Source of the DNA: Natrialba hulunbeirensis JCM 10989
GTDB lineage: Archaea > Halobacteriota > Halobacteria > Halobacteriales > Natrialbaceae
Direction of reading: 5' to 3'
Assembly (NCBI RefSeq): GCF_000337575.1
Contig: NZ_AOIM01000037.1
Span: forward strand, 1-64,000
Length of the DNA: 64,000 nucleotides
The position numbers and the translations under genes are program-made. The notes under the pieces were generated by a model. That model was not told the DNA's origin. It saw only the letters and a program-made list of their open reading frames with translations, and did not search any database. This document shows, one piece after another, positions 1-64,000 of the stretch. Numbering within the stretch: the first letter of the stretch is position 1; every line of letters begins with the position of its first letter.

Positions 1-684
1 CCCGTCGTCGCGAAGGCGGCCCGCGAGTCGGGCGCGCTGACGATTTCGATCGTTACGACGCCGTTCACCGCGGAGGGAGAGGTTCGCCGAACCAACGCCG
101 AGGCAGGACTCGAACGCTTGCGCGACGTTTCTGACACTGTCATCGTCGTCCCGAACGACCGACTGCTCGACTCCGTCGGCAAGCTCCCCGTCCGCCAGGC
201 GTTCAAAGTCAGCGACGAGGTGCTGATGCGCTCGGTGAAGGGCATTACCGAACTGATCACGAAGCCCGGTCTCGTCAACCTGGACTTCGCAGACGTTCGT
301 ACCGTCATGGAACGCGGTGGCGTCGCGATGATCGGTCTCGGCGAGTCCGACTCCGAAGCGAAGGCCGAGGACTCGGTCAAGACCGCCCTGCGCTCGCCAC
401 TGCTCGACGTCGACATCTCCGGTGCCAGCTCCGCGCTGGTCAACGTCACCGGTGGCAACGATATGTCCATCGAGGAAGCCGAGGGCGTCGTCGAAGAGAT
501 CTACGACCGGATCGACCCCGACGCGCGCATCATCTGGGGGACCTCGATCGACGAGACACTCGAGGGCAGCATGCGCACGATGATCGTCGTCACCGGTGTC
601 CAGTCGCCACAGATCTACGGGCGACCGGAGGGTGAGACGGTCCAGCCCGAGATGGACGCCGACGACATCGACTTCGTCGACTGA
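1..684 (+). CDS. ftsZ: Cell division protein FtsZ, 3' part (5' end outside window)
   Basis: This is the C-terminal 227 residues of the tubulin-like GTPase that forms the division ring. The reading frame is open from base 1, so the GTP-binding half lies outside the window. Visible are the synergy (T7) loop, [11 protein letters not shown], and the C-terminal domain with its [12 protein letters not shown] and [11 protein letters not shown] stretches. The protein ends in an acidic tail. Haloarchaea have two FtsZ proteins. The ftsZ1 gene is usually followed by secE and nusG, which are absent here, so FtsZ2 is more likely by context. That assignment is inference; the family assignment is secure. 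Confidence 0.95.
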
Positions 685-886
685 TCGGATCGGCGCTCAC
701 CGTGTGGTTTGCGGGCGATAGTCTACAGTTGCGACATAGTCGCAGACTCCCCGTTTGCTCGGTATCTGTTGTTTCTCGCTGTCCACCGATCTACTGGAGA
801 CGCTGTTCGTCATCTCGCTTCGTACTGTAACGCCCTGGCATCGCAACTCGAGTTATTCGCTGCGTTGCTGGTCGCGCGCGACAGTA

Positions 887-935
887 GTTGCAGTGCTGTT
901 GCTGTTCCACGGTTGCAGTGCTGTCGCTGGTCCAC
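887..935. repeat. Tandem direct repeat, 2 x 24 bases
   Basis: Two 24-base copies, 887-910 and 912-935, start GTTGCAGTGCTGT and end TCCAC; they differ at two positions. They lie in the 283-base gap between ftsZ and the ferredoxin gene. Nothing else was recognised in that gap. Confidence 0.7.
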
Positions 936-967
936 GTGCAGCGCCGCGTCAAAACCAAGGTACCAGA

Positions 968-1315
968 TCAGTCGTCGGCTGCCGCAGCGTCGCCGCCTGC
1001 GTTTCCGGCCTCGCCTGCCTCGAGATCCGACTCGATGCTCGGCGGATACTTGCCGCGCTCGAGTTTGAGGTCCGACTGCGGGCGCGCCATGCAGGTCAGG
1101 GCGTAGGCTTCTGCCTCCTCCTCGGTGAACCCGCGGGCCGCTGGCTGGGTGACCTCGCCCTCGATGATCTCGGCCGAGCAGGCCAGACACATGCCGACAC
1201 GGCAGGAGTACTCCTGGGCGATACCCTCCTCGAGACAGCGGCTCAGAATGGTCTCCTTGTCCGAGCAGGTGATCGTCTCGCCCGTGCCGACGAACTCGAT
1301 CGTGTATTCGGTCAT
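968..1315 (-). CDS. [2Fe-2S] plant-type ferredoxin
   Basis: This 115-residue soluble electron carrier has the plant-type cluster motif C-x4-C-x2-C in YSCRVGMCLACSAEI, with the fourth cysteine further on in ALTCMARPQSDL. The start at 1315 (MTEYTIEF) fits the beta-grasp fold; an in-frame upstream ATG at 1339 would add eight residues. A TATA-like TTTTAGT sits about 26 bases before 1315, as expected for a leaderless haloarchaeal transcript. The Ala/Gly/Asp-rich C-terminal tail is poorly conserved in character. It is divergent from the geranylgeranyl reductase gene. It could supply electrons to that or another reductase, but nothing in the sequence proves a partner. Confidence 0.9.
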   Translation of the reverse strand: MTEYTIEFVGTGETITCSDKETILSRCLEEGIAQEYSCRVGMCLACSAEIIEGEVTQPAARGFTEEEAEAYALTCMARPQSDLKLERGKYPPSIESDLEAGEAGNAGGDAAAADD

Positions 1316-1337
1316 ACGGGGTGCTACGGAGAACGAC

Positions 1338-1344
1338 ACTAAAA
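1338..1344 (-). promoter_or_regulatory. TATA box of the ferredoxin gene
   Basis: TTTTAGT on the minus strand is centred 26 bases upstream of the ATG at 1315, the spacing seen in leaderless archaeal promoters. Confidence 0.5.
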
Positions 1345-1529
1345 CTCTTTATTACACATCTGTCCTCAAGGATAGGACGAAACTCACTCCTGAGAACGTG
1401 TCCCGGAGCGAACCACTCCGATCTGGGGCAGTTCGCGAGGACAGAGCGTCGCCCGCGTCCGTTCTGTCCTCCCGATGAGGACGAAGTGACCATAAAACGT
1501 TTTCTTACCACGGTGTCCACACTGTTGGT

Positions 1530-2945
1530 ATGAGTACACAGGAACAGTCGGCTGCCGGGTCGACGCCCGAGGCCGAAACCCGATCACCCGACGTGGTCGT
1601 CGTCGGCGCGGGGACATCGGGCTGTTACGCGGCGGCGACGATCGCGCAGGCGGGCTACGAGGCCGTCGTCCTCGAGCGCAAGACCGAGGAGGAGGCGGGC
1701 CACATCGCCTGCGGTGACGCTCTGAAGGGAGCCGACGCGTTCCCCGAGGCGATCCCGAAGTCCAAACTCGAACCCGCGTTCACCAACACCGGCGTCGATC
1801 ACGGCCGCTTCGAGATTCCACAGGAGGATACCGTTCTCGAGATTCCGATTCCCGGCGAACTCGCCGTCATCGACCGCTGGGAGTACGGCCGACGCATTAT
1901 CGAGGGAGCGGCGGAGGCGGGCGCGGACTTTCACTACGACACCGTCGTCCAGAACGTCACCCAGGAAGCCGACGACGGCCGCGTCACCGGCGTCGAAGCG
2001 ATCAGGAAGGGCCAGCCACTCACCTACGAGGCCGATCTCGTCATCGACGCCGCGGGCGCACTCTCGGTGCTGCAGGACAACGTCGACTTCTCGAACTCGA
2101 CGTTCGACACCAACGTCAACTACTCGCACTTCTGTTCGGCCTACCGCGAGGTCGTCCACGTCGAGGAACCGGTCGAGTGGTCGGACGCGCTCGTCTTCAA
2201 GCCGACCGAACGCGCTGCGGGCTACCTCTGGTACTTCCCGCGCACGGAAACCGAAATCAACGCGGGCCTCGGCTTCCAGATGACCGAGGAGCCGATGAAA
2301 CTCGTCGACGACCTCAAACGCGACCTCGAGAACCGCGCCGAGTTCGACGGTGCCGAGGTCGACGACAAACTCGGCGCTGCACTCCCGACTCGCCGACCGT
2401 ACGACTCGGCCGTCCACCCCGGCTATATGGCCGTCGGCGACGCGGCGGGTCACGTCAACCCCACCACCGGCGGCGGCATCGCCGGCGCAGCCTACGCCGG
2501 CAAGTACGCCGCCGAGCAGGCGATCGAGGGACTCGAGACGGGCGATGTCAGCGAGAAGGCTCTCTGGGAGTACAACCAGCGCGTGATGGACCACTTCGGC
2601 GCGCGCTACGCCGCACTCGACGTCTACAACATCCTCTCGACGGCCGTCGACGTCGACGATCTAATGGGCTTGCTCGCCGCGATGCCCGGCGAGAAGCTCG
2701 CCGAGGCTCTCTACGAGGGCAGTACCAGCGTCGGCCCGAAGCTCGCGTTCGAGAGCTTGCTCAACAGCCGTGGCCACTGGGGCACCATCTGGACGCTCTT
2801 CCAGACGAAACGCTGTGCCGACGACCTGCTCGACCTCTACGAACACTACCCAGAGCATCCCGCCGCACTCGAACACTGGCAGCAGCGCCGCGACGACGTG
2901 ATGGACGACGTCTACGAGGCGACCGGCGCAGATCCGAAGTACTAG
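1530..2945 (+). CDS. Geranylgeranyl reductase family flavoprotein
   Basis: This 471-residue FAD-dependent reductase is of the type that saturates the geranylgeranyl chains of archaeal ether lipids or prenyl precursors. The Rossmann motif GAGTSGCYAAA lies at about residues 27-37. A second FAD contact is YMAVGDAAGHVNPTTGGGI at about 300-318. A cysteine near residue 62 (HIACGDALKG) is typical of the family. The N-terminal 20 residues are a Ser/Glu-rich extension. A T-rich box, GTTTTCTTA, near 1499-1507 sits about 27 bases before the ATG and supports this start. The gene stands alone between divergent neighbours. Substrate (lipid, menaquinone or precursor) cannot be told from sequence. Confidence 0.9.
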   Translation: MSTQEQSAAGSTPEAETRSPDVVVVGAGTSGCYAAATIAQAGYEAVVLERKTEEEAGHIACGDALKGADAFPEAIPKSKLEPAFTNTGVDHGRFEIPQEDTVLEIPIPGELAVIDRWEYGRRIIEGAAEAGADFHYDTVVQNVTQEADDGRVTGVEAIRKGQPLTYEADLVIDAAGALSVLQDNVDFSNSTFDTNVNYSHFCSAYREVVHVEEPVEWSDALVFKPTERAAGYLWYFPRTETEINAGLGFQMTEEPMKLVDDLKRDLENRAEFDGAEVDDKLGAALPTRRPYDSAVHPGYMAVGDAAGHVNPTTGGGIAGAAYAGKYAAEQAIEGLETGDVSEKALWEYNQRVMDHFGARYAALDVYNILSTAVDVDDLMGLLAAMPGEKLAEALYEGSTSVGPKLAFESLLNSRGHWGTIWTLFQTKRCADDLLDLYEHYPEHPAALEHWQQRRDDVMDDVYEATGADPKY

Positions 2946-3223
2946 TCGCTCTCACTCATGAACACAACTCACTCACGAACAAGTGATCCACGCGAGGAAA
3001 ATATCGATCGTCGCGTCGGTAACCCGTCGTATCTACACCTTGTGACCAGAGGTACTTAAAGAAACGAGTGCCCTGTGGGTACGACCGAGATGGAGACGCT
3101 GTGGCCGCGAGGTGGACTCGAGTACCGCTGTCTCTCTCACACGATCCAGACACTGTCTTTCCACGCCGACCACTACCGCTGTCCGCTGGAGCCAGTCCGC
3201 CGTAGTCTGAGTCTAGTGCCCGT

Positions 3224-4471
3224 TCAGGCGTCGGACCGAAGCCGTTTGATCCGCTGTTCTGTTCGGGGATGTGTTCCAAAGATGGTGCGGGCGATGTATC
3301 GCCGCGGTCGGTCGAAGAACCGTCGTTCTTCCCACGGCGGCGGAACGACCGAGAACGCTATTGTCGACCGACGCTGCCGGAGGTCGCTCGAGGGCTGGTT
3401 CTCGAGTTCGGCGTCGAGTTTCTCCAGTGCGCTCACGAGGGCAGCCGGATCGCCAGTGATCGCGACGGCACCGCGGTCTGCGACGTACTCACGGTATCGA
3501 GCCACGACGATGACCGCCCAGCGACAGACACCGGCAACAATCGGTGCAACCGCCGCGAACACCCCGTGGAGGGGAGCCTGTCGAGACGATTCTTCATCGA
3601 CTGCCGCCATTATGAGCCTGACTTTCGCGACGGGGAGCGAGAGTACGGTTAGCATCGCTGCATCGCGGTTGCTGACGTGTGCGAGGACCGACTCGAGTTC
3701 GCGGTCTGTGAGTAGATCAACCAGTCCAGTCGAGACGATGATCGTCGACGTTTCGGGGCGAAGTCCAATCGTGGCCGCGAGTGGGACCCGCTTGCGGCCG
3801 ACCTTGACGGTCGGTGCCGGCAGATTCGCCTGACTCGCGAGTCGATTGACGCGCGCTTGCAGTTCCCTGGTATCGTTGTCGATGCCGATGTCGCTATCAG
3901 CACCATCGGGTAGTACGTCTTCGGTCGAGTCGATGATCTTGAGGTCGTCCTCGAGGTGCCGTTCGACGGAGCCACCAGCACCCAGTTCGTCGACGATGGT
4001 TCGTATCGTATAGTAGCTGGTCGCCACGACGCCAACGACGAGACCGATGGCACCGGCAGTCCGCACCGGTGTCCACGGCGACTGTGTCCAGACCAGCACA
4101 TAGCCGAGAAGCCAGCCGAGAAGAACGACGACCGCACCGCCGAGCACTCGTCTCGGAAGATACGTCTGTGGCTGTAGGAGGCCATGTGAAACTGTCTCGA
4201 CGGCGCTGGCCATCCCGTCGTGAGAAATCCGTCCGACGACGAGCGGCACGGGCATCACACGTCGATACACCCCTGCGATGACGTGCCAGGCTATAAACAC
4301 GGGAAGGCAGATGACGATCACCCAGAGGATCGACTCGAGTAGGAATACGATCACCAGCGCGACTCCTACGACTTCGAGGAAGAGCAAAGCGATCATGCCA
4401 CAGCTGGCGATGATACTGGCGACGGCCATCCGAAGCCAGAGCCCAAGTTGCAGTCGCGTCGGCAGCGTCAC
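3224..4471 (-). CDS. M48 (HtpX/Ste24-like) membrane protein with degenerate active site
   Basis: This 415-residue membrane protein has hydrophobic segments at about 15-70 and 108-160, followed by an M48-like domain from about 200. Family landmarks are present: ELESVLAH at 258-265, NRDAAM just after it, and the third-ligand motif RYREYVADRGA. The zinc motif itself is broken. Where active relatives read AHELxHVxNRD, this protein reads AHVSNRDAAM, so the catalytic Glu and one His are missing. An in-frame loss of 12 bases is the simplest explanation. The C-terminal THPRTEQRIKRL is normal for the family. It is probably a non-catalytic homologue. An intact HtpX gene lies at 15737-16549. Confidence 0.85.
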   Translation of the reverse strand: MTLPTRLQLGLWLRMAVASIIASCGMIALLFLEVVGVALVIVFLLESILWVIVICLPVFIAWHVIAGVYRRVMPVPLVVGRISHDGMASAVETVSHGLLQPQTYLPRRVLGGAVVVLLGWLLGYVLVWTQSPWTPVRTAGAIGLVVGVVATSYYTIRTIVDELGAGGSVERHLEDDLKIIDSTEDVLPDGADSDIGIDNDTRELQARVNRLASQANLPAPTVKVGRKRVPLAATIGLRPETSTIIVSTGLVDLLTDRELESVLAHVSNRDAAMLTVLSLPVAKVRLIMAAVDEESSRQAPLHGVFAAVAPIVAGVCRWAVIVVARYREYVADRGAVAITGDPAALVSALEKLDAELENQPSSDLRQRRSTIAFSVVPPPWEERRFFDRPRRYIARTIFGTHPRTEQRIKRLRSDA

Positions 4472-4636
4472 GCTTCACTCACCGTCGTGAGAGTGTGACG
4501 ACACCGTGTGTCAATACGGGATGACGATTCACTCCGAGACACTGTCAGCCATCCGTACAGAACCCGAGGACAAGTAGATACCGAAGTGATGGGTCGACGC
4601 CCCGAGTTGTCGGTTTTCAGGAGTCAACCGGCTTGT

Positions 4637-5908
4637 CTACCAGTCGCGGCTAATCTGCTCGACCGCGCCAGTGAGCACGTCGACGCCGTGCTGGAGACTC
4701 TCCTCGTCAACGTCGAACGTCGCGGTGTGGTGGCCGCCGGGGTGGTCCGTGCCGACGCCGATGTAGCAGGCAGAGCCGCCGTTGTCCTGGACTGTCTGCA
4801 TCAGGAAGGTCGCGTCCTCGCTGCCGCCGAGTTCGTCGCGCTCCATGACGTTTTCGACGCCTGCCGTTTCGCCCGCGACCTCGCTGACGATCGAAACGAG
4901 GTCCTGGTCGCTGGTCGCGCTCGGTGCCTCCGAACCGAGTTCGATCTCGACCTCGCAGTCGTGCATCTCGGCGGCGTTCCGAATCACTCGGCGCGCGTTC
5001 GAGCGCATGTACTCCATCAGTTCGGTCGTCTTGCCCCGAACTTCGGCCTCGATGTGGGCCTCCTCGGGGATGACGTTCGCCGCAGTGCCGCCCTCGACGA
5101 CACCGGCGTTGATCCGCGTCGGACCGTCGCTGTGTCGCGGGATGCTGTAGAGGTTCTGGACGGCCGTCGCCATCGCCTGGACGGCGTTGCGTCCCTCCTC
5201 GGGGTGGCCGCCCGCGTGGGACGGCGCACCGGTGAACGTCGCATCGAGGTGGGAAACCGCGAGGAAGCCGTCGATGCCGGCGACGATTTCGCCGGTCGGG
5301 TGATCGAGGCCGATATGAGCCGCGAGCAGCGCGTCGACGTCCTGGATGTGTTCGCTCGTCGCCATCGACTTCCCGCCGCCGATGACCTCCTCTGCGGGCT
5401 GGAAGAACACCTTGAACGTCCCCGAGAAGTCACTCTCTGCGATCGCTTCGAGGACGCCGACACCGATCGTCGCGTGGGCGTCGTGCCCGCAGGCATGCAT
5501 TGCGCCGTCGTGTTCCGAGCGGAAGCCCTCGGCGACGGGCGCGTGCTCGTCATCCTCGGATTCGGGCTGTGGCAGGCCGTCGATGTCGACCCGCAGGCCG
5601 ACCGTCGGTCCCTCGCCGCGTTCGAGAACCGCGACGGCTCCGGTGTAGCCGCCCTCGAGTTGGGAGAGAATCTCCTCATCGATGTCGTACTCGCTTGCTT
5701 GCTCGTACCACTCGGCGATTTCTGCGTCGTCGGGGACGGCTAATCGGTGTTCGCCGACGATGGCATCGGGGCCGATATGGAGTTCGTCCAGTTCGACGCG
5801 GGACTGGATTTCCTCGACGATGCGCGCGGTAGTGTAGAATTCGCGCCAGGCTGGTTCGGGTTTGCGGTGCAGGTCTCGACGGAGTGTGACGAGGTCGCTC
5901 GTGACCAT
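4637..5908 (-). CDS. M20 family amidohydrolase (AbgA/AbgB-like)
   Basis: This 423-residue zinc-dependent amidohydrolase has metal and catalytic motifs GLRVDIDGLP (about 104-113), MHACGHDAHATIGVG (about 136-150) and FFQPAEE (about 169-175). A further one is GGSEDATFL near residue 355. The change from LRADMDALP to LRVDIDGLP, and the early DLHRKPEPAWREF, resemble the aminobenzoyl-glutamate hydrolase branch more than the IAA-amino-acid hydrolase branch. It probably cleaves an N-acyl amino acid or aminobenzoyl-glutamate-like amide in the cytoplasm; the substrate is not determined. No neighbouring transporter or partner subunit is seen. Confidence 0.88.
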   Translation of the reverse strand: MVTSDLVTLRRDLHRKPEPAWREFYTTARIVEEIQSRVELDELHIGPDAIVGEHRLAVPDDAEIAEWYEQASEYDIDEEILSQLEGGYTGAVAVLERGEGPTVGLRVDIDGLPQPESEDDEHAPVAEGFRSEHDGAMHACGHDAHATIGVGVLEAIAESDFSGTFKVFFQPAEEVIGGGKSMATSEHIQDVDALLAAHIGLDHPTGEIVAGIDGFLAVSHLDATFTGAPSHAGGHPEEGRNAVQAMATAVQNLYSIPRHSDGPTRINAGVVEGGTAANVIPEEAHIEAEVRGKTTELMEYMRSNARRVIRNAAEMHDCEVEIELGSEAPSATSDQDLVSIVSEVAGETAGVENVMERDELGGSEDATFLMQTVQDNGGSACYIGVGTDHPGGHHTATFDVDEESLQHGVDVLTGAVEQISRDW

Positions 5909-6019
5909 AGGTAGGTATTGTCGAGGGGTGTGAAAGACGTGCCGGCTTGGGAGAGTGTCACACTGTTGTGTGTTGTTCGACGAGAACGGAAAAATCGGTT
6001 CGGCGGCCCGTATTGCCCG

Positions 6020-6355
6020 TCAGTTACCGCGACCTGCGCCGTGGATCTGTTCGACCTCGGCCTCGATGTGCACCGAGTCGGGGAAGTTCTGCGAGGCGAT
6101 GTTGCGCGCGAGATTGTCGTGGCCGTGGATCTCGAGTTCGCGGGTGAAGACGGTGTACTCCCAGGAGTCGAAGTGACGGTCGTCGTCGGTGTGTAGCCGA
6201 CACGGCTGGGGAACCGAGATTTTCTTCGGCGGATGGGAGTGCGGGCCCTTGAGCGCAGCACCCTTTCGCTCGGCAGTGGATTTGATGTCAGAAACGATAC
6301 CGTCGAGGGCGGCGCGATCGCCGCTCTGGAGCGTGAGACGGGTGACGAAGGTCAT
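6020..6355 (-). CDS. uS10-like protein (paralogue of ribosomal protein S10)
   Basis: This 111-residue protein has the S10/mL48 alpha-beta fold pattern: TRLTLQSGDRAALDGIVSDI at the start, then KGPHSHPPKKISVP, which corresponds to the S10 loop SGPIPLPTK, then WEYTVFTRELEIHG. It is not the canonical ribosomal S10 gene, which in haloarchaea follows the elongation-factor genes. It lacks the usual LIDLDAD helix. It may be a specialised ribosomal or RNA-binding paralogue. The start at 6355 (MTFVTRL) is preferred over the ATG 15 bases upstream because the beta strand begins there. It is divergent from the NUDIX gene. Confidence 0.75.
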   Translation of the reverse strand: MTFVTRLTLQSGDRAALDGIVSDIKSTAERKGAALKGPHSHPPKKISVPQPCRLHTDDDRHFDSWEYTVFTRELEIHGHDNLARNIASQNFPDSVHIEAEVEQIHGAGRGN

Positions 6356-6435
6356 AGCGGTGTTGTTCATTCTTCCACGGTCGTCGCGTAAAAACCTGCT
6401 GAGATACGTCTACGCGCGACGAACAGTCCGATATT

Positions 6436-6443
6436 CTCTTAAC
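6436..6443 (+). promoter_or_regulatory. TATA box of the NUDIX gene
   Basis: CTCTTAAC is centred 26 bases before the ATG at 6466, implying a leaderless transcript. Confidence 0.5.
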
Positions 6444-6465
6444 GTCTCATCTATTAGCCCTGTTA

Positions 6466-6894
6466 ATGGCAGTCGAAGCTACGAGCGCAGGCGCGATCCT
6501 CTTCCGCGACACGCGGGGCCGGCGCGAGTATCTTCTACTCAAGAGCCGCCCGGGCGACTGGGAGTTTCCGAAGGGCGGTGTCGAAGGAGATGAAGAGCTA
6601 CAACAGACGGCGATCCGCGAAATAAAGGAAGAGGCAGGTATCGATCAGTTCAGACTACTCGATGGCTTTCGTGAGGACTACGACTACGTCTTCGAGGCCA
6701 ACGGCAAGACGATTCACAAGACCGTGCATCTCTTCGTCGCGAAATCGTTCGAGGCGAGCGCCGAACTCTCGAACGAACATCGAGACCTCCAGTGGCGCGA
6801 CTACGAGCAGGCGGTCAACACCGTCACGCAGGACGGCCCCCGAGAGATTCTCGAGGACGCCCACGACTTCCTCGACGAACTCGAGTCGGTCTGA
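6466..6894 (+). CDS. NUDIX hydrolase, probable diadenosine tetraphosphatase type
   Basis: This 142-residue enzyme has a complete Nudix box, GGVEGDEELQQ followed by TAIREIKEEAGI, at residues 37-59. The Gly, Glu and REUxEExGU positions are all present. WEFPKGGVE before the box and the small size match asymmetrical bis(5'-nucleosyl)-tetraphosphatases, which split Ap4A into ATP and AMP. The start gives MAVEATSAGAILFR, a normal first strand. It is a single gene with its own promoter. The exact nucleotide substrate is inferred only. Confidence 0.85.
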   Translation: MAVEATSAGAILFRDTRGRREYLLLKSRPGDWEFPKGGVEGDEELQQTAIREIKEEAGIDQFRLLDGFREDYDYVFEANGKTIHKTVHLFVAKSFEASAELSNEHRDLQWRDYEQAVNTVTQDGPREILEDAHDFLDELESV

Positions 6895-7041
6895 GTGGCC
6901 CACTGGTGTCACAGCACTCCCCCCACCGACGATTTTGTCGGTACGACAGTACCTACGCTGGCAATCCCGACCGAGGCGTCGTCACTACCACAGAATCGGC
7001 TTTCCTGACCAGTCCCGTTCGATCCGTTCTGAAACAGCCAC

Positions 7042-8121
7042 ATGACTCCTGACTCCGAGTTCGCCTTCGAACTCCGAACCTGTCGCTGGGCCGAACGCGA
7101 GTGGCCTCTCGGCTACAGTCACGACGAGCACAGTCACGACAAGCGCAGTCACAACGACCCTCCCTCACATATCGTCGCCCGCCAACTCGGTACCAAACGC
7201 CGCCGCTGGGACACCATCGTACTCGAGTGCGACCCCACCGGCCTCCGGAACCGAGCACGATTCGGTGCGAAGCGTCTGGACAGCGACCTCTTACACATCG
7301 TCCGCAACGCGCCCGCCGAGTGGGCGTACTACCGCGACGCGCTGCCCCATCCTGGCTACCCGTGGCGCTACGTCCGCGAGGCGATCCATCAGGCTGACGA
7401 CCGTGGGATTCTCGAGACGCGCAAGCAGGGCAACCGCATCCAGATCCGCCGCAAGTGGCCGTATCCCGACTGGGTCGAGCGCATCGTCGCCATCGAGAAC
7501 AAGCCCGACCTCGACGCGAGCGCTGCCCGCGTGCTTGGACCGCAACTCGAGTTCGATGTGGCGATGGCGCTGGCGGACGAGGTCTGGGTGGCGACCCAGG
7601 CGACGGACGAGACGATCACGCCGGCGCTGTTCGAGGGCCTGCCGGTGGCGGCGGGCATTCTCACGCTCGATCCGGACGCGCTCACAGCGGAGGTGGCCTG
7701 GCATCCCAGACAACTCGCGGTCAACGAACCGGGAACGCGGATACTCGAGCGACCCGACGGCGGCGACCGCGACGGCTCGGCGGCGCGATTCGAGTACGTC
7801 GATCCGGAGACGAAAGCCGAGAAGCGGCTCGCGATCGCCGAGCGTGCCTACGAACGGGGCTGGCGCTCGTTCGTCGAGACGATGCGTCCGGACTGTCGCC
7901 ACTTCGAACTGCGCGCACAGGACGGGATGCAGCTGTCGCCGTACTGCAGCGCCAAGGCGTGTCAGCCGACGGCGGCTGAGTGTTCAGGTTCCTGTCCGGA
8001 ATTCGAACCCGAACCCCCGGTCTGGCGGACGAACGGGTGGCCGATCGAGGGCGGTCCCGGGAAACGCTGTCAGCAACTGCTCGCCGCGCGGCGGCGACGA
8101 CGGCGACCGGGCCAGCAGTAA
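7042..8121 (+). CDS. DUF5787-like protein with nuclease-like core and C-terminal Cys cluster
   Basis: This 359-residue protein resembles the haloarchaeal family DUF5787 (recalled, not searched). After the N-terminal FELRTCRWAERE comes a His/Asp-rich stretch made of three 5-residue repeats (about 25-39). A wHTH-like region at about 80-138 follows. The next segment, PDWVERIVAIENKP (142-155), then a helix with QLEFD (168-172) and ADEVWVAT, looks like the D...ExK-helix-strand layout of PD-(D/E)xK nucleases (D143, E152, K154). Cys285, 302, 307, 314 and 318 form a cluster, with Cys14 and Cys63 further upstream. The nuclease and metal-cluster roles are inference. The C-terminus ends in an Arg-rich tail. 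Confidence 0.7.
   Translation: MTPDSEFAFELRTCRWAEREWPLGYSHDEHSHDKRSHNDPPSHIVARQLGTKRRRWDTIVLECDPTGLRNRARFGAKRLDSDLLHIVRNAPAEWAYYRDALPHPGYPWRYVREAIHQADDRGILETRKQGNRIQIRRKWPYPDWVERIVAIENKPDLDASAARVLGPQLEFDVAMALADEVWVATQATDETITPALFEGLPVAAGILTLDPDALTAEVAWHPRQLAVNEPGTRILERPDGGDRDGSAARFEYVDPETKAEKRLAIAERAYERGWRSFVETMRPDCRHFELRAQDGMQLSPYCSAKACQPTAAECSGSCPEFEPEPPVWRTNGWPIEGGPGKRCQQLLAARRRRRRPGQQ
7114..7158 (+). repeat. In-frame 15-base repeat x3 inside the DUF5787-like gene
   Basis: Three 15-base units, 7114-7128, 7129-7143 and 7144-7158, share CAGTCAC and encode YSHDE, HSHDK and RSHND. They form a His/Asp-rich insert near the N-terminus. Confidence 0.8.
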
Positions 8122-8182
8122 CTGGTGGGTCGAAGCGGAACGACGGGAGATTCGACTCGAGTTGTTCGATTTTCGTTGCCGG

Positions 8183-8470
8183 TTATGAGCCAGCCGCGTT
8201 GGTTGCGCTGGTCGCGTCTCGAACGACTCTGTAGAGGGCGGTCATGACCGCGACGAATGCGAGTGCCGCACCGGTGACGAACACCGCGGCGTAGTAGATT
8301 GCACTGCCAGGACTCATTGTGGTCGTCGGAATCGTCGGGTCCGCTGCGGTGTATGCGACTTCCCAGATCGATACCCCGGTGTAACCCATCAGCAGTAGTC
8401 CTGCGGCGAAACAGAAGGCGAATCTGTCGAGCGAGAGTGCGTACTCCCAGAGGGTGGGGACCTCGTCCAT
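8183..8470 (-). CDS. Small membrane protein, unknown function
   Basis: This 95-residue protein is not recognised. It has two strong hydrophobic segments, at about 13-35 (RFAFCFAAGLLLMGYTGVSIW) and about 56-82 (AIYYAAVFVTGAALAFVAVMTAL), with a Pro/Thr-rich loop between them. The start MDEVPTLWEYALSLDRF is the first ATG in the frame. It lies convergent to the DUF5787-like gene and about 150 bases from another membrane protein gene in the same direction. Codon use is like its neighbours, which supports a real gene. Confidence 0.6.
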   Translation of the reverse strand: MDEVPTLWEYALSLDRFAFCFAAGLLLMGYTGVSIWEVAYTAADPTIPTTTMSPGSAIYYAAVFVTGAALAFVAVMTALYRVVRDATSATNAAGS

Positions 8471-8619
8471 ACTGGTAACTGACAGGTAGTCGAAGAACTA
8501 TCTTTCCATTGGATCGACTGACGTGAACTGGACGCGGCAGCCTCGGTGAGCACGTCCTGCTCGAGGTGGAGTGACACGGCGGCCAGGCCAGAAAGTGGGC
8601 GGCTGTGACTGACGGAAAC

Positions 8620-9015
8620 TCAGGCAGTACTGTACGTGTCCCGTTCGACGGCGACGACCAGTCTGTAGAGCAGGTAGCTGGCGTACAGCCCGATACTGAG
8701 CCACACGACGGAGGTCCCAAGGATCTGTCGGGACGACTCGATGCACCCGTACACGACTGGTGCCCAGACGAGGACGGACACTGCTTCGTGGAAGTACCTG
8801 TTGTCCGCACGGTACATTTTACCCGTGCGTCGCTCGACCGCGAGCACCAGCCGGTGACACAGAAACAGTGCGTAGAGGCTCACACCGAGCCAGACGGGCG
8901 AGACGCCGAGGATGGTGTCGAAGAGCGCGCCACCGACAACGGCGACGGAACTCGCACCGAGGAGGGCCATCGCGTCGACGATGGGGACATCGAGGCGGAC
9001 GACTGCGTCGGGCAT
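8620..9015 (-). CDS. Small membrane protein with internal duplication
   Basis: This 131-residue protein is not recognised. Its two halves are related: VWLGVSLYALFLCHRLVLAV (first half) matches VWLSIGLYASYLLYRLVVAV (second half). Each ends in AVER and is preceded by a hydrophobic helix with a short polar loop. This predicts four membrane segments arranged as a tandem duplicate. The start at 9015 (MPDAVVRLD) is preferred over an upstream in-frame ATG at 9024. An antisense frame on the plus strand over the same bases lacks plausible protein character. Confidence 0.6.
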   Translation of the reverse strand: MPDAVVRLDVPIVDAMALLGASSVAVVGGALFDTILGVSPVWLGVSLYALFLCHRLVLAVERRTGKMYRADNRYFHEAVSVLVWAPVVYGCIESSRQILGTSVVWLSIGLYASYLLYRLVVAVERDTYSTA

Positions 9016-9233
9016 ACGACACACCTGTTAGTACGCCACTAATAGTGTTCTGTTGACGAGTGTACCAAAACAGAGTCCAACTGTAGCCCCGGCAGGTCAC
9101 GAATCCCTCGTGAGAAACAACCACTACTGCGGCGACGAATGCGACGGAAGCGATACGCTTTCAGCGAGTCACTTTGCCTCTGTTGGTCGGTTCGGCTCAG
9201 TTGGTCGATGCGGTCTCAGTACGTCGCTTCGGC

Positions 9234-9737
9234 TTAATTCGCCGCCTCAACCTCAATTTCGTCTCGTGGCGCTGCCAGTCGGAACGTCGGAACCGTCCGG
9301 TACTCTACCTCGACGACACCCTTCCGGCGCAGACTCTGTAGACCGGAGCGGACATCTTCCGCATCTGGGTCCACGTCGAACTCGTCCCGGAGCGCGTGTA
9401 ACACCGAGACGACGCTCTCCGATTCCTCGTCGGGACCGGCGAGTACGTCGACGATCTGTACCTGCAGTTCTGGTACGCGGACGCGGGAAGGTGCACCCTC
9501 CGAGTCGGGGTCGCTCTCGATCCCCGGCTCGACGTCGACCAGATCCGCGGCCTCGGCGGTCGCCCGGATCAGGCTGTTGTCGTCGCGAAAGTAGTAGTCG
9601 CCGAGTTCGTTCTCCAAGTACTGGTGGACCTCGCTGCCGCTTTCCATCTCCCACCGGTCTTGCAACTCGGAATTTTTCGTCGGCTGTAGCTCCACCACGT
9701 CGGCTAGCCGTTCCGTGGCCTCCTCCGAGAGCGTCAT
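9234..9737 (-). CDS. DUF5797-like winged-helix protein
   Basis: This 167-residue acidic protein resembles the haloarchaeal family DUF5797 (recalled, not searched). The N-terminal part, MTLSEEATERLADVVELQPTKN followed by SELQDRW, reads as a winged-helix module. The C-terminal part (about 95-165) has a second helix-turn-helix-like pattern, with VVSVLHALRDEFDV, then GLQSLRRKGVVEVEYRTVPTFRL as wing strands. Such composition suggests a DNA-binding or transcription-associated role, which is inference. The start at 9737 is chosen because the frame upstream of it (MTQRKSTTCPYDA) looks like leader sequence. It is a single gene. Confidence 0.7.
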   Translation of the reverse strand: MTLSEEATERLADVVELQPTKNSELQDRWEMESGSEVHQYLENELGDYYFRDDNSLIRATAEAADLVDVEPGIESDPDSEGAPSRVRVPELQVQIVDVLAGPDEESESVVSVLHALRDEFDVDPDAEDVRSGLQSLRRKGVVEVEYRTVPTFRLAAPRDEIEVEAAN

Positions 9738-9872
9738 CGTCGCATCGTACGGGCATGTGGTACTTTTGCGTTGCGTCACGTCTCGTCTGTCGGATTCGCA
9801 CCCGCTTGCTCTCTAGCTCGCAGTTCTGGCGTACCAGTAGCGTCGCGGCGACGCCCTTGCCTTCACTTGCCC

Positions 9873-11165
9873 TCAATCACTCCCGACGAACGGCACCGGC
9901 TGTGTCTGCTCTAGGGTCTCCTCGATCTGCGTGTAGACGAGGATCGTGCCGATCACGGCGAGCACAGTACCGAAGATGAACGGCACCTCGAACCCGTAGC
10001 CGACCAGCGCGCCCGAGGAGAGGGGCCCGATAGCAATCCCAAAGCCGAAGGCCATCGTGAGAACCGAGAGCTTCGACCCGGACTCTCCCTCGCCCGCGAG
10101 GTCTCCTGCGAGCGCGAGCGACGGTGCGAACACCATCGCGCCGGCGATCCCTTGCAGAAGTCGCGCGACGAACATCGTCTCGGAGGTTGGGACGTACCCC
10201 TGCGCGAGCGTCGTCGGAATCAACAGGAACATCCCAACGACGATGAACGGCCGCCGACCGTAGCGATCGCAAGCGCGCCCGATCGGCGTCTGCAGCAGAA
10301 TCTGGGCGACGATGAACGCCGCGAACTGGAGGCCGAACCAGGTCGCACCCTGCTCGAGGTGGGCGTTGACCTGCGGCTGGATCGTCGCGAAGAGCGCGAT
10401 TGCGGTCGCCATGAACAGCGACGCGATGCCGAGCGTGAAAATCGGATCGAGCAGGTTCGGGCCCGTTCGGTCCCAGACTGGGATGGCGAGATCCGCGCTC
10501 GCGTTCGCCCGCGTCGACTCGGGATCGGTGATCAGCACGGTCACGAGCAGGAAGCTGATGATCGCCGTGATCGCCGCGATGTAGAACGCGGCGTCGAAGC
10601 CGGAGATGGATAGCTCCCCAATCGGAAGCGTGTACGGTCCTGCGTTCACCACTGCGCCCGCGACAACCGGACCAGCACCGAAGCCAACCAGTCGGAACGT
10701 GTTGTAGACGCCCATGTTCCCGCCCCGGTCGTCCGTCGTCGCGAGTTCGTTGACCAGCGCGACCGACGCGGGGATGATGAACGCGACGCTGATCCCCTGC
10801 AGGCCGCGAATAACGAGCAGCGAGAGATACGACTCGGCGAAGAGATACGCCACGTTCATCGTCGCGAGTCCCGCGAGTCCGATCAGGACGAACAGCTTTC
10901 GCTTCCCCGCACGATCCGAGAACCGCCCCGTCAGCGGCTGGAAACTGCTGTTGAGAAAGCCGAAAATCGAGAGGATGATTCCGATAATCATCGACTCCGC
11001 CAGCCCGAACGTCGGCCCGCCGACGACGTCGCTGGCCACGTACAGCGGGATTACGATCACCAGAAACGAGTTTCCGATCCCGTCTGCCATTCGCGCGAAC
11101 GCAAGCGCCAGTACCCGCCGGTCGACGGCGAACTGCGCAGCGACACGTCGTCCCAGATTCCGCAT
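9873..11165 (-). CDS. MFS transporter (drug or sugar efflux type)
   Basis: This 430-residue major facilitator has about twelve hydrophobic segments. The family motif between helices 2 and 3 reads GRFSDRAGKRKLFVLIGLAG, matching GxxxDRxGRR. The second-half counterpart is GRACDRYGRRPFIVVGMF. The arrangement is typical of multidrug or small-molecule exporters driven by an ion gradient, but substrate cannot be assigned. The start at 11165 (MRNLGRRVAAQFAVDRRVLALAFARM) gives a short cytoplasmic N-terminus. The longer frame upstream would add a basic stretch overlapping the divergent promoter. It is divergent from the DUF5789-like gene. Confidence 0.88.
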   Translation of the reverse strand: MRNLGRRVAAQFAVDRRVLALAFARMADGIGNSFLVIVIPLYVASDVVGGPTFGLAESMIIGIILSIFGFLNSSFQPLTGRFSDRAGKRKLFVLIGLAGLATMNVAYLFAESYLSLLVIRGLQGISVAFIIPASVALVNELATTDDRGGNMGVYNTFRLVGFGAGPVVAGAVVNAGPYTLPIGELSISGFDAAFYIAAITAIISFLLVTVLITDPESTRANASADLAIPVWDRTGPNLLDPIFTLGIASLFMATAIALFATIQPQVNAHLEQGATWFGLQFAAFIVAQILLQTPIGRACDRYGRRPFIVVGMFLLIPTTLAQGYVPTSETMFVARLLQGIAGAMVFAPSLALAGDLAGEGESGSKLSVLTMAFGFGIAIGPLSSGALVGYGFEVPFIFGTVLAVIGTILVYTQIEETLEQTQPVPFVGSD

Positions 11166-11289
11166 CGATATACGTCTGCGGCGTCGCGCCCGATTAACAT
11201 TTCGAATCGAAATATTGTCAAAATCAACTATCTCGAACGCCAGCGTGACGGTACACACCTACAAGCCCTCGCGGCGCGTCTATTCTCGT

Positions 11290-11547
11290 ATGGCCCACAC
11301 ACTGAAACTGAACGAACTCGAGGTCGCCTTCGAGGAACTCGAGTACCCCGTCACGAAATCCGAAGCAGCGACAGCCTTCGCGGAGACGACGCTGGTGCTT
11401 GCAGATGGGGAGCGAAATCTGGGATCGCTTCTCGGAGAGACACAGGAGGAGCGGTACGAGTCGGCGGGTGAACTCGAGGCGGCGTTGCACAACGTGTTGC
11501 CGCGGGAGGCGGTCGGTGAGCCGTTTCAGTCGGAAGGGGAGGGCTGA
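11290..11547 (+). CDS. DUF5789-like small acidic protein
   Basis: This 85-residue protein starts MAHTLKLNELEVAFEELEYP and ends LHNVLPREAVGEPFQSEGEG. These blocks match what I recall of the widespread haloarchaeal family DUF5789. It is soluble, acidic and predicted mostly helical. Function is unknown. The ATG at 11290 is chosen over the much longer open frame upstream, which only runs antisense to the MFS gene. It precedes the transcription factor S gene by 85 bases in the same direction. Confidence 0.75.
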   Translation: MAHTLKLNELEVAFEELEYPVTKSEAATAFAETTLVLADGERNLGSLLGETQEERYESAGELEAALHNVLPREAVGEPFQSEGEG

Positions 11548-11632
11548 GCAGGTTCGCGGGTGGGGTGGATGAGCGCGATGTCGAACCCAAACGGGTCGCT
11601 TAAGTCGCTCGACCGACGTAGCCCGGACAACG

Positions 11633-11941
11633 ATGGAATTCTGCGACGAATGCGGTTCGATGATGAAAGCCGACAATGGTCTGTGGGAGTGCGGAAGCTG
11701 TGGCTATACGAAACCCAAGGGTGACGCCGACGAGTACGTCGTCACGGACAGTCAGGAGGCGACCGAGGTTATCGAGTCCTCCGAGGAGACGTCGCTGCCC
11801 GAGACCGACGCGCACTGTCCCGAGTGTGGTCACGACCGCGCGTACTGGTATATGCAGCAGATCCGCTCGGCCGACGAGTCCGAGACGCGCTTTTTCATCT
11901 GTTCTGAGTGTGAGCACAAGTGGCGCGAAGACGATAACTAG
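11633..11941 (+). CDS. tfs: Transcription factor S (TFIIS/RPB9-like)
   Basis: This 102-residue archaeal cleavage factor rescues backtracked RNA polymerase by stimulating transcript cleavage. The N-terminal zinc ribbon has FCDECGSMM and WECGSCGY. The C-terminal ribbon has HCPECGHDRAYW and ICSECEHKW. The acidic loop RSADESET carries the Asp-Glu pair that reaches the polymerase active site. Length is normal for the family. A CTTAAG box near 11600 may be its TATA element. A short T5 run at 11950-11954, just after the stop, could end transcription. Confidence 0.95.
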   Translation: MEFCDECGSMMKADNGLWECGSCGYTKPKGDADEYVVTDSQEATEVIESSEETSLPETDAHCPECGHDRAYWYMQQIRSADESETRFFICSECEHKWREDDN

Positions 11942-12289
11942 AACCGAACTTTTTCTCTGTGTGCGGTCGCTTCGCGACCACACTCGGAAAAACTTCGATG
12001 AAAAGCACTCCTCTTTCCGTTCCGACTCGCTTCGCGAGTCTCCACATCAGTCGTCGGCCCGCGCGCTCACTCCGTTCACACGCGGTGACCGGTCGTGCTT
12101 ACGGGCTTTGCCCGTTCGCATACCCGCGGTTCTCGCCCTACAGGCTCCGAACCGCGCATCTCTCGGCTTCTTCAAACCACTCTCTCGCGGACACTTCTCT
12201 TGTGGACGGATCCACAAGGAATTCGTGATGGTCGGCGTCCACCCCCGGCTAATGCAGTTCGGAATGGGACATGAGGGAGAGACGGAGAA
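11942..12289. other. Hairpin-rich intergenic region without a gene
   Basis: This 348-base gap holds four short perfect inverted repeats and a 5S-rRNA-like patch near its right end. They are GGTCGC-TTC-GCGACC (11965-11979), GACTCGC-TTC-GCGAGTC (12024-12040), ACGGGC-TTT-GCCCGT (12101-12115) and CTTGTGGA-CGGA-TCCACAAG (12199-12218). The open frames here have poor codon character. Such TTC-looped palindromes recur in extragenic haloarchaeal DNA. Confidence 0.6.
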
Positions 12290-13060
12290 TTACTCGTTCC
12301 GGGCGATCGTCAGATACCCCGTGTGCCCCACGGGTGCCGTCGACGGTCGCGAGCCGCGGTCGTCGAACTGCATCTCGCGCTGAATCGTCTCCCGTGTCCG
12401 GATATTCGCCATCCCGGCCTCGCGGGCTGCCTCGACGACGTCGCGCGTCGACTCGATGAACGGACTGTAGACCGCGACGAAGCCACCCTCGACCAGTAGT
12501 TCCGGTGCGTGCGTGACGATCTCGGCCGCGTCACCCGTATCGAGAGTGAGTACGTCGAACGACGCGGACTCGAGTGCCCCCGACTCTAGCTCCTCAGTCA
12601 GGTCGCCGGTCCGAACGTCGACGGCGTCCGAGATGCCGCCGAGTTCCATGTTCTCGCGGGCGACGTCGGCGAAGTCGGGATCCCGTTCGTACGTTACCAC
12701 TGTCGCACCGGCGCGGGCCATCGAGGCTGAAAGGACACCGGTGCCGGTGCCGGTGTCGAGGACGCGGTCACCGCGCGCGATGCCGGTCTCGCCGATAATG
12801 AGTCCGATGTCGCGGGGGACCATCGGTGCGCCCGTGCGTTCGAAGTGGTGAAAGAGGTCCGGGCCGCGGAGTCGTCGGACGTGGAACGCTTCGTCCAGGT
12901 GCGTCTCGACGGTGTCGCCCGGTTCGACGTCCGCGGGGACCTCGAGGATGCCGAGGTCGGTTCCCATCTCCTCGCCGGGCTGGACGAGGAACTCGCGGTC
13001 GTCGCGAACGAGCAGTACGGGTGGCTGATCCACCGTCTCGTCGCTATCGCCGTCGCTCAC
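12290..13060 (-). CDS. trmI: tRNA (adenine-N1)-methyltransferase, TrmI family
   Basis: This 256-residue SAM-dependent methyltransferase makes m1A in the T-loop region of tRNA (position 57/58 in archaea). The N-terminal beta domain (about 1-85) includes GTDLGILEVPADVEPGDTVE. The SAM motif I is VLDTGTGTGVLSASMARAG at about 119-137, and the acidic motif II is VVTYERDPDF. The motif IV segment FDVLTLDTGDA replaces the usual LDLPDP; this is a mild deviation. It is the last gene of the minus-strand cluster PUA / SPFH-like / NAC / TrmI. Confidence 0.9.
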   Translation of the reverse strand: MSDGDSDETVDQPPVLLVRDDREFLVQPGEEMGTDLGILEVPADVEPGDTVETHLDEAFHVRRLRGPDLFHHFERTGAPMVPRDIGLIIGETGIARGDRVLDTGTGTGVLSASMARAGATVVTYERDPDFADVARENMELGGISDAVDVRTGDLTEELESGALESASFDVLTLDTGDAAEIVTHAPELLVEGGFVAVYSPFIESTRDVVEAAREAGMANIRTRETIQREMQFDDRGSRPSTAPVGHTGYLTIARNE

Positions 13061-13163
13061 GGGCGCTCACTCCGTTCGTGTTGCTGGTCCCGACACTGAC
13101 TCTGTCTATGTCTCTGTCTTCGCCCGTTTCCACATCCATCTCCGCATCGATGCACGACTCGAG

Positions 13164-13547
13164 TCACTCGAGTTCCTCGACCGCTGCAGCCAGGTCGCCG
13201 TCGTTGGCCTCGAGTGCGGCTCGGGCTTCGTCCTCGCTGGCGCCGGTTCGGGTCGCGACCATTTCGATGTCGCCGTCTGGGATCGCGGGTTCCGAGTCTG
13301 CGCCCCCTGCGTCGCCGCCGGCGGAGCCGGACTCGACCTGTTCTGGCGAGCCGATGATCTGATAGGTTTCCTGGCCTCGGGCGTCCATCTTCGTGACTTC
13401 GGCGTCGTTGAAGACGAGGTCGTACTCGTCGGTGCGGATGATGACCTCTTCGGCGTCGACGTCCTCGACGTCGATACCCATCTGCTGCATCATCTGTTCC
13501 ATCTTGCGCGGATTGAGTCCGCCGCCTCCTCCAAACATACCCGACAC
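13164..13547 (-). CDS. nac: Nascent polypeptide-associated complex protein
   Basis: This 127-residue archaeal alpha-NAC homologue binds nascent chains at the ribosome. The N-terminal Gly-rich start is followed by [20 protein letters not shown]. The NAC barrel core is [34 protein letters not shown] Ser/Gly/Ala linker leads to a C-terminal UBA domain, about 88-127, [33 protein letters not shown]. An alternative start is ATG 13538 (MFGGGGG). It sits 103 bases before trmI in the same direction. Confidence 0.93.
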
Positions 13548-13596
13548 GTCGCCTCCCGCGACCTTTTACTTTGTCGTTCGTCGTCTCCGTGCTGAA

Positions 13597-13905
13597 TCAG
13601 TCCGCAGCTTCTGCGTCCGTGGTCTCTGTATCCGTAGATGCAATCCGCTCGGCGTCCGCGCTGAGTTCCGGCGGGAGCGGATGTGGCTCCGGCGTTTCGT
13701 ACTCCATCGTCTCGAAGTCGATGGGATACGTTTCCGAGACGAACGGTGGTGCAAAGTAGACGCCCGACTCGAGTACGTCGCGAACCTCACCAGAGACCAC
13801 GAGCAACCGCCCTTCCCCGGCCGGGACGTACTGGACTGACGACCAGACGACGCCCAAGAGTACGACGGGCAGCAAGATGAGTGTGAGAAGAAGTGTCGAA
13901 ACCAT
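13597..13905 (-). CDS. Short membrane protein resembling the start of an SPFH/Band 7 protein
   Basis: This 102-residue protein has one N-terminal membrane helix, about 3-23, and then VPAGEGRLLVVSGEVRDVLE with GVYFAPPFVSETYPIDF. That pattern resembles the first strands of stomatin-type (SPFH) proteins. The rest of the SPFH domain is absent; after about residue 65 the chain becomes a Pro/Glu/Thr-rich tail. It is either a dedicated mini-protein or a shortened relative. It lies between the NAC and PUA genes in the same direction, so co-expression is possible. Function is unknown. Confidence 0.65.
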   Translation of the reverse strand: MVSTLLLTLILLPVVLLGVVWSSVQYVPAGEGRLLVVSGEVRDVLESGVYFAPPFVSETYPIDFETMEYETPEPHPLPPELSADAERIASTDTETTDAEAAD

Positions 13906-13966
13906 ACGATACGGACAGACTCGAGCGATTCGTCAAAAAGAATACGAATCTGTGCTGGCGTAATAC

Positions 13967-14482
13967 CTACTCCGACGCGGGTGCACCCTCGCGCACGTTC
14001 ACCGCCATCCCCGTCTCGAAATCCGCGATCGACGCCGCGTCCAACTCCGCGCGACCGACCGCGAGCAACTCGCCGCGCTCGTGGACGACCAGCACCTCGT
14101 CACCCGGACGAATCTCCTCGCCCGCATCGAGTACGAACTTCGTAAAGACGTTCTTCTCGTCGCGCACGAACGGTTCGCTCTCGTCGTCGACAATCACGCG
14201 ATAGGCCGGGGACTCGAGTACCCTCGCCAGTCGGCGGCCGCCCTCGAGTCCGAGGGTGAATCGGCCGTCGATCCCGAAGGAGACGATGCGGCCGGCCTCG
14301 GCGTGGACCTGCTGGGGGCGACCCGAGGAGGTTCGTTTGATGGTGAGTTCGTCGGTGTCTGCGGCGGCCGCAGAATCGGCTGTGTCGGGAAAGAGCGCCG
14401 CGCCTGCACCCGCGCCGAACTGGTAGTCCGCGATGGTCCGAAGCGTCGAGAGACCCGCGTTTCCGTCGACTGACTCGCTCAT
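13967..14482 (-). CDS. PUA domain RNA-binding protein
   Basis: This 171-residue protein has a C-terminal PUA domain (about 88-165): RRLARVLESPAYRVIVDDESEPFV, then KNVFTKFVLDAGEEIRPGDEVLVV and GELLAVGRAEL. These are the hallmark strands seen in archaeosine transglycosylase-type PUA modules. The N-terminal half starts LSTLRTIADYQFGAGAGAALFP and probably forms a small domain found before PUA in archaeal proteins of this kind. A role in tRNA or rRNA modification is likely and fits the nearby trmI, but no catalytic residues are seen. Confidence 0.85.
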   Translation of the reverse strand: MSESVDGNAGLSTLRTIADYQFGAGAGAALFPDTADSAAAADTDELTIKRTSSGRPQQVHAEAGRIVSFGIDGRFTLGLEGGRRLARVLESPAYRVIVDDESEPFVRDEKNVFTKFVLDAGEEIRPGDEVLVVHERGELLAVGRAELDAASIADFETGMAVNVREGAPASE

Positions 14483-14636
14483 TGGGCGTGGTTTCGTCCG
14501 CTGGGTCGAAAGGCCTTCGATGCCCTGTTGGGTGTGAACCGCAGCCAGCGCGCAGGTCTACGGGAACGCAGCCAGACGACGACCAGCCGCCGCCGATCAC
14601 GACTATTATATACTCTGACTCGGTAATAGCGCCTGA

Positions 14637-14822
14637 ATGGACGTCGTTCAGATTGCGCTCGGAACGATGCTGCTCGCGGTGAGTGGGCTCGTTCTCGCCG
14701 GCCCATCGATTCTTCAGACGACCGCAGGCGGCTACCCCGTCACTGGTGTCGTCGCAGGGGCGGCGCTCGCCATCGGCGCGATCGCTGTCGTACTCGATCT
14801 CGCGCGATCGACGCCGTCGTAA
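14637..14822 (+). CDS. Small two-helix membrane protein, unknown
   Basis: This 61-residue protein has hydrophobic segments at about 4-24 (VQIALGTMLLAVSGLVLAGP) and about 34-56 (YPVTGVVAGAALAIGAIAVVL). It is not recognised. TATTATATACTCTG at about 14604-14617 supplies a TATA-like element a suitable distance upstream of the ATG, which supports expression. It is divergent from the PUA gene. Confidence 0.55.
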   Translation: MDVVQIALGTMLLAVSGLVLAGPSILQTTAGGYPVTGVVAGAALAIGAIAVVLDLARSTPS

Positions 14823-14949
14823 GCGTCGGCAGCGGCGGTCCCAGAAGTCAGCTGTCAGCGAGGACTCGAACTCGCATGCACGGCTAGTCGAATCTGTAGC
14901 GCCTCGCCCGAGATTCGGGAGTGTGAGACGAGAACTGCGGAGTGGTCAG

Positions 14950-15447
14950 TCAGAGCAGGAACGTCTCGTGGCGCTCGTCGAGGTCGAGGAACGTATCCGC
15001 CGCGTCGATCAGTTCGTCGGCCGTCGAGGACTCGAACGCCATCACTTCGACGCGTACGCCCTCGTGTCGCAGGTGCGAGCAGAGTCGCGAGAAGTCGCCG
15101 TCACCGGTACAGAGAACGACCGTGTCGACGTGGTTTGCGAGCGTTACTGCGTCGAGGCTCATACCGACGTCCCAGTCTGCCTTCTTCGTGCCGTCGGAGA
15201 ACGTCTTGATGTCCTTGATCTTGGTTTCGAAGCCGATATCGACCAGTGCGTCGAAGAAACTCTCCTCTTCGGGAGCGTCCGCGCGAATCACGTACGCGAT
15301 AGCGCGCGTGAGCTGGCGATCCTGCACGGCCTTCGAGAGGAGGGCGGAATAATCGATGTTACGGCTGTGGAGACTCTGTGCCGAGTGATACAGGTTCTGC
15401 GCGTCGACGAGAACGGCGACGCGCTGACCGGGATGAATTTCCGTCAT
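14950..15447 (-). CDS. NYN domain protein (LabA/DUF88-like, PIN-fold)
   Basis: This 165-residue protein carries NYN acidic residues at the expected places. The first is VAVLVDAQNLYHSAQS (about 10-25), the second KKADWDVGMSLDAV (about 88-101), and the third VVLCTGDGDFSRLCSHLRHEGVRVEVM. This is the active-site layout of PIN-like ribonucleases, so a metal-dependent RNase role is likely; the substrate is unknown. The TATA box CTTTTTATG, 27 bases before the ATG, indicates a leaderless transcript. The long plus-strand frame over the same bases is antisense shadow. Confidence 0.88.
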   Translation of the reverse strand: MTEIHPGQRVAVLVDAQNLYHSAQSLHSRNIDYSALLSKAVQDRQLTRAIAYVIRADAPEEESFFDALVDIGFETKIKDIKTFSDGTKKADWDVGMSLDAVTLANHVDTVVLCTGDGDFSRLCSHLRHEGVRVEVMAFESSTADELIDAADTFLDLDERHETFLL

Positions 15448-15469
15448 GTGTTAGCTTGGGCTGGGTACG

Positions 15470-15478
15470 CATAAAAAG
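15470..15478 (-). promoter_or_regulatory. TATA box of the NYN gene
   Basis: CTTTTTATG on the minus strand is centred 27 bases before the ATG at 15447. The rest of the 289-base gap to htpX shows only short CGCAATCG/CACAATCG-like repeats near 15679-15720. Confidence 0.5.
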
Positions 15479-15736
15479 AACCTCGTTCACGAAGGGCTTG
15501 CGTGGTGAACCGACGGTGTGGCTCTGGATCGGTACATTGCCGTCACCAGTTACGCTTTGATGTTGGTATCCCGGTGTTCCAGATGCAGCCCTGTCTGCTG
15601 GTGTTCTCTCGCAAACGTGCTCTCAGCGCGGCAAAAGTAAACGCGATCGGCTGTGTTTGTTCGTGTTTGCAGTTGCAGTACAGTCGCAATCGAAATCGCA
15701 GCCACAATCGCAGTCGATCCCGCTCGACAACCGCGA

Positions 15737-16549
15737 TCAGTGACGCAGCTTTTCGATACGCTTCTCGGTCGGCGGATGGCTCGCGAACAACTTCTGCATG
15801 AGGCTGCGGTCAGTGTTCAGAATACACAGCGCGCTGACCGTCTCGTCGACCTGCGATTCGCGGCCCTCGGCGCCGCGGGAAATCTTCTCGAGTGCACGGG
15901 CGAGCGGGTCGCCGGTGCCGATGTACTGTCGCGCGTCGTCGTCGGCGACGTACTCACGGTAGCGCGAGATGGCCATGACGAGGATCGTCGTGAGCAGCTG
16001 GGCGATCATCATCGCGGCGTAGGCGACGAGGAAGTTGTTGTCGTCGCGGACGAAGAAGAACACCGCGTAGCTGACGACCATCCCGACCGACTGGCCGAGG
16101 ATCATCGTGATGGTGTCGCGGTTGTTCAGGTGGGCGAGTTCGTGTGCGATGACGCCCTCGAGTTCGTCGCGCTCGAGGAGCTGGATGAGCTCGTTCGAAA
16201 CGCAGACGACGCCGGCACCCTTTCGGCCGGTCGCGAACGCGTTCGGAACGCCCATGTCCTGGACGACGAGCTTTGGCTTGTCGAGACCCATATCCCGCGA
16301 GAGGGATTCGGTCATCTGGTGAATCTCACGGTACTGGCCCTCGTTGGGCATTTCTTCGGTGCCCCGAAGCGCCATCCATTTACCGAACTTGTACTGGGCT
16401 GCGGGGAGGACGACGATGCTGAGTGCCAGTATCGGTAGGAGACCGATGCTGGGGAACATCGCCGAGAAGAACAGCGCAGCGGCGAAGTACAGGGCGAACA
16501 GGACGAACCCGACGAACGCCATTCGGAGTTTTAACTGTGTGTTTCGCAT
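15737..16549 (-). CDS. htpX: Membrane metalloprotease HtpX, M48 family
   Basis: This 270-residue membrane-bound zinc protease takes part in quality control of membrane proteins. Two N-terminal helices cover about 9-52. The zinc motif HELAH is at 136-140, and the third ligand is Glu199 in SRYREYVADDDA. Two more hydrophobic segments fall at about 151-195. The C-terminus has the family's SHPPTEKRIEKLR. The active site is complete, in contrast to the M48-like gene at 3224-4471. It appears to be a single gene. Confidence 0.95.
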   Translation of the reverse strand: MRNTQLKLRMAFVGFVLFALYFAAALFFSAMFPSIGLLPILALSIVVLPAAQYKFGKWMALRGTEEMPNEGQYREIHQMTESLSRDMGLDKPKLVVQDMGVPNAFATGRKGAGVVCVSNELIQLLERDELEGVIAHELAHLNNRDTITMILGQSVGMVVSYAVFFFVRDDNNFLVAYAAMMIAQLLTTILVMAISRYREYVADDDARQYIGTGDPLARALEKISRGAEGRESQVDETVSALCILNTDRSLMQKLFASHPPTEKRIEKLRH

Positions 16550-17009
16550 AGCCGGTGGTTAGCAATCACGAAGTATAAAGGAAGCGGGACTCGGCGAGAA
16601 AATCGCGTTCCGGGGTCATGCTAATTGATGGCACTATGCTGGTGAGTGGCCGAGCTGGTGCTCTGTTCAGTCGTGGTGCCTTCCAGGCAGGCCAGCGAAC
16701 TCCATCGAGCGAGGGAAGTCACAACGGCTAAGTTCGTCCGGGTCACGGTATCGGGTATGCGTCGCGTCACTCATCGAATCGGCGATCTCGTCGTGAGTGG
16801 CGTCTTTTCTCGGTTTCCGAAACGTAAACGCGTCTGAGAGTGCTCGTTGCGAGCGTAGCGAACTCGTTTCGGGCACGCTTCGACCGCCTTTGGGGCCTCA
16901 CTGACGACCAACTGCCGACAGTACCAACTCGCAGCGGCCACTGACCCGGTAACGACCGGCCATATGCGAGTCACACCACACAGCACACAGACACACAGAT
17001 CAGATCACC
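16550..17009. other. 460-base gap before the lysine operon
   Basis: No gene is supported: the open frames of 60-70 codons on both strands overlap each other and have no domain features. TCGTTGCGAGCGTAGCGAA near 16844-16862 is a common extragenic near-palindrome. GGCCATATGCG at about 16958-16968 may be the TATA box of dapA, which would then have a leader of about 20-25 bases. Confidence 0.4.
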
Positions 17010-17939
17010 ATGACACAATCACTCGACCTTACCGGCGTCTTCCCCGCAATGTGTACGCCGTTCGACGACGACCAACGCATCGACTTCGAAACACTCCAGC
17101 AGGACGCACAGCGACTCGAGGCCGCTGGCGTCGACGGCCTCGTCCCCGTCGGCTCCACCGGCGAATCCGCGACCCTGACCCACGACGAACACGTCCGCGT
17201 CGTCGAAGCCGTCATCGACGCCGTCGACGACGTCCCCGTCATCGCTGGCTCCGGATCGAACAACACGCGCGAGGCCCTGGAACTCTCGGAGCGCTCGGCC
17301 GACGCCGGCGCGGACGGGCTCCTGCTGATTTCGCCGTACTACAACAAGCCAGAACAGCGCGGCCTGGTCGACCACTACCGAACGATTGCGGATGCAGTCG
17401 ATCTGCCACAGATCGTCTACAACGTCCCCTCGCGGACGGGACAGACGATCGAACCCGACACCGCCGTCGAACTCGCGAGCCACGAGAATATCGCGGGCTA
17501 CAAGGCCGCGAGCGGCGACCTCGGCGTGATCGGCGAAATCGCAGAGCGCACGATGGACGAAGAGTTCGCCGTCCTCTCGGGCGACGATGCGATGACGCTG
17601 CCGATCATCTCGGTCGGCGGCACGGGGACGATTAGCGTCGCCGCGAACATCGAGCCCGAACGGACCTGCGCGATGGTGGGCGCGGCGCTCGACGGCGACT
17701 ACGCACGCGCACAGAACCTTCACCACGAACTCGGGCCGCTCTTCCGCGAATTGTTCGTCGAGACGAACCCGATTCCGGTCAAGGAAGCAATGCAGATCCG
17801 CGGCTACGGCCCAGCGCGGATGCGGCCGCCGCTCACCCGACTCGCCGAGGAGTACCGCGCGGATCTCGAAGCTGTCCTCGACGACCTCGAGCGCGAGACG
17901 ACTGACGTAGCAAACGCCGAACCAGAGAGCGATCGATGA
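17010..17939 (+). CDS. dapA: 4-Hydroxy-tetrahydrodipicolinate synthase
   Basis: This 309-residue enzyme condenses pyruvate with aspartate semialdehyde in the first committed step of the diaminopimelate route to lysine. Visible motifs are VPVGSTGESATLTHDEH (phosphate-like and pyruvate loop), YYNKPEQRGLVDHY, IVYNVPSRTG with the Tyr of the catalytic triad, and the Schiff-base lysine in IAGYKAASGDLG. Length is normal with a slightly extended C-terminus. Its stop overlaps the dapB start (ATGA at 17936-17939), so the genes are translationally coupled. Confidence 0.96.
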   Translation: MTQSLDLTGVFPAMCTPFDDDQRIDFETLQQDAQRLEAAGVDGLVPVGSTGESATLTHDEHVRVVEAVIDAVDDVPVIAGSGSNNTREALELSERSADAGADGLLLISPYYNKPEQRGLVDHYRTIADAVDLPQIVYNVPSRTGQTIEPDTAVELASHENIAGYKAASGDLGVIGEIAERTMDEEFAVLSGDDAMTLPIISVGGTGTISVAANIEPERTCAMVGAALDGDYARAQNLHHELGPLFRELFVETNPIPVKEAMQIRGYGPARMRPPLTRLAEEYRADLEAVLDDLERETTDVANAEPESDR

Positions 17940-18733
17940 CGGAGCCGACCCGCATCGGCGTCACCGGCGCGACCGGCCGCATGGGCCGCGAGGTCATCGC
18001 CGCCATCGCTGACCGCGAGGACTGTGCTGTCTCCTTCGCGGTCAACCGCGAGCCTGACGGCGAGACCGTCGACGGCGTCGGGATCGAGCCCGCAGCCGAG
18101 TTCGACTCGCTGCTCACCTCGCGCGAGCCCGACGTCGTCATCGACTTCACCGGTCCCGAGTCGGCACTCGAGTACGTGCAGGCCTGTACCGACGCCGACG
18201 CTGGCGACGACACCACTACAACCACCGCTTTCGTCACCGGCACCACCGGCTTCACCGACGACCAGCAGGCTGTACTCGAGTCCGCCGCCGAGTCGATTCC
18301 GGTTCTCCACGCACCCAACTTCGCGCGCGGCGTGCAGGCGCTGGTGAACGTCGTCGGCGACGCGGTCCAGAATCTGCCAGGCTACGACGTCGAACTCGTC
18401 GAGGCCCATCACAATGCGAAGCGGGACGCGCCGAGCGGGACGGCGAATCGGCTCCTCGACGAGATCGAGGCGAACGGTGAGTTCGGCGATCGAACCCATG
18501 GGCGCGAGGGCGAGGCCCCACGAGAGGAGGACGAGATCGGCGTGCACGCGATCCGTGCGGGCAACGTCACGGGCGAGCACGAGATCATCCTCGCGGGGAA
18601 CCACGAGGAGGTTCGCCTGACACACCGTGCCGAGGACCGGGGAGTTTTCGCCGCGGGCGCGGTCGACGCGGCGGTCTGGATCGCAGGAGCAAAGGCAGGA
18701 AGCTACGACTTTGCGGACGTGATCGACGCATGA
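17936..18733 (+). CDS. dapB: 4-Hydroxy-tetrahydrodipicolinate reductase
   Basis: This 265-residue NAD(P)H-dependent reductase is the second step of diaminopimelate synthesis. The nucleotide motif is GVTGATGRMGREV at about 8-20. The signature EAHHNAKRDAPSGTA, with the catalytic His pair and Lys, is intact. FVTGTTGFTDDQ and the closing HRAEDRGVFAAGAVDAA are also standard. It overlaps dapA at its start and dapD at its stop by four bases each. Confidence 0.96.
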   Translation: MTEPTRIGVTGATGRMGREVIAAIADREDCAVSFAVNREPDGETVDGVGIEPAAEFDSLLTSREPDVVIDFTGPESALEYVQACTDADAGDDTTTTTAFVTGTTGFTDDQQAVLESAAESIPVLHAPNFARGVQALVNVVGDAVQNLPGYDVELVEAHHNAKRDAPSGTANRLLDEIEANGEFGDRTHGREGEAPREEDEIGVHAIRAGNVTGEHEIILAGNHEEVRLTHRAEDRGVFAAGAVDAAVWIAGAKAGSYDFADVIDA

Positions 18734-19572
18734 GTACGAGCACACTCGAAACCGAAATCGAGGAGCTGTGGGAACGGAAACAGAACGGTGAGATCGACGC
18801 TGACTCGGCCGGTGAGGATGCCCTCGACACGCTCGAGGCGTTCCTTTCGGCACTCGAGGACGGCGAGATACGTGCCGCGGAGAAGACCGATAGCGAGTGG
18901 GAGGCCAACCAGTGGGTCAAGCAGGGAATCCTGCTCAACTTCGGCCTTCGGGAGAACCAGGCCTACGACTACGGCGGCGTCGACCACTACGACGTGCTGC
19001 CACTGCGCGAAACCGACGACCTCGGTGCACGTGGCACCCGGAATACGCCGGACGGAACGACGATCCGCCGCGGGGCCTACCTCGGCTCGGACTGCATCAT
19101 GATGAGTCCGAGCTTCGTCAACATCGGCGCACACATCGGTGACGGGACGCTCGTCGACTCCTGTGACACTGTCGGCTCGTGCGCCCAGATCGGCGAGGAC
19201 GTCAAACTCGGCGCGAACACGCTCATCGGCGGCGTGCTGGAGCCGGTCGAGAGCGCGCCGGTCATCGTCGAGGACAACGTCTCGCTCGGCGCCGGCTGTC
19301 GCGTCACCAGCGGCTTCGTCGTCGGTGAGAACAGCGTCGTCGGCGAGAACACCCTGCTGACGCCGCGGATTCCGGTCTACGACCTCGTCGAAGAGGAGGT
19401 GCTGTACGGTGAACTGCCCGCGAACCGCCGTGCGTTCACCCGATTCGTCGAATCCTCGGTCAGCGACCACGACCTTTTCGAGGGCGGCGCGTACAAGCCC
19501 GCCGTCGTCGCCACCGACCTCGAGACGGAGACGCTCGAGGCGACCGAGCGCGAGGACGCGCTGCGCGAGTAA
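18730..19572 (+). CDS. dapD: Tetrahydrodipicolinate N-succinyltransferase
   Basis: This 280-residue acyltransferase uses succinyl-CoA, so the organism uses the succinylase branch of lysine synthesis, consistent with dapE nearby. The central part is a left-handed beta-helix of hexapeptide repeats, including GAYLGSDCIMMSPSFVNIGAHIG and VIVEDNVSLGAGCRVTSGFVVG. The N-terminal helical domain (about 1-100) is typical of the DapD family. The ATGA overlap with dapB shows tight coupling. Confidence 0.95.
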   Translation: MSTSTLETEIEELWERKQNGEIDADSAGEDALDTLEAFLSALEDGEIRAAEKTDSEWEANQWVKQGILLNFGLRENQAYDYGGVDHYDVLPLRETDDLGARGTRNTPDGTTIRRGAYLGSDCIMMSPSFVNIGAHIGDGTLVDSCDTVGSCAQIGEDVKLGANTLIGGVLEPVESAPVIVEDNVSLGAGCRVTSGFVVGENSVVGENTLLTPRIPVYDLVEEEVLYGELPANRRAFTRFVESSVSDHDLFEGGAYKPAVVATDLETETLEATEREDALRE

Positions 19573-19662
19573 TTCCGAACCGGTTCGAACCCGACCGTTT
19601 TCCGCGAGTTCTCCGGCACCGCCGATACGAGTCCACTTCCCGCCGCGCCGTGAACAGTGTGT

Positions 19663-20442
19663 ATGGCGCGACCACAATCTTCTCTGCCACCCGTCGGTCT
19701 CGGTACGATGGGGATCGACGACCCCGGCGTGATCGAGACGGCACTCGAGTACGGCTACAGACATCTCGACACGGCACAGGTGTACGGCAACGAGGCCGTC
19801 GTTGGCGACGGACTGGCTCAAAGTTCTGTTCCGCGTGAGGACGTCACTGTCGCGACGAAGGTCTGGGCCGACAGTCTCGCGCCGGACGACGTGCACCGAA
19901 CGACCGAGGAGAGTCTCGACAGATTGGGACTCGAGTTCGTCGACCTGCTGTACGTTCACCGCCCCATCGAGACGTACGATCCCGAGGCGACGCTGCCAGC
20001 GTTCGAGGAACTGCAGGCTGCAGGCACCATCGACGGCATCGGCGTGAGCAACTTTTCGTGCGACGAACTCGAGACGGCCCAGTCCGTTCTCGACACGCCG
20101 ATTGCGGCCCATCAGATCGAGTACCACCCGCTGTTTCAGCCCGAGGAGTTGCTCGCGCACGCCCGCGAGTACGATTATCCGTTCGTGGCGTACTCGCCGC
20201 TCGCGAACGGTCGAGCACGGGAGATCGACGAAGTCGTCGATGTCGCCGAGAGTCACGACGCGACACCTGAGGCGGTCTGTCTCGCGTGGCTGCTGGCGAA
20301 AGACGGCGTCGTGACGATCCCGAAATCGAGCAGCGCCGACCACCTCCGGGCGAATCTCGAGGCACAGGAGCTCGAGCTCTCGCCTGCCGAGTGCGAGCGA
20401 ATCGACGCGATTGACCGAACCGAAGAGCTGTTTCCGGAGTGA
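19663..20442 (+). CDS. Aldo/keto reductase
   Basis: This 259-residue NADPH-dependent oxidoreductase has the tetrad residues of the family. The Asp and Tyr are in YRHLDTAQVYGNE, the Lys in VATKVWADS, and the His in DLLYVHRPI. IGVSNFSCDEL, YHPLFQPEELLAHA and IPKSSSADHLRANL (coenzyme loop) follow in order. The substrate is unknown. It is inserted between dapD and lysA in the same direction. It has no known step in lysine synthesis, so its position may be incidental. The ATG at 19663 is chosen over the GTG at 19657. Confidence 0.9.
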   Translation: MARPQSSLPPVGLGTMGIDDPGVIETALEYGYRHLDTAQVYGNEAVVGDGLAQSSVPREDVTVATKVWADSLAPDDVHRTTEESLDRLGLEFVDLLYVHRPIETYDPEATLPAFEELQAAGTIDGIGVSNFSCDELETAQSVLDTPIAAHQIEYHPLFQPEELLAHAREYDYPFVAYSPLANGRAREIDEVVDVAESHDATPEAVCLAWLLAKDGVVTIPKSSSADHLRANLEAQELELSPAECERIDAIDRTEELFPE

Positions 20443-20503
20443 ACGGGGGCCACGACTGCCCGAATCCAAACCCTTGACTGCTCCCGGTCACTTGTGGTGA
20501 CCA

Positions 20504-21739
20504 ATGACCGATCTCGCGGATTCGCCGGCCGTTCGCCGGCTCGCTGACTGGGATCACGACCGACTCGCATCCCTCGCCGAGGAGTACGACACGCCGCTGT
20601 ACGTGACCGACCTCGACCGGGTCAAAGCGAACTACACCCGCTTCGCGTCGGCGTTCCCCGACGCCGAGGTCATGTACGCCGCGAAGGCGCACACAGGGAA
20701 GGCGGTTCTCGAGGCAGTTCTCGAGGCCGGCGGCGAGATCGAGTGTGCCGCCTGGGGCGAACTCCAGCGCTCGATCGACGCCGGCGCGGACCCGAACACG
20801 CTCCAGTACACCGCCGTCAACCCGCCGGATCACGACTTGGACTACGCGACTGATCTTGCCGCCGACAACCCGGGCCTGACGATCACTATCGGCGCAACTG
20901 ACACCCTCGACCGCCTGCAAGCGCGCGACTACGACGGCCGGATCGCCATCCGAATCAACCCCGGAATTGGGACGGGCCACCACGAGAAGGTCGCCACCGG
21001 CGCGGACGCAAAGTTCGGGATCCCCTACGAGCGCGTCCCCGAGGTCGCAGACCGCGTCCGCGAGGAGTTCGACCTCGTCGGCCTCCACGCCCACGCGGGC
21101 AGCGGCGTTCTGACGGAGGGACTCGAGGAACATTGCCGCGCAATCGAACGCGTCGGCGAGATGGCTCGCCGCGTCGGCGACGACGAACTCGAGTTCGTTG
21201 ACGTGGGCGGCGGCTACGGTGTCCCCTACCGCGAGGACGACGAGCCACTCGACCTCGAGAAGACCTCGAACATGGTCCGCGACGCCGTCGGCGACATCGA
21301 GGCCACACTCAAACTCGAACCGGGTCGATATGTCGTCGCCGACGCTTCGGTTATCCTGAGCGAGGTGAACACGATCAAGGAGGCTCCGGACACCACGGTC
21401 GTCGGTATCGACGCCAGCCTGGCGACACTGATCCGACCGGCGATGTTCGGCTCCTACCATCCGATGTACAACGTCAGCGCGCCCGATCGCGAGCCCCACG
21501 AGGTCACCGTCGGCGGCCCGGTCTGTACCAGCGCGGACGTCTTCGCCCACGACCGGCCGATCGCCCGCCCGGAGCGCGAGGACATCATCGCCATCGGGAA
21601 CGCGGGCTCCTACGGCTACGAACTCGCGAGCCAGTTCCACTCCCAGCCCCGGCCAGCAGAGGTTGCACTCGAGAACGGCGAGGCGCGCGTCGTGCGCCGG
21701 CGGGAGACGCTCGAGGACGTAACCCGCGTCGAGCAATAG
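20504..21739 (+). CDS. lysA: Diaminopimelate decarboxylase
   Basis: This 411-residue PLP enzyme converts meso-diaminopimelate to lysine. The PLP-binding lysine is in VMYAAKAHTGKAV at about residue 63. The barrel has LHAHAGSGVLTEG, and the phosphate-binding region has VDVGGGYGVPY. The C-terminal barrel has VGGPVCTSADVFAHDR, with the active-site Cys of the partner subunit, and GNAGSYGYELASQF. In haloarchaea lysA is commonly followed at once by dapF. Here the next 1.4 kb lacks it. Confidence 0.95.
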   Translation: MTDLADSPAVRRLADWDHDRLASLAEEYDTPLYVTDLDRVKANYTRFASAFPDAEVMYAAKAHTGKAVLEAVLEAGGEIECAAWGELQRSIDAGADPNTLQYTAVNPPDHDLDYATDLAADNPGLTITIGATDTLDRLQARDYDGRIAIRINPGIGTGHHEKVATGADAKFGIPYERVPEVADRVREEFDLVGLHAHAGSGVLTEGLEEHCRAIERVGEMARRVGDDELEFVDVGGGYGVPYREDDEPLDLEKTSNMVRDAVGDIEATLKLEPGRYVVADASVILSEVNTIKEAPDTTVVGIDASLATLIRPAMFGSYHPMYNVSAPDREPHEVTVGGPVCTSADVFAHDRPIARPEREDIIAIGNAGSYGYELASQFHSQPRPAEVALENGEARVVRRRETLEDVTRVEQ

Positions 21740-21845
21740 TTACAGGCTATCACGCTGCTGGACTCGTGTTGAGTTCGGTTCCTTTGTCGCTCACTTGCGT
21801 GAGTACTTTGCAAACAGAGTGTGGTTTCAACAGTACCTGGGGCCA

Positions 21846-21854
21846 AAACTTATC
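21846..21854 (+). promoter_or_regulatory. Candidate TATA box of the exported protein gene
   Basis: AAACTTATC is about 31 bases before the ATG at 21882, suggesting that this gene has its own promoter inside the lysine operon. Confidence 0.4.
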
Positions 21855-21881
21855 ACCAATGGGAATTTCTGTTAGTGTGTA

Positions 21882-22898
21882 ATGTCTCGGGAACGAAACC
21901 CAGAACGTGATACGATGGACCGGATATCTAATAACCGATGGACTCAATCACGTCGGTCGGCCATCAAATCCCTTGGTGCTGGGGCGATCGGTGCAGTAGC
22001 GATTCCAAGCAGTATCGCAGCTATCGACGAAACGAACGCCGACGGCGGGTCAGCCAATCAAACGGACCCGGTGGTCGAACTTGACCTCCCATCGGACCCA
22101 CATACAATCCCAGGCGATGGCGTACCAACCATCGCTACGGACGACTCGTACTCGTGGGACTTCGAGCACACGCCCGGTGAAGGGTGGCATTACGGACGAG
22201 AAAGAACGAGTCGAGACGGTGCTGGAGAGCGAATTGAGTACGCAACAGGTGGGGCCCGTGCACGAATGAGTGGATCGAGGTGGAGTACACGTGAATTCGC
22301 ACAGGCGTACGTTGGGTACTTCGACTTTGTTGCGGAGACGGAGACCATCCTGTTCGATGCGGTAATCGACATTGATGCTACACTGGAGCGTGATACGATC
22401 ATTGGCGCTGCAGCGGACGGAGACGTTCCGGATGAAGAAACCTCTGAGGACACTAAGGATACGAATGTGACAGATGGTGACGGACCAGCAGAGGCGAACG
22501 GTACGTCAGGCGAGGCCGCTGCTCCACAAGCAATCCCGATCGCACTCGGAACTGCCAGCTTGCTAACTGGATTGGCAGGACTGCAAGATTCAAGCAACCA
22601 CGTCGGGTTCGAAATCGGCTACTTCATGCAGAATCTTTCGCGAGGATCGAACCTGACTCGGGACGAATCGAGAGGGGATATCTATGATGAGACGCTAACG
22701 AGTGACGGCGAAGCCGAAGTTGATGACCGTTTCCAGCGACGGCAGGAAGTCGGTGATCTCATTCCGGGCGACACGTACCGCATTGGCGTCGCATACGGTG
22801 GTTCGATGTCCGGTATTCGCCGCTCATCGAACCACTTCGAAATGCTCTCTGACGATCACATGCTTGAACACGAACACTTCAGCGTCGAGGGACGATAG
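21882..22898 (+). CDS. Exported protein with Tat signal, unknown, low GC
   Basis: This 338-residue protein is not recognised. The N-terminus carries a twin-arginine signal, SRRSAIKSLGAGAIGAVAIPSSIAA, at about residues 23-47, without a lipobox. The mature part is acidic, with a DGDVPDEETSEDTKDTN-type linker and one hydrophobic stretch, IPIALGTASLLTGLAGL. Base composition is clearly lower in GC than the flanking dap genes. It may thus have been gained by transfer. It occupies the place where dapF is normally found. It could be a cell-surface protein; no enzymatic motif is visible. Confidence 0.7.
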   Translation: MSRERNPERDTMDRISNNRWTQSRRSAIKSLGAGAIGAVAIPSSIAAIDETNADGGSANQTDPVVELDLPSDPHTIPGDGVPTIATDDSYSWDFEHTPGEGWHYGRERTSRDGAGERIEYATGGARARMSGSRWSTREFAQAYVGYFDFVAETETILFDAVIDIDATLERDTIIGAAADGDVPDEETSEDTKDTNVTDGDGPAEANGTSGEAAAPQAIPIALGTASLLTGLAGLQDSSNHVGFEIGYFMQNLSRGSNLTRDESRGDIYDETLTSDGEAEVDDRFQRRQEVGDLIPGDTYRIGVAYGGSMSGIRRSSNHFEMLSDDHMLEHEHFSVEGR

Positions 22899-22955
22899 CA
22901 CTCTCGCGTCGATTTTATCCACGAACCTTCCCTCGTTGGACCGGGAAGCTAGAAT

Positions 22956-22975
22956 CTCGCCTTCCGAAAGGCGAG
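22956..22975. repeat. Hairpin, possible scar of an IS200/IS605-type end
   Basis: CTCGCCTT-CCGA-AAGGCGAG is a perfect 8-base stem preceded by GGACCGGGAAGCTAGAATCT. A hairpin after GACCGGGAAGC is reminiscent of the right end of haloarchaeal IS1341/IS605-group elements. Read in the plus frame, the bases give LDREARISPSERRGG, which resembles a transposase tail. No transposase gene is present. Confidence 0.4.
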
Positions 22976-23127
22976 GGGGAACGGAGCGTTCGTCCGCAGA
23001 AATCACTCGAGGTAATCGTCCGTCCGCAGTTTCTTTTTCAGACGATGAAGAACGCGCTTATCACTCCCCAACCAAAACTGCAGGTATCGTCGGTTGTCGA
23101 CGCTAGCAACAGTCGATCTAAGATGCT

Positions 23128-24216
23128 ATGAACTTCGACATTGAGACTTTCCACGCCGACGCGGTGCAGATTCCGTCCCACGATGACGTCGTCGAGATGC
23201 GCGAGTTCCTGCTCGAGACGCTTCGAGACGCCGACCTCGAGCCGGAGGTAGACGACCTCGGGAACGTGCTGGCGACGCGCGGGGACGACACAGGCGCTGG
23301 TGCGCACATCGTCCTCAACACCCACATCGACACCGTCCCGCCACACGTCCCCTACGAGCGCGACAGCGGCGTCGTCCGGGGACGCGGGGCCTGCGACGCG
23401 AAAGGGCCACTCGCCGCGCTACTCGCTGCCTTCCTGCGAACCGAACCCGAAACCGGGACGCTCACGCTCGCGATCACCACCGACGAAGAGACGCTGATGA
23501 CCGGCGCTGCGGGACTGCAGGACCGCCTCTCGGCGGACGGCTACATCATCGGCGAACCGACCGGCCTCGACGTCTGTATCGCCGCCCGCGGCCAGTGTGA
23601 GGGCACCGTCACCATCGAGGGCGAGAGCGGCCACGCCGCGAGCGTTCCCGTAGCACACAACCCGATCAACGCGCTCTCGCACGTACTCGAGTCCCTCCGC
23701 GAGTACGACGCCGTCGCGGGCCCCGGTGCGGACGATGTGCTCGGCGAGCCGAAGCTAACGCCGACCGTACTCGAGGGCGGCGAGGCGTCGAATCGCGTTC
23801 CAGAGCGCTGTCGGCTCACGTTCGATCGTCGGAGCGTCCCGCCGGAGACGAGCGAGTCCTTCCGTGCGGAACTGGAGGCGTTTCTCGCGGATCGGCTGCC
23901 GAGCAACCTCGCAGTCGATGTCTCGGTCGATCTCATCCGCCCCGATACGCCGTTCCCCCAGGCGTTCGTGACCGACGAGGAGGCCGATCTGGTGCGAACG
24001 CTGCAGGACGCAAGCGGCGGCGAGGTGCGGCCGTTCGGGGCGGCAACCGAGGCTGGCTTCTTCGCGGCCGACGCGCCGACGGTCGTCTTCGGTCCGGGTG
24101 TTCTCGCAGATGAAGAGGGTGCCGTCGCTCACGCCGAGCGCGAGTACGTGCGACTCTCAGCTGTCGAGGCTGCGGCTGACGCAGTCGAGAAGACGCTGGC
24201 TGGGCTCGTCGGCTGA
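23128..24216 (+). CDS. dapE: Succinyl-diaminopimelate desuccinylase
   Basis: This 362-residue M20 zinc hydrolase removes succinate to give LL-diaminopimelate. Motifs are VLNTHIDTVPPHVPY (first metal ligands), GRGACDAKGPLAALLAAFL (bridging Asp), ITTDEETLMTGAAGLQ (catalytic Glu) and IIGEPTGLDVCIAARGQ. The lid domain carries the conserved His in GESGHAASVP. Its product needs an epimerase (DapF) before LysA can act, and that gene is not here. The 229 bases upstream hold the hairpin described separately. Confidence 0.92.
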   Translation: MNFDIETFHADAVQIPSHDDVVEMREFLLETLRDADLEPEVDDLGNVLATRGDDTGAGAHIVLNTHIDTVPPHVPYERDSGVVRGRGACDAKGPLAALLAAFLRTEPETGTLTLAITTDEETLMTGAAGLQDRLSADGYIIGEPTGLDVCIAARGQCEGTVTIEGESGHAASVPVAHNPINALSHVLESLREYDAVAGPGADDVLGEPKLTPTVLEGGEASNRVPERCRLTFDRRSVPPETSESFRAELEAFLADRLPSNLAVDVSVDLIRPDTPFPQAFVTDEEADLVRTLQDASGGEVRPFGAATEAGFFAADAPTVVFGPGVLADEEGAVAHAEREYVRLSAVEAAADAVEKTLAGLVG

Positions 24217-24242
24217 GCGGTAGCGGTACCGCAGAACACTGC

Positions 24243-24341
24243 TCACCACCGCGTCGAAATGTACAACAGCGCGATCATGCACAGGATCGCGATGAGAAAG
24301 AGGATCGCGGTGGCGATTTCGGGGAAGAGGCGCTCGACCAT
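24243..24341 (-). CDS. 32-residue membrane micro-protein
   Basis: This short frame reads MVERLFPEIATAILFLIAIL and then CMIALLYISTRW before TGA. It predicts a single membrane helix (about 8-27) with charged or aromatic ends, a layout common in small membrane proteins. The frame has GC-rich third positions and ends 27 bases past the dapE stop on the opposite strand. No homologue is known to me. No clear TATA box was found, so it remains a candidate. Confidence 0.45.
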   Translation of the reverse strand: MVERLFPEIATAILFLIAILCMIALLYISTRW

Positions 24342-24400
24342 AGTCGAGCGTTGGGAGTCGAGCGCCAAATCGGTACTGATTCACGGGTTTGACGTTCGTC

Positions 24401-24491
24401 GGTTGGCGGTTGGCGGTTGGCGGTTGACGGTTGACGGTTGACGGTTGACGGTTGACGGTTGACGGTTGACGGTTGACGGTTGACGGTTAGC
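24401..24491. repeat. Tandem 7-base repeat, 13 copies
   Basis: The tract has three copies of GGTTGGC (24401-24421), nine of GGTTGAC (24422-24484) and one GGTTAGC (24485-24491), without interruption. It lies between the micro-protein gene and the purB stop. The perfect nine-copy block suggests recent slippage. It is too short and spacer-free to be a CRISPR. Confidence 0.95.
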
Positions 24492-24522
24492 GGCGAGTAT
24501 CGTCTCAGTCGCCAATGCCGTT

Positions 24523-25911
24523 TCAGTCTTCGATGTCGTCGACCAGCCCAGCCGCAATACCGGTGTATCCCGCCGGTGTCAGCTCGGCGAGTTCCTCGCG
24601 CACGTCCTCGTCCACGTCGAGGTCCGCGAACAGCTCCTGGAAGTCCTCGAGTGTCACGTCCTTCCCGCGGGTGAGCGCCTTCACCTGTTCGTAGGCATCT
24701 TCCTGGCCCTCGCGGCGGAGAATCGTCTGGACTGCCTCGCCGATAATTTCTGGTGTGGACTCGAGTGCCTCGCGCATGACGTGCTCGTTGGGGACGACCT
24801 TCTCGAGGCCGGCGGCGGTCTTCGAGTAGCCGATCAGGCAGTGGGCGAAGGCGGCACCGATGTTGCGCTTGACGGTCGAATCGGAGAGGTCGCGCTGGAG
24901 CCGCGAGGTGGTGACGTAGTCGCCGAGGAACGTGAGATCGGAGTTGGCCTTCGAGAGGTTGCCCTCGCTGTTTTCGAAGTCGATCGGGTTGACCTTGTGG
25001 GGCATCGTCGACGACCCCGTCTCACCTTCGACGGCCTCCTGGCCGAGGTAACGGTCGGAGACGTACAGCCACATGTCCAGATCGAGGTCGAGCAGCACGC
25101 TGTTTACGCGTCCGAACGCGTCGAACAGCGCCGCGAGGTCGTCACAGGGGTTGACCTGCGTCGTGAGTTCGGTGAACTCGAGTCCGAGGCCGGTGACGAA
25201 CTCGGCGGCAAAGGACTGCCAGTCGACGTCGGGGTAGGCGGCGATGTGGGCCGCGTAGGTTCCCGACGCGCCGCCGAGCTTGCCCGAGAGGTTGTCTGTC
25301 GCCGTGCGGATCTGCCCGGTCGCTTTTCCGAGTCGGGCGGCGTAGACGGCCAGTTCCTTGCCGAAAGTCGTGGGCGTCGCGGGCTGGCCGTGGGTCCGTG
25401 CGAGCATCGGCAGATCACGGTACTCGCGTGCCATCTCGGCGAGCGTATCCTGCACGTCGTACAGTGCCGGCAGCAACACCTCGTCGACGGCGTCGCGGAC
25501 GAGCAGCCGGTGGGCGAGGTTGTTCACGTCCTCACTGGTCAGCCCGAAGTGGATCCACGCGGAGGCGTCGCTGTCCTCGGGCAGCCGGTGGCGGACGAAG
25601 TACTCGACGGCTTTCACGTCGTGGTTCGTCGCCTCGAACTCCTCGTGGCCCGTAGTTTCGAGTTTCTTGATCAGCCGGGCGTCCTCCTCGGCGAAGTGCT
25701 TGTACAGCCCCCGAAGCGTCTCGCGCTCGTCGAGGTCGAGTTCGAGCGGCGTCGCCTCGAGGTCGGCCAGGGCGATCAGGTACTCGACTTCGACGCGAAC
25801 GCGAGCGCGCATGAGCGCGGCCTCGCTGGCGTACGGCGAGAGCCGTTCCGTTCGGTTGCCGTAGCGCCCGTCGAGCGGCGAGACCGCGTACAGTGCGTCG
25901 GTGTCGGTCAT
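24523..25911 (-). CDS. purB: Adenylosuccinate lyase
   Basis: This 462-residue member of the fumarase/aspartase family acts twice in purine synthesis, splitting SAICAR and adenylosuccinate with release of fumarate. The start at 25911 gives MTDTDALYAVSPLDGRYGNR, the usual PurB beginning. HFGLTSEDVNNLAHRLL and ARTHGQPATPTTFGKEL carry conserved His residues. The signature loop is GSSTMPHKVNPIDFENSEGN at about 289-308. The much longer open frame upstream is antisense to purNH. It is divergent from purNH across a 176-base gap with a palindrome. Confidence 0.96.
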   Translation of the reverse strand: MTDTDALYAVSPLDGRYGNRTERLSPYASEAALMRARVRVEVEYLIALADLEATPLELDLDERETLRGLYKHFAEEDARLIKKLETTGHEEFEATNHDVKAVEYFVRHRLPEDSDASAWIHFGLTSEDVNNLAHRLLVRDAVDEVLLPALYDVQDTLAEMAREYRDLPMLARTHGQPATPTTFGKELAVYAARLGKATGQIRTATDNLSGKLGGASGTYAAHIAAYPDVDWQSFAAEFVTGLGLEFTELTTQVNPCDDLAALFDAFGRVNSVLLDLDLDMWLYVSDRYLGQEAVEGETGSSTMPHKVNPIDFENSEGNLSKANSDLTFLGDYVTTSRLQRDLSDSTVKRNIGAAFAHCLIGYSKTAAGLEKVVPNEHVMREALESTPEIIGEAVQTILRREGQEDAYEQVKALTRGKDVTLEDFQELFADLDVDEDVREELAELTPAGYTGIAAGLVDDIED

Positions 25912-26017
25912 TGTCCGAGAGTTTCCAGCGCCGTGCAAAAGAGTGTCGAAACGCGAGTGCGGTTCGGCCACGACTGTGTATACCTCCTCGAACAAAACAT
26001 GATATAGGTGATTTTTG

Positions 26018-26033
26018 ATGCACCCATGTGCAT
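26018..26033. promoter_or_regulatory. Palindrome between purB and purNH, candidate operator
   Basis: ATGCAC-CCAT-GTGCAT is a perfect 6-base inverted repeat. It lies 107 bases from the purB start and 55 bases before the purNH start, in an AT-richer stretch that also has GATATAGG and ATTTTTGATG. A shared purine regulator could bind here; this is inference. Confidence 0.45.
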
Positions 26034-26087
26034 ACATTGCGGATGAAGACCGCAACCACTTTCCCCCTCGCGGGCGGCCGTACACCC

Positions 26088-27710
26088 ATGACGCGAATCG
26101 CCGGGATGGCCGGCAACCGAGGGCGCAACCTGTTGAACATCGCCGACCGCCGACCGGGCGGCGCCGAACTGGCCGTCGTGCTCGCAACCAGCGCGGACGC
26201 ACCGGTACTCGAGTCCGCCGCAGAGCGCGGGATTCCGACCGAGGTCGTCCCGCTCGCGGACGACATGAGCCGAACGGAGCACGAGGAGGCAGTCCTCGAG
26301 GCTCTGTCCGACTACGAGTTCGACCTGGTCTGTCTCGACGGCTACATGCGCATCCTCTCGAGTACGTTCCTCGATGCGGCACCGACGACGCTGAACGTCC
26401 ACCCGTCGCTGCTGCCGTCGTTCCCGGGGATGGACGCCTGGGGCGACGCAGTCGAGGCGGGCGTCTCGGTGACGGGCTGTACGGTCCACGTGGTTACCGA
26501 CGCGACCGACGGAGACGGCGAGGTCGTCGAGAGCGAGGTCGACGGCGGGCCGATCGTCACCCAGGAACCGATTCCGATCTACGAGGGCGACGATCCGGAG
26601 AGTCTGAAGGAGCGCGTGCTCTACGAGGGCGAGTTCCGCGCGTACCCGCGGGCAGTGAAGTGGTTCACTGAGGGAGCCGTCGAGGTCGACGACGCCGCGG
26701 GCGAGGTGACGGTCGAAGCGGACACCGCCGACGCCGAGCACGGCGACGAACTACCGGCACGACGCCTCACCTCGAGCGACCGCGCGGACACCCTTCGGTA
26801 CGGAGAGAATCCCCACCAGAACGCCGCGGTCTACGCAGACTACACCTGTGACGAGGCCAGCGTCGTCCACGCCGACCAGTTGAACGAGGGCGCGAAGGCC
26901 CTCTCGTACAACAACTACAACGACGCCGACGGCGCGCTCAACCTGATCAAGGAGTTCGACGAACCCGCTGCCGCGGTGATCAAGCACACCAACCCGGCCG
27001 GCTGCGCCACGGCTGACTCCCTCGCTGCAGCCTACGAGAAGGCCCTCTCGACGGACCCGATGAGCGCCTTCGGCGGCATCGTCGCGCTCAACCGCGAGTG
27101 TGACGCCGCCACCGCCGAGCAGATCATCGACTCGTTCAAGGAGGTCGTCGTCGCACCCGGCTACACCGACGACGCGCTCGACGTGCTCTTCGAGAAGGAG
27201 AACCTGCGCGTTCTGGACGTTGGTGAACTGGCCGACGAACCGACCGAGCGATTCACCGAGAAGCCACTCGTCGGCGGTCGACTCGTCCAGGAACGCGACC
27301 TGCAGACCATCGCCGTCGACGACCTCGAGGTCGTTACCGAGCGTGAACCCACGGATGAGGAACTCGAGTCCATGGTGTTCGCGTGGCAGACACTGAAGCA
27401 CGTGAAGTCGAACGGGATTCTCTTCACGGACGGCACGGAGACGGTCGGCATCGGGATGGGACAGGTGTCTCGCGTCGACGCAGTCCGCCTCGCGGCGATG
27501 AAGGCGGACGAGCACGCCGAAGGCAAGGACGCCGAGGGCGCGGTCATGGCCTCGGATGCGTTCTTCCCGTTCCCGGACGGGATCGAGGAAGCGGCCGAGG
27601 CGGTCGTCCAGCCCGGCGGCTCGGTCAACGACGACGATGTGATCGAGGCGGCAGACGAGCACGGCATCGCGATGGCGTTTACGGGGCAGCGGTCGTTCCG
27701 ACACGACTGA
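26088..27710 (+). CDS. purNH: PurN-PurH fusion: GAR formyltransferase and AICAR formyltransferase
   Basis: This 540-residue protein joins two folate-dependent steps of purine synthesis. Residues about 1-190 are PurN-like: MAGNRGRNLLNIADRRPGGA, then TTLNVHPSLLPSFPGMDAW with the catalytic Asn-His, and TGCTVHVVTDATDGD. Residues about 225-540 are the AICAR transformylase domain of PurH: LRYGENPHQNAAVY, IKHTNPAGCA with the catalytic Lys-His, and SDAFFPFPDGIEEAAEAVVQ. The IMP cyclohydrolase domain of bacterial PurH is missing, as usual in archaea, where PurO does that step. The ATG at 26088 (MTRIAGMAG) fits the PurN fold. Upstream ATGs at 26028 and 26043 are in frame but less likely. Confidence 0.93.
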   Translation: MTRIAGMAGNRGRNLLNIADRRPGGAELAVVLATSADAPVLESAAERGIPTEVVPLADDMSRTEHEEAVLEALSDYEFDLVCLDGYMRILSSTFLDAAPTTLNVHPSLLPSFPGMDAWGDAVEAGVSVTGCTVHVVTDATDGDGEVVESEVDGGPIVTQEPIPIYEGDDPESLKERVLYEGEFRAYPRAVKWFTEGAVEVDDAAGEVTVEADTADAEHGDELPARRLTSSDRADTLRYGENPHQNAAVYADYTCDEASVVHADQLNEGAKALSYNNYNDADGALNLIKEFDEPAAAVIKHTNPAGCATADSLAAAYEKALSTDPMSAFGGIVALNRECDAATAEQIIDSFKEVVVAPGYTDDALDVLFEKENLRVLDVGELADEPTERFTEKPLVGGRLVQERDLQTIAVDDLEVVTEREPTDEELESMVFAWQTLKHVKSNGILFTDGTETVGIGMGQVSRVDAVRLAAMKADEHAEGKDAEGAVMASDAFFPFPDGIEEAAEAVVQPGGSVNDDDVIEAADEHGIAMAFTGQRSFRHD

Positions 27711-27785
27711 CTCCTGACCCTGCCGAAATTTCGAGTAGCGCGTTCTGGAAGGCTATTGTTCGTTCTTTCTGTGTTTCGCCAGCCG

Positions 27786-28643
27786 CTACCGGAGCCGGTC
27801 ACGAACCCGCCGCCACACCGTCTTCGACACACCCTGGTAGCGTTTCGCCATGATGACCGCGCTCTCGGCTTCTCGACCCACCGTCTCGGGAACGTCACCA
27901 ACGAGCACGCTCCTCAGGAGGCCGTTCTCCGCAGCACCGATAACCACCGCGTCGTGCGCCGTCGCCTGCTCGAGAATCGTCTCGGTCACGTCGCCCTCGA
28001 GTACCGTCTCCGTCACCGAGTCGACAACGCCGAGCGACGAACTCGTTTCCGTGAGCATTGTCCGCGCATCGGTCAGTTGCTCGTCGTCTCGCGTTGGCAC
28101 CACCGTCAGCAGTTCGACTCGTGCATCGTAGGCGCGAGCAAGTGATCCGGCGGTTTCGGCCGCGAGTTCGGTATTCGGGCCGCCGGCGACGGGGACGAGG
28201 ATCGATTCGACGTCGGTCACGGTTCTATCGATCCGCTTCACAAGCACGTCACACGGCGCGTTGGCCAGCACCGTGTCGATGTGACTTCCGAGTACGACGT
28301 CACGACGCTGTGGTCGGCCGCGCCAGCCGACCAGCACTGCGGCGGCGTCGAGTTCCGCGGCGACGTGGCAGATTCCATCCGCGATATTGCGGCCGAATCG
28401 GATCCGGCCGGTTGCGTTCACGCCGTAGCCGCGCGCCCGTTCGACCACGTCCGCGAGCAGCGCCTCCTCGTCTTCGATGTCGAGCGTATCGCGGGCGTGC
28501 TCGAGTGACAACTGCATCGGAACGGTAACCACCGACAGGACGACGAGTTCGAGGTCGCGGTCATATGCGAGGTCGACGGCGGTATCGAGCAGCCGGTCGG
28601 CGGTTTCGGGGTTCGCGATAGGAACGAGCAGCCTGTCTGCCAT
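27786..28643 (-). CDS. Tandem universal stress protein (two UspA domains)
   Basis: This 285-residue cytoplasmic protein has two Usp domains in a row. The first (about 1-140) begins DRLLVPIANPETADRLLDTAVDLA and ends VLVGWRGRPQRRDVVLGSHIDTVLANAPCDVLVKR. That segment carries the Gly-rich nucleotide-binding stretch in modified form. The second (about 145-280) has ILVPVAGGPNTELAAETAGSLA and VVIGAAENGLLRSVLVGDVPETV. Such proteins bind ATP or AMP and often modulate transporters or stress responses. The start at 28643 is chosen; the frame opens six codons earlier. No partner gene is adjacent. Confidence 0.9.
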   Translation of the reverse strand: MADRLLVPIANPETADRLLDTAVDLAYDRDLELVVLSVVTVPMQLSLEHARDTLDIEDEEALLADVVERARGYGVNATGRIRFGRNIADGICHVAAELDAAAVLVGWRGRPQRRDVVLGSHIDTVLANAPCDVLVKRIDRTVTDVESILVPVAGGPNTELAAETAGSLARAYDARVELLTVVPTRDDEQLTDARTMLTETSSSLGVVDSVTETVLEGDVTETILEQATAHDAVVIGAAENGLLRSVLVGDVPETVGREAESAVIMAKRYQGVSKTVWRRVRDRLR

Positions 28644-28809
28644 ACGGTCGTGTCGACACACACCGTCGACCGGTAAGAACGCTCTGTGGCGTTCCAGTTC
28701 GTGCGAGACGGTGATAATCTCCGTCTATGCCACCGGAGCGGCCACAGCACGCTGAAAGAGCGCTTTGACCTTGACGAATCATTATCTGACTGGCACGTGT
28801 CGAGAGCGT

Positions 28810-29583
28810 ATGGATCGACGACAGTTCCTCGCGGCATCGACCGTCGGTGTCGCAGCGACGACGGCAGGGTGTCTCGGTAACGCGCTCTCGAGTACGGACG
28901 ATCCCGCGCAAGCGGGCGAAGATGTGGACACGACCACTGCTGACAACACGATCACCGTCACCGCCGACGGCGAGGTCGAAACAGAGCCTGACCGGGCGAC
29001 GATGAGCATTGGGGTCGAGAGCGTCGACGAGTCAGCCGACGCGGTGAGCGACGATCTGGCGACCCGCTCGGAACAGCTACGGGAAGCGTTCGACGACCTC
29101 GGGATTCCCGAGGATGGAGTCGAAGAGGGGCAGTACAGCGTCCGCCCCTCGCCGGCGGCGAGACGCGAGGATGGAGTCGAGGAGTTCGTCGGAACCCATT
29201 CCTACCAGGTGACGCTCGATGACGTAGAGCGCGTCGGCGAAGTGATCGACGCCGCAGTCGACGCCGGCGCTGACGACGTCGGTCGAGTGAACTTCACGGT
29301 TCGGGACGAGACGCGTGCCGAACTTCGCAAGGACGCGATCGACGACGCGCTGGCAACCGCCGACGAGGAGGCCGAGCACATCGCCTCGAACCGCGGCGTC
29401 GAACTCACTGGCACGACGGCGGTGACGACGAGCGACGTGCGGGTGAGTACGGTTCGCCACGACGTGGCCTACGAGACGGATGACGCTGCCGACGCCGCAC
29501 CCGAGACCGAGATCGACGCGGATCCGGTGAGTGTCACGGCGAGTGCGACGGTCGAGTACGGGTTCTCAGACGCCGGAGACTAA
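28810..29583 (+). CDS. SIMPL-domain lipoprotein (DUF541), Tat-exported
   Basis: This 257-residue protein has a twin-arginine start, MDRRQFLAASTVGVAATTAG, followed by the lipobox Cys at residue 21. It is therefore probably membrane-anchored outside the cell. The SIMPL domain covers about 48-255: ITVTADGEVETEPDRATMSIGVE, then the alternating helix RSEQLREAFDDLGIPEDGVE, and the late VSVTASATVEYGF. SIMPL proteins form oligomeric rings of uncertain role, sometimes linked to oxidative stress. The ATG at 28810 is chosen because the Tat motif begins there. Confidence 0.88.
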   Translation: MDRRQFLAASTVGVAATTAGCLGNALSSTDDPAQAGEDVDTTTADNTITVTADGEVETEPDRATMSIGVESVDESADAVSDDLATRSEQLREAFDDLGIPEDGVEEGQYSVRPSPAARREDGVEEFVGTHSYQVTLDDVERVGEVIDAAVDAGADDVGRVNFTVRDETRAELRKDAIDDALATADEEAEHIASNRGVELTGTTAVTTSDVRVSTVRHDVAYETDDAADAAPETEIDADPVSVTASATVEYGFSDAGD

Positions 29584-29684
29584 GCACGAGTCGGAATTTC
29601 TGTCAGTTCGTGCAGTGGTGGGAGAAATGGACGGATCGACGACCGGAGCGACTCGAGTGTGACCGCTGTCAGGCTCGGGCTCCC

Positions 29685-30761
29685 TTAGTCGTCGGCCGGA
29701 ACCGCTCGCTGTGTCGGGCTTGCAGCCATCTCGAGAACGTTGTCGAAGAAGTCGAGGGTGTCTTCTGGGCCGGGGTTCGCTTCGGGGTGGTACTGGCGGG
29801 TGATGATGTCGTGGTCGACGCCGTCGAGTCCTTCCGGCGTGTCGTCGTTGACGTTGATCTGGGTGACTTCGAGGTAGTCGCCGGGTTCGTCGACGGTGTA
29901 GCCGTGGTTCTGGGTCGTCATGACGACCTGGCCGGAGTCGAGATCGAGCACCGGCTGGTTGACGCCGCGGTGACCGAAGTCCATCTTCGCCGTCGTGCCG
30001 CCGAGCGCTTCGGCGACGATCTGCTGGCCGAGACAGATGCCGGCGACGGGCGTGTCCTCGACGAATTCCTCGACGAGCGAGATTGCCTGCTCGTAGTTCG
30101 CCGGGTCACCGGGACCGTTCGAGATGAACAGGATGTCGGGATCGGCGGCTTCGACATCGCTTACGGCTGCGTCGTAGGGGAGCACGTGAATCGTCGCGTC
30201 GCGGGCGAGCAGCGAGTCGACGATCGACCCCTTCGCGCCACAGTCGACGAGCGCGACGGTCTCGCCGTCGTTGTCCGCACCGTAGACGGTTGGCTCGTCG
30301 ACGCTGACCTGTGCGCCGATGTCCGTGTGGTCGCTCATCGCCTTGCACTGTTCGAGTTGCTCGAGTGCGTCTTCCTCGGTCACGTCCTCGCCGACGGCGA
30401 TGCCGCACTTCATCGCGCCGCCGTCGCGAATGTCGGTGACGACGTCTCGCGTGTCGAGGTGGTCGACCGCCGGCACGCCCTCCGTCTCGAGCCAGTCGGC
30501 GACGTCCTCGGTGAGTTCCTTTGCGAGCACGGCGCGTGGGTGGACGCGGTCGTCCTCGAATCGTTCCGATCGCACGCCGTAGTTGCCGATCAGTGGGTAC
30601 GAGAAGGTGAGAATCTGTTCCTCGTAGGATGGATCAGTCAGGCTCTCCTCGTAGCCGGTGTATGCGGTAGTGAAAACCAGCTCGCCGCGAGCCGTTCCTG
30701 AAGCACGACCACGTCCCTCGAGTACGTGCCCGCCCTCCAGCGCAACGTAGGCTGCTGTCAT
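29685..30761 (-). CDS. carA: Carbamoyl-phosphate synthase small subunit
   Basis: This 358-residue glutaminase subunit feeds ammonia to CarB for pyrimidine and arginine synthesis. The N-terminal domain has ARGELVFTTAYTGYEESLTDPSYEEQIL. The class I glutaminase domain has the nucleophile Cys in VAGICLGQQIVAEALGG and the His-Glu pair in QYHPEANPGPEDT. FGHRGVNQPV is also typical. No carB gene lies next to it; the large subunit is presumably elsewhere. It is divergent from the Lrp-family gene, and its start codon overlaps one of two related inverted repeats. Confidence 0.96.
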   Translation of the reverse strand: MTAAYVALEGGHVLEGRGRASGTARGELVFTTAYTGYEESLTDPSYEEQILTFSYPLIGNYGVRSERFEDDRVHPRAVLAKELTEDVADWLETEGVPAVDHLDTRDVVTDIRDGGAMKCGIAVGEDVTEEDALEQLEQCKAMSDHTDIGAQVSVDEPTVYGADNDGETVALVDCGAKGSIVDSLLARDATIHVLPYDAAVSDVEAADPDILFISNGPGDPANYEQAISLVEEFVEDTPVAGICLGQQIVAEALGGTTAKMDFGHRGVNQPVLDLDSGQVVMTTQNHGYTVDEPGDYLEVTQINVNDDTPEGLDGVDHDIITRQYHPEANPGPEDTLDFFDNVLEMAASPTQRAVPADD

Positions 30762-30775
30762 TACGAACTACGTAT
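30761..30775. promoter_or_regulatory. Inverted repeat at the carA start
   Basis: TTACGAA-C-TACGTAT is an imperfect form of the palindrome at 30813-30827 and overlaps the carA ATG (30759-30761). Bound protein would block transcription or leaderless initiation of carA. Binding is inferred. Confidence 0.4.
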
Positions 30776-30812
30776 TGGACACACCGCCATAAGTGTTGTC
30801 TTCGAAGCTCAG

Positions 30813-30827
30813 TTACGAATTTCGTAA
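30813..30827. promoter_or_regulatory. Perfect palindrome between carA and lrp, candidate operator
   Basis: TTACGAA-T-TTCGTAA is a 7-base inverted repeat with a one-base centre. It is 37 bases before the Lrp-family start and 52 bases upstream of carA. Together with the related site at 30761-30775 it could be bound by the divergently encoded Lrp protein. Confidence 0.5.
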
Positions 30828-30863
30828 TGGGTAAGTGTACCACCTCCGTACTGTCGGATCTCT

Positions 30864-31277
30864 ATGGACGAACTCGATCGATCGATCCTCGACATCCTGC
30901 GCCGGGATTCCCGAACGCCGTACACGGAAATCGCAGACGAGGTCGGGACGAGTGAGGGGACGGTGCGCAATCGCGTCGAGCGGATGATGGACAACGATGT
31001 CATCGAGCGCTTTACTATTTCGACGCACACTGGCAACGTGAAGGCGATGCTCGAGATCAGTGTCGCGGTCGACGTCGACACGAAAGGCATCTCCGAACGG
31101 ATGGCCGAGTGGGAGGAAGTCGACTTCGTCTGGATGGTCTCGGGCGAGCAGGATGTCGTCCTCGTCGTCGACGCCGCGGACACGCGCGGTGTGAACGACC
31201 TGATCACCAAGGCACGCGATCAAGAGGAGGTCGTCAGTACGAAAACGCGGCTCATTCTCGACGAACAGCTCGGCTGA
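30864..31277 (+). CDS. Lrp/AsnC family transcriptional regulator
   Basis: This 137-residue regulator has an N-terminal helix-turn-helix, MDELDRSILDILRRDSRTPY with EIADEVGTSEGTVRNRVERM. An RAM/ligand-binding domain (about 62-137) follows: AMLEISVAVDVDTKGISERMAEW and VDFVWMVSGEQDVVLVVDA. The latter has the Gly of the effector-binding turn. It is probably dimeric or octameric and senses an amino acid or related metabolite. Its divergent position next to carA and the two inverted repeats suggest control of carA and of itself; this is inference. The ATG at 30864 gives the canonical start. Confidence 0.92.
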   Translation: MDELDRSILDILRRDSRTPYTEIADEVGTSEGTVRNRVERMMDNDVIERFTISTHTGNVKAMLEISVAVDVDTKGISERMAEWEEVDFVWMVSGEQDVVLVVDAADTRGVNDLITKARDQEEVVSTKTRLILDEQLG

Positions 31278-31293
31278 ACGCGAGTGGCGGAAC

Positions 31294-32376
31294 TCAGCCG
31301 TCGGTAGCACGCTGATACAGTGTCCGCCCGCGTCGAATGAGTGGCCAGACTGGATTGCTGCCGCGTTCCCAGTAGACGTTCGGAACCAACTCGCCGCCGA
31401 ACTCCTCCTTGAACGTGAACGCACCGTCCCGAAAGTCCGCACCACCGCCGCCGAAGTCGTACGCCTCGTAGCCGTTTTCGATCGCCCACTGAAACACGTA
31501 GTCGTAGAGCCGTTCGGAGGCGTAGTACTGGAAGTACGTCGGTGGAATCGCCGCGAAGAAGCCGTGGACAGTGTTTCGCTCGTCGTTGAGCAGTTCGAGA
31601 AAGCCGCCGGCGTACTCGCCCTCGACGTAGAGTTGAGCGAGCAGGATACGATCCTCCATCTCCCGTAACTGTTCGAAGAACGCGCGGGGATAGACTTCTC
31701 CGCCGACGCTCTCCATGTGCTGGCGGTACCGCTCGTAGAAGCGCGTCAGTTCCTGGTGTGTAAGTTCGGCCTCGACGATCTCGTGATCGGTCTCTCGCCC
31801 TCGTCTGATCGCCCGGCGCTTCGAACTTTCCATCCCCTCGAAGACCGCATCGTACCCGTTCGAAAGCGGCAGGACGAAGCGCCCGCCGACACGGTTCGAT
31901 TCGTAGCCGGCCGCAGAGAGCGCGCCGTCGTACCGGAGGAAGTTCGTGTTGCAGGCTCGGATTCCGTGTACGATCGTCCGCCGCGAACAGCAGTCTGGGA
32001 TCATCTCGAGTACGAGCGAGAGTGAGTCGTCGACGTCGGTCGTCAGTAACGGGCCGCCGAAGCCGGGATAGATGGAGGTCAGTCGGGAAAACGGCGTCTT
32101 CGGAATCGGGACGACGAAGTTCGGGACGACGCCGATGAGGTTCGAATCCTTCTCGACGAGGAGGTGTCTGGCCGGATGGCCGATCCCCAGTTCGACCGCT
32201 GCAAGCCACTCGTAGCGGTGAAACACCGTCCCGAGGTCGGCGCGTTCGACCACCTCGTTCCAGCGGTCGCGATCGATCGCCCGGATCGTCTCGACGGCGG
32301 CAACCGTGAGCCCCGACTGTGAATCGGTTGTCTCGGATCGACTCGAGTGGGTGCTGGCTGTCGCTTGCGAGGACAT
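31294..32376 (-). CDS. FemAB/GNAT-like acetyltransferase family protein
   Basis: This 360-residue protein has the double-GNAT pattern of FemAB-related proteins. It runs WNEVVERADLGTVFHRYEWL near the N-terminus, then YDAVFEGMESSKRRAIRRGR, then YVEGEYAGGFLELLNDERN. A C-terminal half, YYASERLYDYVFQWAIENGY with DFGGGGADF and FKEEFGGEL, follows. Relatives transfer aminoacyl or acyl groups, often in cell-envelope or polysaccharide synthesis. The acceptor is unknown. The start at 32376 (MSSQATAS) is chosen; a longer open frame upstream looks like leader. It converges on the Lrp gene. Confidence 0.85.
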   Translation of the reverse strand: MSSQATASTHSSRSETTDSQSGLTVAAVETIRAIDRDRWNEVVERADLGTVFHRYEWLAAVELGIGHPARHLLVEKDSNLIGVVPNFVVPIPKTPFSRLTSIYPGFGGPLLTTDVDDSLSLVLEMIPDCCSRRTIVHGIRACNTNFLRYDGALSAAGYESNRVGGRFVLPLSNGYDAVFEGMESSKRRAIRRGRETDHEIVEAELTHQELTRFYERYRQHMESVGGEVYPRAFFEQLREMEDRILLAQLYVEGEYAGGFLELLNDERNTVHGFFAAIPPTYFQYYASERLYDYVFQWAIENGYEAYDFGGGGADFRDGAFTFKEEFGGELVPNVYWERGSNPVWPLIRRGRTLYQRATDG

Positions 32377-32553
32377 CTGTCGTTCGCGGTTCTCGGAGGT
32401 GTGGTCGATTAAGTCATCTCCTCGTACAGCGACGTATGTTCGGCCTTGGTGCTGTACGGTCTCCCTGTCCGACCGGCCGAGAGCGTTTTGGCGTCGACTC
32501 GGAACGGCCGATGGCGGCTCAGAACTCAACTTTGTCGTCGCTGTTTGGGGTGG

Positions 32554-33342
32554 TTACTGTGAGGGAGTGATCTCTGCCGTCGCTGTTATTTCTGGCTCCG
32601 CCCCCATCTCTGTTTCCGACTCAGTCGCCTGTTGCATCGCGCGCCGCTCGAGTGCCACCCGCGACTCGGCCAGCACACTGTCCGGATGCTTTCGGGCGTG
32701 AACCCACTGGTACCCCTGTCGGAGTGCCGAATCGAACGGCCCGTCCGCGACACGGGGCTGTACCCGCCCATCACGAATCGCCTCGGCAACCGCTGCAGGC
32801 GTCAACGCCGGCGCATCGATCATCGTGTACGCCCGCCCGACCTCGAACGGAACGTGTGCGTCGCTGCCCGCGACGATCGGGAGCTCCCACTCCGCGGCCA
32901 GCGATTCGACGAGCGCTCGCGTACGTGGGTGCTTCCCGTTGATCTCGACCGCGTCGAACGGCACGTCCGCAAACCGTTCGCTCAGCACGTCACTGTCACG
33001 GTACGGATGGGCGACGATCGCCGCACAGCCGCGTTCGTGTGCTCTCTCGACGACCTCTCTCGGAGTGTACTCGAGTGGCACCGTCTCGCGCGGCGGATCG
33101 GGACCGATGACGAGCACGTGTCCATGAGTGGTCGAGATTTCGATGCCAGGAATCGTCGCTGCACCGCCCAGAGCGGATCCAAAGCGCGTGTTGTAGTCGT
33201 GATTCGTGAGGGTGACGCTGTCGAGGCCGCGTCGGGCGGCGGTCTGTGTGAGCAGACGGACACCGATGGGATCGAATCGGTCGCCGAGTGCTCGCCGGCC
33301 GTGAAAGAACCGCGTGTGCGCGTGGAGATCGACCGCGAACAT
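32554..33342 (-). CDS. PHP domain metal-dependent phosphoesterase
   Basis: This 262-residue protein is a PHP domain. Metal motifs are VDLHAHTRFFHG near the N-terminus, then LTNHDYNTRFGSAL, IPGIEISTTHGHVLVIG, AAIVAHPYRDSD and VAGSDAHVPFEVGRAYT. These give the full His/Asp/Glu set of a trinuclear site. Free-standing PHP proteins hydrolyse phosphoesters such as nucleotides or RNA ends; the substrate is not known. The start at 33342 (MFAVDLHAHT) places the first motif at the N-terminus. A 58-codon upstream extension lacks domain character. Confidence 0.9.
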   Translation of the reverse strand: MFAVDLHAHTRFFHGRRALGDRFDPIGVRLLTQTAARRGLDSVTLTNHDYNTRFGSALGGAATIPGIEISTTHGHVLVIGPDPPRETVPLEYTPREVVERAHERGCAAIVAHPYRDSDVLSERFADVPFDAVEINGKHPRTRALVESLAAEWELPIVAGSDAHVPFEVGRAYTMIDAPALTPAAVAEAIRDGRVQPRVADGPFDSALRQGYQWVHARKHPDSVLAESRVALERRAMQQATESETEMGAEPEITATAEITPSQ

Positions 33343-33648
33343 TGCGAGACAGTACGATCTGGTCGTATTTCGGTGTTCGCTTGCGGCGGTGGCTGCAGTT
33401 GCGCCAGGGCGACTACACTGGCTCGTACGGTCCCTGGACGACCGTGGTGGTTTGTGGCAGGGTGTCGATAGACGGGTGACGGGAGATGACGTATGACGAG
33501 AGATAGCGGGTGACAAGAGATGGCGGATAATGAGAGATGGCAGATGAGGAACGCGGACTGACGGACAGGGGGCTAACGGCTAGCGGATGAAAAATAAGAA
33601 CAAGAACCAACAGCAGCAGACGGTACTGGTTTCAGGATCCATTGCGAT
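33343..33648. other. 306-base gap with degenerate repeats before idi
   Basis: No gene is supported. Bases about 33477-33550 hold imperfect copies of a 12-15-base unit around GAGAGATGGCGGAT and GACGAGAGATAGCGG. Bases 33586-33603 are A-rich (GATGAAAAATAAGAACAAG) and may contain the idi promoter. Confidence 0.45.
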
Positions 33649-34278
33649 ATGTGTCCTATGGCCAACCACGAGGAACGGCGGGACGCTCACGGACAGCACA
33701 CCGACAACGTCCCCCACAAAAACGCCACACAGGACGTGATCGCCGTCGACGAAGACGACACCGCACTCGAGTCCGTCAACCGACTCGAGGCCCACACCGG
33801 TGACGGCATCCGCCACCGCGCGTTCACTGCCCTCGTTTTCGACAGGGACGACAACGTCCTGCTCGCCCAGCGCGCCCCCGAGAAGCGTCTCTGGGGATCC
33901 TACTGGGACGGAACCGTCGCCTCCCACCCCGTCGAGGGCCAGCGTCAGGAGGAGGCGACCCGCCAGCGACTCGAGGAAGAACTCGGCATTACACCCGACC
34001 AGTACGACGACCTGCGAGTCACCGACCGCTTCGAGTACAAGCGCTACTTCGAGAACGCTGGCGTCGAACACGAGGTCTGTGCCGTGCTGAAGCTCTCGCT
34101 GGCCGACGTCGACCTCGATCCGAACGAGGACGAAGTGGCGGGACTGCTGTGGGTGCCCTACGACCGCCTTGTCGACAACCCTGAGTGGTACCGACAACTC
34201 CGTCTCTGTCCGTGGTTCGAGATCGCAATGCGACGAGATACGCAGAGTGGAACGCAGAACGAGTCGGGACTCGAGTAG
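33649..34278 (+). CDS. idi: Isopentenyl-diphosphate delta-isomerase, type 1
   Basis: This 209-residue NUDIX-fold enzyme interconverts IPP and DMAPP, the C5 units of archaeal lipids. The core has AFTALVFDRDDNVLLAQRAP, then LWGSYWDGTVASHPVEGQ. The latter carries the metal/catalytic region, although the usual Cys of TCCSHP is replaced by VASHP. The Nudix-like helix is EEATRQRLEEELGI, and ENAGVEHEVCAVL carries the catalytic Glu. The N-terminus has a His-rich, charged extension. An alternative start is ATG 33658. The Cys replacement is notable, and activity should not be assumed unchanged. Confidence 0.9.
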   Translation: MCPMANHEERRDAHGQHTDNVPHKNATQDVIAVDEDDTALESVNRLEAHTGDGIRHRAFTALVFDRDDNVLLAQRAPEKRLWGSYWDGTVASHPVEGQRQEEATRQRLEEELGITPDQYDDLRVTDRFEYKRYFENAGVEHEVCAVLKLSLADVDLDPNEDEVAGLLWVPYDRLVDNPEWYRQLRLCPWFEIAMRRDTQSGTQNESGLE

Positions 34279-34336
34279 CGGCGTCTCGAGACGTCGATCA
34301 GAAACAGACGATCCGCGTGGTAGGACTCGTGTCCGG

Positions 34337-34846
34337 CTACTTGTTCGCGTCTGTCGTCGTACCGGAGCGGACGACGACGGTATCTGCCGCCCGGTCGCCG
34401 ACGCGCTGTCCGGTCGACGAGACGCCAGCGGTGAGCAAGCCAACGGCGTAGATCAGCGGCGGGATGCCAAGGCCGTCGATGTACCGACAGAGGTTCCGAA
34501 CTGCGCTCGCTCGCAGCGTACACGGCTCACCGGCTTCTGTCGTAACCATCAATGAGCGGGCGACTTTCCCCGGTGTCCGACTGTATTTCCACTCGAAGAG
34601 GAACGTGTACGTGAGGTTGATCGGGATCAACAGCGCGAGCGAAATCGCGACTGCGACCGGGCCAAGCGCGCCGAACTGGGGAGACACGAGTAGCGCGATG
34701 TAGACGAGTGGAGCGACGAACAACACGTAACAGAGCAGGAGGTCGAGCAGGGCTGCCAGCGCACGGTCGGCCAGCAGCTGTCGACCGGCGGTCTCGAGAC
34801 GTGGCGTCGGCGGCTGGGAGGTCGGCCAGAGATCCGGAATCCTCAT
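34337..34846 (-). CDS. RDD family membrane protein
   Basis: This 169-residue protein has hydrophobic segments at about 29-53 and 60-86, and a weaker one near 125-145. The family residues are LADRALAALLDLLLCY (Arg-Asp region), then SRTPGKVARSLMV, and the closing TGQRVGDRAADTVVVR. RDD proteins may act in transport or as ion antiporters. The function here is unknown. It lies 82 bases before the sugar-binding protein gene's stop, in the same direction, but no shared role is evident. Confidence 0.85.
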   Translation of the reverse strand: MRIPDLWPTSQPPTPRLETAGRQLLADRALAALLDLLLCYVLFVAPLVYIALLVSPQFGALGPVAVAISLALLIPINLTYTFLFEWKYSRTPGKVARSLMVTTEAGEPCTLRASAVRNLCRYIDGLGIPPLIYAVGLLTAGVSSTGQRVGDRAADTVVVRSGTTTDANK

Positions 34847-34928
34847 CAGTATCAGTATCAGTACGACGACCGATTATCACGAGAGACCGTTGTTCGTTCG
34901 GTTTCGCCGCGATGGCGTCGGTGTGTCG

Positions 34929-36323
34929 TCACCAGCCACCAGTCAGCTCTTTGCCTTCCTCGAGGCGCTCTTCGGCCTGTTCTTTCGCGTCCGCGAGCGC
35001 TTCCTCGATATCCGCGTCGCCGACGATGATCTGGTTCATCATGTCCGCGTAGTGGTAGCCACTCAGGGCGTACTGCTCCGCACCGGTGGTCGGGCTCTCG
35101 TCGACGTTCTGGCCGTACGTCGGTACGATTTCCTCCTGAATCTGCTGGTTGATCTCGAGGTGCTCGGGCCACTCCTGGAAGTAGTCCAGGTTTTCGTAGG
35201 CATCGGAGGTAACCACGTCGTCGTACGCCGGCAACAGCCGCATCGGCTCCTGTTCGAACAGCGATGCCGTCCGCTCGATCGAGTCCGCATAGAGCCACTC
35301 GATGAACTCGACGGCACCATCGGGGTCGTCACCGTCCTCGAACACCATGTAGCCGTTGCCGGTCGGCAACGTCATGTACGACTCTTCGACCGGAATGTCA
35401 TTTCGCGGCAGCGGGGCGACAGCCGTGTTCTCTGCGATGGGGTCGATACCTTCGGCCGCCGCCACGCCCGCCGCCCAGCCGTTGACGTGGTACATCTGAC
35501 CGATACGGCCCTGTACCCACTGTTCGAGGGAGGTGCCCCAGTTCAGATTCGATGGGTCAGGCGAGTACTGGGACAGTTCCTCGAGGTACTCCAGGGCCTC
35601 GATCGCTTCCTCCTCTGGGACCCAGACTTCGACGTCGCCGTCTTCCATCTGGTGGGTGTCGACGCCGTTCTGGTAGAGGAACATCCAGAACAGCTCACGG
35701 CTCTGGCCGACGACGCCGGCCTGCGTCGCAAACCCACGGGTGCTGTCGAACTCCTCGGCTTCGTCGATGGCTTCGGCGTTCTCGACGAGTTCGTCCCAGG
35801 TTTCGGGCACCTCGAGGCCGAGTGCCTCGTAGATGTCCTCGCGGTAGACGAGGACGTTGGTGTAGCCGCCGTGAGAGACGTGAAACGTATCGCCCTGGCT
35901 GACGACGCCCTCCTCGTCTTCGAAGGTTTCGACGTTGATGTCGCCGTTTACCTCCTCGACGGCTGCCAGGGTGTCGGACATGGGCTGGAGCATGCCCTGT
36001 GCCCAGATGTCTGCGGCCGTGTAGAACGTCTCGACGTGGATGTCTGGCGGATCGTTGGCCTGAATCAGGTTCATCAGCCGCTCTTCGCTGTCGCCCTGAA
36101 AGCCCGCATACTCCGGGTTGACAGTGTTGTCGGTCTCGTCTTGGAACGCCGGAATGAGGTCGTTCTCCCACCGATCTTGCCAGCCCTCCGTGCTGTAATC
36201 GGTGTAGAAGTGGATCTCGTCGGATCCGTTCTCACCACCGAGACACCCTGCGATCGCTGCTGCCGTGCCTGCACCCGCTGCCCCCAGTAGCTGGCGTCGG
36301 GTGTGTAGGTTCTCTCTGCTCAC
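34929..36323 (-). CDS. ABC transporter sugar-binding lipoprotein (CUT1 type)
   Basis: This 464-residue extracellular solute-binding protein starts at GTG 36323, VSRENLHTRRQLLGAAGAG. The twin-arginine signal ends in the lipobox AGCLGG, so it is Tat-exported and lipid-anchored. The mature part shows family 1 features: IHFYTDYSTEGWQDRWENDLIPAFQ, NLIQANDPPDIHV, and a long domain with GYTNVLVYREDIYEALGLEVPETWDELVENAEAID. A TATA box 26 bases before the GTG supports this start over the upstream TTG. It faces two permease genes and an ATPase gene across a 345-base divergent region. The sugar is unknown. Confidence 0.93.
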   Translation of the reverse strand: MSRENLHTRRQLLGAAGAGTAAAIAGCLGGENGSDEIHFYTDYSTEGWQDRWENDLIPAFQDETDNTVNPEYAGFQGDSEERLMNLIQANDPPDIHVETFYTAADIWAQGMLQPMSDTLAAVEEVNGDINVETFEDEEGVVSQGDTFHVSHGGYTNVLVYREDIYEALGLEVPETWDELVENAEAIDEAEEFDSTRGFATQAGVVGQSRELFWMFLYQNGVDTHQMEDGDVEVWVPEEEAIEALEYLEELSQYSPDPSNLNWGTSLEQWVQGRIGQMYHVNGWAAGVAAAEGIDPIAENTAVAPLPRNDIPVEESYMTLPTGNGYMVFEDGDDPDGAVEFIEWLYADSIERTASLFEQEPMRLLPAYDDVVTSDAYENLDYFQEWPEHLEINQQIQEEIVPTYGQNVDESPTTGAEQYALSGYHYADMMNQIIVGDADIEEALADAKEQAEERLEEGKELTGGW

Positions 36324-36324
36324 G

Positions 36325-36337
36325 TGGTATGATACCA
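36325..36337. promoter_or_regulatory. Palindrome at the binding-protein start, candidate operator
   Basis: TGGTAT-G-ATACCA is a perfect 6-base inverted repeat ending one base before the GTG start and lying between it and the TATA box. A related half, AATACCA, occurs near 36639-36645 upstream of the permease gene. It would suit a sugar-responsive repressor; this is inference. Confidence 0.5.
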
Positions 36338-36343
36338 AGCTTC

Positions 36344-36353
36344 AATATATTAT
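36344..36353 (-). promoter_or_regulatory. TATA box of the sugar-binding protein gene
   Basis: ATAATATATT on the minus strand is centred 26 bases before the GTG at 36323, indicating a leaderless transcript starting at or next to the palindrome. Confidence 0.6.
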
Positions 36354-36668
36354 TCTTTGGGTTAGCAGAGTAACGGATGGATCGGCCTCAAGCTAACAAG
36401 ATAGACTAATTTGGAGGTACTCAGGAACGACGTTTGTCTATTCTGGAGTCTCGCAAAAGACTGGTAGAAACCGTAGCGTTCGTTTTCGGTATCTGCTGTG
36501 GCGGCTCCGCCACGTTCCTAAATCTTCCACCGTTCCACTCATACACTATTTTGATTTCCAACCTTTCTCTAATACTCGATTGTGCTTCCAGAATTCGCAA
36601 TCTGGGTCGAAACGATAACCAACCCGTCGAAGCGTTTAATACCAACAGGGCAGATGGTTAGGTAACAC
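36354..36668. other. AT-richer divergent region between binding protein and permeases
   Basis: No gene is supported. The stretch is much lower in GC than its surroundings. It holds a GTGGCGG/CGCCAC hairpin at 36498-36513 and TTTAATACC near 36635, about 30 bases before the permease ATG, a probable TATA box. Confidence 0.45.
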
Positions 36669-37613
36669 ATGGCAAGTGAAACGGTCGAATCGACAGCGGC
36701 CACCGACCGCCGGTCGGTTACCGAACGGCTTGGCCTCGATTCGGAGGCGATTCGAGGCTGGCTGACGGTGCTACCGGTGATCCTGTTGTACCTGTTCGTG
36801 GCCGTCACACCGATCGCGTTCGCGTTCTACGCCTCACTGTTCGAGATTCCACTCCTGGCGCCGGAGTGGACATTCACGGGGTTCTCGAACTACGTCGAGG
36901 TGTTGAACATGGGGTCGTTCTGGTCGGCGCTCTGGCTTGGTGGGCTGTTTATGGTAGGCAGCACCGTGTTACAGCTACTCGTCGGCCTCTGGATTGCTCT
37001 CGTATTGAACAAGATCAGCTACGGGCAGCGGTTCCTGACTGCTGTCGCGTTTACGGCGTATCTCGTCCCGACGGTCATCGTCGTCCTCATCGCGCTGTTC
37101 ATGTTCGACGTCGAGATCGGTGTTCTCCACATCGCCGGTTCGAACCTCGGACTATGGGGTGAGCGGACGTTCGCGCTTGGCGATCAGACGTGGGCGATGC
37201 CGCTCGTCGTCCTCATCGGCTCCTGGAAGTTCTCGATCTTCGTGACCATCTTCACGCTCGCGCAACTGCGTGCGATTCCGGAACGGTTCTACGAGGCCGC
37301 GAAGATCTGCGGTGCCTCCCGCTGGGAGATGTTCCGAGACATCACCCTCCCGCGGATCATGGGCGTGCTCCTGATCGCCGTCCTGCTGCGGGCGATCTTC
37401 ATGTTCAACAAATTCGACATCATCTGGATGCTGACCGAAGGCGGGCCCGCGGGCGCGACGACGACGCTCCCGATCCTCGCCTACCGGACCGCCTTCCTGG
37501 AGAACAGTTACGGACTCGCGAACGCGATGGCCGTGATCATGTTCATCTTCCTCGCAATCGGGGCCTACTGCTACTTCCGGGCGTTCAACCCGGCCAAGGA
37601 GGTGGACACATGA
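36669..37613 (+). CDS. Sugar ABC transporter permease (MalF/UgpA-like)
   Basis: This 314-residue membrane subunit has six predicted membrane segments after a polar N-terminus of about 35 residues. The cytoplasmic EAA loop, which contacts the ATPase, reads FYEAAKICGASRWEMFRDITLPRI. CUT1 permeases of this size import mono- or oligosaccharides or glycerol phosphates. It overlaps the second permease gene by four bases (ATGA), so the pair is co-translated. GTTTAATACC upstream is a likely promoter element. Confidence 0.93.
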   Translation: MASETVESTAATDRRSVTERLGLDSEAIRGWLTVLPVILLYLFVAVTPIAFAFYASLFEIPLLAPEWTFTGFSNYVEVLNMGSFWSALWLGGLFMVGSTVLQLLVGLWIALVLNKISYGQRFLTAVAFTAYLVPTVIVVLIALFMFDVEIGVLHIAGSNLGLWGERTFALGDQTWAMPLVVLIGSWKFSIFVTIFTLAQLRAIPERFYEAAKICGASRWEMFRDITLPRIMGVLLIAVLLRAIFMFNKFDIIWMLTEGGPAGATTTLPILAYRTAFLENSYGLANAMAVIMFIFLAIGAYCYFRAFNPAKEVDT

Positions 37614-38476
37614 GCGCACCGACCGAGAGCGAGCAGCGTCTCTCCTACGAGACGCGCGACCGACTCTATCAGGTCGCGCTGTACGGCAGCGCTGCGCTGT
37701 TTACGTTCATCATCCTGTTCCCGATCTACTGGATGGTCCAGAACGCGTTCACCGACAGCCAGGCGGTCATCACCGAGTTCGCCTGGTTCCCCTCGCCGGA
37801 GACGGTGACACTCGAGAACTTCAGCGTTCTGACTGCCGGTGCGGTACCGACGTACGTCATCAATACGATCGTCGTCACCATCGGAACGATCGTGCTGGTC
37901 GTTGCGGTGTCGCTCGTCGCGGGCTACGGCATGGCGCGGTTCCGGTTCAAGTACAAGGAGTCGTTCGCGCAGTTCCTACTGCTCGGCTACATGTTCAGTC
38001 CGATCGTGCTCGGCCTACCGCTGTACCTCATCTGGTCGGAAACCGGCCTGTTGAACGCACGGATCGGCCTCGTCATCGCCCTGTCGGCGATCTCGATGCC
38101 GTTTGCGGTCTGGCTCATGTGGAAGTACATCCAGACGATTCCCGAATCGATGGAGGAGAGCGCCTGGATCGCCGGGGCCTCGCGCTGGCGGACGTTCTGG
38201 GACGTGGTCGTTCCACAGACGAAGCCCGCAATCGTCGCCTGCGCGCTGTTCGCGTTCGCTATCGCGTGGAACGACTTCACGTTCGCTCAGATCCTGTTGC
38301 CGAGCCAGGACTCGACGACGTTCGCGCCGGGAATCATGCGCCTCATCGACCAGGGCGGGTACACCTCCTGGGGCGACATCATGGCGGTCTCGTTCCTGAT
38401 GACGATTCCGCCACTGCTGTTCGCGTACTTCCTGCAGGAGTACCTGCTGAAGGGATTCGAAGTTCGCACGCGCTGA
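37610..38476 (+). CDS. Sugar ABC transporter permease (MalG/UgpE-like)
   Basis: This 288-residue second permease has six membrane segments, with the EAA loop SMEESAWIAGASRWRTFWDVVVPQTKP. The first segment, QVALYGSAALFTFIILFPIYWMV, and the conserved QNAFTD after it are typical of the MalG branch. The start at 37610 overlaps the upstream stop. The large open frame further upstream is an off-frame shadow of the first permease. Confidence 0.93.
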   Translation: MSAPTESEQRLSYETRDRLYQVALYGSAALFTFIILFPIYWMVQNAFTDSQAVITEFAWFPSPETVTLENFSVLTAGAVPTYVINTIVVTIGTIVLVVAVSLVAGYGMARFRFKYKESFAQFLLLGYMFSPIVLGLPLYLIWSETGLLNARIGLVIALSAISMPFAVWLMWKYIQTIPESMEESAWIAGASRWRTFWDVVVPQTKPAIVACALFAFAIAWNDFTFAQILLPSQDSTTFAPGIMRLIDQGGYTSWGDIMAVSFLMTIPPLLFAYFLQEYLLKGFEVRTR

Positions 38477-38532
38477 CTGCTGACACCGACACAATCACAA
38501 CGAAACTACCCACGAAACTCACTTACGAGACA

Positions 38533-39621
38533 ATGACAGTCAATATCTCCAACATGACCCGGGTGTTCGATGCCCCGGACGGACGTATCGTTGCGGTCGA
38601 CGACCTCTCGCTCACCATCGACGATGGCGAGTTCCTCACCCTCGTCGGCCCCTCCGGCTGTGGAAAGACGACGACACTTCGCTGCGTCGCCGGCCTCGAC
38701 ACACCCACCTCCGGAACCATCACCGTCGACGACCGCGACGTGACGAACCTGCCACCACAGGAACGCGACGTGGCCCTACTCTTTCAAGACATTGCGCTCT
38801 ACCCGCACATGACCGTCCGCGAGAACATGGAGTACGGCCTGAAAATCGCCGGCGTTCCGGAGGACGAACGACGCGAAAGCATCGAGGAAGCCGCCGACCT
38901 CCTGCAGATTGGCGACCAGCTCGACAAGATGCCTGCCTCGCTCTCCGGCGGCCAGCAACAGCGGGTCGCACTCGGCCGCTCGCTCGTCCGTGACCCCTCC
39001 GTCTTCCTCTTCGACGAACCGATGAGCGATCTAGACGCCAAACTCAAGCGCGAACTCCGCCCGGTCGTCCAGCGCATCACCGACGAAATCGGCTGTCCCG
39101 TCCTCTACGTTACCCACGACCAGGAAGAGGCGATGACCATGTCCGATAGAGTCGCCATCATGGACGGCGGCGAACTCCAGCAGGCCGGTCCACCGAAAGA
39201 AGTCTACGACGAACCCACAAACGACTTCGTCGGCGAATTCATCGGCCAGCCGGCCATGGAGTTCTTCGACGCTCACGTCGAATCCGCAAACGGCACCGCG
39301 GCTGTCGCCCTCGGCGGCCACACCATCTCCCTCGACGCCAGCGCGGACCAACTCGAGGGCTACGTCGACCGCGACGTTCGCGTCGGCGTTCGCCCCCAGC
39401 ATATCACCGTCGCAGACGCGACAGAGGGAATCGAAGCGGAGCACGTCCTGGACGAACCACTCGGCGACGAGACCCACAGCCTGTTCGAGACCGAGTACGG
39501 GAACGTCACCGTCGTCACGCACGCGGATTTCGACGGTGACGACGGCGGCGAGTACGGACTGGTACTCGAACGCTCGGAGACACAACTGTTCGATCCGGCG
39601 TCTGGCGTTCGCATTTTCTAG
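38533..39621 (+). CDS. Sugar ABC transporter ATP-binding protein (MalK/UgpC-like)
   Basis: This 362-residue ATPase has Walker A GPSGCGKTT near residue 39, the signature LSGGQQQR and Walker B SVFLFDEPMSDLD. The switch His is in YVTHDQEEAMTM. Residues about 240-362 form the regulatory TOBE-like domain (DRDVRVGVRPQHITVADA) characteristic of MalK/UgpC. It is 56 bases after the second permease in the same direction and completes the transporter with 34929-39621. The start at 38533 gives MTVNISNMTRVF; the longer frame is shadow. Confidence 0.94.
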   Translation: MTVNISNMTRVFDAPDGRIVAVDDLSLTIDDGEFLTLVGPSGCGKTTTLRCVAGLDTPTSGTITVDDRDVTNLPPQERDVALLFQDIALYPHMTVRENMEYGLKIAGVPEDERRESIEEAADLLQIGDQLDKMPASLSGGQQQRVALGRSLVRDPSVFLFDEPMSDLDAKLKRELRPVVQRITDEIGCPVLYVTHDQEEAMTMSDRVAIMDGGELQQAGPPKEVYDEPTNDFVGEFIGQPAMEFFDAHVESANGTAAVALGGHTISLDASADQLEGYVDRDVRVGVRPQHITVADATEGIEAEHVLDEPLGDETHSLFETEYGNVTVVTHADFDGDDGGEYGLVLERSETQLFDPASGVRIF

Positions 39622-39764
39622 CAGGGAAACTGTGGCCCCGTGCATTCGAGCCGACACCTGTCGTCTCGTCGCCGGTGGTTGATGTGTGGTATCACGTGAC
39701 AAACTTTATGAGCGCATCCCACGTAGTGTTGGGCGAGGGCCGACGAAATCGGTCCAGTATCGCA

Positions 39765-40082
39765 ATGAGTACCCCACCATCGGAAACTGAACACCACGAC
39801 GTCACGCTCTCCAGAGAAGAGGAATGGGTCGTCCACCACTCGCTCGTCGACCGAGTCGACGACGCGCTCGACGAGGAGTCGACACCACCATCGTGGACAC
39901 TCTCCCTGGTCGACACAGTCGAGTCAAACGACGAGACAGAACAGTTCACTACAGCACAGATTCGACGACTCACGACGCTGTTAACCGAGTACGTCGACCG
40001 CGAGGAGACACCGTCGCGAGACGTCGAGCACGGGCGCGCTGCCATCGACCGACTGGACGGGGTACTCGAGTCCCGTGGCTAG
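39765..40082 (+). CDS. Small acidic protein, unknown (conserved-looking)
   Basis: This 105-residue protein is not firmly recognised. It is soluble, very acidic and mostly helical: LSREEEWVVHHSLVDRVDDAL, then FTTAQIRRLTTLLTEYVDREETP. Such helical haloarchaeal proteins of about 100 residues are common and unassigned. The ATG at 39765 (MSTPPSETEHHDVTL) is preferred over an earlier in-frame ATG at 39675. Confidence 0.6.
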   Translation: MSTPPSETEHHDVTLSREEEWVVHHSLVDRVDDALDEESTPPSWTLSLVDTVESNDETEQFTTAQIRRLTTLLTEYVDREETPSRDVEHGRAAIDRLDGVLESRG

Positions 40083-40199
40083 CTCACCGGTCGCACTCGA
40101 GTAGAACGAGTTGGGGGCCTCCAATGAGCCGTAATCGTATTTTTCCGAACGGTGTTGTTGTCGCTTCGAGCGCTGTGCAGTACTGATTCGACTGGCGAT

Positions 40200-40592
40200 C
40201 TACGGTCGGGTCGTCGCCCACACTGCCGTAACCGCGAGCAGTGCTGCCGGGAACAGTGGCAAGATGAGGAGTGCAACGAAGTAGTTGAGCGTCGGCGGCC
40301 AGAGCAGGATCGAGATCGGAGCGACGAGGAACGCGACGATGATTACGCCGACGAGCACCCAGCCACGCCAGTCAAAGTCACGGTCGACCGTCGCGGGATT
40401 TTGCGGATTTTCAGTCCAGTCCGGGCCGGTTTCGTCGGCGCTGTCGCCGGTTTTGTTCGTGGCGTTGGCCGCCCCGTCGCTGTCACCGTCGCCGTCAACG
40501 TCACCGTCGAACGCAGATGGATCGTGGACGTAGCTGCCGTCGTCGCTCGAGGTCACAGTGGAGGCTTTCGGCTCGGTGATGAAAGCACTCAC
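40200..40592 (-). CDS. Membrane protein with acidic N-terminal region, unknown
   Basis: This 130-residue protein has a disordered Asp/Gly/Ser-rich N-terminal half (about 1-70). Two hydrophobic segments follow: WRGWVLVGVIIVAFLVAPISI and YFVALLILPLFPAALLAVTAV. The DWRGW motif before the first helix recurs in haloarchaeal proteins of this layout (recalled). The function is unknown. It lies 48 bases upstream of the alcohol dehydrogenase stop on the same strand. Confidence 0.6.
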   Translation of the reverse strand: MSAFITEPKASTVTSSDDGSYVHDPSAFDGDVDGDGDSDGAANATNKTGDSADETGPDWTENPQNPATVDRDFDWRGWVLVGVIIVAFLVAPISILLWPPTLNYFVALLILPLFPAALLAVTAVWATTRP

Positions 40593-40640
40593 GGTTCACC
40601 GGTGTGGGTGGCTGACGTGCCGGGCTGCCGGTCGTTCGCC

Positions 40641-41681
40641 TCAGAGTTCGCTATCCGGGCGCACGACAACTTTGCCAAAGCCTTCCCGCCCCTCAATAAT
40701 TTCGTGGGCGCGGGCAGTCTGACTCATCGGCAGTACCTCGCGGATCGCGGGTGTGAACGTGCCGTCCCAGACGAGTTCCATGACGTCGTCGACCTGTCCG
40801 GGCGAGCCCATCGTTGAGCCGATGATCTGGAGCTGGTTCCAGAAGATGCGCGGGATGTCGGTCTCTGGGTTACCGCCGGCCGTGCCGCCGCAGGTGACCA
40901 GGCGGCCGTTCTTCGCGAGGCTCTTGATCGAATCCCGCCAGGTGCCAGCGCCGATGTAGTCGACGACGACATCGACGCCACGGTTGCCGGTTTCGCTGCG
41001 GACCCACTCCGCGAAGTTCTGCTCCTCGTAGTTGACCACGTGGTCCGCGCCGTGTTCGCGGGCGTACTGGAGTTTGTCCTCGGTGCTGCCCGTCGCGTAT
41101 ACCTCCGCACCGGCGTAGTCTGCAATCTGCAGAGCAGCGTGGCCGACGCCGCCGCTCGCACCGAGGACGAGTACCTTCTCGCCGGCCTCGATGTCCGCGC
41201 GGTCGATCAGCATTCGCCAGGCGGTCTGGAAGACGAGCGAGGACGCCCCCGCAGTGATCCAGTCGACGTGTTCGGGGACGGGGATCAGGTTATCCTCGGG
41301 AACGGTGGCATACTCCGAGTGGACGCCGGTCACGTGCTCGCCGAGGAGATGGAAGTTCACGCACAGCGTGGGGTCGCCGCTGCGGCAGAACTCGCAGTGA
41401 CCGCAGTTGACGCCCGCGGTCACCGCGACGCGGTCGCCGGGTTCGAAGCGGGAGACATCCTCGCCGACGGCCTCGACGACACCCGCAGCGTCGCTCCCGG
41501 GGACGTGTGGGAGCTCGAGATCGAGCGTCGGCAGGCCGCGCCGAACCCACACGTCGAGGTGGTTGAGCGCGCCGGCTTTGACGTCGACGAGCACGTCGTT
41601 GCGGCCCACCTGGGGGTCGGGGTACTCGCCGTACTCGATGCCGTCGGTCCCGCCGTGTGCGGTGATCTTGACTGCCTGCAT
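40641..41681 (-). CDS. Zinc-type alcohol dehydrogenase / quinone reductase family
   Basis: This 346-residue medium-chain dehydrogenase has GALNHLDVWVRRGLP, HVPGSDAAGVVEAVGEDVSRFEPGDRV and NCGHCEFCRSGDPTLC. The last holds the four structural-zinc Cys residues. The nucleotide motif is VLVLGASGGVGHAALQIADYAGAEVYAT. The catalytic-zinc Cys of classical enzymes is Asn in LNHLDVW, which points to the quinone-reductase-like branch. The start at 41681 (MQAVKITAHGGTDGIEYGE) is standard. The substrate is not determined. Confidence 0.9.
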   Translation of the reverse strand: MQAVKITAHGGTDGIEYGEYPDPQVGRNDVLVDVKAGALNHLDVWVRRGLPTLDLELPHVPGSDAAGVVEAVGEDVSRFEPGDRVAVTAGVNCGHCEFCRSGDPTLCVNFHLLGEHVTGVHSEYATVPEDNLIPVPEHVDWITAGASSLVFQTAWRMLIDRADIEAGEKVLVLGASGGVGHAALQIADYAGAEVYATGSTEDKLQYAREHGADHVVNYEEQNFAEWVRSETGNRGVDVVVDYIGAGTWRDSIKSLAKNGRLVTCGGTAGGNPETDIPRIFWNQLQIIGSTMGSPGQVDDVMELVWDGTFTPAIREVLPMSQTARAHEIIEGREGFGKVVVRPDSEL

Positions 41682-41853
41682 AGGTACAGATAGTTCGAAA
41701 CAGTGGCATAACAGTTGTGAACCTGATGGGATGTCCCTAATTCCCACACACCTATCGAGAACGATCGCTTCACAGTACCGATCTGTTCGATACAGCCTCC
41801 ACCTGTGACGATGGTCGTTCGACGCGGGCACAGACGCTCGCCACCGACTGCAG

Positions 41854-41889
41854 ACACACCGTACACACCGTACACACCGTACACACCGT
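41854..41889. repeat. Tandem 9-base repeat, 4 copies, upstream of moaB
   Basis: ACACACCGT is repeated four times without interruption. It lies about 35 bases upstream of the moaB TATA-like element and outside any supported gene. Confidence 0.9.
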
Positions 41890-41951
41890 CACCGCCGCCT
41901 CATCACACCGACAAGAACCAGTGTTTTACCCACCGGCGGTCAATGCGGCCC

Positions 41952-42662
41952 ATGAACGAGTCGAGCGAGTCACCGTCAGAGTCATCACCAGCCGATACAG
42001 CCGCCGAATCGACGACTGAGGTGACCGAGGCAACCGAGACCCCAAACACGCTCGGCATCGGACTCGTCACCGTCGCCGACGACCGGACACTCGAGTCCGA
42101 CGCCGCTGGCGAAGCGCTCATGTCGACGTTCACCGAGGCGAGCCACGAGGTAGTGATGCGCGAGCACGTCGGCCGCGGACACGACACCGTTCAGTCGATC
42201 GTCTCGCGGGTGATCGACCGCGATGACGTAGACGTGGTCGTCACGGCAGGAGCGACGAGTATCGAACCGAACGATATCACGATCGAGGCGGTTCAGCCCC
42301 TCATTGAAAAGCCGCTGCCCACGTTCAGTGAGCTGTTTACCCACCTTTCCTACGAGGCACACGGCAGCCGCGCTGTCGGCGCACGGACGATCGGCGGCGT
42401 CACCGAGGAGACGCTTATTTTCTGTCTTCCCGGTAACGCGGACGCGGCCGAACTCGCGGCGACGGAGATTCTTGTACCAGAGGGCCCGCATCTCGTCGAA
42501 CTCGCACGAGACGGGAACGACGAGGGCGATGAGGACGACGAGGGTGACGAGGGCAACGAGGACGGTCCGGCAGACACCGACGAAACCGCTGCTGAGTCGA
42601 ACGAATCATCAACTACTGAATCGGATGCGACGGCCGGACCGAACGGTGGTGAGGACGTATGA
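41952..42662 (+). CDS. moaB: MoaB/MogA family molybdenum cofactor protein with acidic extensions
   Basis: This 236-residue protein has a MoaB core (about 37-180). LGIGLVTVADDRTLESDAAGE comes first, then VVVTAGATSIEPNDITIEAVQPLI. The latter is a variant of the GGTG molybdopterin-binding loop, with Ala in place of one Gly. ELFTHLSYEAHGSRAVGARTIGGV and IFCLPGNADAAEL follow. It adenylates or binds molybdopterin in cofactor assembly. The first 30 residues are Ser/Glu/Thr-rich, and the last 55 are a long acidic tail. GTTTTACC about 26 bases before ATG 41952 supports this start; ATG 41943 is an alternative. It overlaps the next gene by four bases. Confidence 0.88.
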   Translation: MNESSESPSESSPADTAAESTTEVTEATETPNTLGIGLVTVADDRTLESDAAGEALMSTFTEASHEVVMREHVGRGHDTVQSIVSRVIDRDDVDVVVTAGATSIEPNDITIEAVQPLIEKPLPTFSELFTHLSYEAHGSRAVGARTIGGVTEETLIFCLPGNADAAELAATEILVPEGPHLVELARDGNDEGDEDDEGDEGNEDGPADTDETAAESNESSTTESDATAGPNGGEDV

Positions 42663-43459
42663 GCGACGAACAGGTCACCGGTGACGATGAACGAGTGCAG
42701 TCGACACCGGCCGACGGCGACCGATCGAAAGACACGATCCGCGAACGCGTCTGGGACGAACTCGAGGACAGCGGCGTCGCACGGTTCCCGTTTCCACCCC
42801 ACGGCCGGATTCCGAACTTCGAGGCCGCGAAATCCGCCGCCGAGCGCCTGGCAGCCCAGCCGGAGTGGGAGCACGCGACGACGATCAAGGCGAACCCTGA
42901 CGCGCCACAGCTCCCGGTTCGCCGACGCGCGCTGCGCGACGGCAAAACCGTGTACATGGCAGTGCCACGGCTGCGCGACGAGGAATGTTTCCTGAAACTC
43001 GATCCCGACGAACTCGACGACTACGACGCGGCCACCACGGTTTCCGGCTCGTCGACACACGGCGAGAAGGTCGGCCCCGAGGCGGTCGACGAAATCGATC
43101 TGATCGTCTCCGGAAGCGTCGGTGTTCGTGCCGACCCCACGTTCGATCCCGCAGACGGTGGCCGCATCGGTAAAGGCGAAGGCTACAGCGACCTCGAGTT
43201 CGCTGTGCTCTTCGAATTCGGACTCGTCGACGCGGATACGCCCGTCGCGACGACGGTCCACGAGCGCCAACTGCTGACGGCCACCGAGGCCGGGACACTC
43301 GAGTTGGACGACCACGACGTGCCGATGGAGCTGGTCGTCACGCCAGAGCGAGTGCTGCGACCAGGTGGTGGCGAGAAACCGGACGGGCTCGACTGGGAGG
43401 CGCTCTCCGAAGAGCGGCTTGCGGAGATTCCGGTCCTCGAGCGCGTCCGGTCGTCGTGA
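42659..43459 (+). CDS. 5-Formyltetrahydrofolate cyclo-ligase family protein
   Basis: This 266-residue protein shows the MTHFS signature: GRIGKGEGYSDLEFAVLFEFG, the substrate and ATP loop, and the preceding IDLIVSGSVGVRADPTFDPADG. The N-terminal ERVWDELEDSGVARFPFPPHGRIPN fits the archaeal branch. The enzyme converts 5-formyl-THF to 5,10-methenyl-THF using ATP. In an archaeon the exact C1 carrier may differ. It overlaps moaB (ATGA), suggesting co-expression of folate and molybdopterin functions. Confidence 0.9.
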   Translation: MSDEQVTGDDERVQSTPADGDRSKDTIRERVWDELEDSGVARFPFPPHGRIPNFEAAKSAAERLAAQPEWEHATTIKANPDAPQLPVRRRALRDGKTVYMAVPRLRDEECFLKLDPDELDDYDAATTVSGSSTHGEKVGPEAVDEIDLIVSGSVGVRADPTFDPADGGRIGKGEGYSDLEFAVLFEFGLVDADTPVATTVHERQLLTATEAGTLELDDHDVPMELVVTPERVLRPGGGEKPDGLDWEALSEERLAEIPVLERVRSS

Positions 43460-43480
43460 TCGACGCGGGTTGCAACAGCT

Positions 43481-43560
43481 GGTTTGTATTGCGTTATCTG
43501 AACGTGTATTGCGTTATCTGAACGCGTCTTGCGTTATCTGAACGCGTCTTGCGTTATCTG
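43481..43560. repeat. Tandem 20-base repeat, 4 copies
   Basis: Units of 20 bases begin at 43481, 43501, 43521 and 43541. All end in GCGTTATCTG and differ only in the first ten bases. The last three are nearly identical. They lie just after the cyclo-ligase gene. Confidence 0.9.
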
Positions 43561-44089
43561 CAACGCGTCGTCTGTCGACGATCACTATATCGCTACGATC
43601 ACCGCGTGAGGACAGCGACGGCGACGGCGTCGGCGACAGCTCTCGCTCAGAAACGAAGCGAACTCGGGACACAAGCGCGTCCCGAGTCAACTGCCACACC
43701 GCGGAATGTGGCGCAGGCCGGTGCAGTGTAGCCCGCGTCACAACGGTGTGGCGATGGTGGGGGGAAGGGTGCTGTGGTGGGATTGCTGGAAGTCACGGGA
43801 GTTGGCGTTGGGTGCCTTGGGTGAGGGTAGCCCGTCGACCTCCATCGAGTACTATCGCCGGGACCTACTTGAACTGCCGTGATGGTCGAACCATCTTGCA
43901 CCGGATTTCGCCCGATTTAAGCCAGATTTAATCGCTGGATTCGAACCAGAGGACCGTTCACAGACGGTGAAACCGACTTTCGTTCAGTTTGTCGGTCCGC
44001 TCCGGCGAGTGTGGCAGTATTTGCCGATTCATATACTCCGTGCCGTGGGTACAGATAGACTAGAAGAACGAGCGAGGCTGCCGGGTAAC
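43561..44089. other. Long gap with no supported gene
   Basis: This 529-base stretch, with the repeat before it, makes a 630-base gap. It has short GGCGACGGCGTCGGCGACA-type low complexity near 43617-43640, a G-rich tract (GGTGGGGGGAAGG region, 43755-43790) and a TGGATTCGAACCAGA patch near 43935. All open frames are under 90 codons with poor composition. No tRNA fold could be built. Confidence 0.45.
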
Positions 44090-44437
44090 TTATTCGACGA
44101 GTTCTTCTGCGACGACCGTCGCTGACATCAGCCGCGGATCGATCGCCAGATCGAGCTGTCCCTTGACGAACTCGGGAACAGTCCGTCGCGCGTAGGTGAC
44201 CGTCCGCAGATCGTCGGTGAGATCGCAGACGATCGGAATCGTCGTCGCCTGATCGATATCGGTCAGCACGTACAGGTCGGCGTCGACGATCCCAGCTTCC
44301 TCTAGCTGTGGCCGTGTGATGACACCGTTGAGTCTGGTGACCGTGACGCCTTCGTTCTCGAGTGCCGCGCCGATCTCGTCCTCGTCGGGACCGGCGACGA
44401 TGGCCTGTCGGTTCTGATTGGGGTTGGCCTCGCTCAT
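44090..44437 (-). CDS. Small Rossmann-like (TrkA-N/DUF7126-type) protein
   Basis: This 115-residue protein has a shortened nucleotide-binding pattern: [25 protein letters not shown], then [26 protein letters not shown]. This resembles a TrkA-N-like domain and a haloarchaeal family that I recall as DUF7126, sometimes mislabelled as CTP synthetase because of its position. It overlaps guaAb by four bases and ends the operon pyrG-guaAb-this gene. A regulatory role in nucleotide synthesis is possible but not shown. Confidence 0.75.
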
Positions 44438-45351
44438 TCGTACTCGATCGTTGCCGGTGGCTTGTGGGTCACGTCGTAGACGACGCGGGCCACGTTCTCG
44501 TTCTGGCCGGTGATGCGCGACTGGATGCGCTGGAGGGTCTCCCAGTCGATTTCCTGTGCGCGCGCGGTCATCCCGTCGCGTGACTCGACGGAGCGAACGG
44601 AGACGACCCAGCCGTGGACGCGGTTGTCGCCCTTGACGCCCGTGGCCTTACCGATCACTGCGGCGAGGGCCTGCCACGGCTCGTACTCCTCGAGTTCCTC
44701 TTCGACGACGTGACAGGCGTGGCGAGCGACCTCGAGTTTCTCTTCGGTGACTTCGCCGATCACGCGCACTGCGAGACCGGGACCGGGGAACGGCATCCGT
44801 TCGGCGACGATTTCGTCGAGGTCCAGGTGGCGCGCGACCTCGCGCACTTCGTCCTTGTAGAGGTCGCGGACGGGTTCGACGATGCCGTCGAAGTCGACGA
44901 CATCCGGGAGTCCGCCGACGTTGTGGTGGGACTTGATCCCGCCCTCGCTCTCGATACGGTCAGGGTAGATCGTCCCCTGAACGAGGTAGTCCGCATCGGC
45001 CTCGGTCGCCTCGCGTTCGAACTCGCGGATGAACTGCTCGCCGATGATCTCGCGCTTCTTTTCGGGGTCGATCACACCCTCCAGGGCGTCGAGGAACCGA
45101 TCCTTCGCGTCGACGATCCGCAGCGAGTCCATGTAGTCGAACGTCTCGCGGATCTGGTCGGTCTCGCCCTTGCGCATCAGGCCGGTGTCGACGTAGACCG
45201 GCGTGAGCTGGTCGCCGATGGACTCGTAGGCGAGCGCTGCGGCGACCGACGAATCGACACCGCCCGAGAGGGCGATGACGGCGTTTGCGTCGCCGATTTC
45301 GTCTTCGATCTCTGCGACTGCTTCCGGGACGAACGTCTCTGTGTCTACCAT
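44434..45351 (-). CDS. guaAb: GMP synthase, ATP pyrophosphatase subunit (B)
   Basis: This 305-residue synthetase half of archaeal split GMP synthase converts XMP to GMP with ammonia from a separate glutaminase subunit. The PP-loop is [19 protein letters not shown] at about 23-41. The C-terminal dimerisation domain has [19 protein letters not shown] and ends [17 protein letters not shown]. The glutaminase subunit is not in the window. Its ATG overlaps the pyrG stop by one base (TAATG). Confidence 0.95.
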
Positions 45352-47051
45352 TAGTGTGTAACCTCCGTTTCAGTGTCTGCGTCGGTGTCGCTGTCTGCAT
45401 CGTGCTCCGCGCCCGTCGACGCGCTTCCGTCGTTCTCGTCGACGATCGCCTCAACCAGCCCGAGGAACGGCGGGCTCGGCTGGCCGGGCCGTGACGTATA
45501 CTCGGGGTGGAACTGCGTCCCGAGGAAGTACGGGTGGTCCTCGAGTTCGAGAATTTCCATCCGGTTGCCCGCGGTACCGGAAAACGTCAGCGGCTCCTCC
45601 TCGAATTCATCGAAGTACTCGGGATTGACCTCGTAGCGGTGGCGATGACGCTCGGAACAGGACGTATCCTCGTACAGTTCGTAGGCGAGCGTCTCCGGTT
45701 CGATCACCGTCGTATGCTCACCGAGGCGCATCGTGCCACCCATGTCCTCGACCTCGTACTGTTCGGGCAGAATGTCGATGACCGGGTGTGCTGTCTCCTC
45801 ATCCATCTCTGCGGAGTGGGCGTCCGCGTAGCCGAGGACGTTCCGCGCGTATTCGACGACGGCCATCTGGAAGCCAAGACAGAGCCCGAGGAACGGCACG
45901 TCGTTCTCGCGGGCGTACCGAACCGCCTCGATCTTGCCTTCCGTCCCCCGCATACCGAAGCCGCCAGGGACGATGACGCCGTCGACCGACTCGAGTTGAT
46001 CGTCGTGGCCGTCGGCGAGTTCGCCGGCTGGCACCCAGTGGACGTTCACGTCGACGCCGACCTCGAAGCCGGCGTGTTTGAGCGATTCGTGAATCGACAT
46101 GTAGGCATCGGTCAGGTCGTACTTGCCGACCAGCGCGATGTCGACCGCGCCGTCTTTCTCGGTCGTGACGATCTCGCGCCAGTCGTTTGCGCGTTCGCCC
46201 TCCGGCAGTGCCTCCTCGGCGAGACCGAAGTGCTCTAAGACGTACTGGTCGAGTCCTTCCTCTTCGACCATTAGCGGCACGTGGTAGACGTCCTCGACGT
46301 CGGGGTTCGAGAAGACGGCCTCCGTCGGAATGTCACAGAACAGCGCGATCTTCTCTTTGGTCTCGGAGTCGAGTTTGTCCTCACAGCGGCCGACGATCAC
46401 GTCGGGCTGAAGTCCGATCGAGCGGACCTCCTTGACGCTGTGCTGGGTCGGCTTGGTCTTCTGCTCGCCGTTTTTCGAGTAGGGGACGAGTGTGACGTGC
46501 GTGAACAGAATGTCTTCTTCGTCCTCCTCGTGGGCGAACTGACGTAGGGCCTCGAGATAGGGCATTCCCTCGATGTCCCCGACCGTCCCACCGACTTCGA
46601 TGATACAGACGTCGGTTCCTTCGGCGGCCTCGCGGATGCGCCGCTTGATATCGTCGGTGATGTGGGGGATGATCTGGACCGTCTTCCCGAGGTAGTCTCC
46701 GGCACGCTCCTTCTCGATGACGTGCTGGTAGGTTTTCCCGGTGGTGATGTTGTGGTCCGAGGTCATGTCGATATCGAGGAATCGTTCGTAGTTCCCCAGG
46801 TCGAGGTCGACCTCGCCGCCATCCTCCAAGACGTACACCTCTCCGTGTTGGTACGGATTCATCGTCCCCGCGTCGACGTTCAGGTACGGGTCGATCTTCA
46901 CGGCGGTAACGTCGAACCCGGCGTTTTTGAGGAGTCGGCCGGTGCTCGCGGCCGTAATCCCCTTTCCGAGTCCCGACATCACGCCGCCGGTGACGAAGAT
47001 GAACTTGTTCCCCAGTGAGGGGTCATAATGAGTGTCCGGTTCCGTCGGCAT
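45351..47051 (-). CDS. pyrG: CTP synthase
   Basis: This 566-residue enzyme makes CTP from UTP, ATP and glutamine. The amidoligase domain (about 1-285) has [20 protein letters not shown] and the Mg site region [22 protein letters not shown]. The glutaminase domain (about 310-535) has the nucleophile Cys in [17 protein letters not shown] and the pair in [14 protein letters not shown]. The C-terminus has an acidic tail of about 30 residues. It is the first gene of the operon with guaAb. Confidence 0.97.
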
Positions 47052-47324
47052 ACCGAGTGTCCGCGTGAGCGGTTGAAAACGATTTCGGGACCGGACGGCC
47101 TCCGACAGCGATTGTCACCCTCGCCGGCCAGTTGTTCACTGTCCTCTCACCAGGCCACAGACACTGTTCTCTCACCCAACCCACACACCTGTAAGCTATC
47201 GTCCCACGACCGCCCACAGAACCGTACAAAACCGATTCAGTCACCGACGTGTCCGAATTATTTTGTAGTGTGCCCGAGATATCCGCATAACGCACAGTCC
47301 GACGGTTTCCCCTCCACCGACACC

Positions 47325-48320
47325 ATGTCCGACCGCACCCCTGACCTCAGTTTCAAAGCCGGCTTCGGGTTCTACCTCGGCATCATCGCCGCTGGCATCA
47401 CTGCACTCGGCTCCGTCGCAGCCGGTGCCGGAACGGCCACCATCCTCGTCACGACACCGAGCACCGTCGTCGCCGCCCTGCTCTTCTCGCTCATCTTCGG
47501 CGACCGACTCGGCGACCTGCCCGAACGACTCGGTGCTAACCGTCGTCGCCGTCTCACCTGGTACCTCCCCACCCTCGGGTTCGGTGCCAGTACAATCGCG
47601 CCTGCCATGGGTGTACTCGAGTCCACCGGCCGATTCACGCTCACGGCAGGGCTCTTTACGCTTCTCAGCGGAGCCGTTACGCTGGGCATTTCCCAGATGG
47701 CCCGCAATCGGCACATCGACGCAGTGACGCCGGATGAACCGGTCGTGTCGTGGCAATGGCGCCGACCGTCGTTCAAGAGCGGGTTCCAGGGAGCGATTTT
47801 GCTCGGCTTCACGATCTTGACGGTCATTTTCGGCCTTGGCTCGCTGCTCGTTGGCGACGGGTCGAGCGCCTGGATTCTCCTCTACGCGCTCATCCCGGCG
47901 TTCATGTGGCTGAGTGACCGGTATGGCTGGAGATGGGGCGTCTGGGAGGAGCCGAGTGCGGATAGCCAGTGGGGGACGACCACCCTCGAAGCATACGAGG
48001 ACGGCCTGCTCGTCGACAACTTCGAGCGGCGACTCGTTTCCTGGGACCGCATTGGTGAGATTCGGCTCACTGACGACGAGTTGATCATCGAACGCGACCG
48101 ATGGTTCGACGTCCGCTGTGAGCGCTCGGTGATCGACGATCCGGAGTCACTGCGTGCAACCCTCGTTCGCCTTCGGGATGGAGAGTGGCGGGACGCACAC
48201 GACGAGTGGAGCGACCACGGCTCCGACGTGGCATCCGACCGCGAGCACGAGCGCAACTCCGACACTGAACGCACAGAAAACCGAGCAGGTGCTGCTGATC
48301 CAGAACTCGATCCAAACTAA
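47325..48320 (+). CDS. Membrane protein with C-terminal PH-like region, unknown
   Basis: This 331-residue protein has about six hydrophobic segments in the first 200 residues: FKAGFGFYLGIIAAGITALGS, TILVTTPSTVVAALLFSLIF, and a pair near 85-120 and 145-185. A soluble part (about 205-290) follows, with LEAYEDGLLVDNFERRLVSWDRIGEIRLTDDELIIER. This alternation of strands resembles bacterial PH-like domains. The end is acidic and disordered. The start at 47325 (MSDRTPDLSFKAGFGF) is chosen over a longer frame. The function is unknown. Confidence 0.65.
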   Translation: MSDRTPDLSFKAGFGFYLGIIAAGITALGSVAAGAGTATILVTTPSTVVAALLFSLIFGDRLGDLPERLGANRRRRLTWYLPTLGFGASTIAPAMGVLESTGRFTLTAGLFTLLSGAVTLGISQMARNRHIDAVTPDEPVVSWQWRRPSFKSGFQGAILLGFTILTVIFGLGSLLVGDGSSAWILLYALIPAFMWLSDRYGWRWGVWEEPSADSQWGTTTLEAYEDGLLVDNFERRLVSWDRIGEIRLTDDELIIERDRWFDVRCERSVIDDPESLRATLVRLRDGEWRDAHDEWSDHGSDVASDREHERNSDTERTENRAGAADPELDPN

Positions 48321-48461
48321 CTGACCGAGGTCGTCGAGGCAGCCAAGGGAGTCGGGTAGTCGAGATAGTTGATTCAACCCAGAGGCGTCTCTCCAATGGC
48401 TATCACATCGCCTCACAAAATAGCAGCACAGTCTGTTATAACTAACCGCGAGCCAGCGCCG

Positions 48462-50285
48462 TTACTTGCCCCAGAACGGATCTCGGCTGCGCTGTTTGTC
48501 CAGATACATATTCAGCGCCTCGAGTTCGTCGCCGGGAATCTCGCTCGCCAGTTCCTGTTCTAATATCTTTGCGTGCTTTTCTGGAATTTCGATCCAGAGC
48601 TCGTCGTCTTCTTCGATCTGGCGGCCGACAGTCGGGCCGTCGATTGCGACCGAGACGCGGTTGCCCGCGCGCGCTTCGTCCACGTCCTCACCCTGTTCCT
48701 GAATACCCTTGACCTGGCCGACGCGGTCGGGTTCGTTCCCCTCGAATTTGACCACGTTCGCGTTGTTCTGGACGGTGCCGGAGTTGACTTCGACGCCGAC
48801 GACGGCTGGGTCGTTCTGGCGGAAGGTGTGATCCGGAAGGATGCGGAACCGGGCTGGTCGCACGATGTTCTCGAGTATCGTGTCCTGCTGGGCGCGCTCG
48901 AGTTCGTCGACGTACTCCTCGTACTCTTCGATGAGCTGGTAGATGACCTCGTCGGTGAACACCGTCACGTCCTCGGTCTCTGCGCGCTGTTCGGCGTCGG
49001 CGAGCGTCTCGACGTTGAAGCCGAGGATCGCGCGCTCTTTTGGCTCCTCTGCGGTGGAGGCGACCGAAATATCTCGTGGTGCGACATCGCCGACCTCGGC
49101 GCGAACGATTGGGACTTCTGCTTCGCCCAGTGCGTCGGCCATCGCCTCGAGACTGCCGAGGGTGTCGGCTTTGACGACGACGCCCTGTTCTTCGGTGTCG
49201 ACGGCGATATCCGCGAGTTCGGCCTCGACTTCGTCGACGACCTCGTCCAGTTCGCGGTTGCGGACGACGCGAACCGGCGCGCCGGCCATTGCGTCTGCGA
49301 GTTCGGGTGCGGCGACCTTGATACCGGAGGCGGCCGAGATCTCGTCGACCTTTTCGAACCGGCTCTCGGTTCGAATCTCAGCGAGTGGACGGGGCTGAAG
49401 CAGCGCGCGCACGTCGGTGACAATCGGCTGGTTCATCCCACCGACGACGATCTGGTCGTCGGCCTTGATCGTGCCGTCGTAGAGGACGATGTCGATCGTC
49501 GTCCCGAAGCCTTTCTCCTCTTTGACCTCGAGGACGGTGCCGACGCCGGGACCCTGCACGTCGATCTCCATCTCCTCTTTCATGTATCGTTGGGAGAGCC
49601 CCATCATGACGGCGAGCAGGTCAGGGACGCCTTCCCCGGTCATCGCCGAGACGGGGACGACGCCGACGTTGCGCTGGAAGTTCTGCACGCGCCAGTAGAG
49701 ATCGGCGGAGAAGTCCTCGTCCGAGAGGTTGCCGATGATCTCGTAGAGGCTCTCGTCGAGGCGAGAGCTAACGCGGTCTGACTGGGCCTCGTAGGTCGCG
49801 TTGATCGGCGAGTCCTCGTTCGCGTTCCAGCCGGGAACGGTGTCGATCTTGTTCGCCGCGACGATGAACGGCGTCTGGGAGCGCTTGAGAATATCGAGCG
49901 CCTCGAGTGTCTGCGGCTGGAAGCCGTCGTTGACGTCGACCACGAGGATGGCGATGTCTGCCAGCGCGCCACCCCGGGAGCGAAGCGTGGTAAAGGAGTG
50001 GTGTCCCGGCGTGTCGATAAACAGCAGCCCCGGCAGGTCGAAGTCGTCCGGGTTGACGAGGTCACCCGCGATAGAGGAGACGACGTCGAGCGGGACGGCC
50101 GTTGCCCCGATGTGCTGGGTAATCGCGCCTGCTTCACCCTCGATGACCGCGGAGCCGCGGATCTTGTCGAGGAGACTTGTCTTGCCGTGATCGACGTGTC
50201 CAAGGACGGCGACGATCGGCGTTCTGAGAGATGTGGGATCGTGCGATCCCGCGCCCGTGTCCGTGTCCGTATCGGTATCCGACAT
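48462..50285 (-). CDS. infB: Translation initiation factor aIF5B/IF-2
   Basis: This 607-residue GTPase promotes subunit joining. The N-terminus has a short Asp-Thr repeat tail. The G1 motif is VLGHVDHGKTSLLDKI near residue 30, followed by switch I GAITQHIGATAVP, G3 FIDTPGHHSFTTLR and G4 AANKIDTV. Domains II-IV follow: GVGTVLEVKEEKGFGTTIDIVLYDG and the C-terminal VLRPARFRILPDH-like segment. The start at 50285 follows the DNA ATG before SDTDTD. It is divergent from the PRC-barrel gene. Confidence 0.96.
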   Translation of the reverse strand: MSDTDTDTDTGAGSHDPTSLRTPIVAVLGHVDHGKTSLLDKIRGSAVIEGEAGAITQHIGATAVPLDVVSSIAGDLVNPDDFDLPGLLFIDTPGHHSFTTLRSRGGALADIAILVVDVNDGFQPQTLEALDILKRSQTPFIVAANKIDTVPGWNANEDSPINATYEAQSDRVSSRLDESLYEIIGNLSDEDFSADLYWRVQNFQRNVGVVPVSAMTGEGVPDLLAVMMGLSQRYMKEEMEIDVQGPGVGTVLEVKEEKGFGTTIDIVLYDGTIKADDQIVVGGMNQPIVTDVRALLQPRPLAEIRTESRFEKVDEISAASGIKVAAPELADAMAGAPVRVVRNRELDEVVDEVEAELADIAVDTEEQGVVVKADTLGSLEAMADALGEAEVPIVRAEVGDVAPRDISVASTAEEPKERAILGFNVETLADAEQRAETEDVTVFTDEVIYQLIEEYEEYVDELERAQQDTILENIVRPARFRILPDHTFRQNDPAVVGVEVNSGTVQNNANVVKFEGNEPDRVGQVKGIQEQGEDVDEARAGNRVSVAIDGPTVGRQIEEDDELWIEIPEKHAKILEQELASEIPGDELEALNMYLDKQRSRDPFWGK

Positions 50286-50431
50286 GATGAACCACCAGAG
50301 AAGGTCTTGTCTAGAGGTCTGCCGGGCGGTAGTTAAACCCATCGTCACGCTCTGGAAGTCTGGAAGCCGATTCGCCCCGATCAGTCCAAAACAAGACGAC
50401 GATCGGACACGACTCCTTTCTGAGCCCGAGG

Positions 50432-50440
50432 TTTTTAATA
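50432..50440 (+). promoter_or_regulatory. TATA box of the PRC-barrel/nob1 pair
   Basis: TTTTTAATA is centred about 27 bases before the ATG at 50464, consistent with leaderless transcription of the two-gene unit. Confidence 0.6.
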
Positions 50441-50463
50441 CCGATTAGTAAATACGAGTATGC

Positions 50464-50709
50464 ATGAGTGAGATACTCGCTGAAAATCTCTCGGGCAAGT
50501 CCGTCATGGGATCGGACGGCACCGAGCTGGGCCTGCTGTACAACATCACGATGGACCTCAAATCGGGGCAACTCCACGACCTCGTTATCGAACCCGACGA
50601 CGAACTGCCAGAGCGGGCCGTCGACTTCAATGTCGACGACGCCGGCCGGTTTCTCGTCTCCGTCAGCCGCGTTCAGGCGGTGAAAGATTACATCGTCGTT
50701 CAGCGCTAA
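50464..50709 (+). CDS. PRC-barrel domain protein
   Basis: This 81-residue protein is a single PRC-barrel: LSGKSVMGSDGTELGLLYNITMDLKSGQL, then DLVIEPDDE and VSRVQAVKDYIVVQR. Free-standing archaeal PRC-barrel proteins are common and often lie beside RNA-processing genes. RNA or ribosome association is suggested but unproven. It is four bases before nob1, so the two are almost certainly co-transcribed. Confidence 0.9.
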   Translation: MSEILAENLSGKSVMGSDGTELGLLYNITMDLKSGQLHDLVIEPDDELPERAVDFNVDDAGRFLVSVSRVQAVKDYIVVQR

Positions 50710-50713
50710 GGGC

Positions 50714-51172
50714 ATGTACGTTCTCGACTCCTCGGCTTTTATCCACGACTTCCACACGACAGAACAGACTGCAACCATCCCTCTCGTCCGCGACGAACTC
50801 GAGGACGAGAGCGCCTATCGCTACGACGCGATGGAGGGCTCGGGAATGCACATCCACATTCCCAACGACGATACGACCGAGAAGGTCCGCCGGGCAGCCA
50901 AAGAGTCCGGCGACCTCGGCGTCCTCTCCGATACGGACATCAGGCTCGTCGCCGCGAGTTTCGAACTCGACGCCACGCTCGTCACCGACGACTACGCGAT
51001 GCAAAACGTCGCAGAAAAGCTCAACGTCGCCGTCGAAGTGATCGCCCGCGAGGGTATCGACGAACAGCGCCACTGGCACTACCAGTGTCAGGGCTGTGGC
51101 CGCGAGTTCGACGAGGAAAAGGATCGCTGTCCGATCTGTGGCTCCGGACTCGCGCGCAAGAATCCATCGTAG
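50714..51172 (+). CDS. nob1: Ribosome maturation endonuclease Nob1
   Basis: This 152-residue PIN-domain ribonuclease matures the 3' end of 16S rRNA. The PIN acidic residues are in MYVLDSSAFIHD, IPLVRDELED, SDTDIRLVAASFEL and LVTDDYAMQNVA. The zinc ribbon near the C-terminus has YQCQGCGREFDEEKDRCPICGSG. Length is normal for archaeal Nob1. It shares a transcript with the PRC-barrel gene. Confidence 0.95.
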   Translation: MYVLDSSAFIHDFHTTEQTATIPLVRDELEDESAYRYDAMEGSGMHIHIPNDDTTEKVRRAAKESGDLGVLSDTDIRLVAASFELDATLVTDDYAMQNVAEKLNVAVEVIAREGIDEQRHWHYQCQGCGREFDEEKDRCPICGSGLARKNPS

Positions 51173-51427
51173 CGTCGTCTCAACAGCCACTGACACGACG
51201 GATTCCCACCACCCCGCCAGCCCGTCGTCCTGTCAGCCTGCTCGCCTGGCGAGTGGTAACTTCGTGGGGTCACTCGAGTACCGGTTGCAATCTTGCGTTC
51301 CCGACTATGACTCATTGTCTCGGCGCTGTGCATCGCTGTTCACGGCTCCTCGTCACCGCTTGCCACTGCTCAGCGATCGTACCGAAACGAAACTGTCACA
51401 AAAGCAGTGTGCCCACCTGCTGGCGGC

Positions 51428-52546
51428 TCAGCCGTAGATCAGGTAGAGATTCGCGAAGAGAATCGCGTTGTACACACCGTGGACGACCGACGGCACGAGC
51501 AGGTTGTCGGTTCGTTCGTAGAGCGTGCCGAGCACGAGCGAGAGGCCAAAGATGACACCGAGGCTCGCGATGACCGCACCCGGACCGGCGGTCGCGTAGG
51601 CGAGGACGTGGACGCCGGCGAAGATGACGCTCCCGGCGACGATTGCACCGACACGAGAGAAGGTGTCGTACAGCGCCTTCTGGATAACGTTCCGGTACAG
51701 TAGCTCCTCGAACGGTCCGATCACGAGTAGCGACGCCGGAATCAACACGAGCAGGATTTCGGGGTTCTCCGCGGCCTGCTCGGTCGTCCCGTGGTCTGCA
51801 CTCTCGACACCGACCGTCTGAAAGGCCAGTGAAATGGTCATCAACACGCCAAAGAGGAAGACGAGCCCGCCCACCGTCCAGATCACGTCCCACTTCGTCG
51901 GGACGCGAAGATCGAGGAACTCGAGTCCCCGGTCGGTGACGGAGAGGTAGATGCCGGCGATGATCGCAGTCCCGAGCGCCATGCCGAGCTGGGCGATGAC
52001 GAGGAAGCCGGGAGTCGAGAGGCCGCCGACGACTTCTATCACTGGGAGTGCGAGGAAGACGCCGGCGAGTTCGGCGGCGAAGAGTCCGGTTACTCCGAGC
52101 AGCGTCAGTACGACCATCTGCGAGCTACGGTCTCTGAGCCCTGCGGCGCTGATTTCGAGGGCGGCAGCGACACCGATGCCGACTGTGAGGCCGGCAATGA
52201 GGAAGCCGGCCATGAGGAGCGAGACTGACGTCGAGAGCCCAGGCAACTCGGTCGAGGCGGTGAGTCCCTGATTCAGCGCGTAGGCAGTACAGAGGAGGAC
52301 GCCGCCGCTGGCGGCGGTTGCAGCCCAAGCGGCAATCCGATGTGTTCCACTCCCGTAGCGACTCGCGAGGAAGGCACCGACAGCGACGACGGCGAAGACG
52401 GCCGCTGCGACGACTGCGGGGTCGGTAACCCCTCGGGTGGCGGGGACGAGCACAGTCGCCGCCATCACCGCCGAGAGGCCGGTTCCGATGCCCGGGACGG
52501 CGTCGGTCGCGACCGACCCGGACTCGGTCCGTGCGGTTTCGGTCAT
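51428..52546 (-). CDS. CPBP family intramembrane protease
   Basis: This 372-residue membrane protein has about ten hydrophobic segments. The CPBP (Abi/CAAX-protease-like) motifs are near the C-terminus: GPFEELLYRNVIQKAL (EExxxR), VIFAGVHVLAYATAG (FxxxH) and NLLVPSVVHGVYNAILF (HxxxN). It may cleave prenylated or other membrane substrates, or play a role in peptide immunity; no bacteriocin-like gene is adjacent. The start at 52546 (MTETARTESGS) is chosen. It follows pgi in the same direction with a 91-base gap. Confidence 0.9.
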   Translation of the reverse strand: MTETARTESGSVATDAVPGIGTGLSAVMAATVLVPATRGVTDPAVVAAAVFAVVAVGAFLASRYGSGTHRIAAWAATAASGGVLLCTAYALNQGLTASTELPGLSTSVSLLMAGFLIAGLTVGIGVAAALEISAAGLRDRSSQMVVLTLLGVTGLFAAELAGVFLALPVIEVVGGLSTPGFLVIAQLGMALGTAIIAGIYLSVTDRGLEFLDLRVPTKWDVIWTVGGLVFLFGVLMTISLAFQTVGVESADHGTTEQAAENPEILLVLIPASLLVIGPFEELLYRNVIQKALYDTFSRVGAIVAGSVIFAGVHVLAYATAGPGAVIASLGVIFGLSLVLGTLYERTDNLLVPSVVHGVYNAILFANLYLIYG

Positions 52547-52637
52547 ACGTGTCTGTTCGTGTGAGTACTCATATGGGCTCCGCATCCGGAACTCAACGTC
52601 TGTTCGCAGGTAGGATCGAAGGGAGATCCTGGCGCTG

Positions 52638-53945
52638 TCAGCGCTCGATGCGCAGTTCAGTTTTCTCGGCGACCGCCTCAGCTTCCTCGAACTCGCCACC
52701 ACCGAGCAGGCCGCGCGTCGCCTTCTTCGCCCACTCGACCGCCGGCTGCTCGAACGTATTCACGCCGTAGAGTTCGCCCGCGAGCACGCACGCCGCTTCC
52801 ATTCCGTACAGCAGGCCGCCGAGTTCGAACTCGTCGACGCGTTCGATTTCGACGCGGACGTTTGGCCGGCCCGCCGCAGCGAGACTCGCCTCCGTCGCCT
52901 CGAACTCGGCGTCGAGTAACTCTCCGAGCGTCGCGTCGCCGAGGTAGGCAAGGTCGTCGACGTCAGTGTCCGGAATCTCCCGGTCCGCTCCCTCCTCGGC
53001 GGAGACGAACGTGACCAGTTTATCCCGCGGCCCAGCCCGGTAGAGCTGTAACTGCGAGTGCTGGTCCGTCGCCCCGAGCGCACGAACGGGCGTCTGCCCA
53101 AGGTCGTCCTTTCCTAGACTCTCCGCCCAGAGCTGGGCGAACCACTCGGCGTACGTCTCGAGTGACTCCGCGTAGGGCATCATCGCGTTGATGCCGGCAC
53201 CGCGCGCGTCGAGCGCGTAGGCCGTTGCGCCGTAGGCGTAGGCCGGACACTCGAACAGCGAGCCGGTCAGCGTCTCGGCCTCCGCGGCCGCGCCCTCGAG
53301 AAGGGCGTCCAGATCGTGGCCACAGACGGCGGCGGCGACCATACCGACCGCCGAGAGCGCAGAGAACCGTCCTGGGACGCCATCAGGAACCTCGAGCGAT
53401 GGCAGATCGTGGCGGTCTACGAGGTCACGAAGCGGTCCTGACTCGCCGGTCGTGACGATCGTTCGCTCGGTCCAATCGACGCCGGCGGACTCGAAGGCCT
53501 CACGGACGACGAGGAAGTTCGCGAGCGTCTCCGCGGTGGTCCCGGAGCGAGAGACGACGTTGACGACGGTCGTCTCGAGATCGAGGCGCGCGAGTTCGCT
53601 CGTGAGCCACTCGGGGTCGACGTTGTCGAGGTAGATCGCCTCCGGATCGTCCGCCCCGTTCAGCGCGTCGGTAATCGTCGCTGCGCCGAGCGCGCTGCCG
53701 CCGATACCGACGGTGATGATGGCACTCGTCTCGGGTCCGGTAACGCGGTCGGCAGCGAGCCGGATCTCGTCGGTATCCGTCCGCTCCGGCAGATTGAGCG
53801 CTTCGTAGCCGTGCTCGCCGGCGTCCATGCCGGCCTCGATTCGCTCGTGTGCGACCGCCACCTGGTCATCTATGGACTCGAGTGCCTCCCGAGAAATGCC
53901 CGGCGAGGCGACGCTCGCGAGTGCGTTTCCGATGTCGACGTTCAT
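52638..53945 (-). CDS. pgi: Glucose-6-phosphate isomerase
   Basis: This 435-residue phosphosugar isomerase has two SIS domains. The first has IITVGIGGSALGAATITDAL and VVNVVSRSGTTAETLANF. The second has the conserved ALGATDQHSQLQLYRAGP, which carries the PGI active-site His. The C-terminal lysine is in VEWAKKATRGLL. It interconverts glucose- and fructose-6-phosphate, most likely in gluconeogenesis in a haloarchaeon. The length is slightly short but matches archaeal enzymes. Confidence 0.95.
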   Translation of the reverse strand: MNVDIGNALASVASPGISREALESIDDQVAVAHERIEAGMDAGEHGYEALNLPERTDTDEIRLAADRVTGPETSAIITVGIGGSALGAATITDALNGADDPEAIYLDNVDPEWLTSELARLDLETTVVNVVSRSGTTAETLANFLVVREAFESAGVDWTERTIVTTGESGPLRDLVDRHDLPSLEVPDGVPGRFSALSAVGMVAAAVCGHDLDALLEGAAAEAETLTGSLFECPAYAYGATAYALDARGAGINAMMPYAESLETYAEWFAQLWAESLGKDDLGQTPVRALGATDQHSQLQLYRAGPRDKLVTFVSAEEGADREIPDTDVDDLAYLGDATLGELLDAEFEATEASLAAAGRPNVRVEIERVDEFELGGLLYGMEAACVLAGELYGVNTFEQPAVEWAKKATRGLLGGGEFEEAEAVAEKTELRIER

Positions 53946-54091
53946 GCCCGAGAGGGCAACCGCCGGGTGTAAAGGCGTTCCGTCATCGGGTCGGTTTCGC
54001 GGTGTGCTGCGGTGAACTGGTCGCGGGTAGCGACTCGCTTCGACGGTCGGAAGCCGAAACCCCGAAAATGGTCTCGCGCGTACGGTCGTCT

Positions 54092-54604
54092 ATGACTGAG
54101 ACTGAACCCGGGTCCGAGAACGAGAAAACCGGGACCTTCGTCGTCACGCACGCCGAGGACGAGTCGGCCGTCGTCCGCGACGTCGACACCGCACAGATCC
54201 ACACCCTCGGCTCGAACCCCGGCCTCGACGCGAACGACGTACTCGAGGCGACCGTCGCGCCGGAGCCGCCACTCGAGGTCACCTGGCAGGTCGTCGAGGT
54301 GGCCGAGCGCCGACGCGTCGAACTCGTCGATAGCGACCTCTCACCGACCAAGCACGCAGCCGAGCTGGCGGCCGACGCCGAGACTGGCGACCTGATTCAG
54401 GAAGAGCGCGCGGGGACGGGCGAGATCCACGTTTTCCGCGTTCCGGCCGAGGAAGTCGAGGCTGCAGCACGGGACGTACTCGAGGACGAGGAAACAATCG
54501 CGCGGGCGGCGCGACTCGATGCGGTGCGGGTGGAAGTTCGCCGGACGACGGCGCTCGATACGGTGGACGATGGCGTGCTGAGTGTACGGTATCTCCCGGA
54601 TTGA
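54092..54604 (+). CDS. DUF5812-like protein, unknown
   Basis: This 170-residue acidic protein resembles the haloarchaeal family DUF5812 (recalled). The core is KTGTFVVTHAEDESAVVRDVDTAQIHTL, then NDVLEATVAPEPPLEVTWQVVEV, a beta-rich domain of OB or similar type. The second half, helical and acidic, has HVFRVPAEEVEAAARDVLED. The start at 54092 (MTETEPGSENEKTG) is chosen; MVSRVRSS eight codons earlier is an alternative. The function is unknown. It is divergent from pgi. Confidence 0.7.
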   Translation: MTETEPGSENEKTGTFVVTHAEDESAVVRDVDTAQIHTLGSNPGLDANDVLEATVAPEPPLEVTWQVVEVAERRRVELVDSDLSPTKHAAELAADAETGDLIQEERAGTGEIHVFRVPAEEVEAAARDVLEDEETIARAARLDAVRVEVRRTTALDTVDDGVLSVRYLPD

Positions 54605-54688
54605 GTGGGGTGAGTTGGATGTGCGGGAGGATGAGTGGGATGCACGTGATGAGCGGCCTGACTGGCCTGAGCGGCCCGAATTTCCAGA

Positions 54689-55054
54689 TCAGGCCTTGTT
54701 CGGTCCACCTTTGCTCTGGACGCGCCAGCTTCCCTGAATGCCACAGGCCTCGCGAACCGTGTAGCTGATTTCGGTGTGCTCGCCGATACCTGTGCCGCCC
54801 TCGACCGTTTCGACACGGAGCGGGACGTCGAGTGAGTTCCCACAGCAGCCGACGCCGACGAACTCCTCCCACTGATCCCCCTCTCGCGCTTCGTCGCGGG
54901 TTTTCCGGAGGAACGCACGGAACGACGGCTTTTCGACCTGGAACCGACCCCATTCCGAGAGGTCCGCGGGGTAGGAGACGACGACGCGTGTCGCGGGGTC
55001 GCGTCCGGTTCGGTCGCGACTGTCGGAACGCTCTGTCTCTGTATGTGTTGTCAT
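54689..55054 (-). CDS. Small conserved-type protein with CC motif, unknown
   Basis: This 121-residue protein is not assigned. A distinctive stretch is FVGVGCCGNSLDVPLRVETVE, with adjacent Cys residues. It is followed by EISYTVREACGIQGSWRV with one more Cys. These suggest a small metal- or redox-related fold. The N-terminal 20 residues are Thr/Arg/Asp-rich and probably disordered. The 84-base gap after its stop has GAGTGGGATG-type low complexity. The function is unknown. Confidence 0.6.
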   Translation of the reverse strand: MTTHTETERSDSRDRTGRDPATRVVVSYPADLSEWGRFQVEKPSFRAFLRKTRDEAREGDQWEEFVGVGCCGNSLDVPLRVETVEGGTGIGEHTEISYTVREACGIQGSWRVQSKGGPNKA

Positions 55055-55171
55055 GGACGCTGATACGGTCTCGAGGGGCTTGAGCGTGCTGTGGTTTCAG
55101 GTGATCGTTCTTCGAAACCGACAGGAGAAATTGAGAAGGCTTACTTCAATCGCTTGCTAGTAGTCCGATAT

Positions 55172-56068
55172 ATGGGGTATTTCGACGTACCGGACATATC
55201 GTACACCCGGTACACGAACCGCCAACTTGCGGCGGTGCCACTCGCAGTCCTTGCCGTCGCGTTGCTCATTCTGAGCGGTTCGTTTCTCATCACTGGGACG
55301 CCGGTCCCGCTCGGGATGGACTTCGCAGGCGGTGCAGAACTGACGGTCCAGACGACATCCTCGCAGGCAGAGATCGAGGAGGCGTTCAGCGTCGAACCGG
55401 ACTCTGTACAGGGAATTCAGGCCCCTGGCGTCGAGAACCAGTACACTGTTCAGTTCGCTGGTGTCGAGGACCAGGACGCGATTCAGGAGTTGAGTAATCA
55501 AGCCGAGGCGGAACTCGTGCAGGACGGCGATAACGAAATCGTCCAGCAAGAATCGACGGCCTCACCGAGCTTCGCAGCACAAACTCAGCAGACCGCGCTG
55601 CTCGGCCTCGGCGTCGCGTTCGCCGGTATGAGCGTACTCGCGTTCTTGCTCTTTCGCACGTTCGTGCCGTCGATCGCGATCGTCGCTTCGGCGTTCTCGG
55701 ACCTGATGATCCCGCTCGCGTTCATGTCGATCGCGGACATTCCGCTCTCACTCGGGACGGTCGCCGCTCTCCTGATGCTGATCGGATACTCCGTCGACTC
55801 AGACATTCTGTTGAACACGCACATCCTCAGACGTGGCGGTGACTTCTACGAGAGCACCTACCGTGCGACAAAGACGGGTGTCACGATGACCGTCACGTCG
55901 ATGGCTGCGATGCTCGTCATGGGGATTGCCGCCACGCTGTTCGGCGTCGAACTGCTCGCGTCGATCGGGATCATCCTCTTCGTCGGCCTCGCAGCAGACC
56001 TTATGAACACGTACCTGTTGAACCTCAGTCTCCTTCGGTGGTACAAGTTCCACGGGGTGCGATCATGA
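55172..56068 (+). CDS. secF: Protein translocase subunit SecF
   Basis: This 298-residue membrane subunit is part of the Sec accessory complex. It has one N-terminal helix near 25-45 and an external domain, about 50-145, that begins GMDFAGGAELTVQTTSSQAEIEEAF. Five more helices follow, with the motif GYSVDSDILLNTHILRRGG and TKTGVTMTVTSMAAMLVMG. Archaeal SecF has no SecA partner. It overlaps secD by four bases. The start at 55172 (MGYFDVPDISYTRY) is typical. Confidence 0.95.
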   Translation: MGYFDVPDISYTRYTNRQLAAVPLAVLAVALLILSGSFLITGTPVPLGMDFAGGAELTVQTTSSQAEIEEAFSVEPDSVQGIQAPGVENQYTVQFAGVEDQDAIQELSNQAEAELVQDGDNEIVQQESTASPSFAAQTQQTALLGLGVAFAGMSVLAFLLFRTFVPSIAIVASAFSDLMIPLAFMSIADIPLSLGTVAALLMLIGYSVDSDILLNTHILRRGGDFYESTYRATKTGVTMTVTSMAAMLVMGIAATLFGVELLASIGIILFVGLAADLMNTYLLNLSLLRWYKFHGVRS

Positions 56069-57714
56069 GCGCGAATCCGGTCGGGTTCGTCAAGGAGTAC
56101 TGGCGAATCCTCCTGCTCGCGATATTCATCGCGTTCGCGCTCGTCGCGCTGTTCATCCCCGGCGGCATTATGGCAGACGACTCCCTCGTCGGTGACCTCG
56201 AAGAAGACGAGGCCAACCAGAGCGTCGAGGAGCGGATGACGAACATCGAGTACGGTATCGGACTCGACGGCGGCACACGCGTGAGCGCTCCCCCGACGGG
56301 GATGATGGTCGACAACATCGATCTCGAATCCGAACAACACTCCGAGTTAGAGTCGTCGCTGTACACCGAACTCGGTCTCGAGACGGCCGATGCGACGGTT
56401 CGCCATCACGAGGACGAGGACCGCTATACGGCCGAAGTGTTCGTCGATGACGTTAGCGCAGCCGACTTCGCAGCCGTCATCGCGGAGTACGATGCCGACG
56501 TGAGCGAGGACGACGTCGAGAACGGTGTTACACAGGACACCCGAGACGAGATGATCCGGACGATCGAGTTGCGCGTCAACGAGGCCGGTCTCTCGGGTGG
56601 ACAGGTGTATCAGGAAGCCACCGTCGAGGGGAGTTACTACATCGTGACCGAGGTGCCGGGCATGAGCCCGGAGGAACTGCGCGAACTGCTCTCCGACCGC
56701 GGTGACGTGCAGGTCGTCGCCTACTACCCAGACGAGGACGGTAACCAGACGAACGAGACCGTCCTGCACGGAGAAGACGACTTCAGCAGGGTCGGTGTCG
56801 CCTCCTACAACGACGAGCACGGCCACAACTACGTCCCTGTCAACGTCGACGACACGGAAGACGCAGACGGCAACAGCGCAGCCTCCGAGTATCAGGCCGC
56901 GATGAACGAGTACGGCTTCACCTCAGAGGGGGTGCAGCAGTGTGGCATCCAGGACCACGAGGCCGGCGAGTTCACCTTTGATCACGATCAGCCACAGTGG
57001 TGTCTTCTGACGGTCGTCGACGGTGAGGTGGTCGACGCACACAGTATGGGTGACAGTCTCGGAAACAGTATGGCATCCGGCGATTGGGCAAACGATCCGA
57101 CGTTTGAGATGATCACGCCTACCCAGCAGGACGCCCACCAACTCGCTGTCAATCTGGAATCCGGTGCGCTGACCGCGCCGCTCGACTTCGACCGTCAGCA
57201 GACGTTCAGCGTCGAACCGGCGCTCGCAGACCAATTCAAGACCTACTCGCTGCTGATCGGGATCCTCTCGGTGCTGACCGTCAGCGGCATGGTCTTCCTG
57301 CGCTACCGGAATCCGCGCGTTGCCGCGCCGATGGTCATCACCGCGATGTCCGAGGTGCTCATCCTGCTCGGCTTCGCCGCGCTGATCCGGATGCCACTCG
57401 ACCTCTCCCACGTCGCCGGGTTCATCGCCGTCGTCGGGACGGGGGTGGACGACCTCGTCATCATCGCCGACGAGGTGATGGACGATGGCGAGGTGAGCTC
57501 CCAGCGGGTCTTCGAGTCGCGCTTCCGCAAGGCGTTCTGGGTTATCGGCGCTGCCGCCGCGACGACGATCATCGCGATGTCGCCACTCGCCGTGATGAGT
57601 CTCGGCGACCTCCGTGGCTTCGCGATCATCACGATTCTCGGTGTGCTGATCGGCGTGCTCGTCACCCGTCCCGCCTACGGGAACATCCTGCAGCGGCTCC
57701 TGACGGACAAATAA
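56065..57714 (+). CDS. secD: Protein translocase subunit SecD
   Basis: This 549-residue membrane protein is the partner of SecF. It has one helix near 12-32, then a large external domain (about 40-370) with IEYGIGLDGGTRVSAPPTGMMVDN and ELRVNEAGLSGGQVYQEATVEGSYY. Five C-terminal helices follow, with VGTGVDDLVIIADEVMDDGE, the counterpart of the SecF DSD motif. It uses the archaeal order secF-secD with translational overlap. Confidence 0.95.
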   Translation: MSANPVGFVKEYWRILLLAIFIAFALVALFIPGGIMADDSLVGDLEEDEANQSVEERMTNIEYGIGLDGGTRVSAPPTGMMVDNIDLESEQHSELESSLYTELGLETADATVRHHEDEDRYTAEVFVDDVSAADFAAVIAEYDADVSEDDVENGVTQDTRDEMIRTIELRVNEAGLSGGQVYQEATVEGSYYIVTEVPGMSPEELRELLSDRGDVQVVAYYPDEDGNQTNETVLHGEDDFSRVGVASYNDEHGHNYVPVNVDDTEDADGNSAASEYQAAMNEYGFTSEGVQQCGIQDHEAGEFTFDHDQPQWCLLTVVDGEVVDAHSMGDSLGNSMASGDWANDPTFEMITPTQQDAHQLAVNLESGALTAPLDFDRQQTFSVEPALADQFKTYSLLIGILSVLTVSGMVFLRYRNPRVAAPMVITAMSEVLILLGFAALIRMPLDLSHVAGFIAVVGTGVDDLVIIADEVMDDGEVSSQRVFESRFRKAFWVIGAAAATTIIAMSPLAVMSLGDLRGFAIITILGVLIGVLVTRPAYGNILQRLLTDK

Positions 57715-57785
57715 GCGGATTCCATAGCTGACACACGAACTGTTCGCTTCTCACTTTCGAGTTGACAACGACCCTTCTCAAGCCC

Positions 57786-57890
57786 TCACCCGTTACGACA
57801 GCGGGGGCACCAGTCAACGGTTTCACCGTCACCGTATACCCGTACGAAATCGATCGAGACGGGATTCTCACACTGCGTACAGACCGGCAT
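57786..57890 (-). CDS. 34-residue zinc-ribbon micro-protein (DUF7563-like)
   Basis: This short frame reads MPVCTQCENPVSIDFVRVYG then DGETVDWCPRCRNG before TGA. It has two CxxC knuckles, Cys4/Cys7 and Cys28/Cys31, separated by 20 residues that can form a beta hairpin. This is a complete minimal zinc ribbon. It resembles small haloarchaeal zinc-finger proteins that I recall as DUF7563. It lies in the gap between secD and the antiporter gene. The motif makes chance occurrence unlikely; expression is not shown. Confidence 0.7.
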   Translation of the reverse strand: MPVCTQCENPVSIDFVRVYGDGETVDWCPRCRNG

Positions 57891-57998
57891 CGTACCCTGA
57901 CGGACTACTGCAACCAGCAAGAGCGATCAGCCTGCCGCTGCAACCTCCTTCGCGTTCCGTTTCATCCGGATCCCAGCTCTCCGGTGACTCGCCTTACC

Positions 57999-59009
57999 TC
58001 ACGTCGGCACCACGTTCACCAGCCCGATGCTCTCGAGTACCAGCCAGCTCACGAACACCCCATAGAAGCCGAGCAGGAGCCAGGCCTCCCGCTCGGAGAG
58101 CAGCATGCCGGTCCGCGAAATCGCGAAGAAGACCACGGTCGCGAGCACGAGAAACGCCATCATCGGAACGATGTGTGCGAACGTAATCGCGAGCGCGCCG
58201 GCAACGAGGACGCCGACCGGCACCGCGACCAGCAGGTCGAAGATGTTGCTCCCGAGGACGTTCGCCAGGCTGACCGAGGCGCGACCCGAGCGCGCGGCGA
58301 CGATGCTGACGAACGCGTCGGGGACGCTCGAGCCCGCCGCGACGACGGTCATCCCCCAGAGGAACGCCGGGGTGCCGAAGGCGTCACCGAGCCCGATTGC
58401 CGCGCGAACGAGCCCCTCGACCCCGATGACGATGACCACCAGTCCGAGCCCGAACCAGCCCCACGCGCTGGCCCGGTCGACGCTTGCATCGGGTTGCAGT
58501 TCGTCCTCCGTCGCGTCCAGATACTGGGTGAAGACGTACAGCGCGTACAGCGAAAGCGGAAACAGTGCCAGCCCACGGGTGACCTCACCCTGCAGTCCTT
58601 CGCCTGCGAGTGGGTAGTAGATCACGGCGAGTGAGAACGTCAGCAGAAGCACCGCGACGGCGAGCATGTAGAACAGCGACTCCTTGTAGACGAGGTCGCG
58701 GGTGGTCGCCATCTCTTTGGGACCGGCGAGGGCGGCGAGGCCGGGGATGACGAGCAGGTTGAACACCGCCGAGCCGACGATCGCCCCGACGCCGAGTTCG
58801 AACTCGCCGTGGACGAGCGTCGCGAGAAGGACACTCATCAACTCGGGGGTACTCGAGCCGGCGGCGGCGATGACCGCGCCCTGGACGATGGGCGGGACGC
58901 CGTAGCCGACCGCGAGCTGATCGGTAGACGATTCGAGCCAGATACTGCCCTGCCAGACGACGGCCGTAGCGACGACAGCAAGCGCAAGCAGGGTGAGAAC
59001 GCCGAGCAC
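57999..59009 (-). CDS. CaCA family Na+/Ca2+-type cation antiporter
   Basis: This 336-residue exchanger has two inverted halves of five helices. The alpha-1 repeat is AAGSSTPELMSVLLAT, with GSAVFNLLVIPG. The alpha-2 repeat is AAGSSVPDAFVSIVAAR with GSNIFDLLVAVPVG. It probably exports Ca2+ using Na+ or H+. No ATG is in the frame before the first helix, so GTG 59009 (VLGVLTLLALAVVATAVVW) is chosen. The TATA box TTTATATC, 27 bases upstream, supports a leaderless GTG start. The long upstream frame is antisense to rnhB territory. Confidence 0.88.
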   Translation of the reverse strand: MLGVLTLLALAVVATAVVWQGSIWLESSTDQLAVGYGVPPIVQGAVIAAAGSSTPELMSVLLATLVHGEFELGVGAIVGSAVFNLLVIPGLAALAGPKEMATTRDLVYKESLFYMLAVAVLLLTFSLAVIYYPLAGEGLQGEVTRGLALFPLSLYALYVFTQYLDATEDELQPDASVDRASAWGWFGLGLVVIVIGVEGLVRAAIGLGDAFGTPAFLWGMTVVAAGSSVPDAFVSIVAARSGRASVSLANVLGSNIFDLLVAVPVGVLVAGALAITFAHIVPMMAFLVLATVVFFAISRTGMLLSEREAWLLLGFYGVFVSWLVLESIGLVNVVPT

Positions 59010-59032
59010 GGCCTGTTCGTCCCACGGGGAGT

Positions 59033-59040
59033 GATATAAA
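59033..59040 (-). promoter_or_regulatory. TATA box of the cation antiporter gene
   Basis: TTTATATC on the minus strand is centred about 27 bases before the GTG at 59009; this spacing decides the start. Confidence 0.6.
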
Positions 59041-59079
59041 AGCGAGCGCGCGGTGTCCGGTGTCGGTTCCACCAACCGG

Positions 59080-59745
59080 TTAGAACTGCCCGAGTCCCGT
59101 CTGCTCCGCCGCCGCGAGCATGTCCTCGCAGGTCGACCACGACTCACGAGCGCAGGCGGGCAACTCGCCGTGTGCGTCGACGTACGACTCGAGGAACGCG
59201 CGCGTGTTCGGATCGCTCGGATAGCCGCTGCCCACCGGGCCGCAGTCAGGGAACCCAGCCGAAATCGACTCGACGTGTGCATCCCGCTCCACCTTCGCGA
59301 TAATACTCGCCGCGCCGACGACCGGCGAGTCGTCGTCCGCCCCGTGCTCAGCCGTGATGGTGCACTCGAGTCCACACCGATCTGCGACCCGGCGTGCGAA
59401 CCGATCGGCGTCGGTGTCACAGGCGTCACAGTGTCCAGATATGGGCGTCTCGAGCCCGGTATCGGCCGCGACGGCCTCGATCGCCTCGGCGTGCGCCTGC
59501 ACGCTGAGTGAGTTCATGTCCGTCTCGGGGTCGTCGATCTGTGCGGTCGTGATTTCGGCGACGCCGACGCCGATTTGATCGTTCTCGCGCAGTATGGCGG
59601 CGAGTTCGTCGCGTCGCGCTGGCGTGAGGCGTTTTGAGTCTGCGATGCCGTCGGGCAGCACTGTCTCGCGCTCGACGTGGACGGCTGCGGCGAACATCGA
59701 TCCCAGCGCTGGTCCCTTTCCCGCTTCGTCGACGCCGATTGGCAT
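59080..59745 (-). CDS. rnhB: Ribonuclease HII
   Basis: This 221-residue enzyme removes RNA from RNA-DNA hybrids and initiates ribonucleotide excision. The first catalytic pair is in IGVDEAGKGPALGSMF (Asp5-Glu6). The further acidic site is in ISGHCDACDTDADRF, and VVGAASIIAKVERDAHV carries the conserved Lys. The C-terminal helices include GSGYPSDPNTRAFLESYV. Length is normal for archaeal RnhB. It has a 70-base gap to the antiporter gene in the same direction. Confidence 0.95.
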   Translation of the reverse strand: MPIGVDEAGKGPALGSMFAAAVHVERETVLPDGIADSKRLTPARRDELAAILRENDQIGVGVAEITTAQIDDPETDMNSLSVQAHAEAIEAVAADTGLETPISGHCDACDTDADRFARRVADRCGLECTITAEHGADDDSPVVGAASIIAKVERDAHVESISAGFPDCGPVGSGYPSDPNTRAFLESYVDAHGELPACARESWSTCEDMLAAAEQTGLGQF

Positions 59746-59935
59746 AGGCTGTGGATCTGTGTCCGACTGCTAAACGGTTGCGTTCTCGTGCTCTCTTGTC
59801 TGTTCTTTTGCGGGCTCGTTTGGACGTGACCACTACCGAACACGAGACAGCCAGTACCGAATGCGAGATGTTCAGTGCCGAACAGGAGACGTGTCGTCGA
59901 GAGAATTTTTGTTCCTAGAGTCGAAAACCCGACAC

Positions 59936-60112
59936 ATGTTGCGAGCCGCCGTCACGTGGCTTCGCGAGCGCTTCGCCGTCGAGGACGCCGACGAGCGCAT
60001 CGAGGGCACCGGCGAGGCGATCACCTCGCCCCAGCACCGTCGGTCAGCAGAGGCGGAGGCCGAACTCGATCGACTCGAGGAACTCGGTGACGACAGCCGC
60101 GGGGGAAAGTAG
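59936..60112 (+). CDS. Small charged helical protein, unknown
   Basis: This 58-residue protein reads MLRAAVTWLRERFAVEDADE at the start and ends in a helix RRSAEAEAELDRLEELGDD. It is acidic and helical, with an amphipathic first helix. It is not recognised. GAATTTTTGTTC near 59903-59914 is a plausible T-rich promoter element. The ATG at 59936 is chosen over a frame that opens 25 codons earlier. Confidence 0.55.
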   Translation: MLRAAVTWLRERFAVEDADERIEGTGEAITSPQHRRSAEAEAELDRLEELGDDSRGGK

Positions 60113-60257
60113 TACCGTACTGCACCGAACTCAATACGTCCGTAGGTACACACCCGTGAGTTTTGTACTCGAGTACGTCGACGACCACGACGGTGGGCCG
60201 ATTGACTGCCGAATTCTCCAATGGATGCGTCCGGGGGATTCGTTCGTGGCGATTGTA

Positions 60258-62690
60258 CTACTGTTCGCGATCCGCGGCTGCGGGGAGCGCAAACGAAAAC
60301 GTCGATCCGCTCCCCGGTTCCGACTCGACCCACAGCTCGCCATCGTGGCGCTCGACGATGCGCTGACAAAGTGCGAGTCCGAGACCCGTTCCCTCGTACA
60401 CCTCACGGCTGTGTAATCGGTCGAAAATATCGAAGATACGCTCCTGATTCGCTTGCTCGATCCCAATGCCGTTATCGTGAACCGAAATCACCCAGTCCTG
60501 TTTTCGGCGGTTCGCCTCGAGATGGATCTGCGGTGATGACTCGCCGCTGTAGGTGAGGGCGTTTTCGAGCACGTTCTGCAAGACCTGGCGGAGTTGGTTT
60601 CCGTCTCCTTCGACGCGAGGCAGTTTTTCAGCCGTGATCTCGGCGTTGGTGTCCGTAATCTGTAACTGGAGGTCCGCGAGCGCGTCCTCGAGGATGGAAT
60701 TCAGGTCAACTGCTTCGAACGGATCGCCTCGCGTTTCGACCCTCGAGTACGCGAGCAACCCATCGATCATCTCGCGCATCCGGTCGGCCCCGTCGACGGC
60801 GAACGTGAGGAACTCCTCACCCTCCTCGTCGAACGCATCGCTGTACTGACGCTCGATCAATCGCAGGTAGCTCGACACCATCCGGAGCGGTTCCTGCAGG
60901 TCGTGGGAGGCGGCGTAGGCGAACTGTTCGAGTCGCTCGTTCGATTCCTCGAGTGCTTGTTCGCGGTACTCCCGTTCGATCTCGTAGCTGACCCACTGTC
61001 CCATCAACTCGAGAAACGTCCGCTCCGTGTCCGTGAACGTCCGGTCGCGTGGCGTCGTACTGCCGACCCACAGCGTTCCGTACGGCGTTGAACCGTTCAG
61101 TACCTTCGTCCCGAGATAACACGACAGTCCCTGTTCCTGGTGAATCTCGTCATCCTCCCAGTCAGTGCCGCGGATATCCGCCATCCCGACGGGGTCATCG
61201 CTCTCGATGACCGCTCGGCAGAAGCACCCCGTACCAGGATCGGTCCACATCGTGTCGGCGTCGTCGACTGTGTCGTCTCCGTATCCGATCGTGAGCTCGT
61301 TTTGGAATCGATCGTCCCAGGCAGGCAAATGAGTCAACCCGGCTGCCTCGAGTCCCATCCACTCGCGGCCGAAGTCGAGTAGTTTCTCGAGTTTTGTCTC
61401 GAACGTGAGGGATGGGTCGGCCGTAATTCGGTAGCTCTCCTGGAGGAACGTCTCGCGCTCTTGGCGCTCGAGTTCGGACTCGATCCACTGGCCCATCAGA
61501 TCGAGATACGTCCGCTCGGCATCGGTGTACGACTCCTCGCGAGGCTGTTCAGACGCAAAGCAGAGTGTGCCGTACGCTGCACCGCTCACGTGGATGGTCG
61601 TCGCGAAGTAGGCGTCCAGCCCGAACCGCTCGTAGGCGTGGTCAGTGGTCCACCCAGCCTCGACCGCGTCTGTGACGGCGATTCGACCGGGCGTTGCGAG
61701 GAGTTTCTCGCAGTAGGTGTCACGCAGTGTGTCGGTGACGCCCGCATTGATTTGGTTGTGATCGCCGACTGCATCGACGACTTCGAACGTTTCGTTGGTG
61801 TCCGTCCGGGCAAAGTACCCGATCTCGAGACCGAAGCGCTCGCTTCCCAGTTCGAGCAGGCGACGGATCTTCTCCTCGAACGACGTGCCGGAGTCGGCCG
61901 TTGCGTCGTAGAGTTCCTTCAGGAACTGTTCGCGCTCTTGGAGCTTGGTCTTCGCCGTCGTCCGTTCGCGGAGCGTTTGGAGCATGCGCTCGTTTTCGCG
62001 AACGGGCGCATCCTCGCCGAAGAGTTCCTCGGGCGGCGTGTAGTAGAAGTTGTGGCACGCTGCGCCGTCGTAGATGAGGTGTGGGTGGGTTCGGATGACG
62101 TTCTGGATAACCGTCGGCTCGAACAGGTCGCGGTCGTACTGACAGATGGCGAGAACGTCCTCGTGGTCGAACAGGTCGTTGATCTTCGACTCGTACTCCA
62201 TCACCTGTTCGATCGTCGTTCCGTCTTTCTTGATCCACGACATTTCGGCGACGAGACGGAGTGCTTCGAACTCCGCGGTGGCTTCCGCGGTCGCGTCGGC
62301 GTAGAACTGGATCATCTCGTTTGGGTCGAACGACCCGTTTCGGAGATAGGTTTCATCGACGGTGTAGAACAACAACGCACCCGAATCGATCGCGGCGTCG
62401 ACATCGATCCCGGCAGTTTGGAGCCGTCTCCGGACCTCGACTTCGCTGCTTTGGTCAACGACGTAGGCGATACGCTCGCCCCGCTCGAGTCCGTGACGGA
62501 CGAACGGAACGGCGGCCTCGAACTTCCCGTCACGCGTCTCGTAGATGTGTGCGAAGTGGTCGTTACAGTCGTTCCCATCGAGCTCTTCGACCGGTCCGCT
62601 GAATTCCGGGCTCGACTGGAACGCCTCGAGTCCGGTCTCGAGGGTCACCGGTTCACTGGCGACCTCGTTCGTGGTCACGTTCTTACTCAC
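60258..62690 (-). CDS. Sensor histidine kinase: MEDS - GAF - GAF - HisKA - HATPase
   Basis: This 810-residue cytoplasmic sensor has no membrane helices. Residues about 44-205 form a MEDS/DcmR-type sensory domain: HFAHIYETRDGKFEAAVPFV, then GLERGERIAYVVDQ and ALLFYTVDETYLRNGSFDPNEMI. Two GAF domains follow (about 265-410 and 430-575). The phosphoacceptor is His596 in YAASHDLQEPLRMVSSYL. The ATPase has N-box VLQNVLENALTYSG, VHDNGIGIEQ, and GTGLGLALCQRIVERHDGEL. No response regulator gene is adjacent. The signal is unknown; MEDS domains are linked to methanogens and methylotrophs in name only. Confidence 0.92.
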   Translation of the reverse strand: MSKNVTTNEVASEPVTLETGLEAFQSSPEFSGPVEELDGNDCNDHFAHIYETRDGKFEAAVPFVRHGLERGERIAYVVDQSSEVEVRRRLQTAGIDVDAAIDSGALLFYTVDETYLRNGSFDPNEMIQFYADATAEATAEFEALRLVAEMSWIKKDGTTIEQVMEYESKINDLFDHEDVLAICQYDRDLFEPTVIQNVIRTHPHLIYDGAACHNFYYTPPEELFGEDAPVRENERMLQTLRERTTAKTKLQEREQFLKELYDATADSGTSFEEKIRRLLELGSERFGLEIGYFARTDTNETFEVVDAVGDHNQINAGVTDTLRDTYCEKLLATPGRIAVTDAVEAGWTTDHAYERFGLDAYFATTIHVSGAAYGTLCFASEQPREESYTDAERTYLDLMGQWIESELERQERETFLQESYRITADPSLTFETKLEKLLDFGREWMGLEAAGLTHLPAWDDRFQNELTIGYGDDTVDDADTMWTDPGTGCFCRAVIESDDPVGMADIRGTDWEDDEIHQEQGLSCYLGTKVLNGSTPYGTLWVGSTTPRDRTFTDTERTFLELMGQWVSYEIEREYREQALEESNERLEQFAYAASHDLQEPLRMVSSYLRLIERQYSDAFDEEGEEFLTFAVDGADRMREMIDGLLAYSRVETRGDPFEAVDLNSILEDALADLQLQITDTNAEITAEKLPRVEGDGNQLRQVLQNVLENALTYSGESSPQIHLEANRRKQDWVISVHDNGIGIEQANQERIFDIFDRLHSREVYEGTGLGLALCQRIVERHDGELWVESEPGSGSTFSFALPAAADREQ

Positions 62691-63174
62691 GTGCCACCTC
62701 AGGCCGCTCGAAAACAGGGCACCGATCCGTTGTCACACTATCTGCAGGTCGTCGATGGTCGCGAGGAGTGACGAACACTCCCGTCTCGTTCGAATCGACT
62801 GGCTCGATTGACAGTGATGGAGGGCCAATCATGTACTGAGTCAGCGGAGCGAAAGGGAAAAAGCCGTCGGGAAAGAGAATTCAACTCTTCCCTTCGGCAC
62901 CCTCAGTATCTAAGACGGGGGATAAGGCCATCTCAGCGTTCCCGGTGAGCGGATCTCCTAAACGGAATCTGACTCGGGACCCGAGTCGTCGGACAGCGTG
63001 GGTCAGCGCACGTTTCTCGGCAGGGAGTATACGTGTCGATTGCCCTGCAGTCCCGCTCTCGACCGTCCTAAACACGTATTATCCACAAGCACCAGTCCGG
63101 AGTACAGAATGTAGAGTGCAGAACGCAGAGTACAGAACCTGTGTATCCCACACCAGTTCTGTACCCTCCACCAG
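62691..63174. other. 484-base gap before pus10, no supported gene
   Basis: Frames of up to 64 codons here lack domain character. Bases 63101-63138 hold degenerate GTACAGAA/GTGCAGAA units. A 9-base inverted repeat, GTACAGAAC (63130-63138) with GTTCTGTAC (63156-63164), forms a hairpin 11 bases past the pus10 stop and could aid termination. Confidence 0.45.
63130..63164 (-). terminator. Hairpin downstream of pus10
   Basis: GTACAGAAC and GTTCTGTAC form a 9-base stem with a 17-base loop, 11 bases past the pus10 stop. There is no T tract, so a terminator function is uncertain. Confidence 0.3.
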
Positions 63175-64000
63175 TTACTCGTCAGACCGCGGCTCGTCTC
63201 GGAAGTACGCCTCCACCTCGAACGGCTCGCTTTCCCCTTCGACACCCGTCACGTCGAGCGCCGTCACGACCGCATCCGTCTCGAGTAGCCCCGCAAGACT
63301 CGGCACCGTGCGCCCCTCGTCGCTGCTGATGAGTTCCTTGATATAGAGGCCGCCTTCACCGTGAATCCGGACCTCCGCCTGTGTCGGCTCGCGGAGTTCT
63401 CCCTCGGCGTCGTACACTGTCCGCTCGCGGGTGAGCGCCGCCCGGCGGTGGTCGACGCGCTGGGGCGTCTCCTGCTCGACTGTCGTTCCGCGGAGTTCCT
63501 CGAGTGCCGCCTCGAAATCGCCCTCCTCGACTGGCTCGCCGAACTCGACATCCGCGCGGTAGTGCTTGCTCGCGTCGTGTTCCTTGACGCGCTCGACCAT
63601 CTCGTAGGTCGCGAGACGTAGCCCCTCGACTTCGACTGCGCCCGCAGCGGCCTCGTTGATCTCGGACTCGAGTGCGGCCACGTCGGGCGTGCGCTCGCGC
63701 GGTCGTTTCACCTCGAGAACGAACGGACGGCCCTCTTCGAGCATCCGCGCGTCGACGTCCTCGCGGCCCGCACCGTGGAAGGTCCCCTCGTCGCCGTCCA
63801 TCGCCTCGACGACGTGCGGGCGAACGACCTGCTCGACGCTGGTGTCGTACATGTAGCCAGAGCCGCCACAGTAGTCACACGGCTCCTCGCCATCGTCGCC
63901 GAGCTGGACGCCGCTGCCGCCACACTCCCGGCACGGCCACTCCGTCTGGGGAATATCGCGCTCGAGCTTGCGGTACCGGCCGTAGACGAACGCCGGGTTG
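63175..64000 (-). CDS. pus10: tRNA pseudouridine synthase Pus10, C-terminal part (5' end outside window)
   Basis: This is the last 275 residues of the enzyme that makes pseudouridine 54 and 55 in archaeal tRNA. The frame continues past the window edge. It shows paired CxxCxG knuckles, CRECGGSGV and CDYCGGSGY, then the catalytic region HGAGREDVDARMLEEGRPFVLEV with the active Asp. The remainder has RTVYDAEGELREPTQAEV, GGLYIKELISSDEGRTVPSLAGLL and the closing VEGESEPFEVEAYF, all typical. The N-terminal THUMP part is missing because of the window border. Confidence 0.93.
   Translation of the reverse strand, partial: NPAFVYGRYRKLERDIPQTEWPCRECGGSGVQLGDDGEEPCDYCGGSGYMYDTSVEQVVRPHVVEAMDGDEGTFHGAGREDVDARMLEEGRPFVLEVKRPRERTPDVAALESEINEAAAGAVEVEGLRLATYEMVERVKEHDASKHYRADVEFGEPVEEGDFEAALEELRGTTVEQETPQRVDHRRAALTRERTVYDAEGELREPTQAEVRIHGEGGLYIKELISSDEGRTVPSLAGLLETDAVVTALDVTGVEGESEPFEVEAYFRDEPRSDE

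Follow-up and report, generated by a model that had tools for sequence, protein, structure and literature searches.

The window analysed here is the whole 64,000-nucleotide stretch of Natrialba hulunbeirensis JCM 10989 (contig NZ_AOIM01000037.1, positions 1 to 64,000). Near its beginning, a gene for an M48-type membrane protein lies between an FAD-dependent geranylgeranyl-reductase-like gene and an M20-type amidohydrolase-like gene (Table 1). Residues 200–413 of the protein match PF01435 (Peptidase_M48) in Pfam with 71.3 bits; this exceeds the gathering cut-off of 20.3 and thus places the protein in peptidase family M48 by homology. The protein fails the HtpX equivalog test of NCBIfam, with an NF002669 score of 126.9 bits for a curated cut-off of 341. 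The intact sister protein of N. chahannaoensis is also under this cut-off (144.4 bits), and the genome's own HtpX-like protein is likewise below the NCBIfam HtpX equivalog cut-offs. In M48 chemistry a glutamate activates water and the zinc is bound by two histidines and one glutamate. The glutamate of the REYVAD motif is presumably this third zinc ligand in the protein encoded at 3224–4471. AlphaFold2 models built from a three-sequence alignment had mean pLDDT values of 45 and 49, too low for use.

Table 1. Features of the M48 locus and of the separate HtpX-like gene (window coordinates).
Feature	Position	Strand	Basis and remarks
FAD-dependent geranylgeranyl-reductase-like gene	1530..2945	plus	Named by sequence inspection; 3' end contains one tract edge
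Low-divergence tract common to the window and N. chahannaoensis (1.4–2.8%)	about 2800..4860		Divergence map
M48-family membrane metalloprotease homologue, almost certainly a catalytically dead allele	3224..4471	minus	ORF, 415 aa, GTG start
REYVAD motif, intact	about 3476..3493	minus	Same residues in relatives; invariant in the alignment with HtpX-like P0002
10-bp repeat CTCGCACACG, the only copy left	3676..3685	minus	Alignment with L009
Linker repeat of GACATC units (DIGID); N. chahannaoensis has 12 bp more	about 3878..3892	minus	Alignment
M20-type amidohydrolase-like gene	4637..5908	minus	Named by sequence inspection; 3' end contains the other tract edge
Separate HtpX-like M48 protease, intact HELAH	15737..16549	minus	Sequence and profile matches

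The genome contains eight M48 genes, and the other seven all have HExxH. At the slot studied here it has a single M48 gene, where several Natrialbaceae, e.g. G098, G037, G124 and G034, have a tandem pair of an approximately 420-residue protein and a longer one (L098, L099, L056, L058, L060). Elsewhere in the window (34890–39620) lies a sugar-type ABC transporter cluster with a binding protein, two permeases and an ATPase, named by sequence inspection; it is missing from the syntenic position in N. chahannaoensis, where the flanking genes are close together (G044:C99, about 11572–12217).

At the place of the HExxH motif, the translated protein reads VLAHVSNRD (ELESVLAHVSNRDAAML), and no HExxH was found anywhere in the whole 415-residue sequence. 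The nearest relative, from N. chahannaoensis JCM 10990 (L009 5001–6272; protein 96% identical), has the intact motif VLAHELAHVSNRD (longer stretch ELESVLAHELAHVSNRDAAML), and the M48 gene on contig C99 of G044 is equally intact. The nucleotide alignment between the window and N. chahannaoensis shows a single 12-bp gap at the motif. The DNA of the intact allele reads CTCGCACACGAACTCGCACACGTC at this place, in which the 10-bp CTCGCACACG occurs twice without mismatch and with a spacing of 12 bp (L009 5799–5808 and 5811–5820). Absent from the window are one repeat copy plus 2 bp, which make up the 12 bp that encode four residues of LAHELAH; gap placements within the repeat are equivalent, so that the deletion point is ambiguous. 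The undeleted allele therefore has a repeat pair around the lost core and the window a single copy, which makes a repeat-mediated 12-bp deletion the direct explanation. Few intact homologues (14 of 122) carry, across the motif, a perfect repeat of 10 bp or more spaced by 12 bp, and the ancestral allele here was therefore among the more slip-prone.

The sequence-only reading had described a deleted HExxH motif at this site, with an in-frame loss of 12 bases that takes out the catalytic glutamate and one zinc histidine and leaves REYVAD and the remaining frame intact. The ORF, the Pfam match and the sister alignment confirm this in both position and description, as they do the length and consequence of the loss, and HELAH is indeed read in the HtpX gene that it had listed as intact. 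Its statement that there is no other gap in the flanking alignment does not quite hold, as the GACATC repeat of the linker shows a second 12-bp length difference; this is a second repeat-length change inside the same M48 gene. The probable cause of the loss, the 10-bp direct repeat behind LAH-E-LAH, and the recent interspecies exchange of the whole gene escaped this reading. Because the catalytic glutamate and one zinc histidine are removed, the window protein can almost certainly not act as a protease.

We searched 394 Halobacteria genomes with a DNA pattern that describes the motif after deletion and requires a preceding Val or Ile and excludes a preceding Glu. This pattern matches seven genomes, and only the match in the window lies in an M48 ORF; the other six were read individually and none falls inside one. 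The corresponding intact pattern matches all 394 genomes, often several times (about 950 sites as a rough sum). HExxH is intact in 122 of the 126 non-redundant M48 ORFs sampled from Natrialbaceae, and the four without it are the window gene and fragments of the frameshifted L137 (G012) and L140 (G053, two frames). The family search likewise gave only intact motifs among those full-length relatives in which this region was readable. Given these intact homologues and the single M48 match of the deleted pattern, the deletion is therefore not a chance observation. The two frameshifted genes, L137 (G012:C2 604800–608000) and L140 (G053:C60 8500–10800), are relatives of the window M48 gene; the G053 remnant reads HEFARL, with the second zinc histidine also gone. 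As judged from these genomes, motif loss is rare, yet outright decay of this M48 group occurs elsewhere in the family.

The M48 genes of the window and N. chahannaoensis differ with a dS of 0.030, compared with about 0.26–0.33 for the genes on either side. The dS values of neighbouring genes are mostly 0.2–0.4 and the pooled pS of the window's genes is 0.24; in the M48 gene, ten synonymous differences were observed where about 81 were expected. Synonymous divergence is thus far below that of the flanks, and beyond the shared tract (Table 1) overall divergence rises to 6–11%, with sharp edges inside both flanking genes. The low dS, together with a low-divergence tract whose edges lie in the neighbours, points to recent homologous exchange: by this sequence evidence, a tract of about 2 kb with the whole M48 gene is a recent exchange between the two species by homologous recombination.

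Other alleles occupy the same slot within the genus. The M20-like protein is 99% identical to that of the window in G045 and 98% identical in G046 (same genus), and the M48 protein between the same neighbours is 48.6% identical in G045 and about 48% identical in G046. In a tree of 30 homologues, the window and G044 are separate from G045 and G046, which group with G109 from another genus, and a clade comprising G000 (the window's genome), G044, G045 and G046 is rejected in the M48 tree (AU p 3e-38). A third M48 allele type is present at the slot in G042, G043 and G047 (same genus). The three divergent allele types and the rejected clade suggest that xenologous allelic replacement at the slot probably occurred more than once. 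The slot itself (window 2800–4860; G044:C99 about 41000–43100; L048, L049) holds at least three M48 allele types between flanks that are 85–99% identical. We consider it very unlikely that diversifying selection drives allele swapping at this locus in Natrialbaceae, with the dead allele as a selected state and not a decayed one; if this were true, the selection might come from the protease acting on, or being exploited via, a variable surface or viral protein.

We may wonder at this stage whether the deleted protein has retained a role. The dN/dS ratio between the window and N. chahannaoensis M48 alleles is 0.59, compared with about 0.1 for the neighbours. Relaxed selection was considered on this basis and dropped, as intact pairs of similar age give about 0.4 (0.38–0.41; 0.39 for G042/G047 and 0.40 for G075/G064), which is not significantly different from 0.59 given the few changes (Fisher p about 0.5). 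The raised ratio is explained mostly by short divergence times and a fast-evolving family. The outgroup-polarized changes, which are few in number, comprise about four on the window lineage (G19S, L47S, A95S and I375V) and two on the N. chahannaoensis lineage (V68M and S361L). The paralogue at 3224–4471 evolves fast and is apparently dispensable in its clade. A motif loss conserved across lineages was not found among the 394 Halobacteria genomes, in which this one is unique.

A dead protein kept by selection for a chaperone-like, scaffolding or substrate-binding membrane role would fit an ORF that is intact besides the deletion, and it has a precedent in the protease-dead BepA (PMC8423444). 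We nevertheless regard such retention as unlikely, since the deletion occurs in one genome only, the ratio of 0.59 gives no hint of more purifying selection than in equally old intact pairs (ω about 0.4; Fisher p about 0.5), and most of the polarized changes on the window lineage, for example A95S and I375V, fall at positions conserved in outgroups. The window ORF has no other lesion, though a purely decaying gene would gain some over time; this is uninformative because the allele is young. Of the two suggestions made by the sequence-only reading, a recent loss agrees with the intact sister allele at a dS of 0.03, whereas the retained non-catalytic role finds no support, with one genome only and a dN/dS that is not distinguishable from that of equally old intact pairs. 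It had further proposed that an intact motif in raw reads or in close strains would reveal an assembly or strain artefact. At the species level an intact relative does exist, namely N. chahannaoensis; its motif shows the deletion to be derived and does not make it an artefact.

An assembly or consensus artefact, in which the true sequence has two repeat copies that were collapsed in the draft, could be suspected because the lost segment corresponds exactly to one unit of a short tandem repeat, in a draft assembly of 48 contigs. Yet the full repeat spans only 22 bp, far below a typical read length, which makes a collapse quite unlikely; moreover, the flanking sequence is unique and the reading frame is preserved. 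The deleted sequence may also come from a variant in the culture or from polyploid chromosome copies that are not all alike. A reversible or population-level switch of the active site (phase variation) through the 12-bp repeat is suggested because the motif is itself a tandem repeat and losing one unit leaves the frame unchanged. It is highly improbable, as re-duplication from a single copy is not easy and no second genome with the contraction was found among the 394. No three-copy expansion of the motif reading as M48 was found in 125 family genomes; two matches to a three-copy pattern (G039 and G106) were discarded, as the matched bases give no M48 HELAHELAH motif. Finally, one motif histidine and the REYVAD glutamate are left, and with a different set of ligands the deleted protein might still work as a metallopeptidase, active or regulated. 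This is barely conceivable, since the catalytic glutamate and the second histidine are both lost and the protein has no HExxH elsewhere.

We therefore favour, with a probability of about 0.82, an accessory M48 membrane metalloprotease homologue that recently lost its activity through a repeat-mediated deletion. The ancestral allele would have been as in N. chahannaoensis, reading LAH-E-LAH-V with the two perfect repeat copies, and one 12-bp unit would have been lost by slipped-strand mispairing or microhomology-mediated loss with the frame kept. The protein retains its membrane part together with the M48 fold region and the glutamate of REYVAD, and its HExxH helix is left with one histidine where there were two and with no catalytic glutamate; it is expected from the missing residues neither to hold zinc properly nor to cleave peptides. 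The loss was likely tolerated because seven intact M48 paralogues remain and because the inactivated copy evolves fast and seems dispensable in its clade. The allele itself was exchanged between species of Natrialba through homologous recombination over about 2 kb.

In our reading, this is a real, derived and lineage-specific inactivation of one apparently dispensable M48 paralogue, located within an allele that was itself exchanged recently; it is an ordinary event with a neat mutational cause. Here a catalytic motif provides, in a clean natural example, its own target for mutation: the coding sequence of LAH-E-LAH can be a near-perfect tandem repeat of 12 bp, from which a single slip takes out exactly the active site while the frame is preserved. 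Annotation pipelines are likely to label the deleted protein as an M48 protease despite its expected inactivity. In addition, M48 genes of this group move between species within an unchanged gene order, and a syntenic position is therefore no guarantee of the same allele. Neither the M48 deletion nor the allele exchange changes the general understanding of these processes.

Compared with HtpX-like membrane metalloproteases (PF01435; NCBIfam HtpX; solved domain 3CQB), the window protein shares the M48 domain, an N-terminal hydrophobic region, the REYVAD third-ligand motif and the NRD after the helix, but lacks four residues of LAHELAH and hence HExxH. The protease-dead M48 relative BepA E137Q retains a weakened chaperone-like activity (PMC8423444). 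The window protein resembles it as an M48-type protein without the catalytic glutamate; however, BepA E137Q is an engineered mutant, whereas the loss described here is natural and confined to one genome. Haloarchaeal strains commonly differ by deletions at direct repeats of 4–20 bp (PMC3119063), and slippage of archaeal replicative polymerases at direct repeats has been seen in vitro (PMC4134008). As in the deletions reported for Haloquadratum walsbyi and Halobacterium salinarum (PMC3119063), a repeat pair in one lineage corresponds to a single copy in the other, with the intervening bases lost. The M48 case differs in that a core of just 2 bp separates the 10-bp copies, which is close to or under the length cut-off of that study, and in that the deletion hits a catalytic motif exactly. 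Loci are known to be replaced by homologous recombination between haloarchaeal genera as well as between species, among which this is frequent (review PMC4500145). The Natrialba slot shows the same picture of a divergent allele in a syntenic background with edges inside the neighbouring genes, but here a single genus has three or more divergent M48 alleles at one slot.
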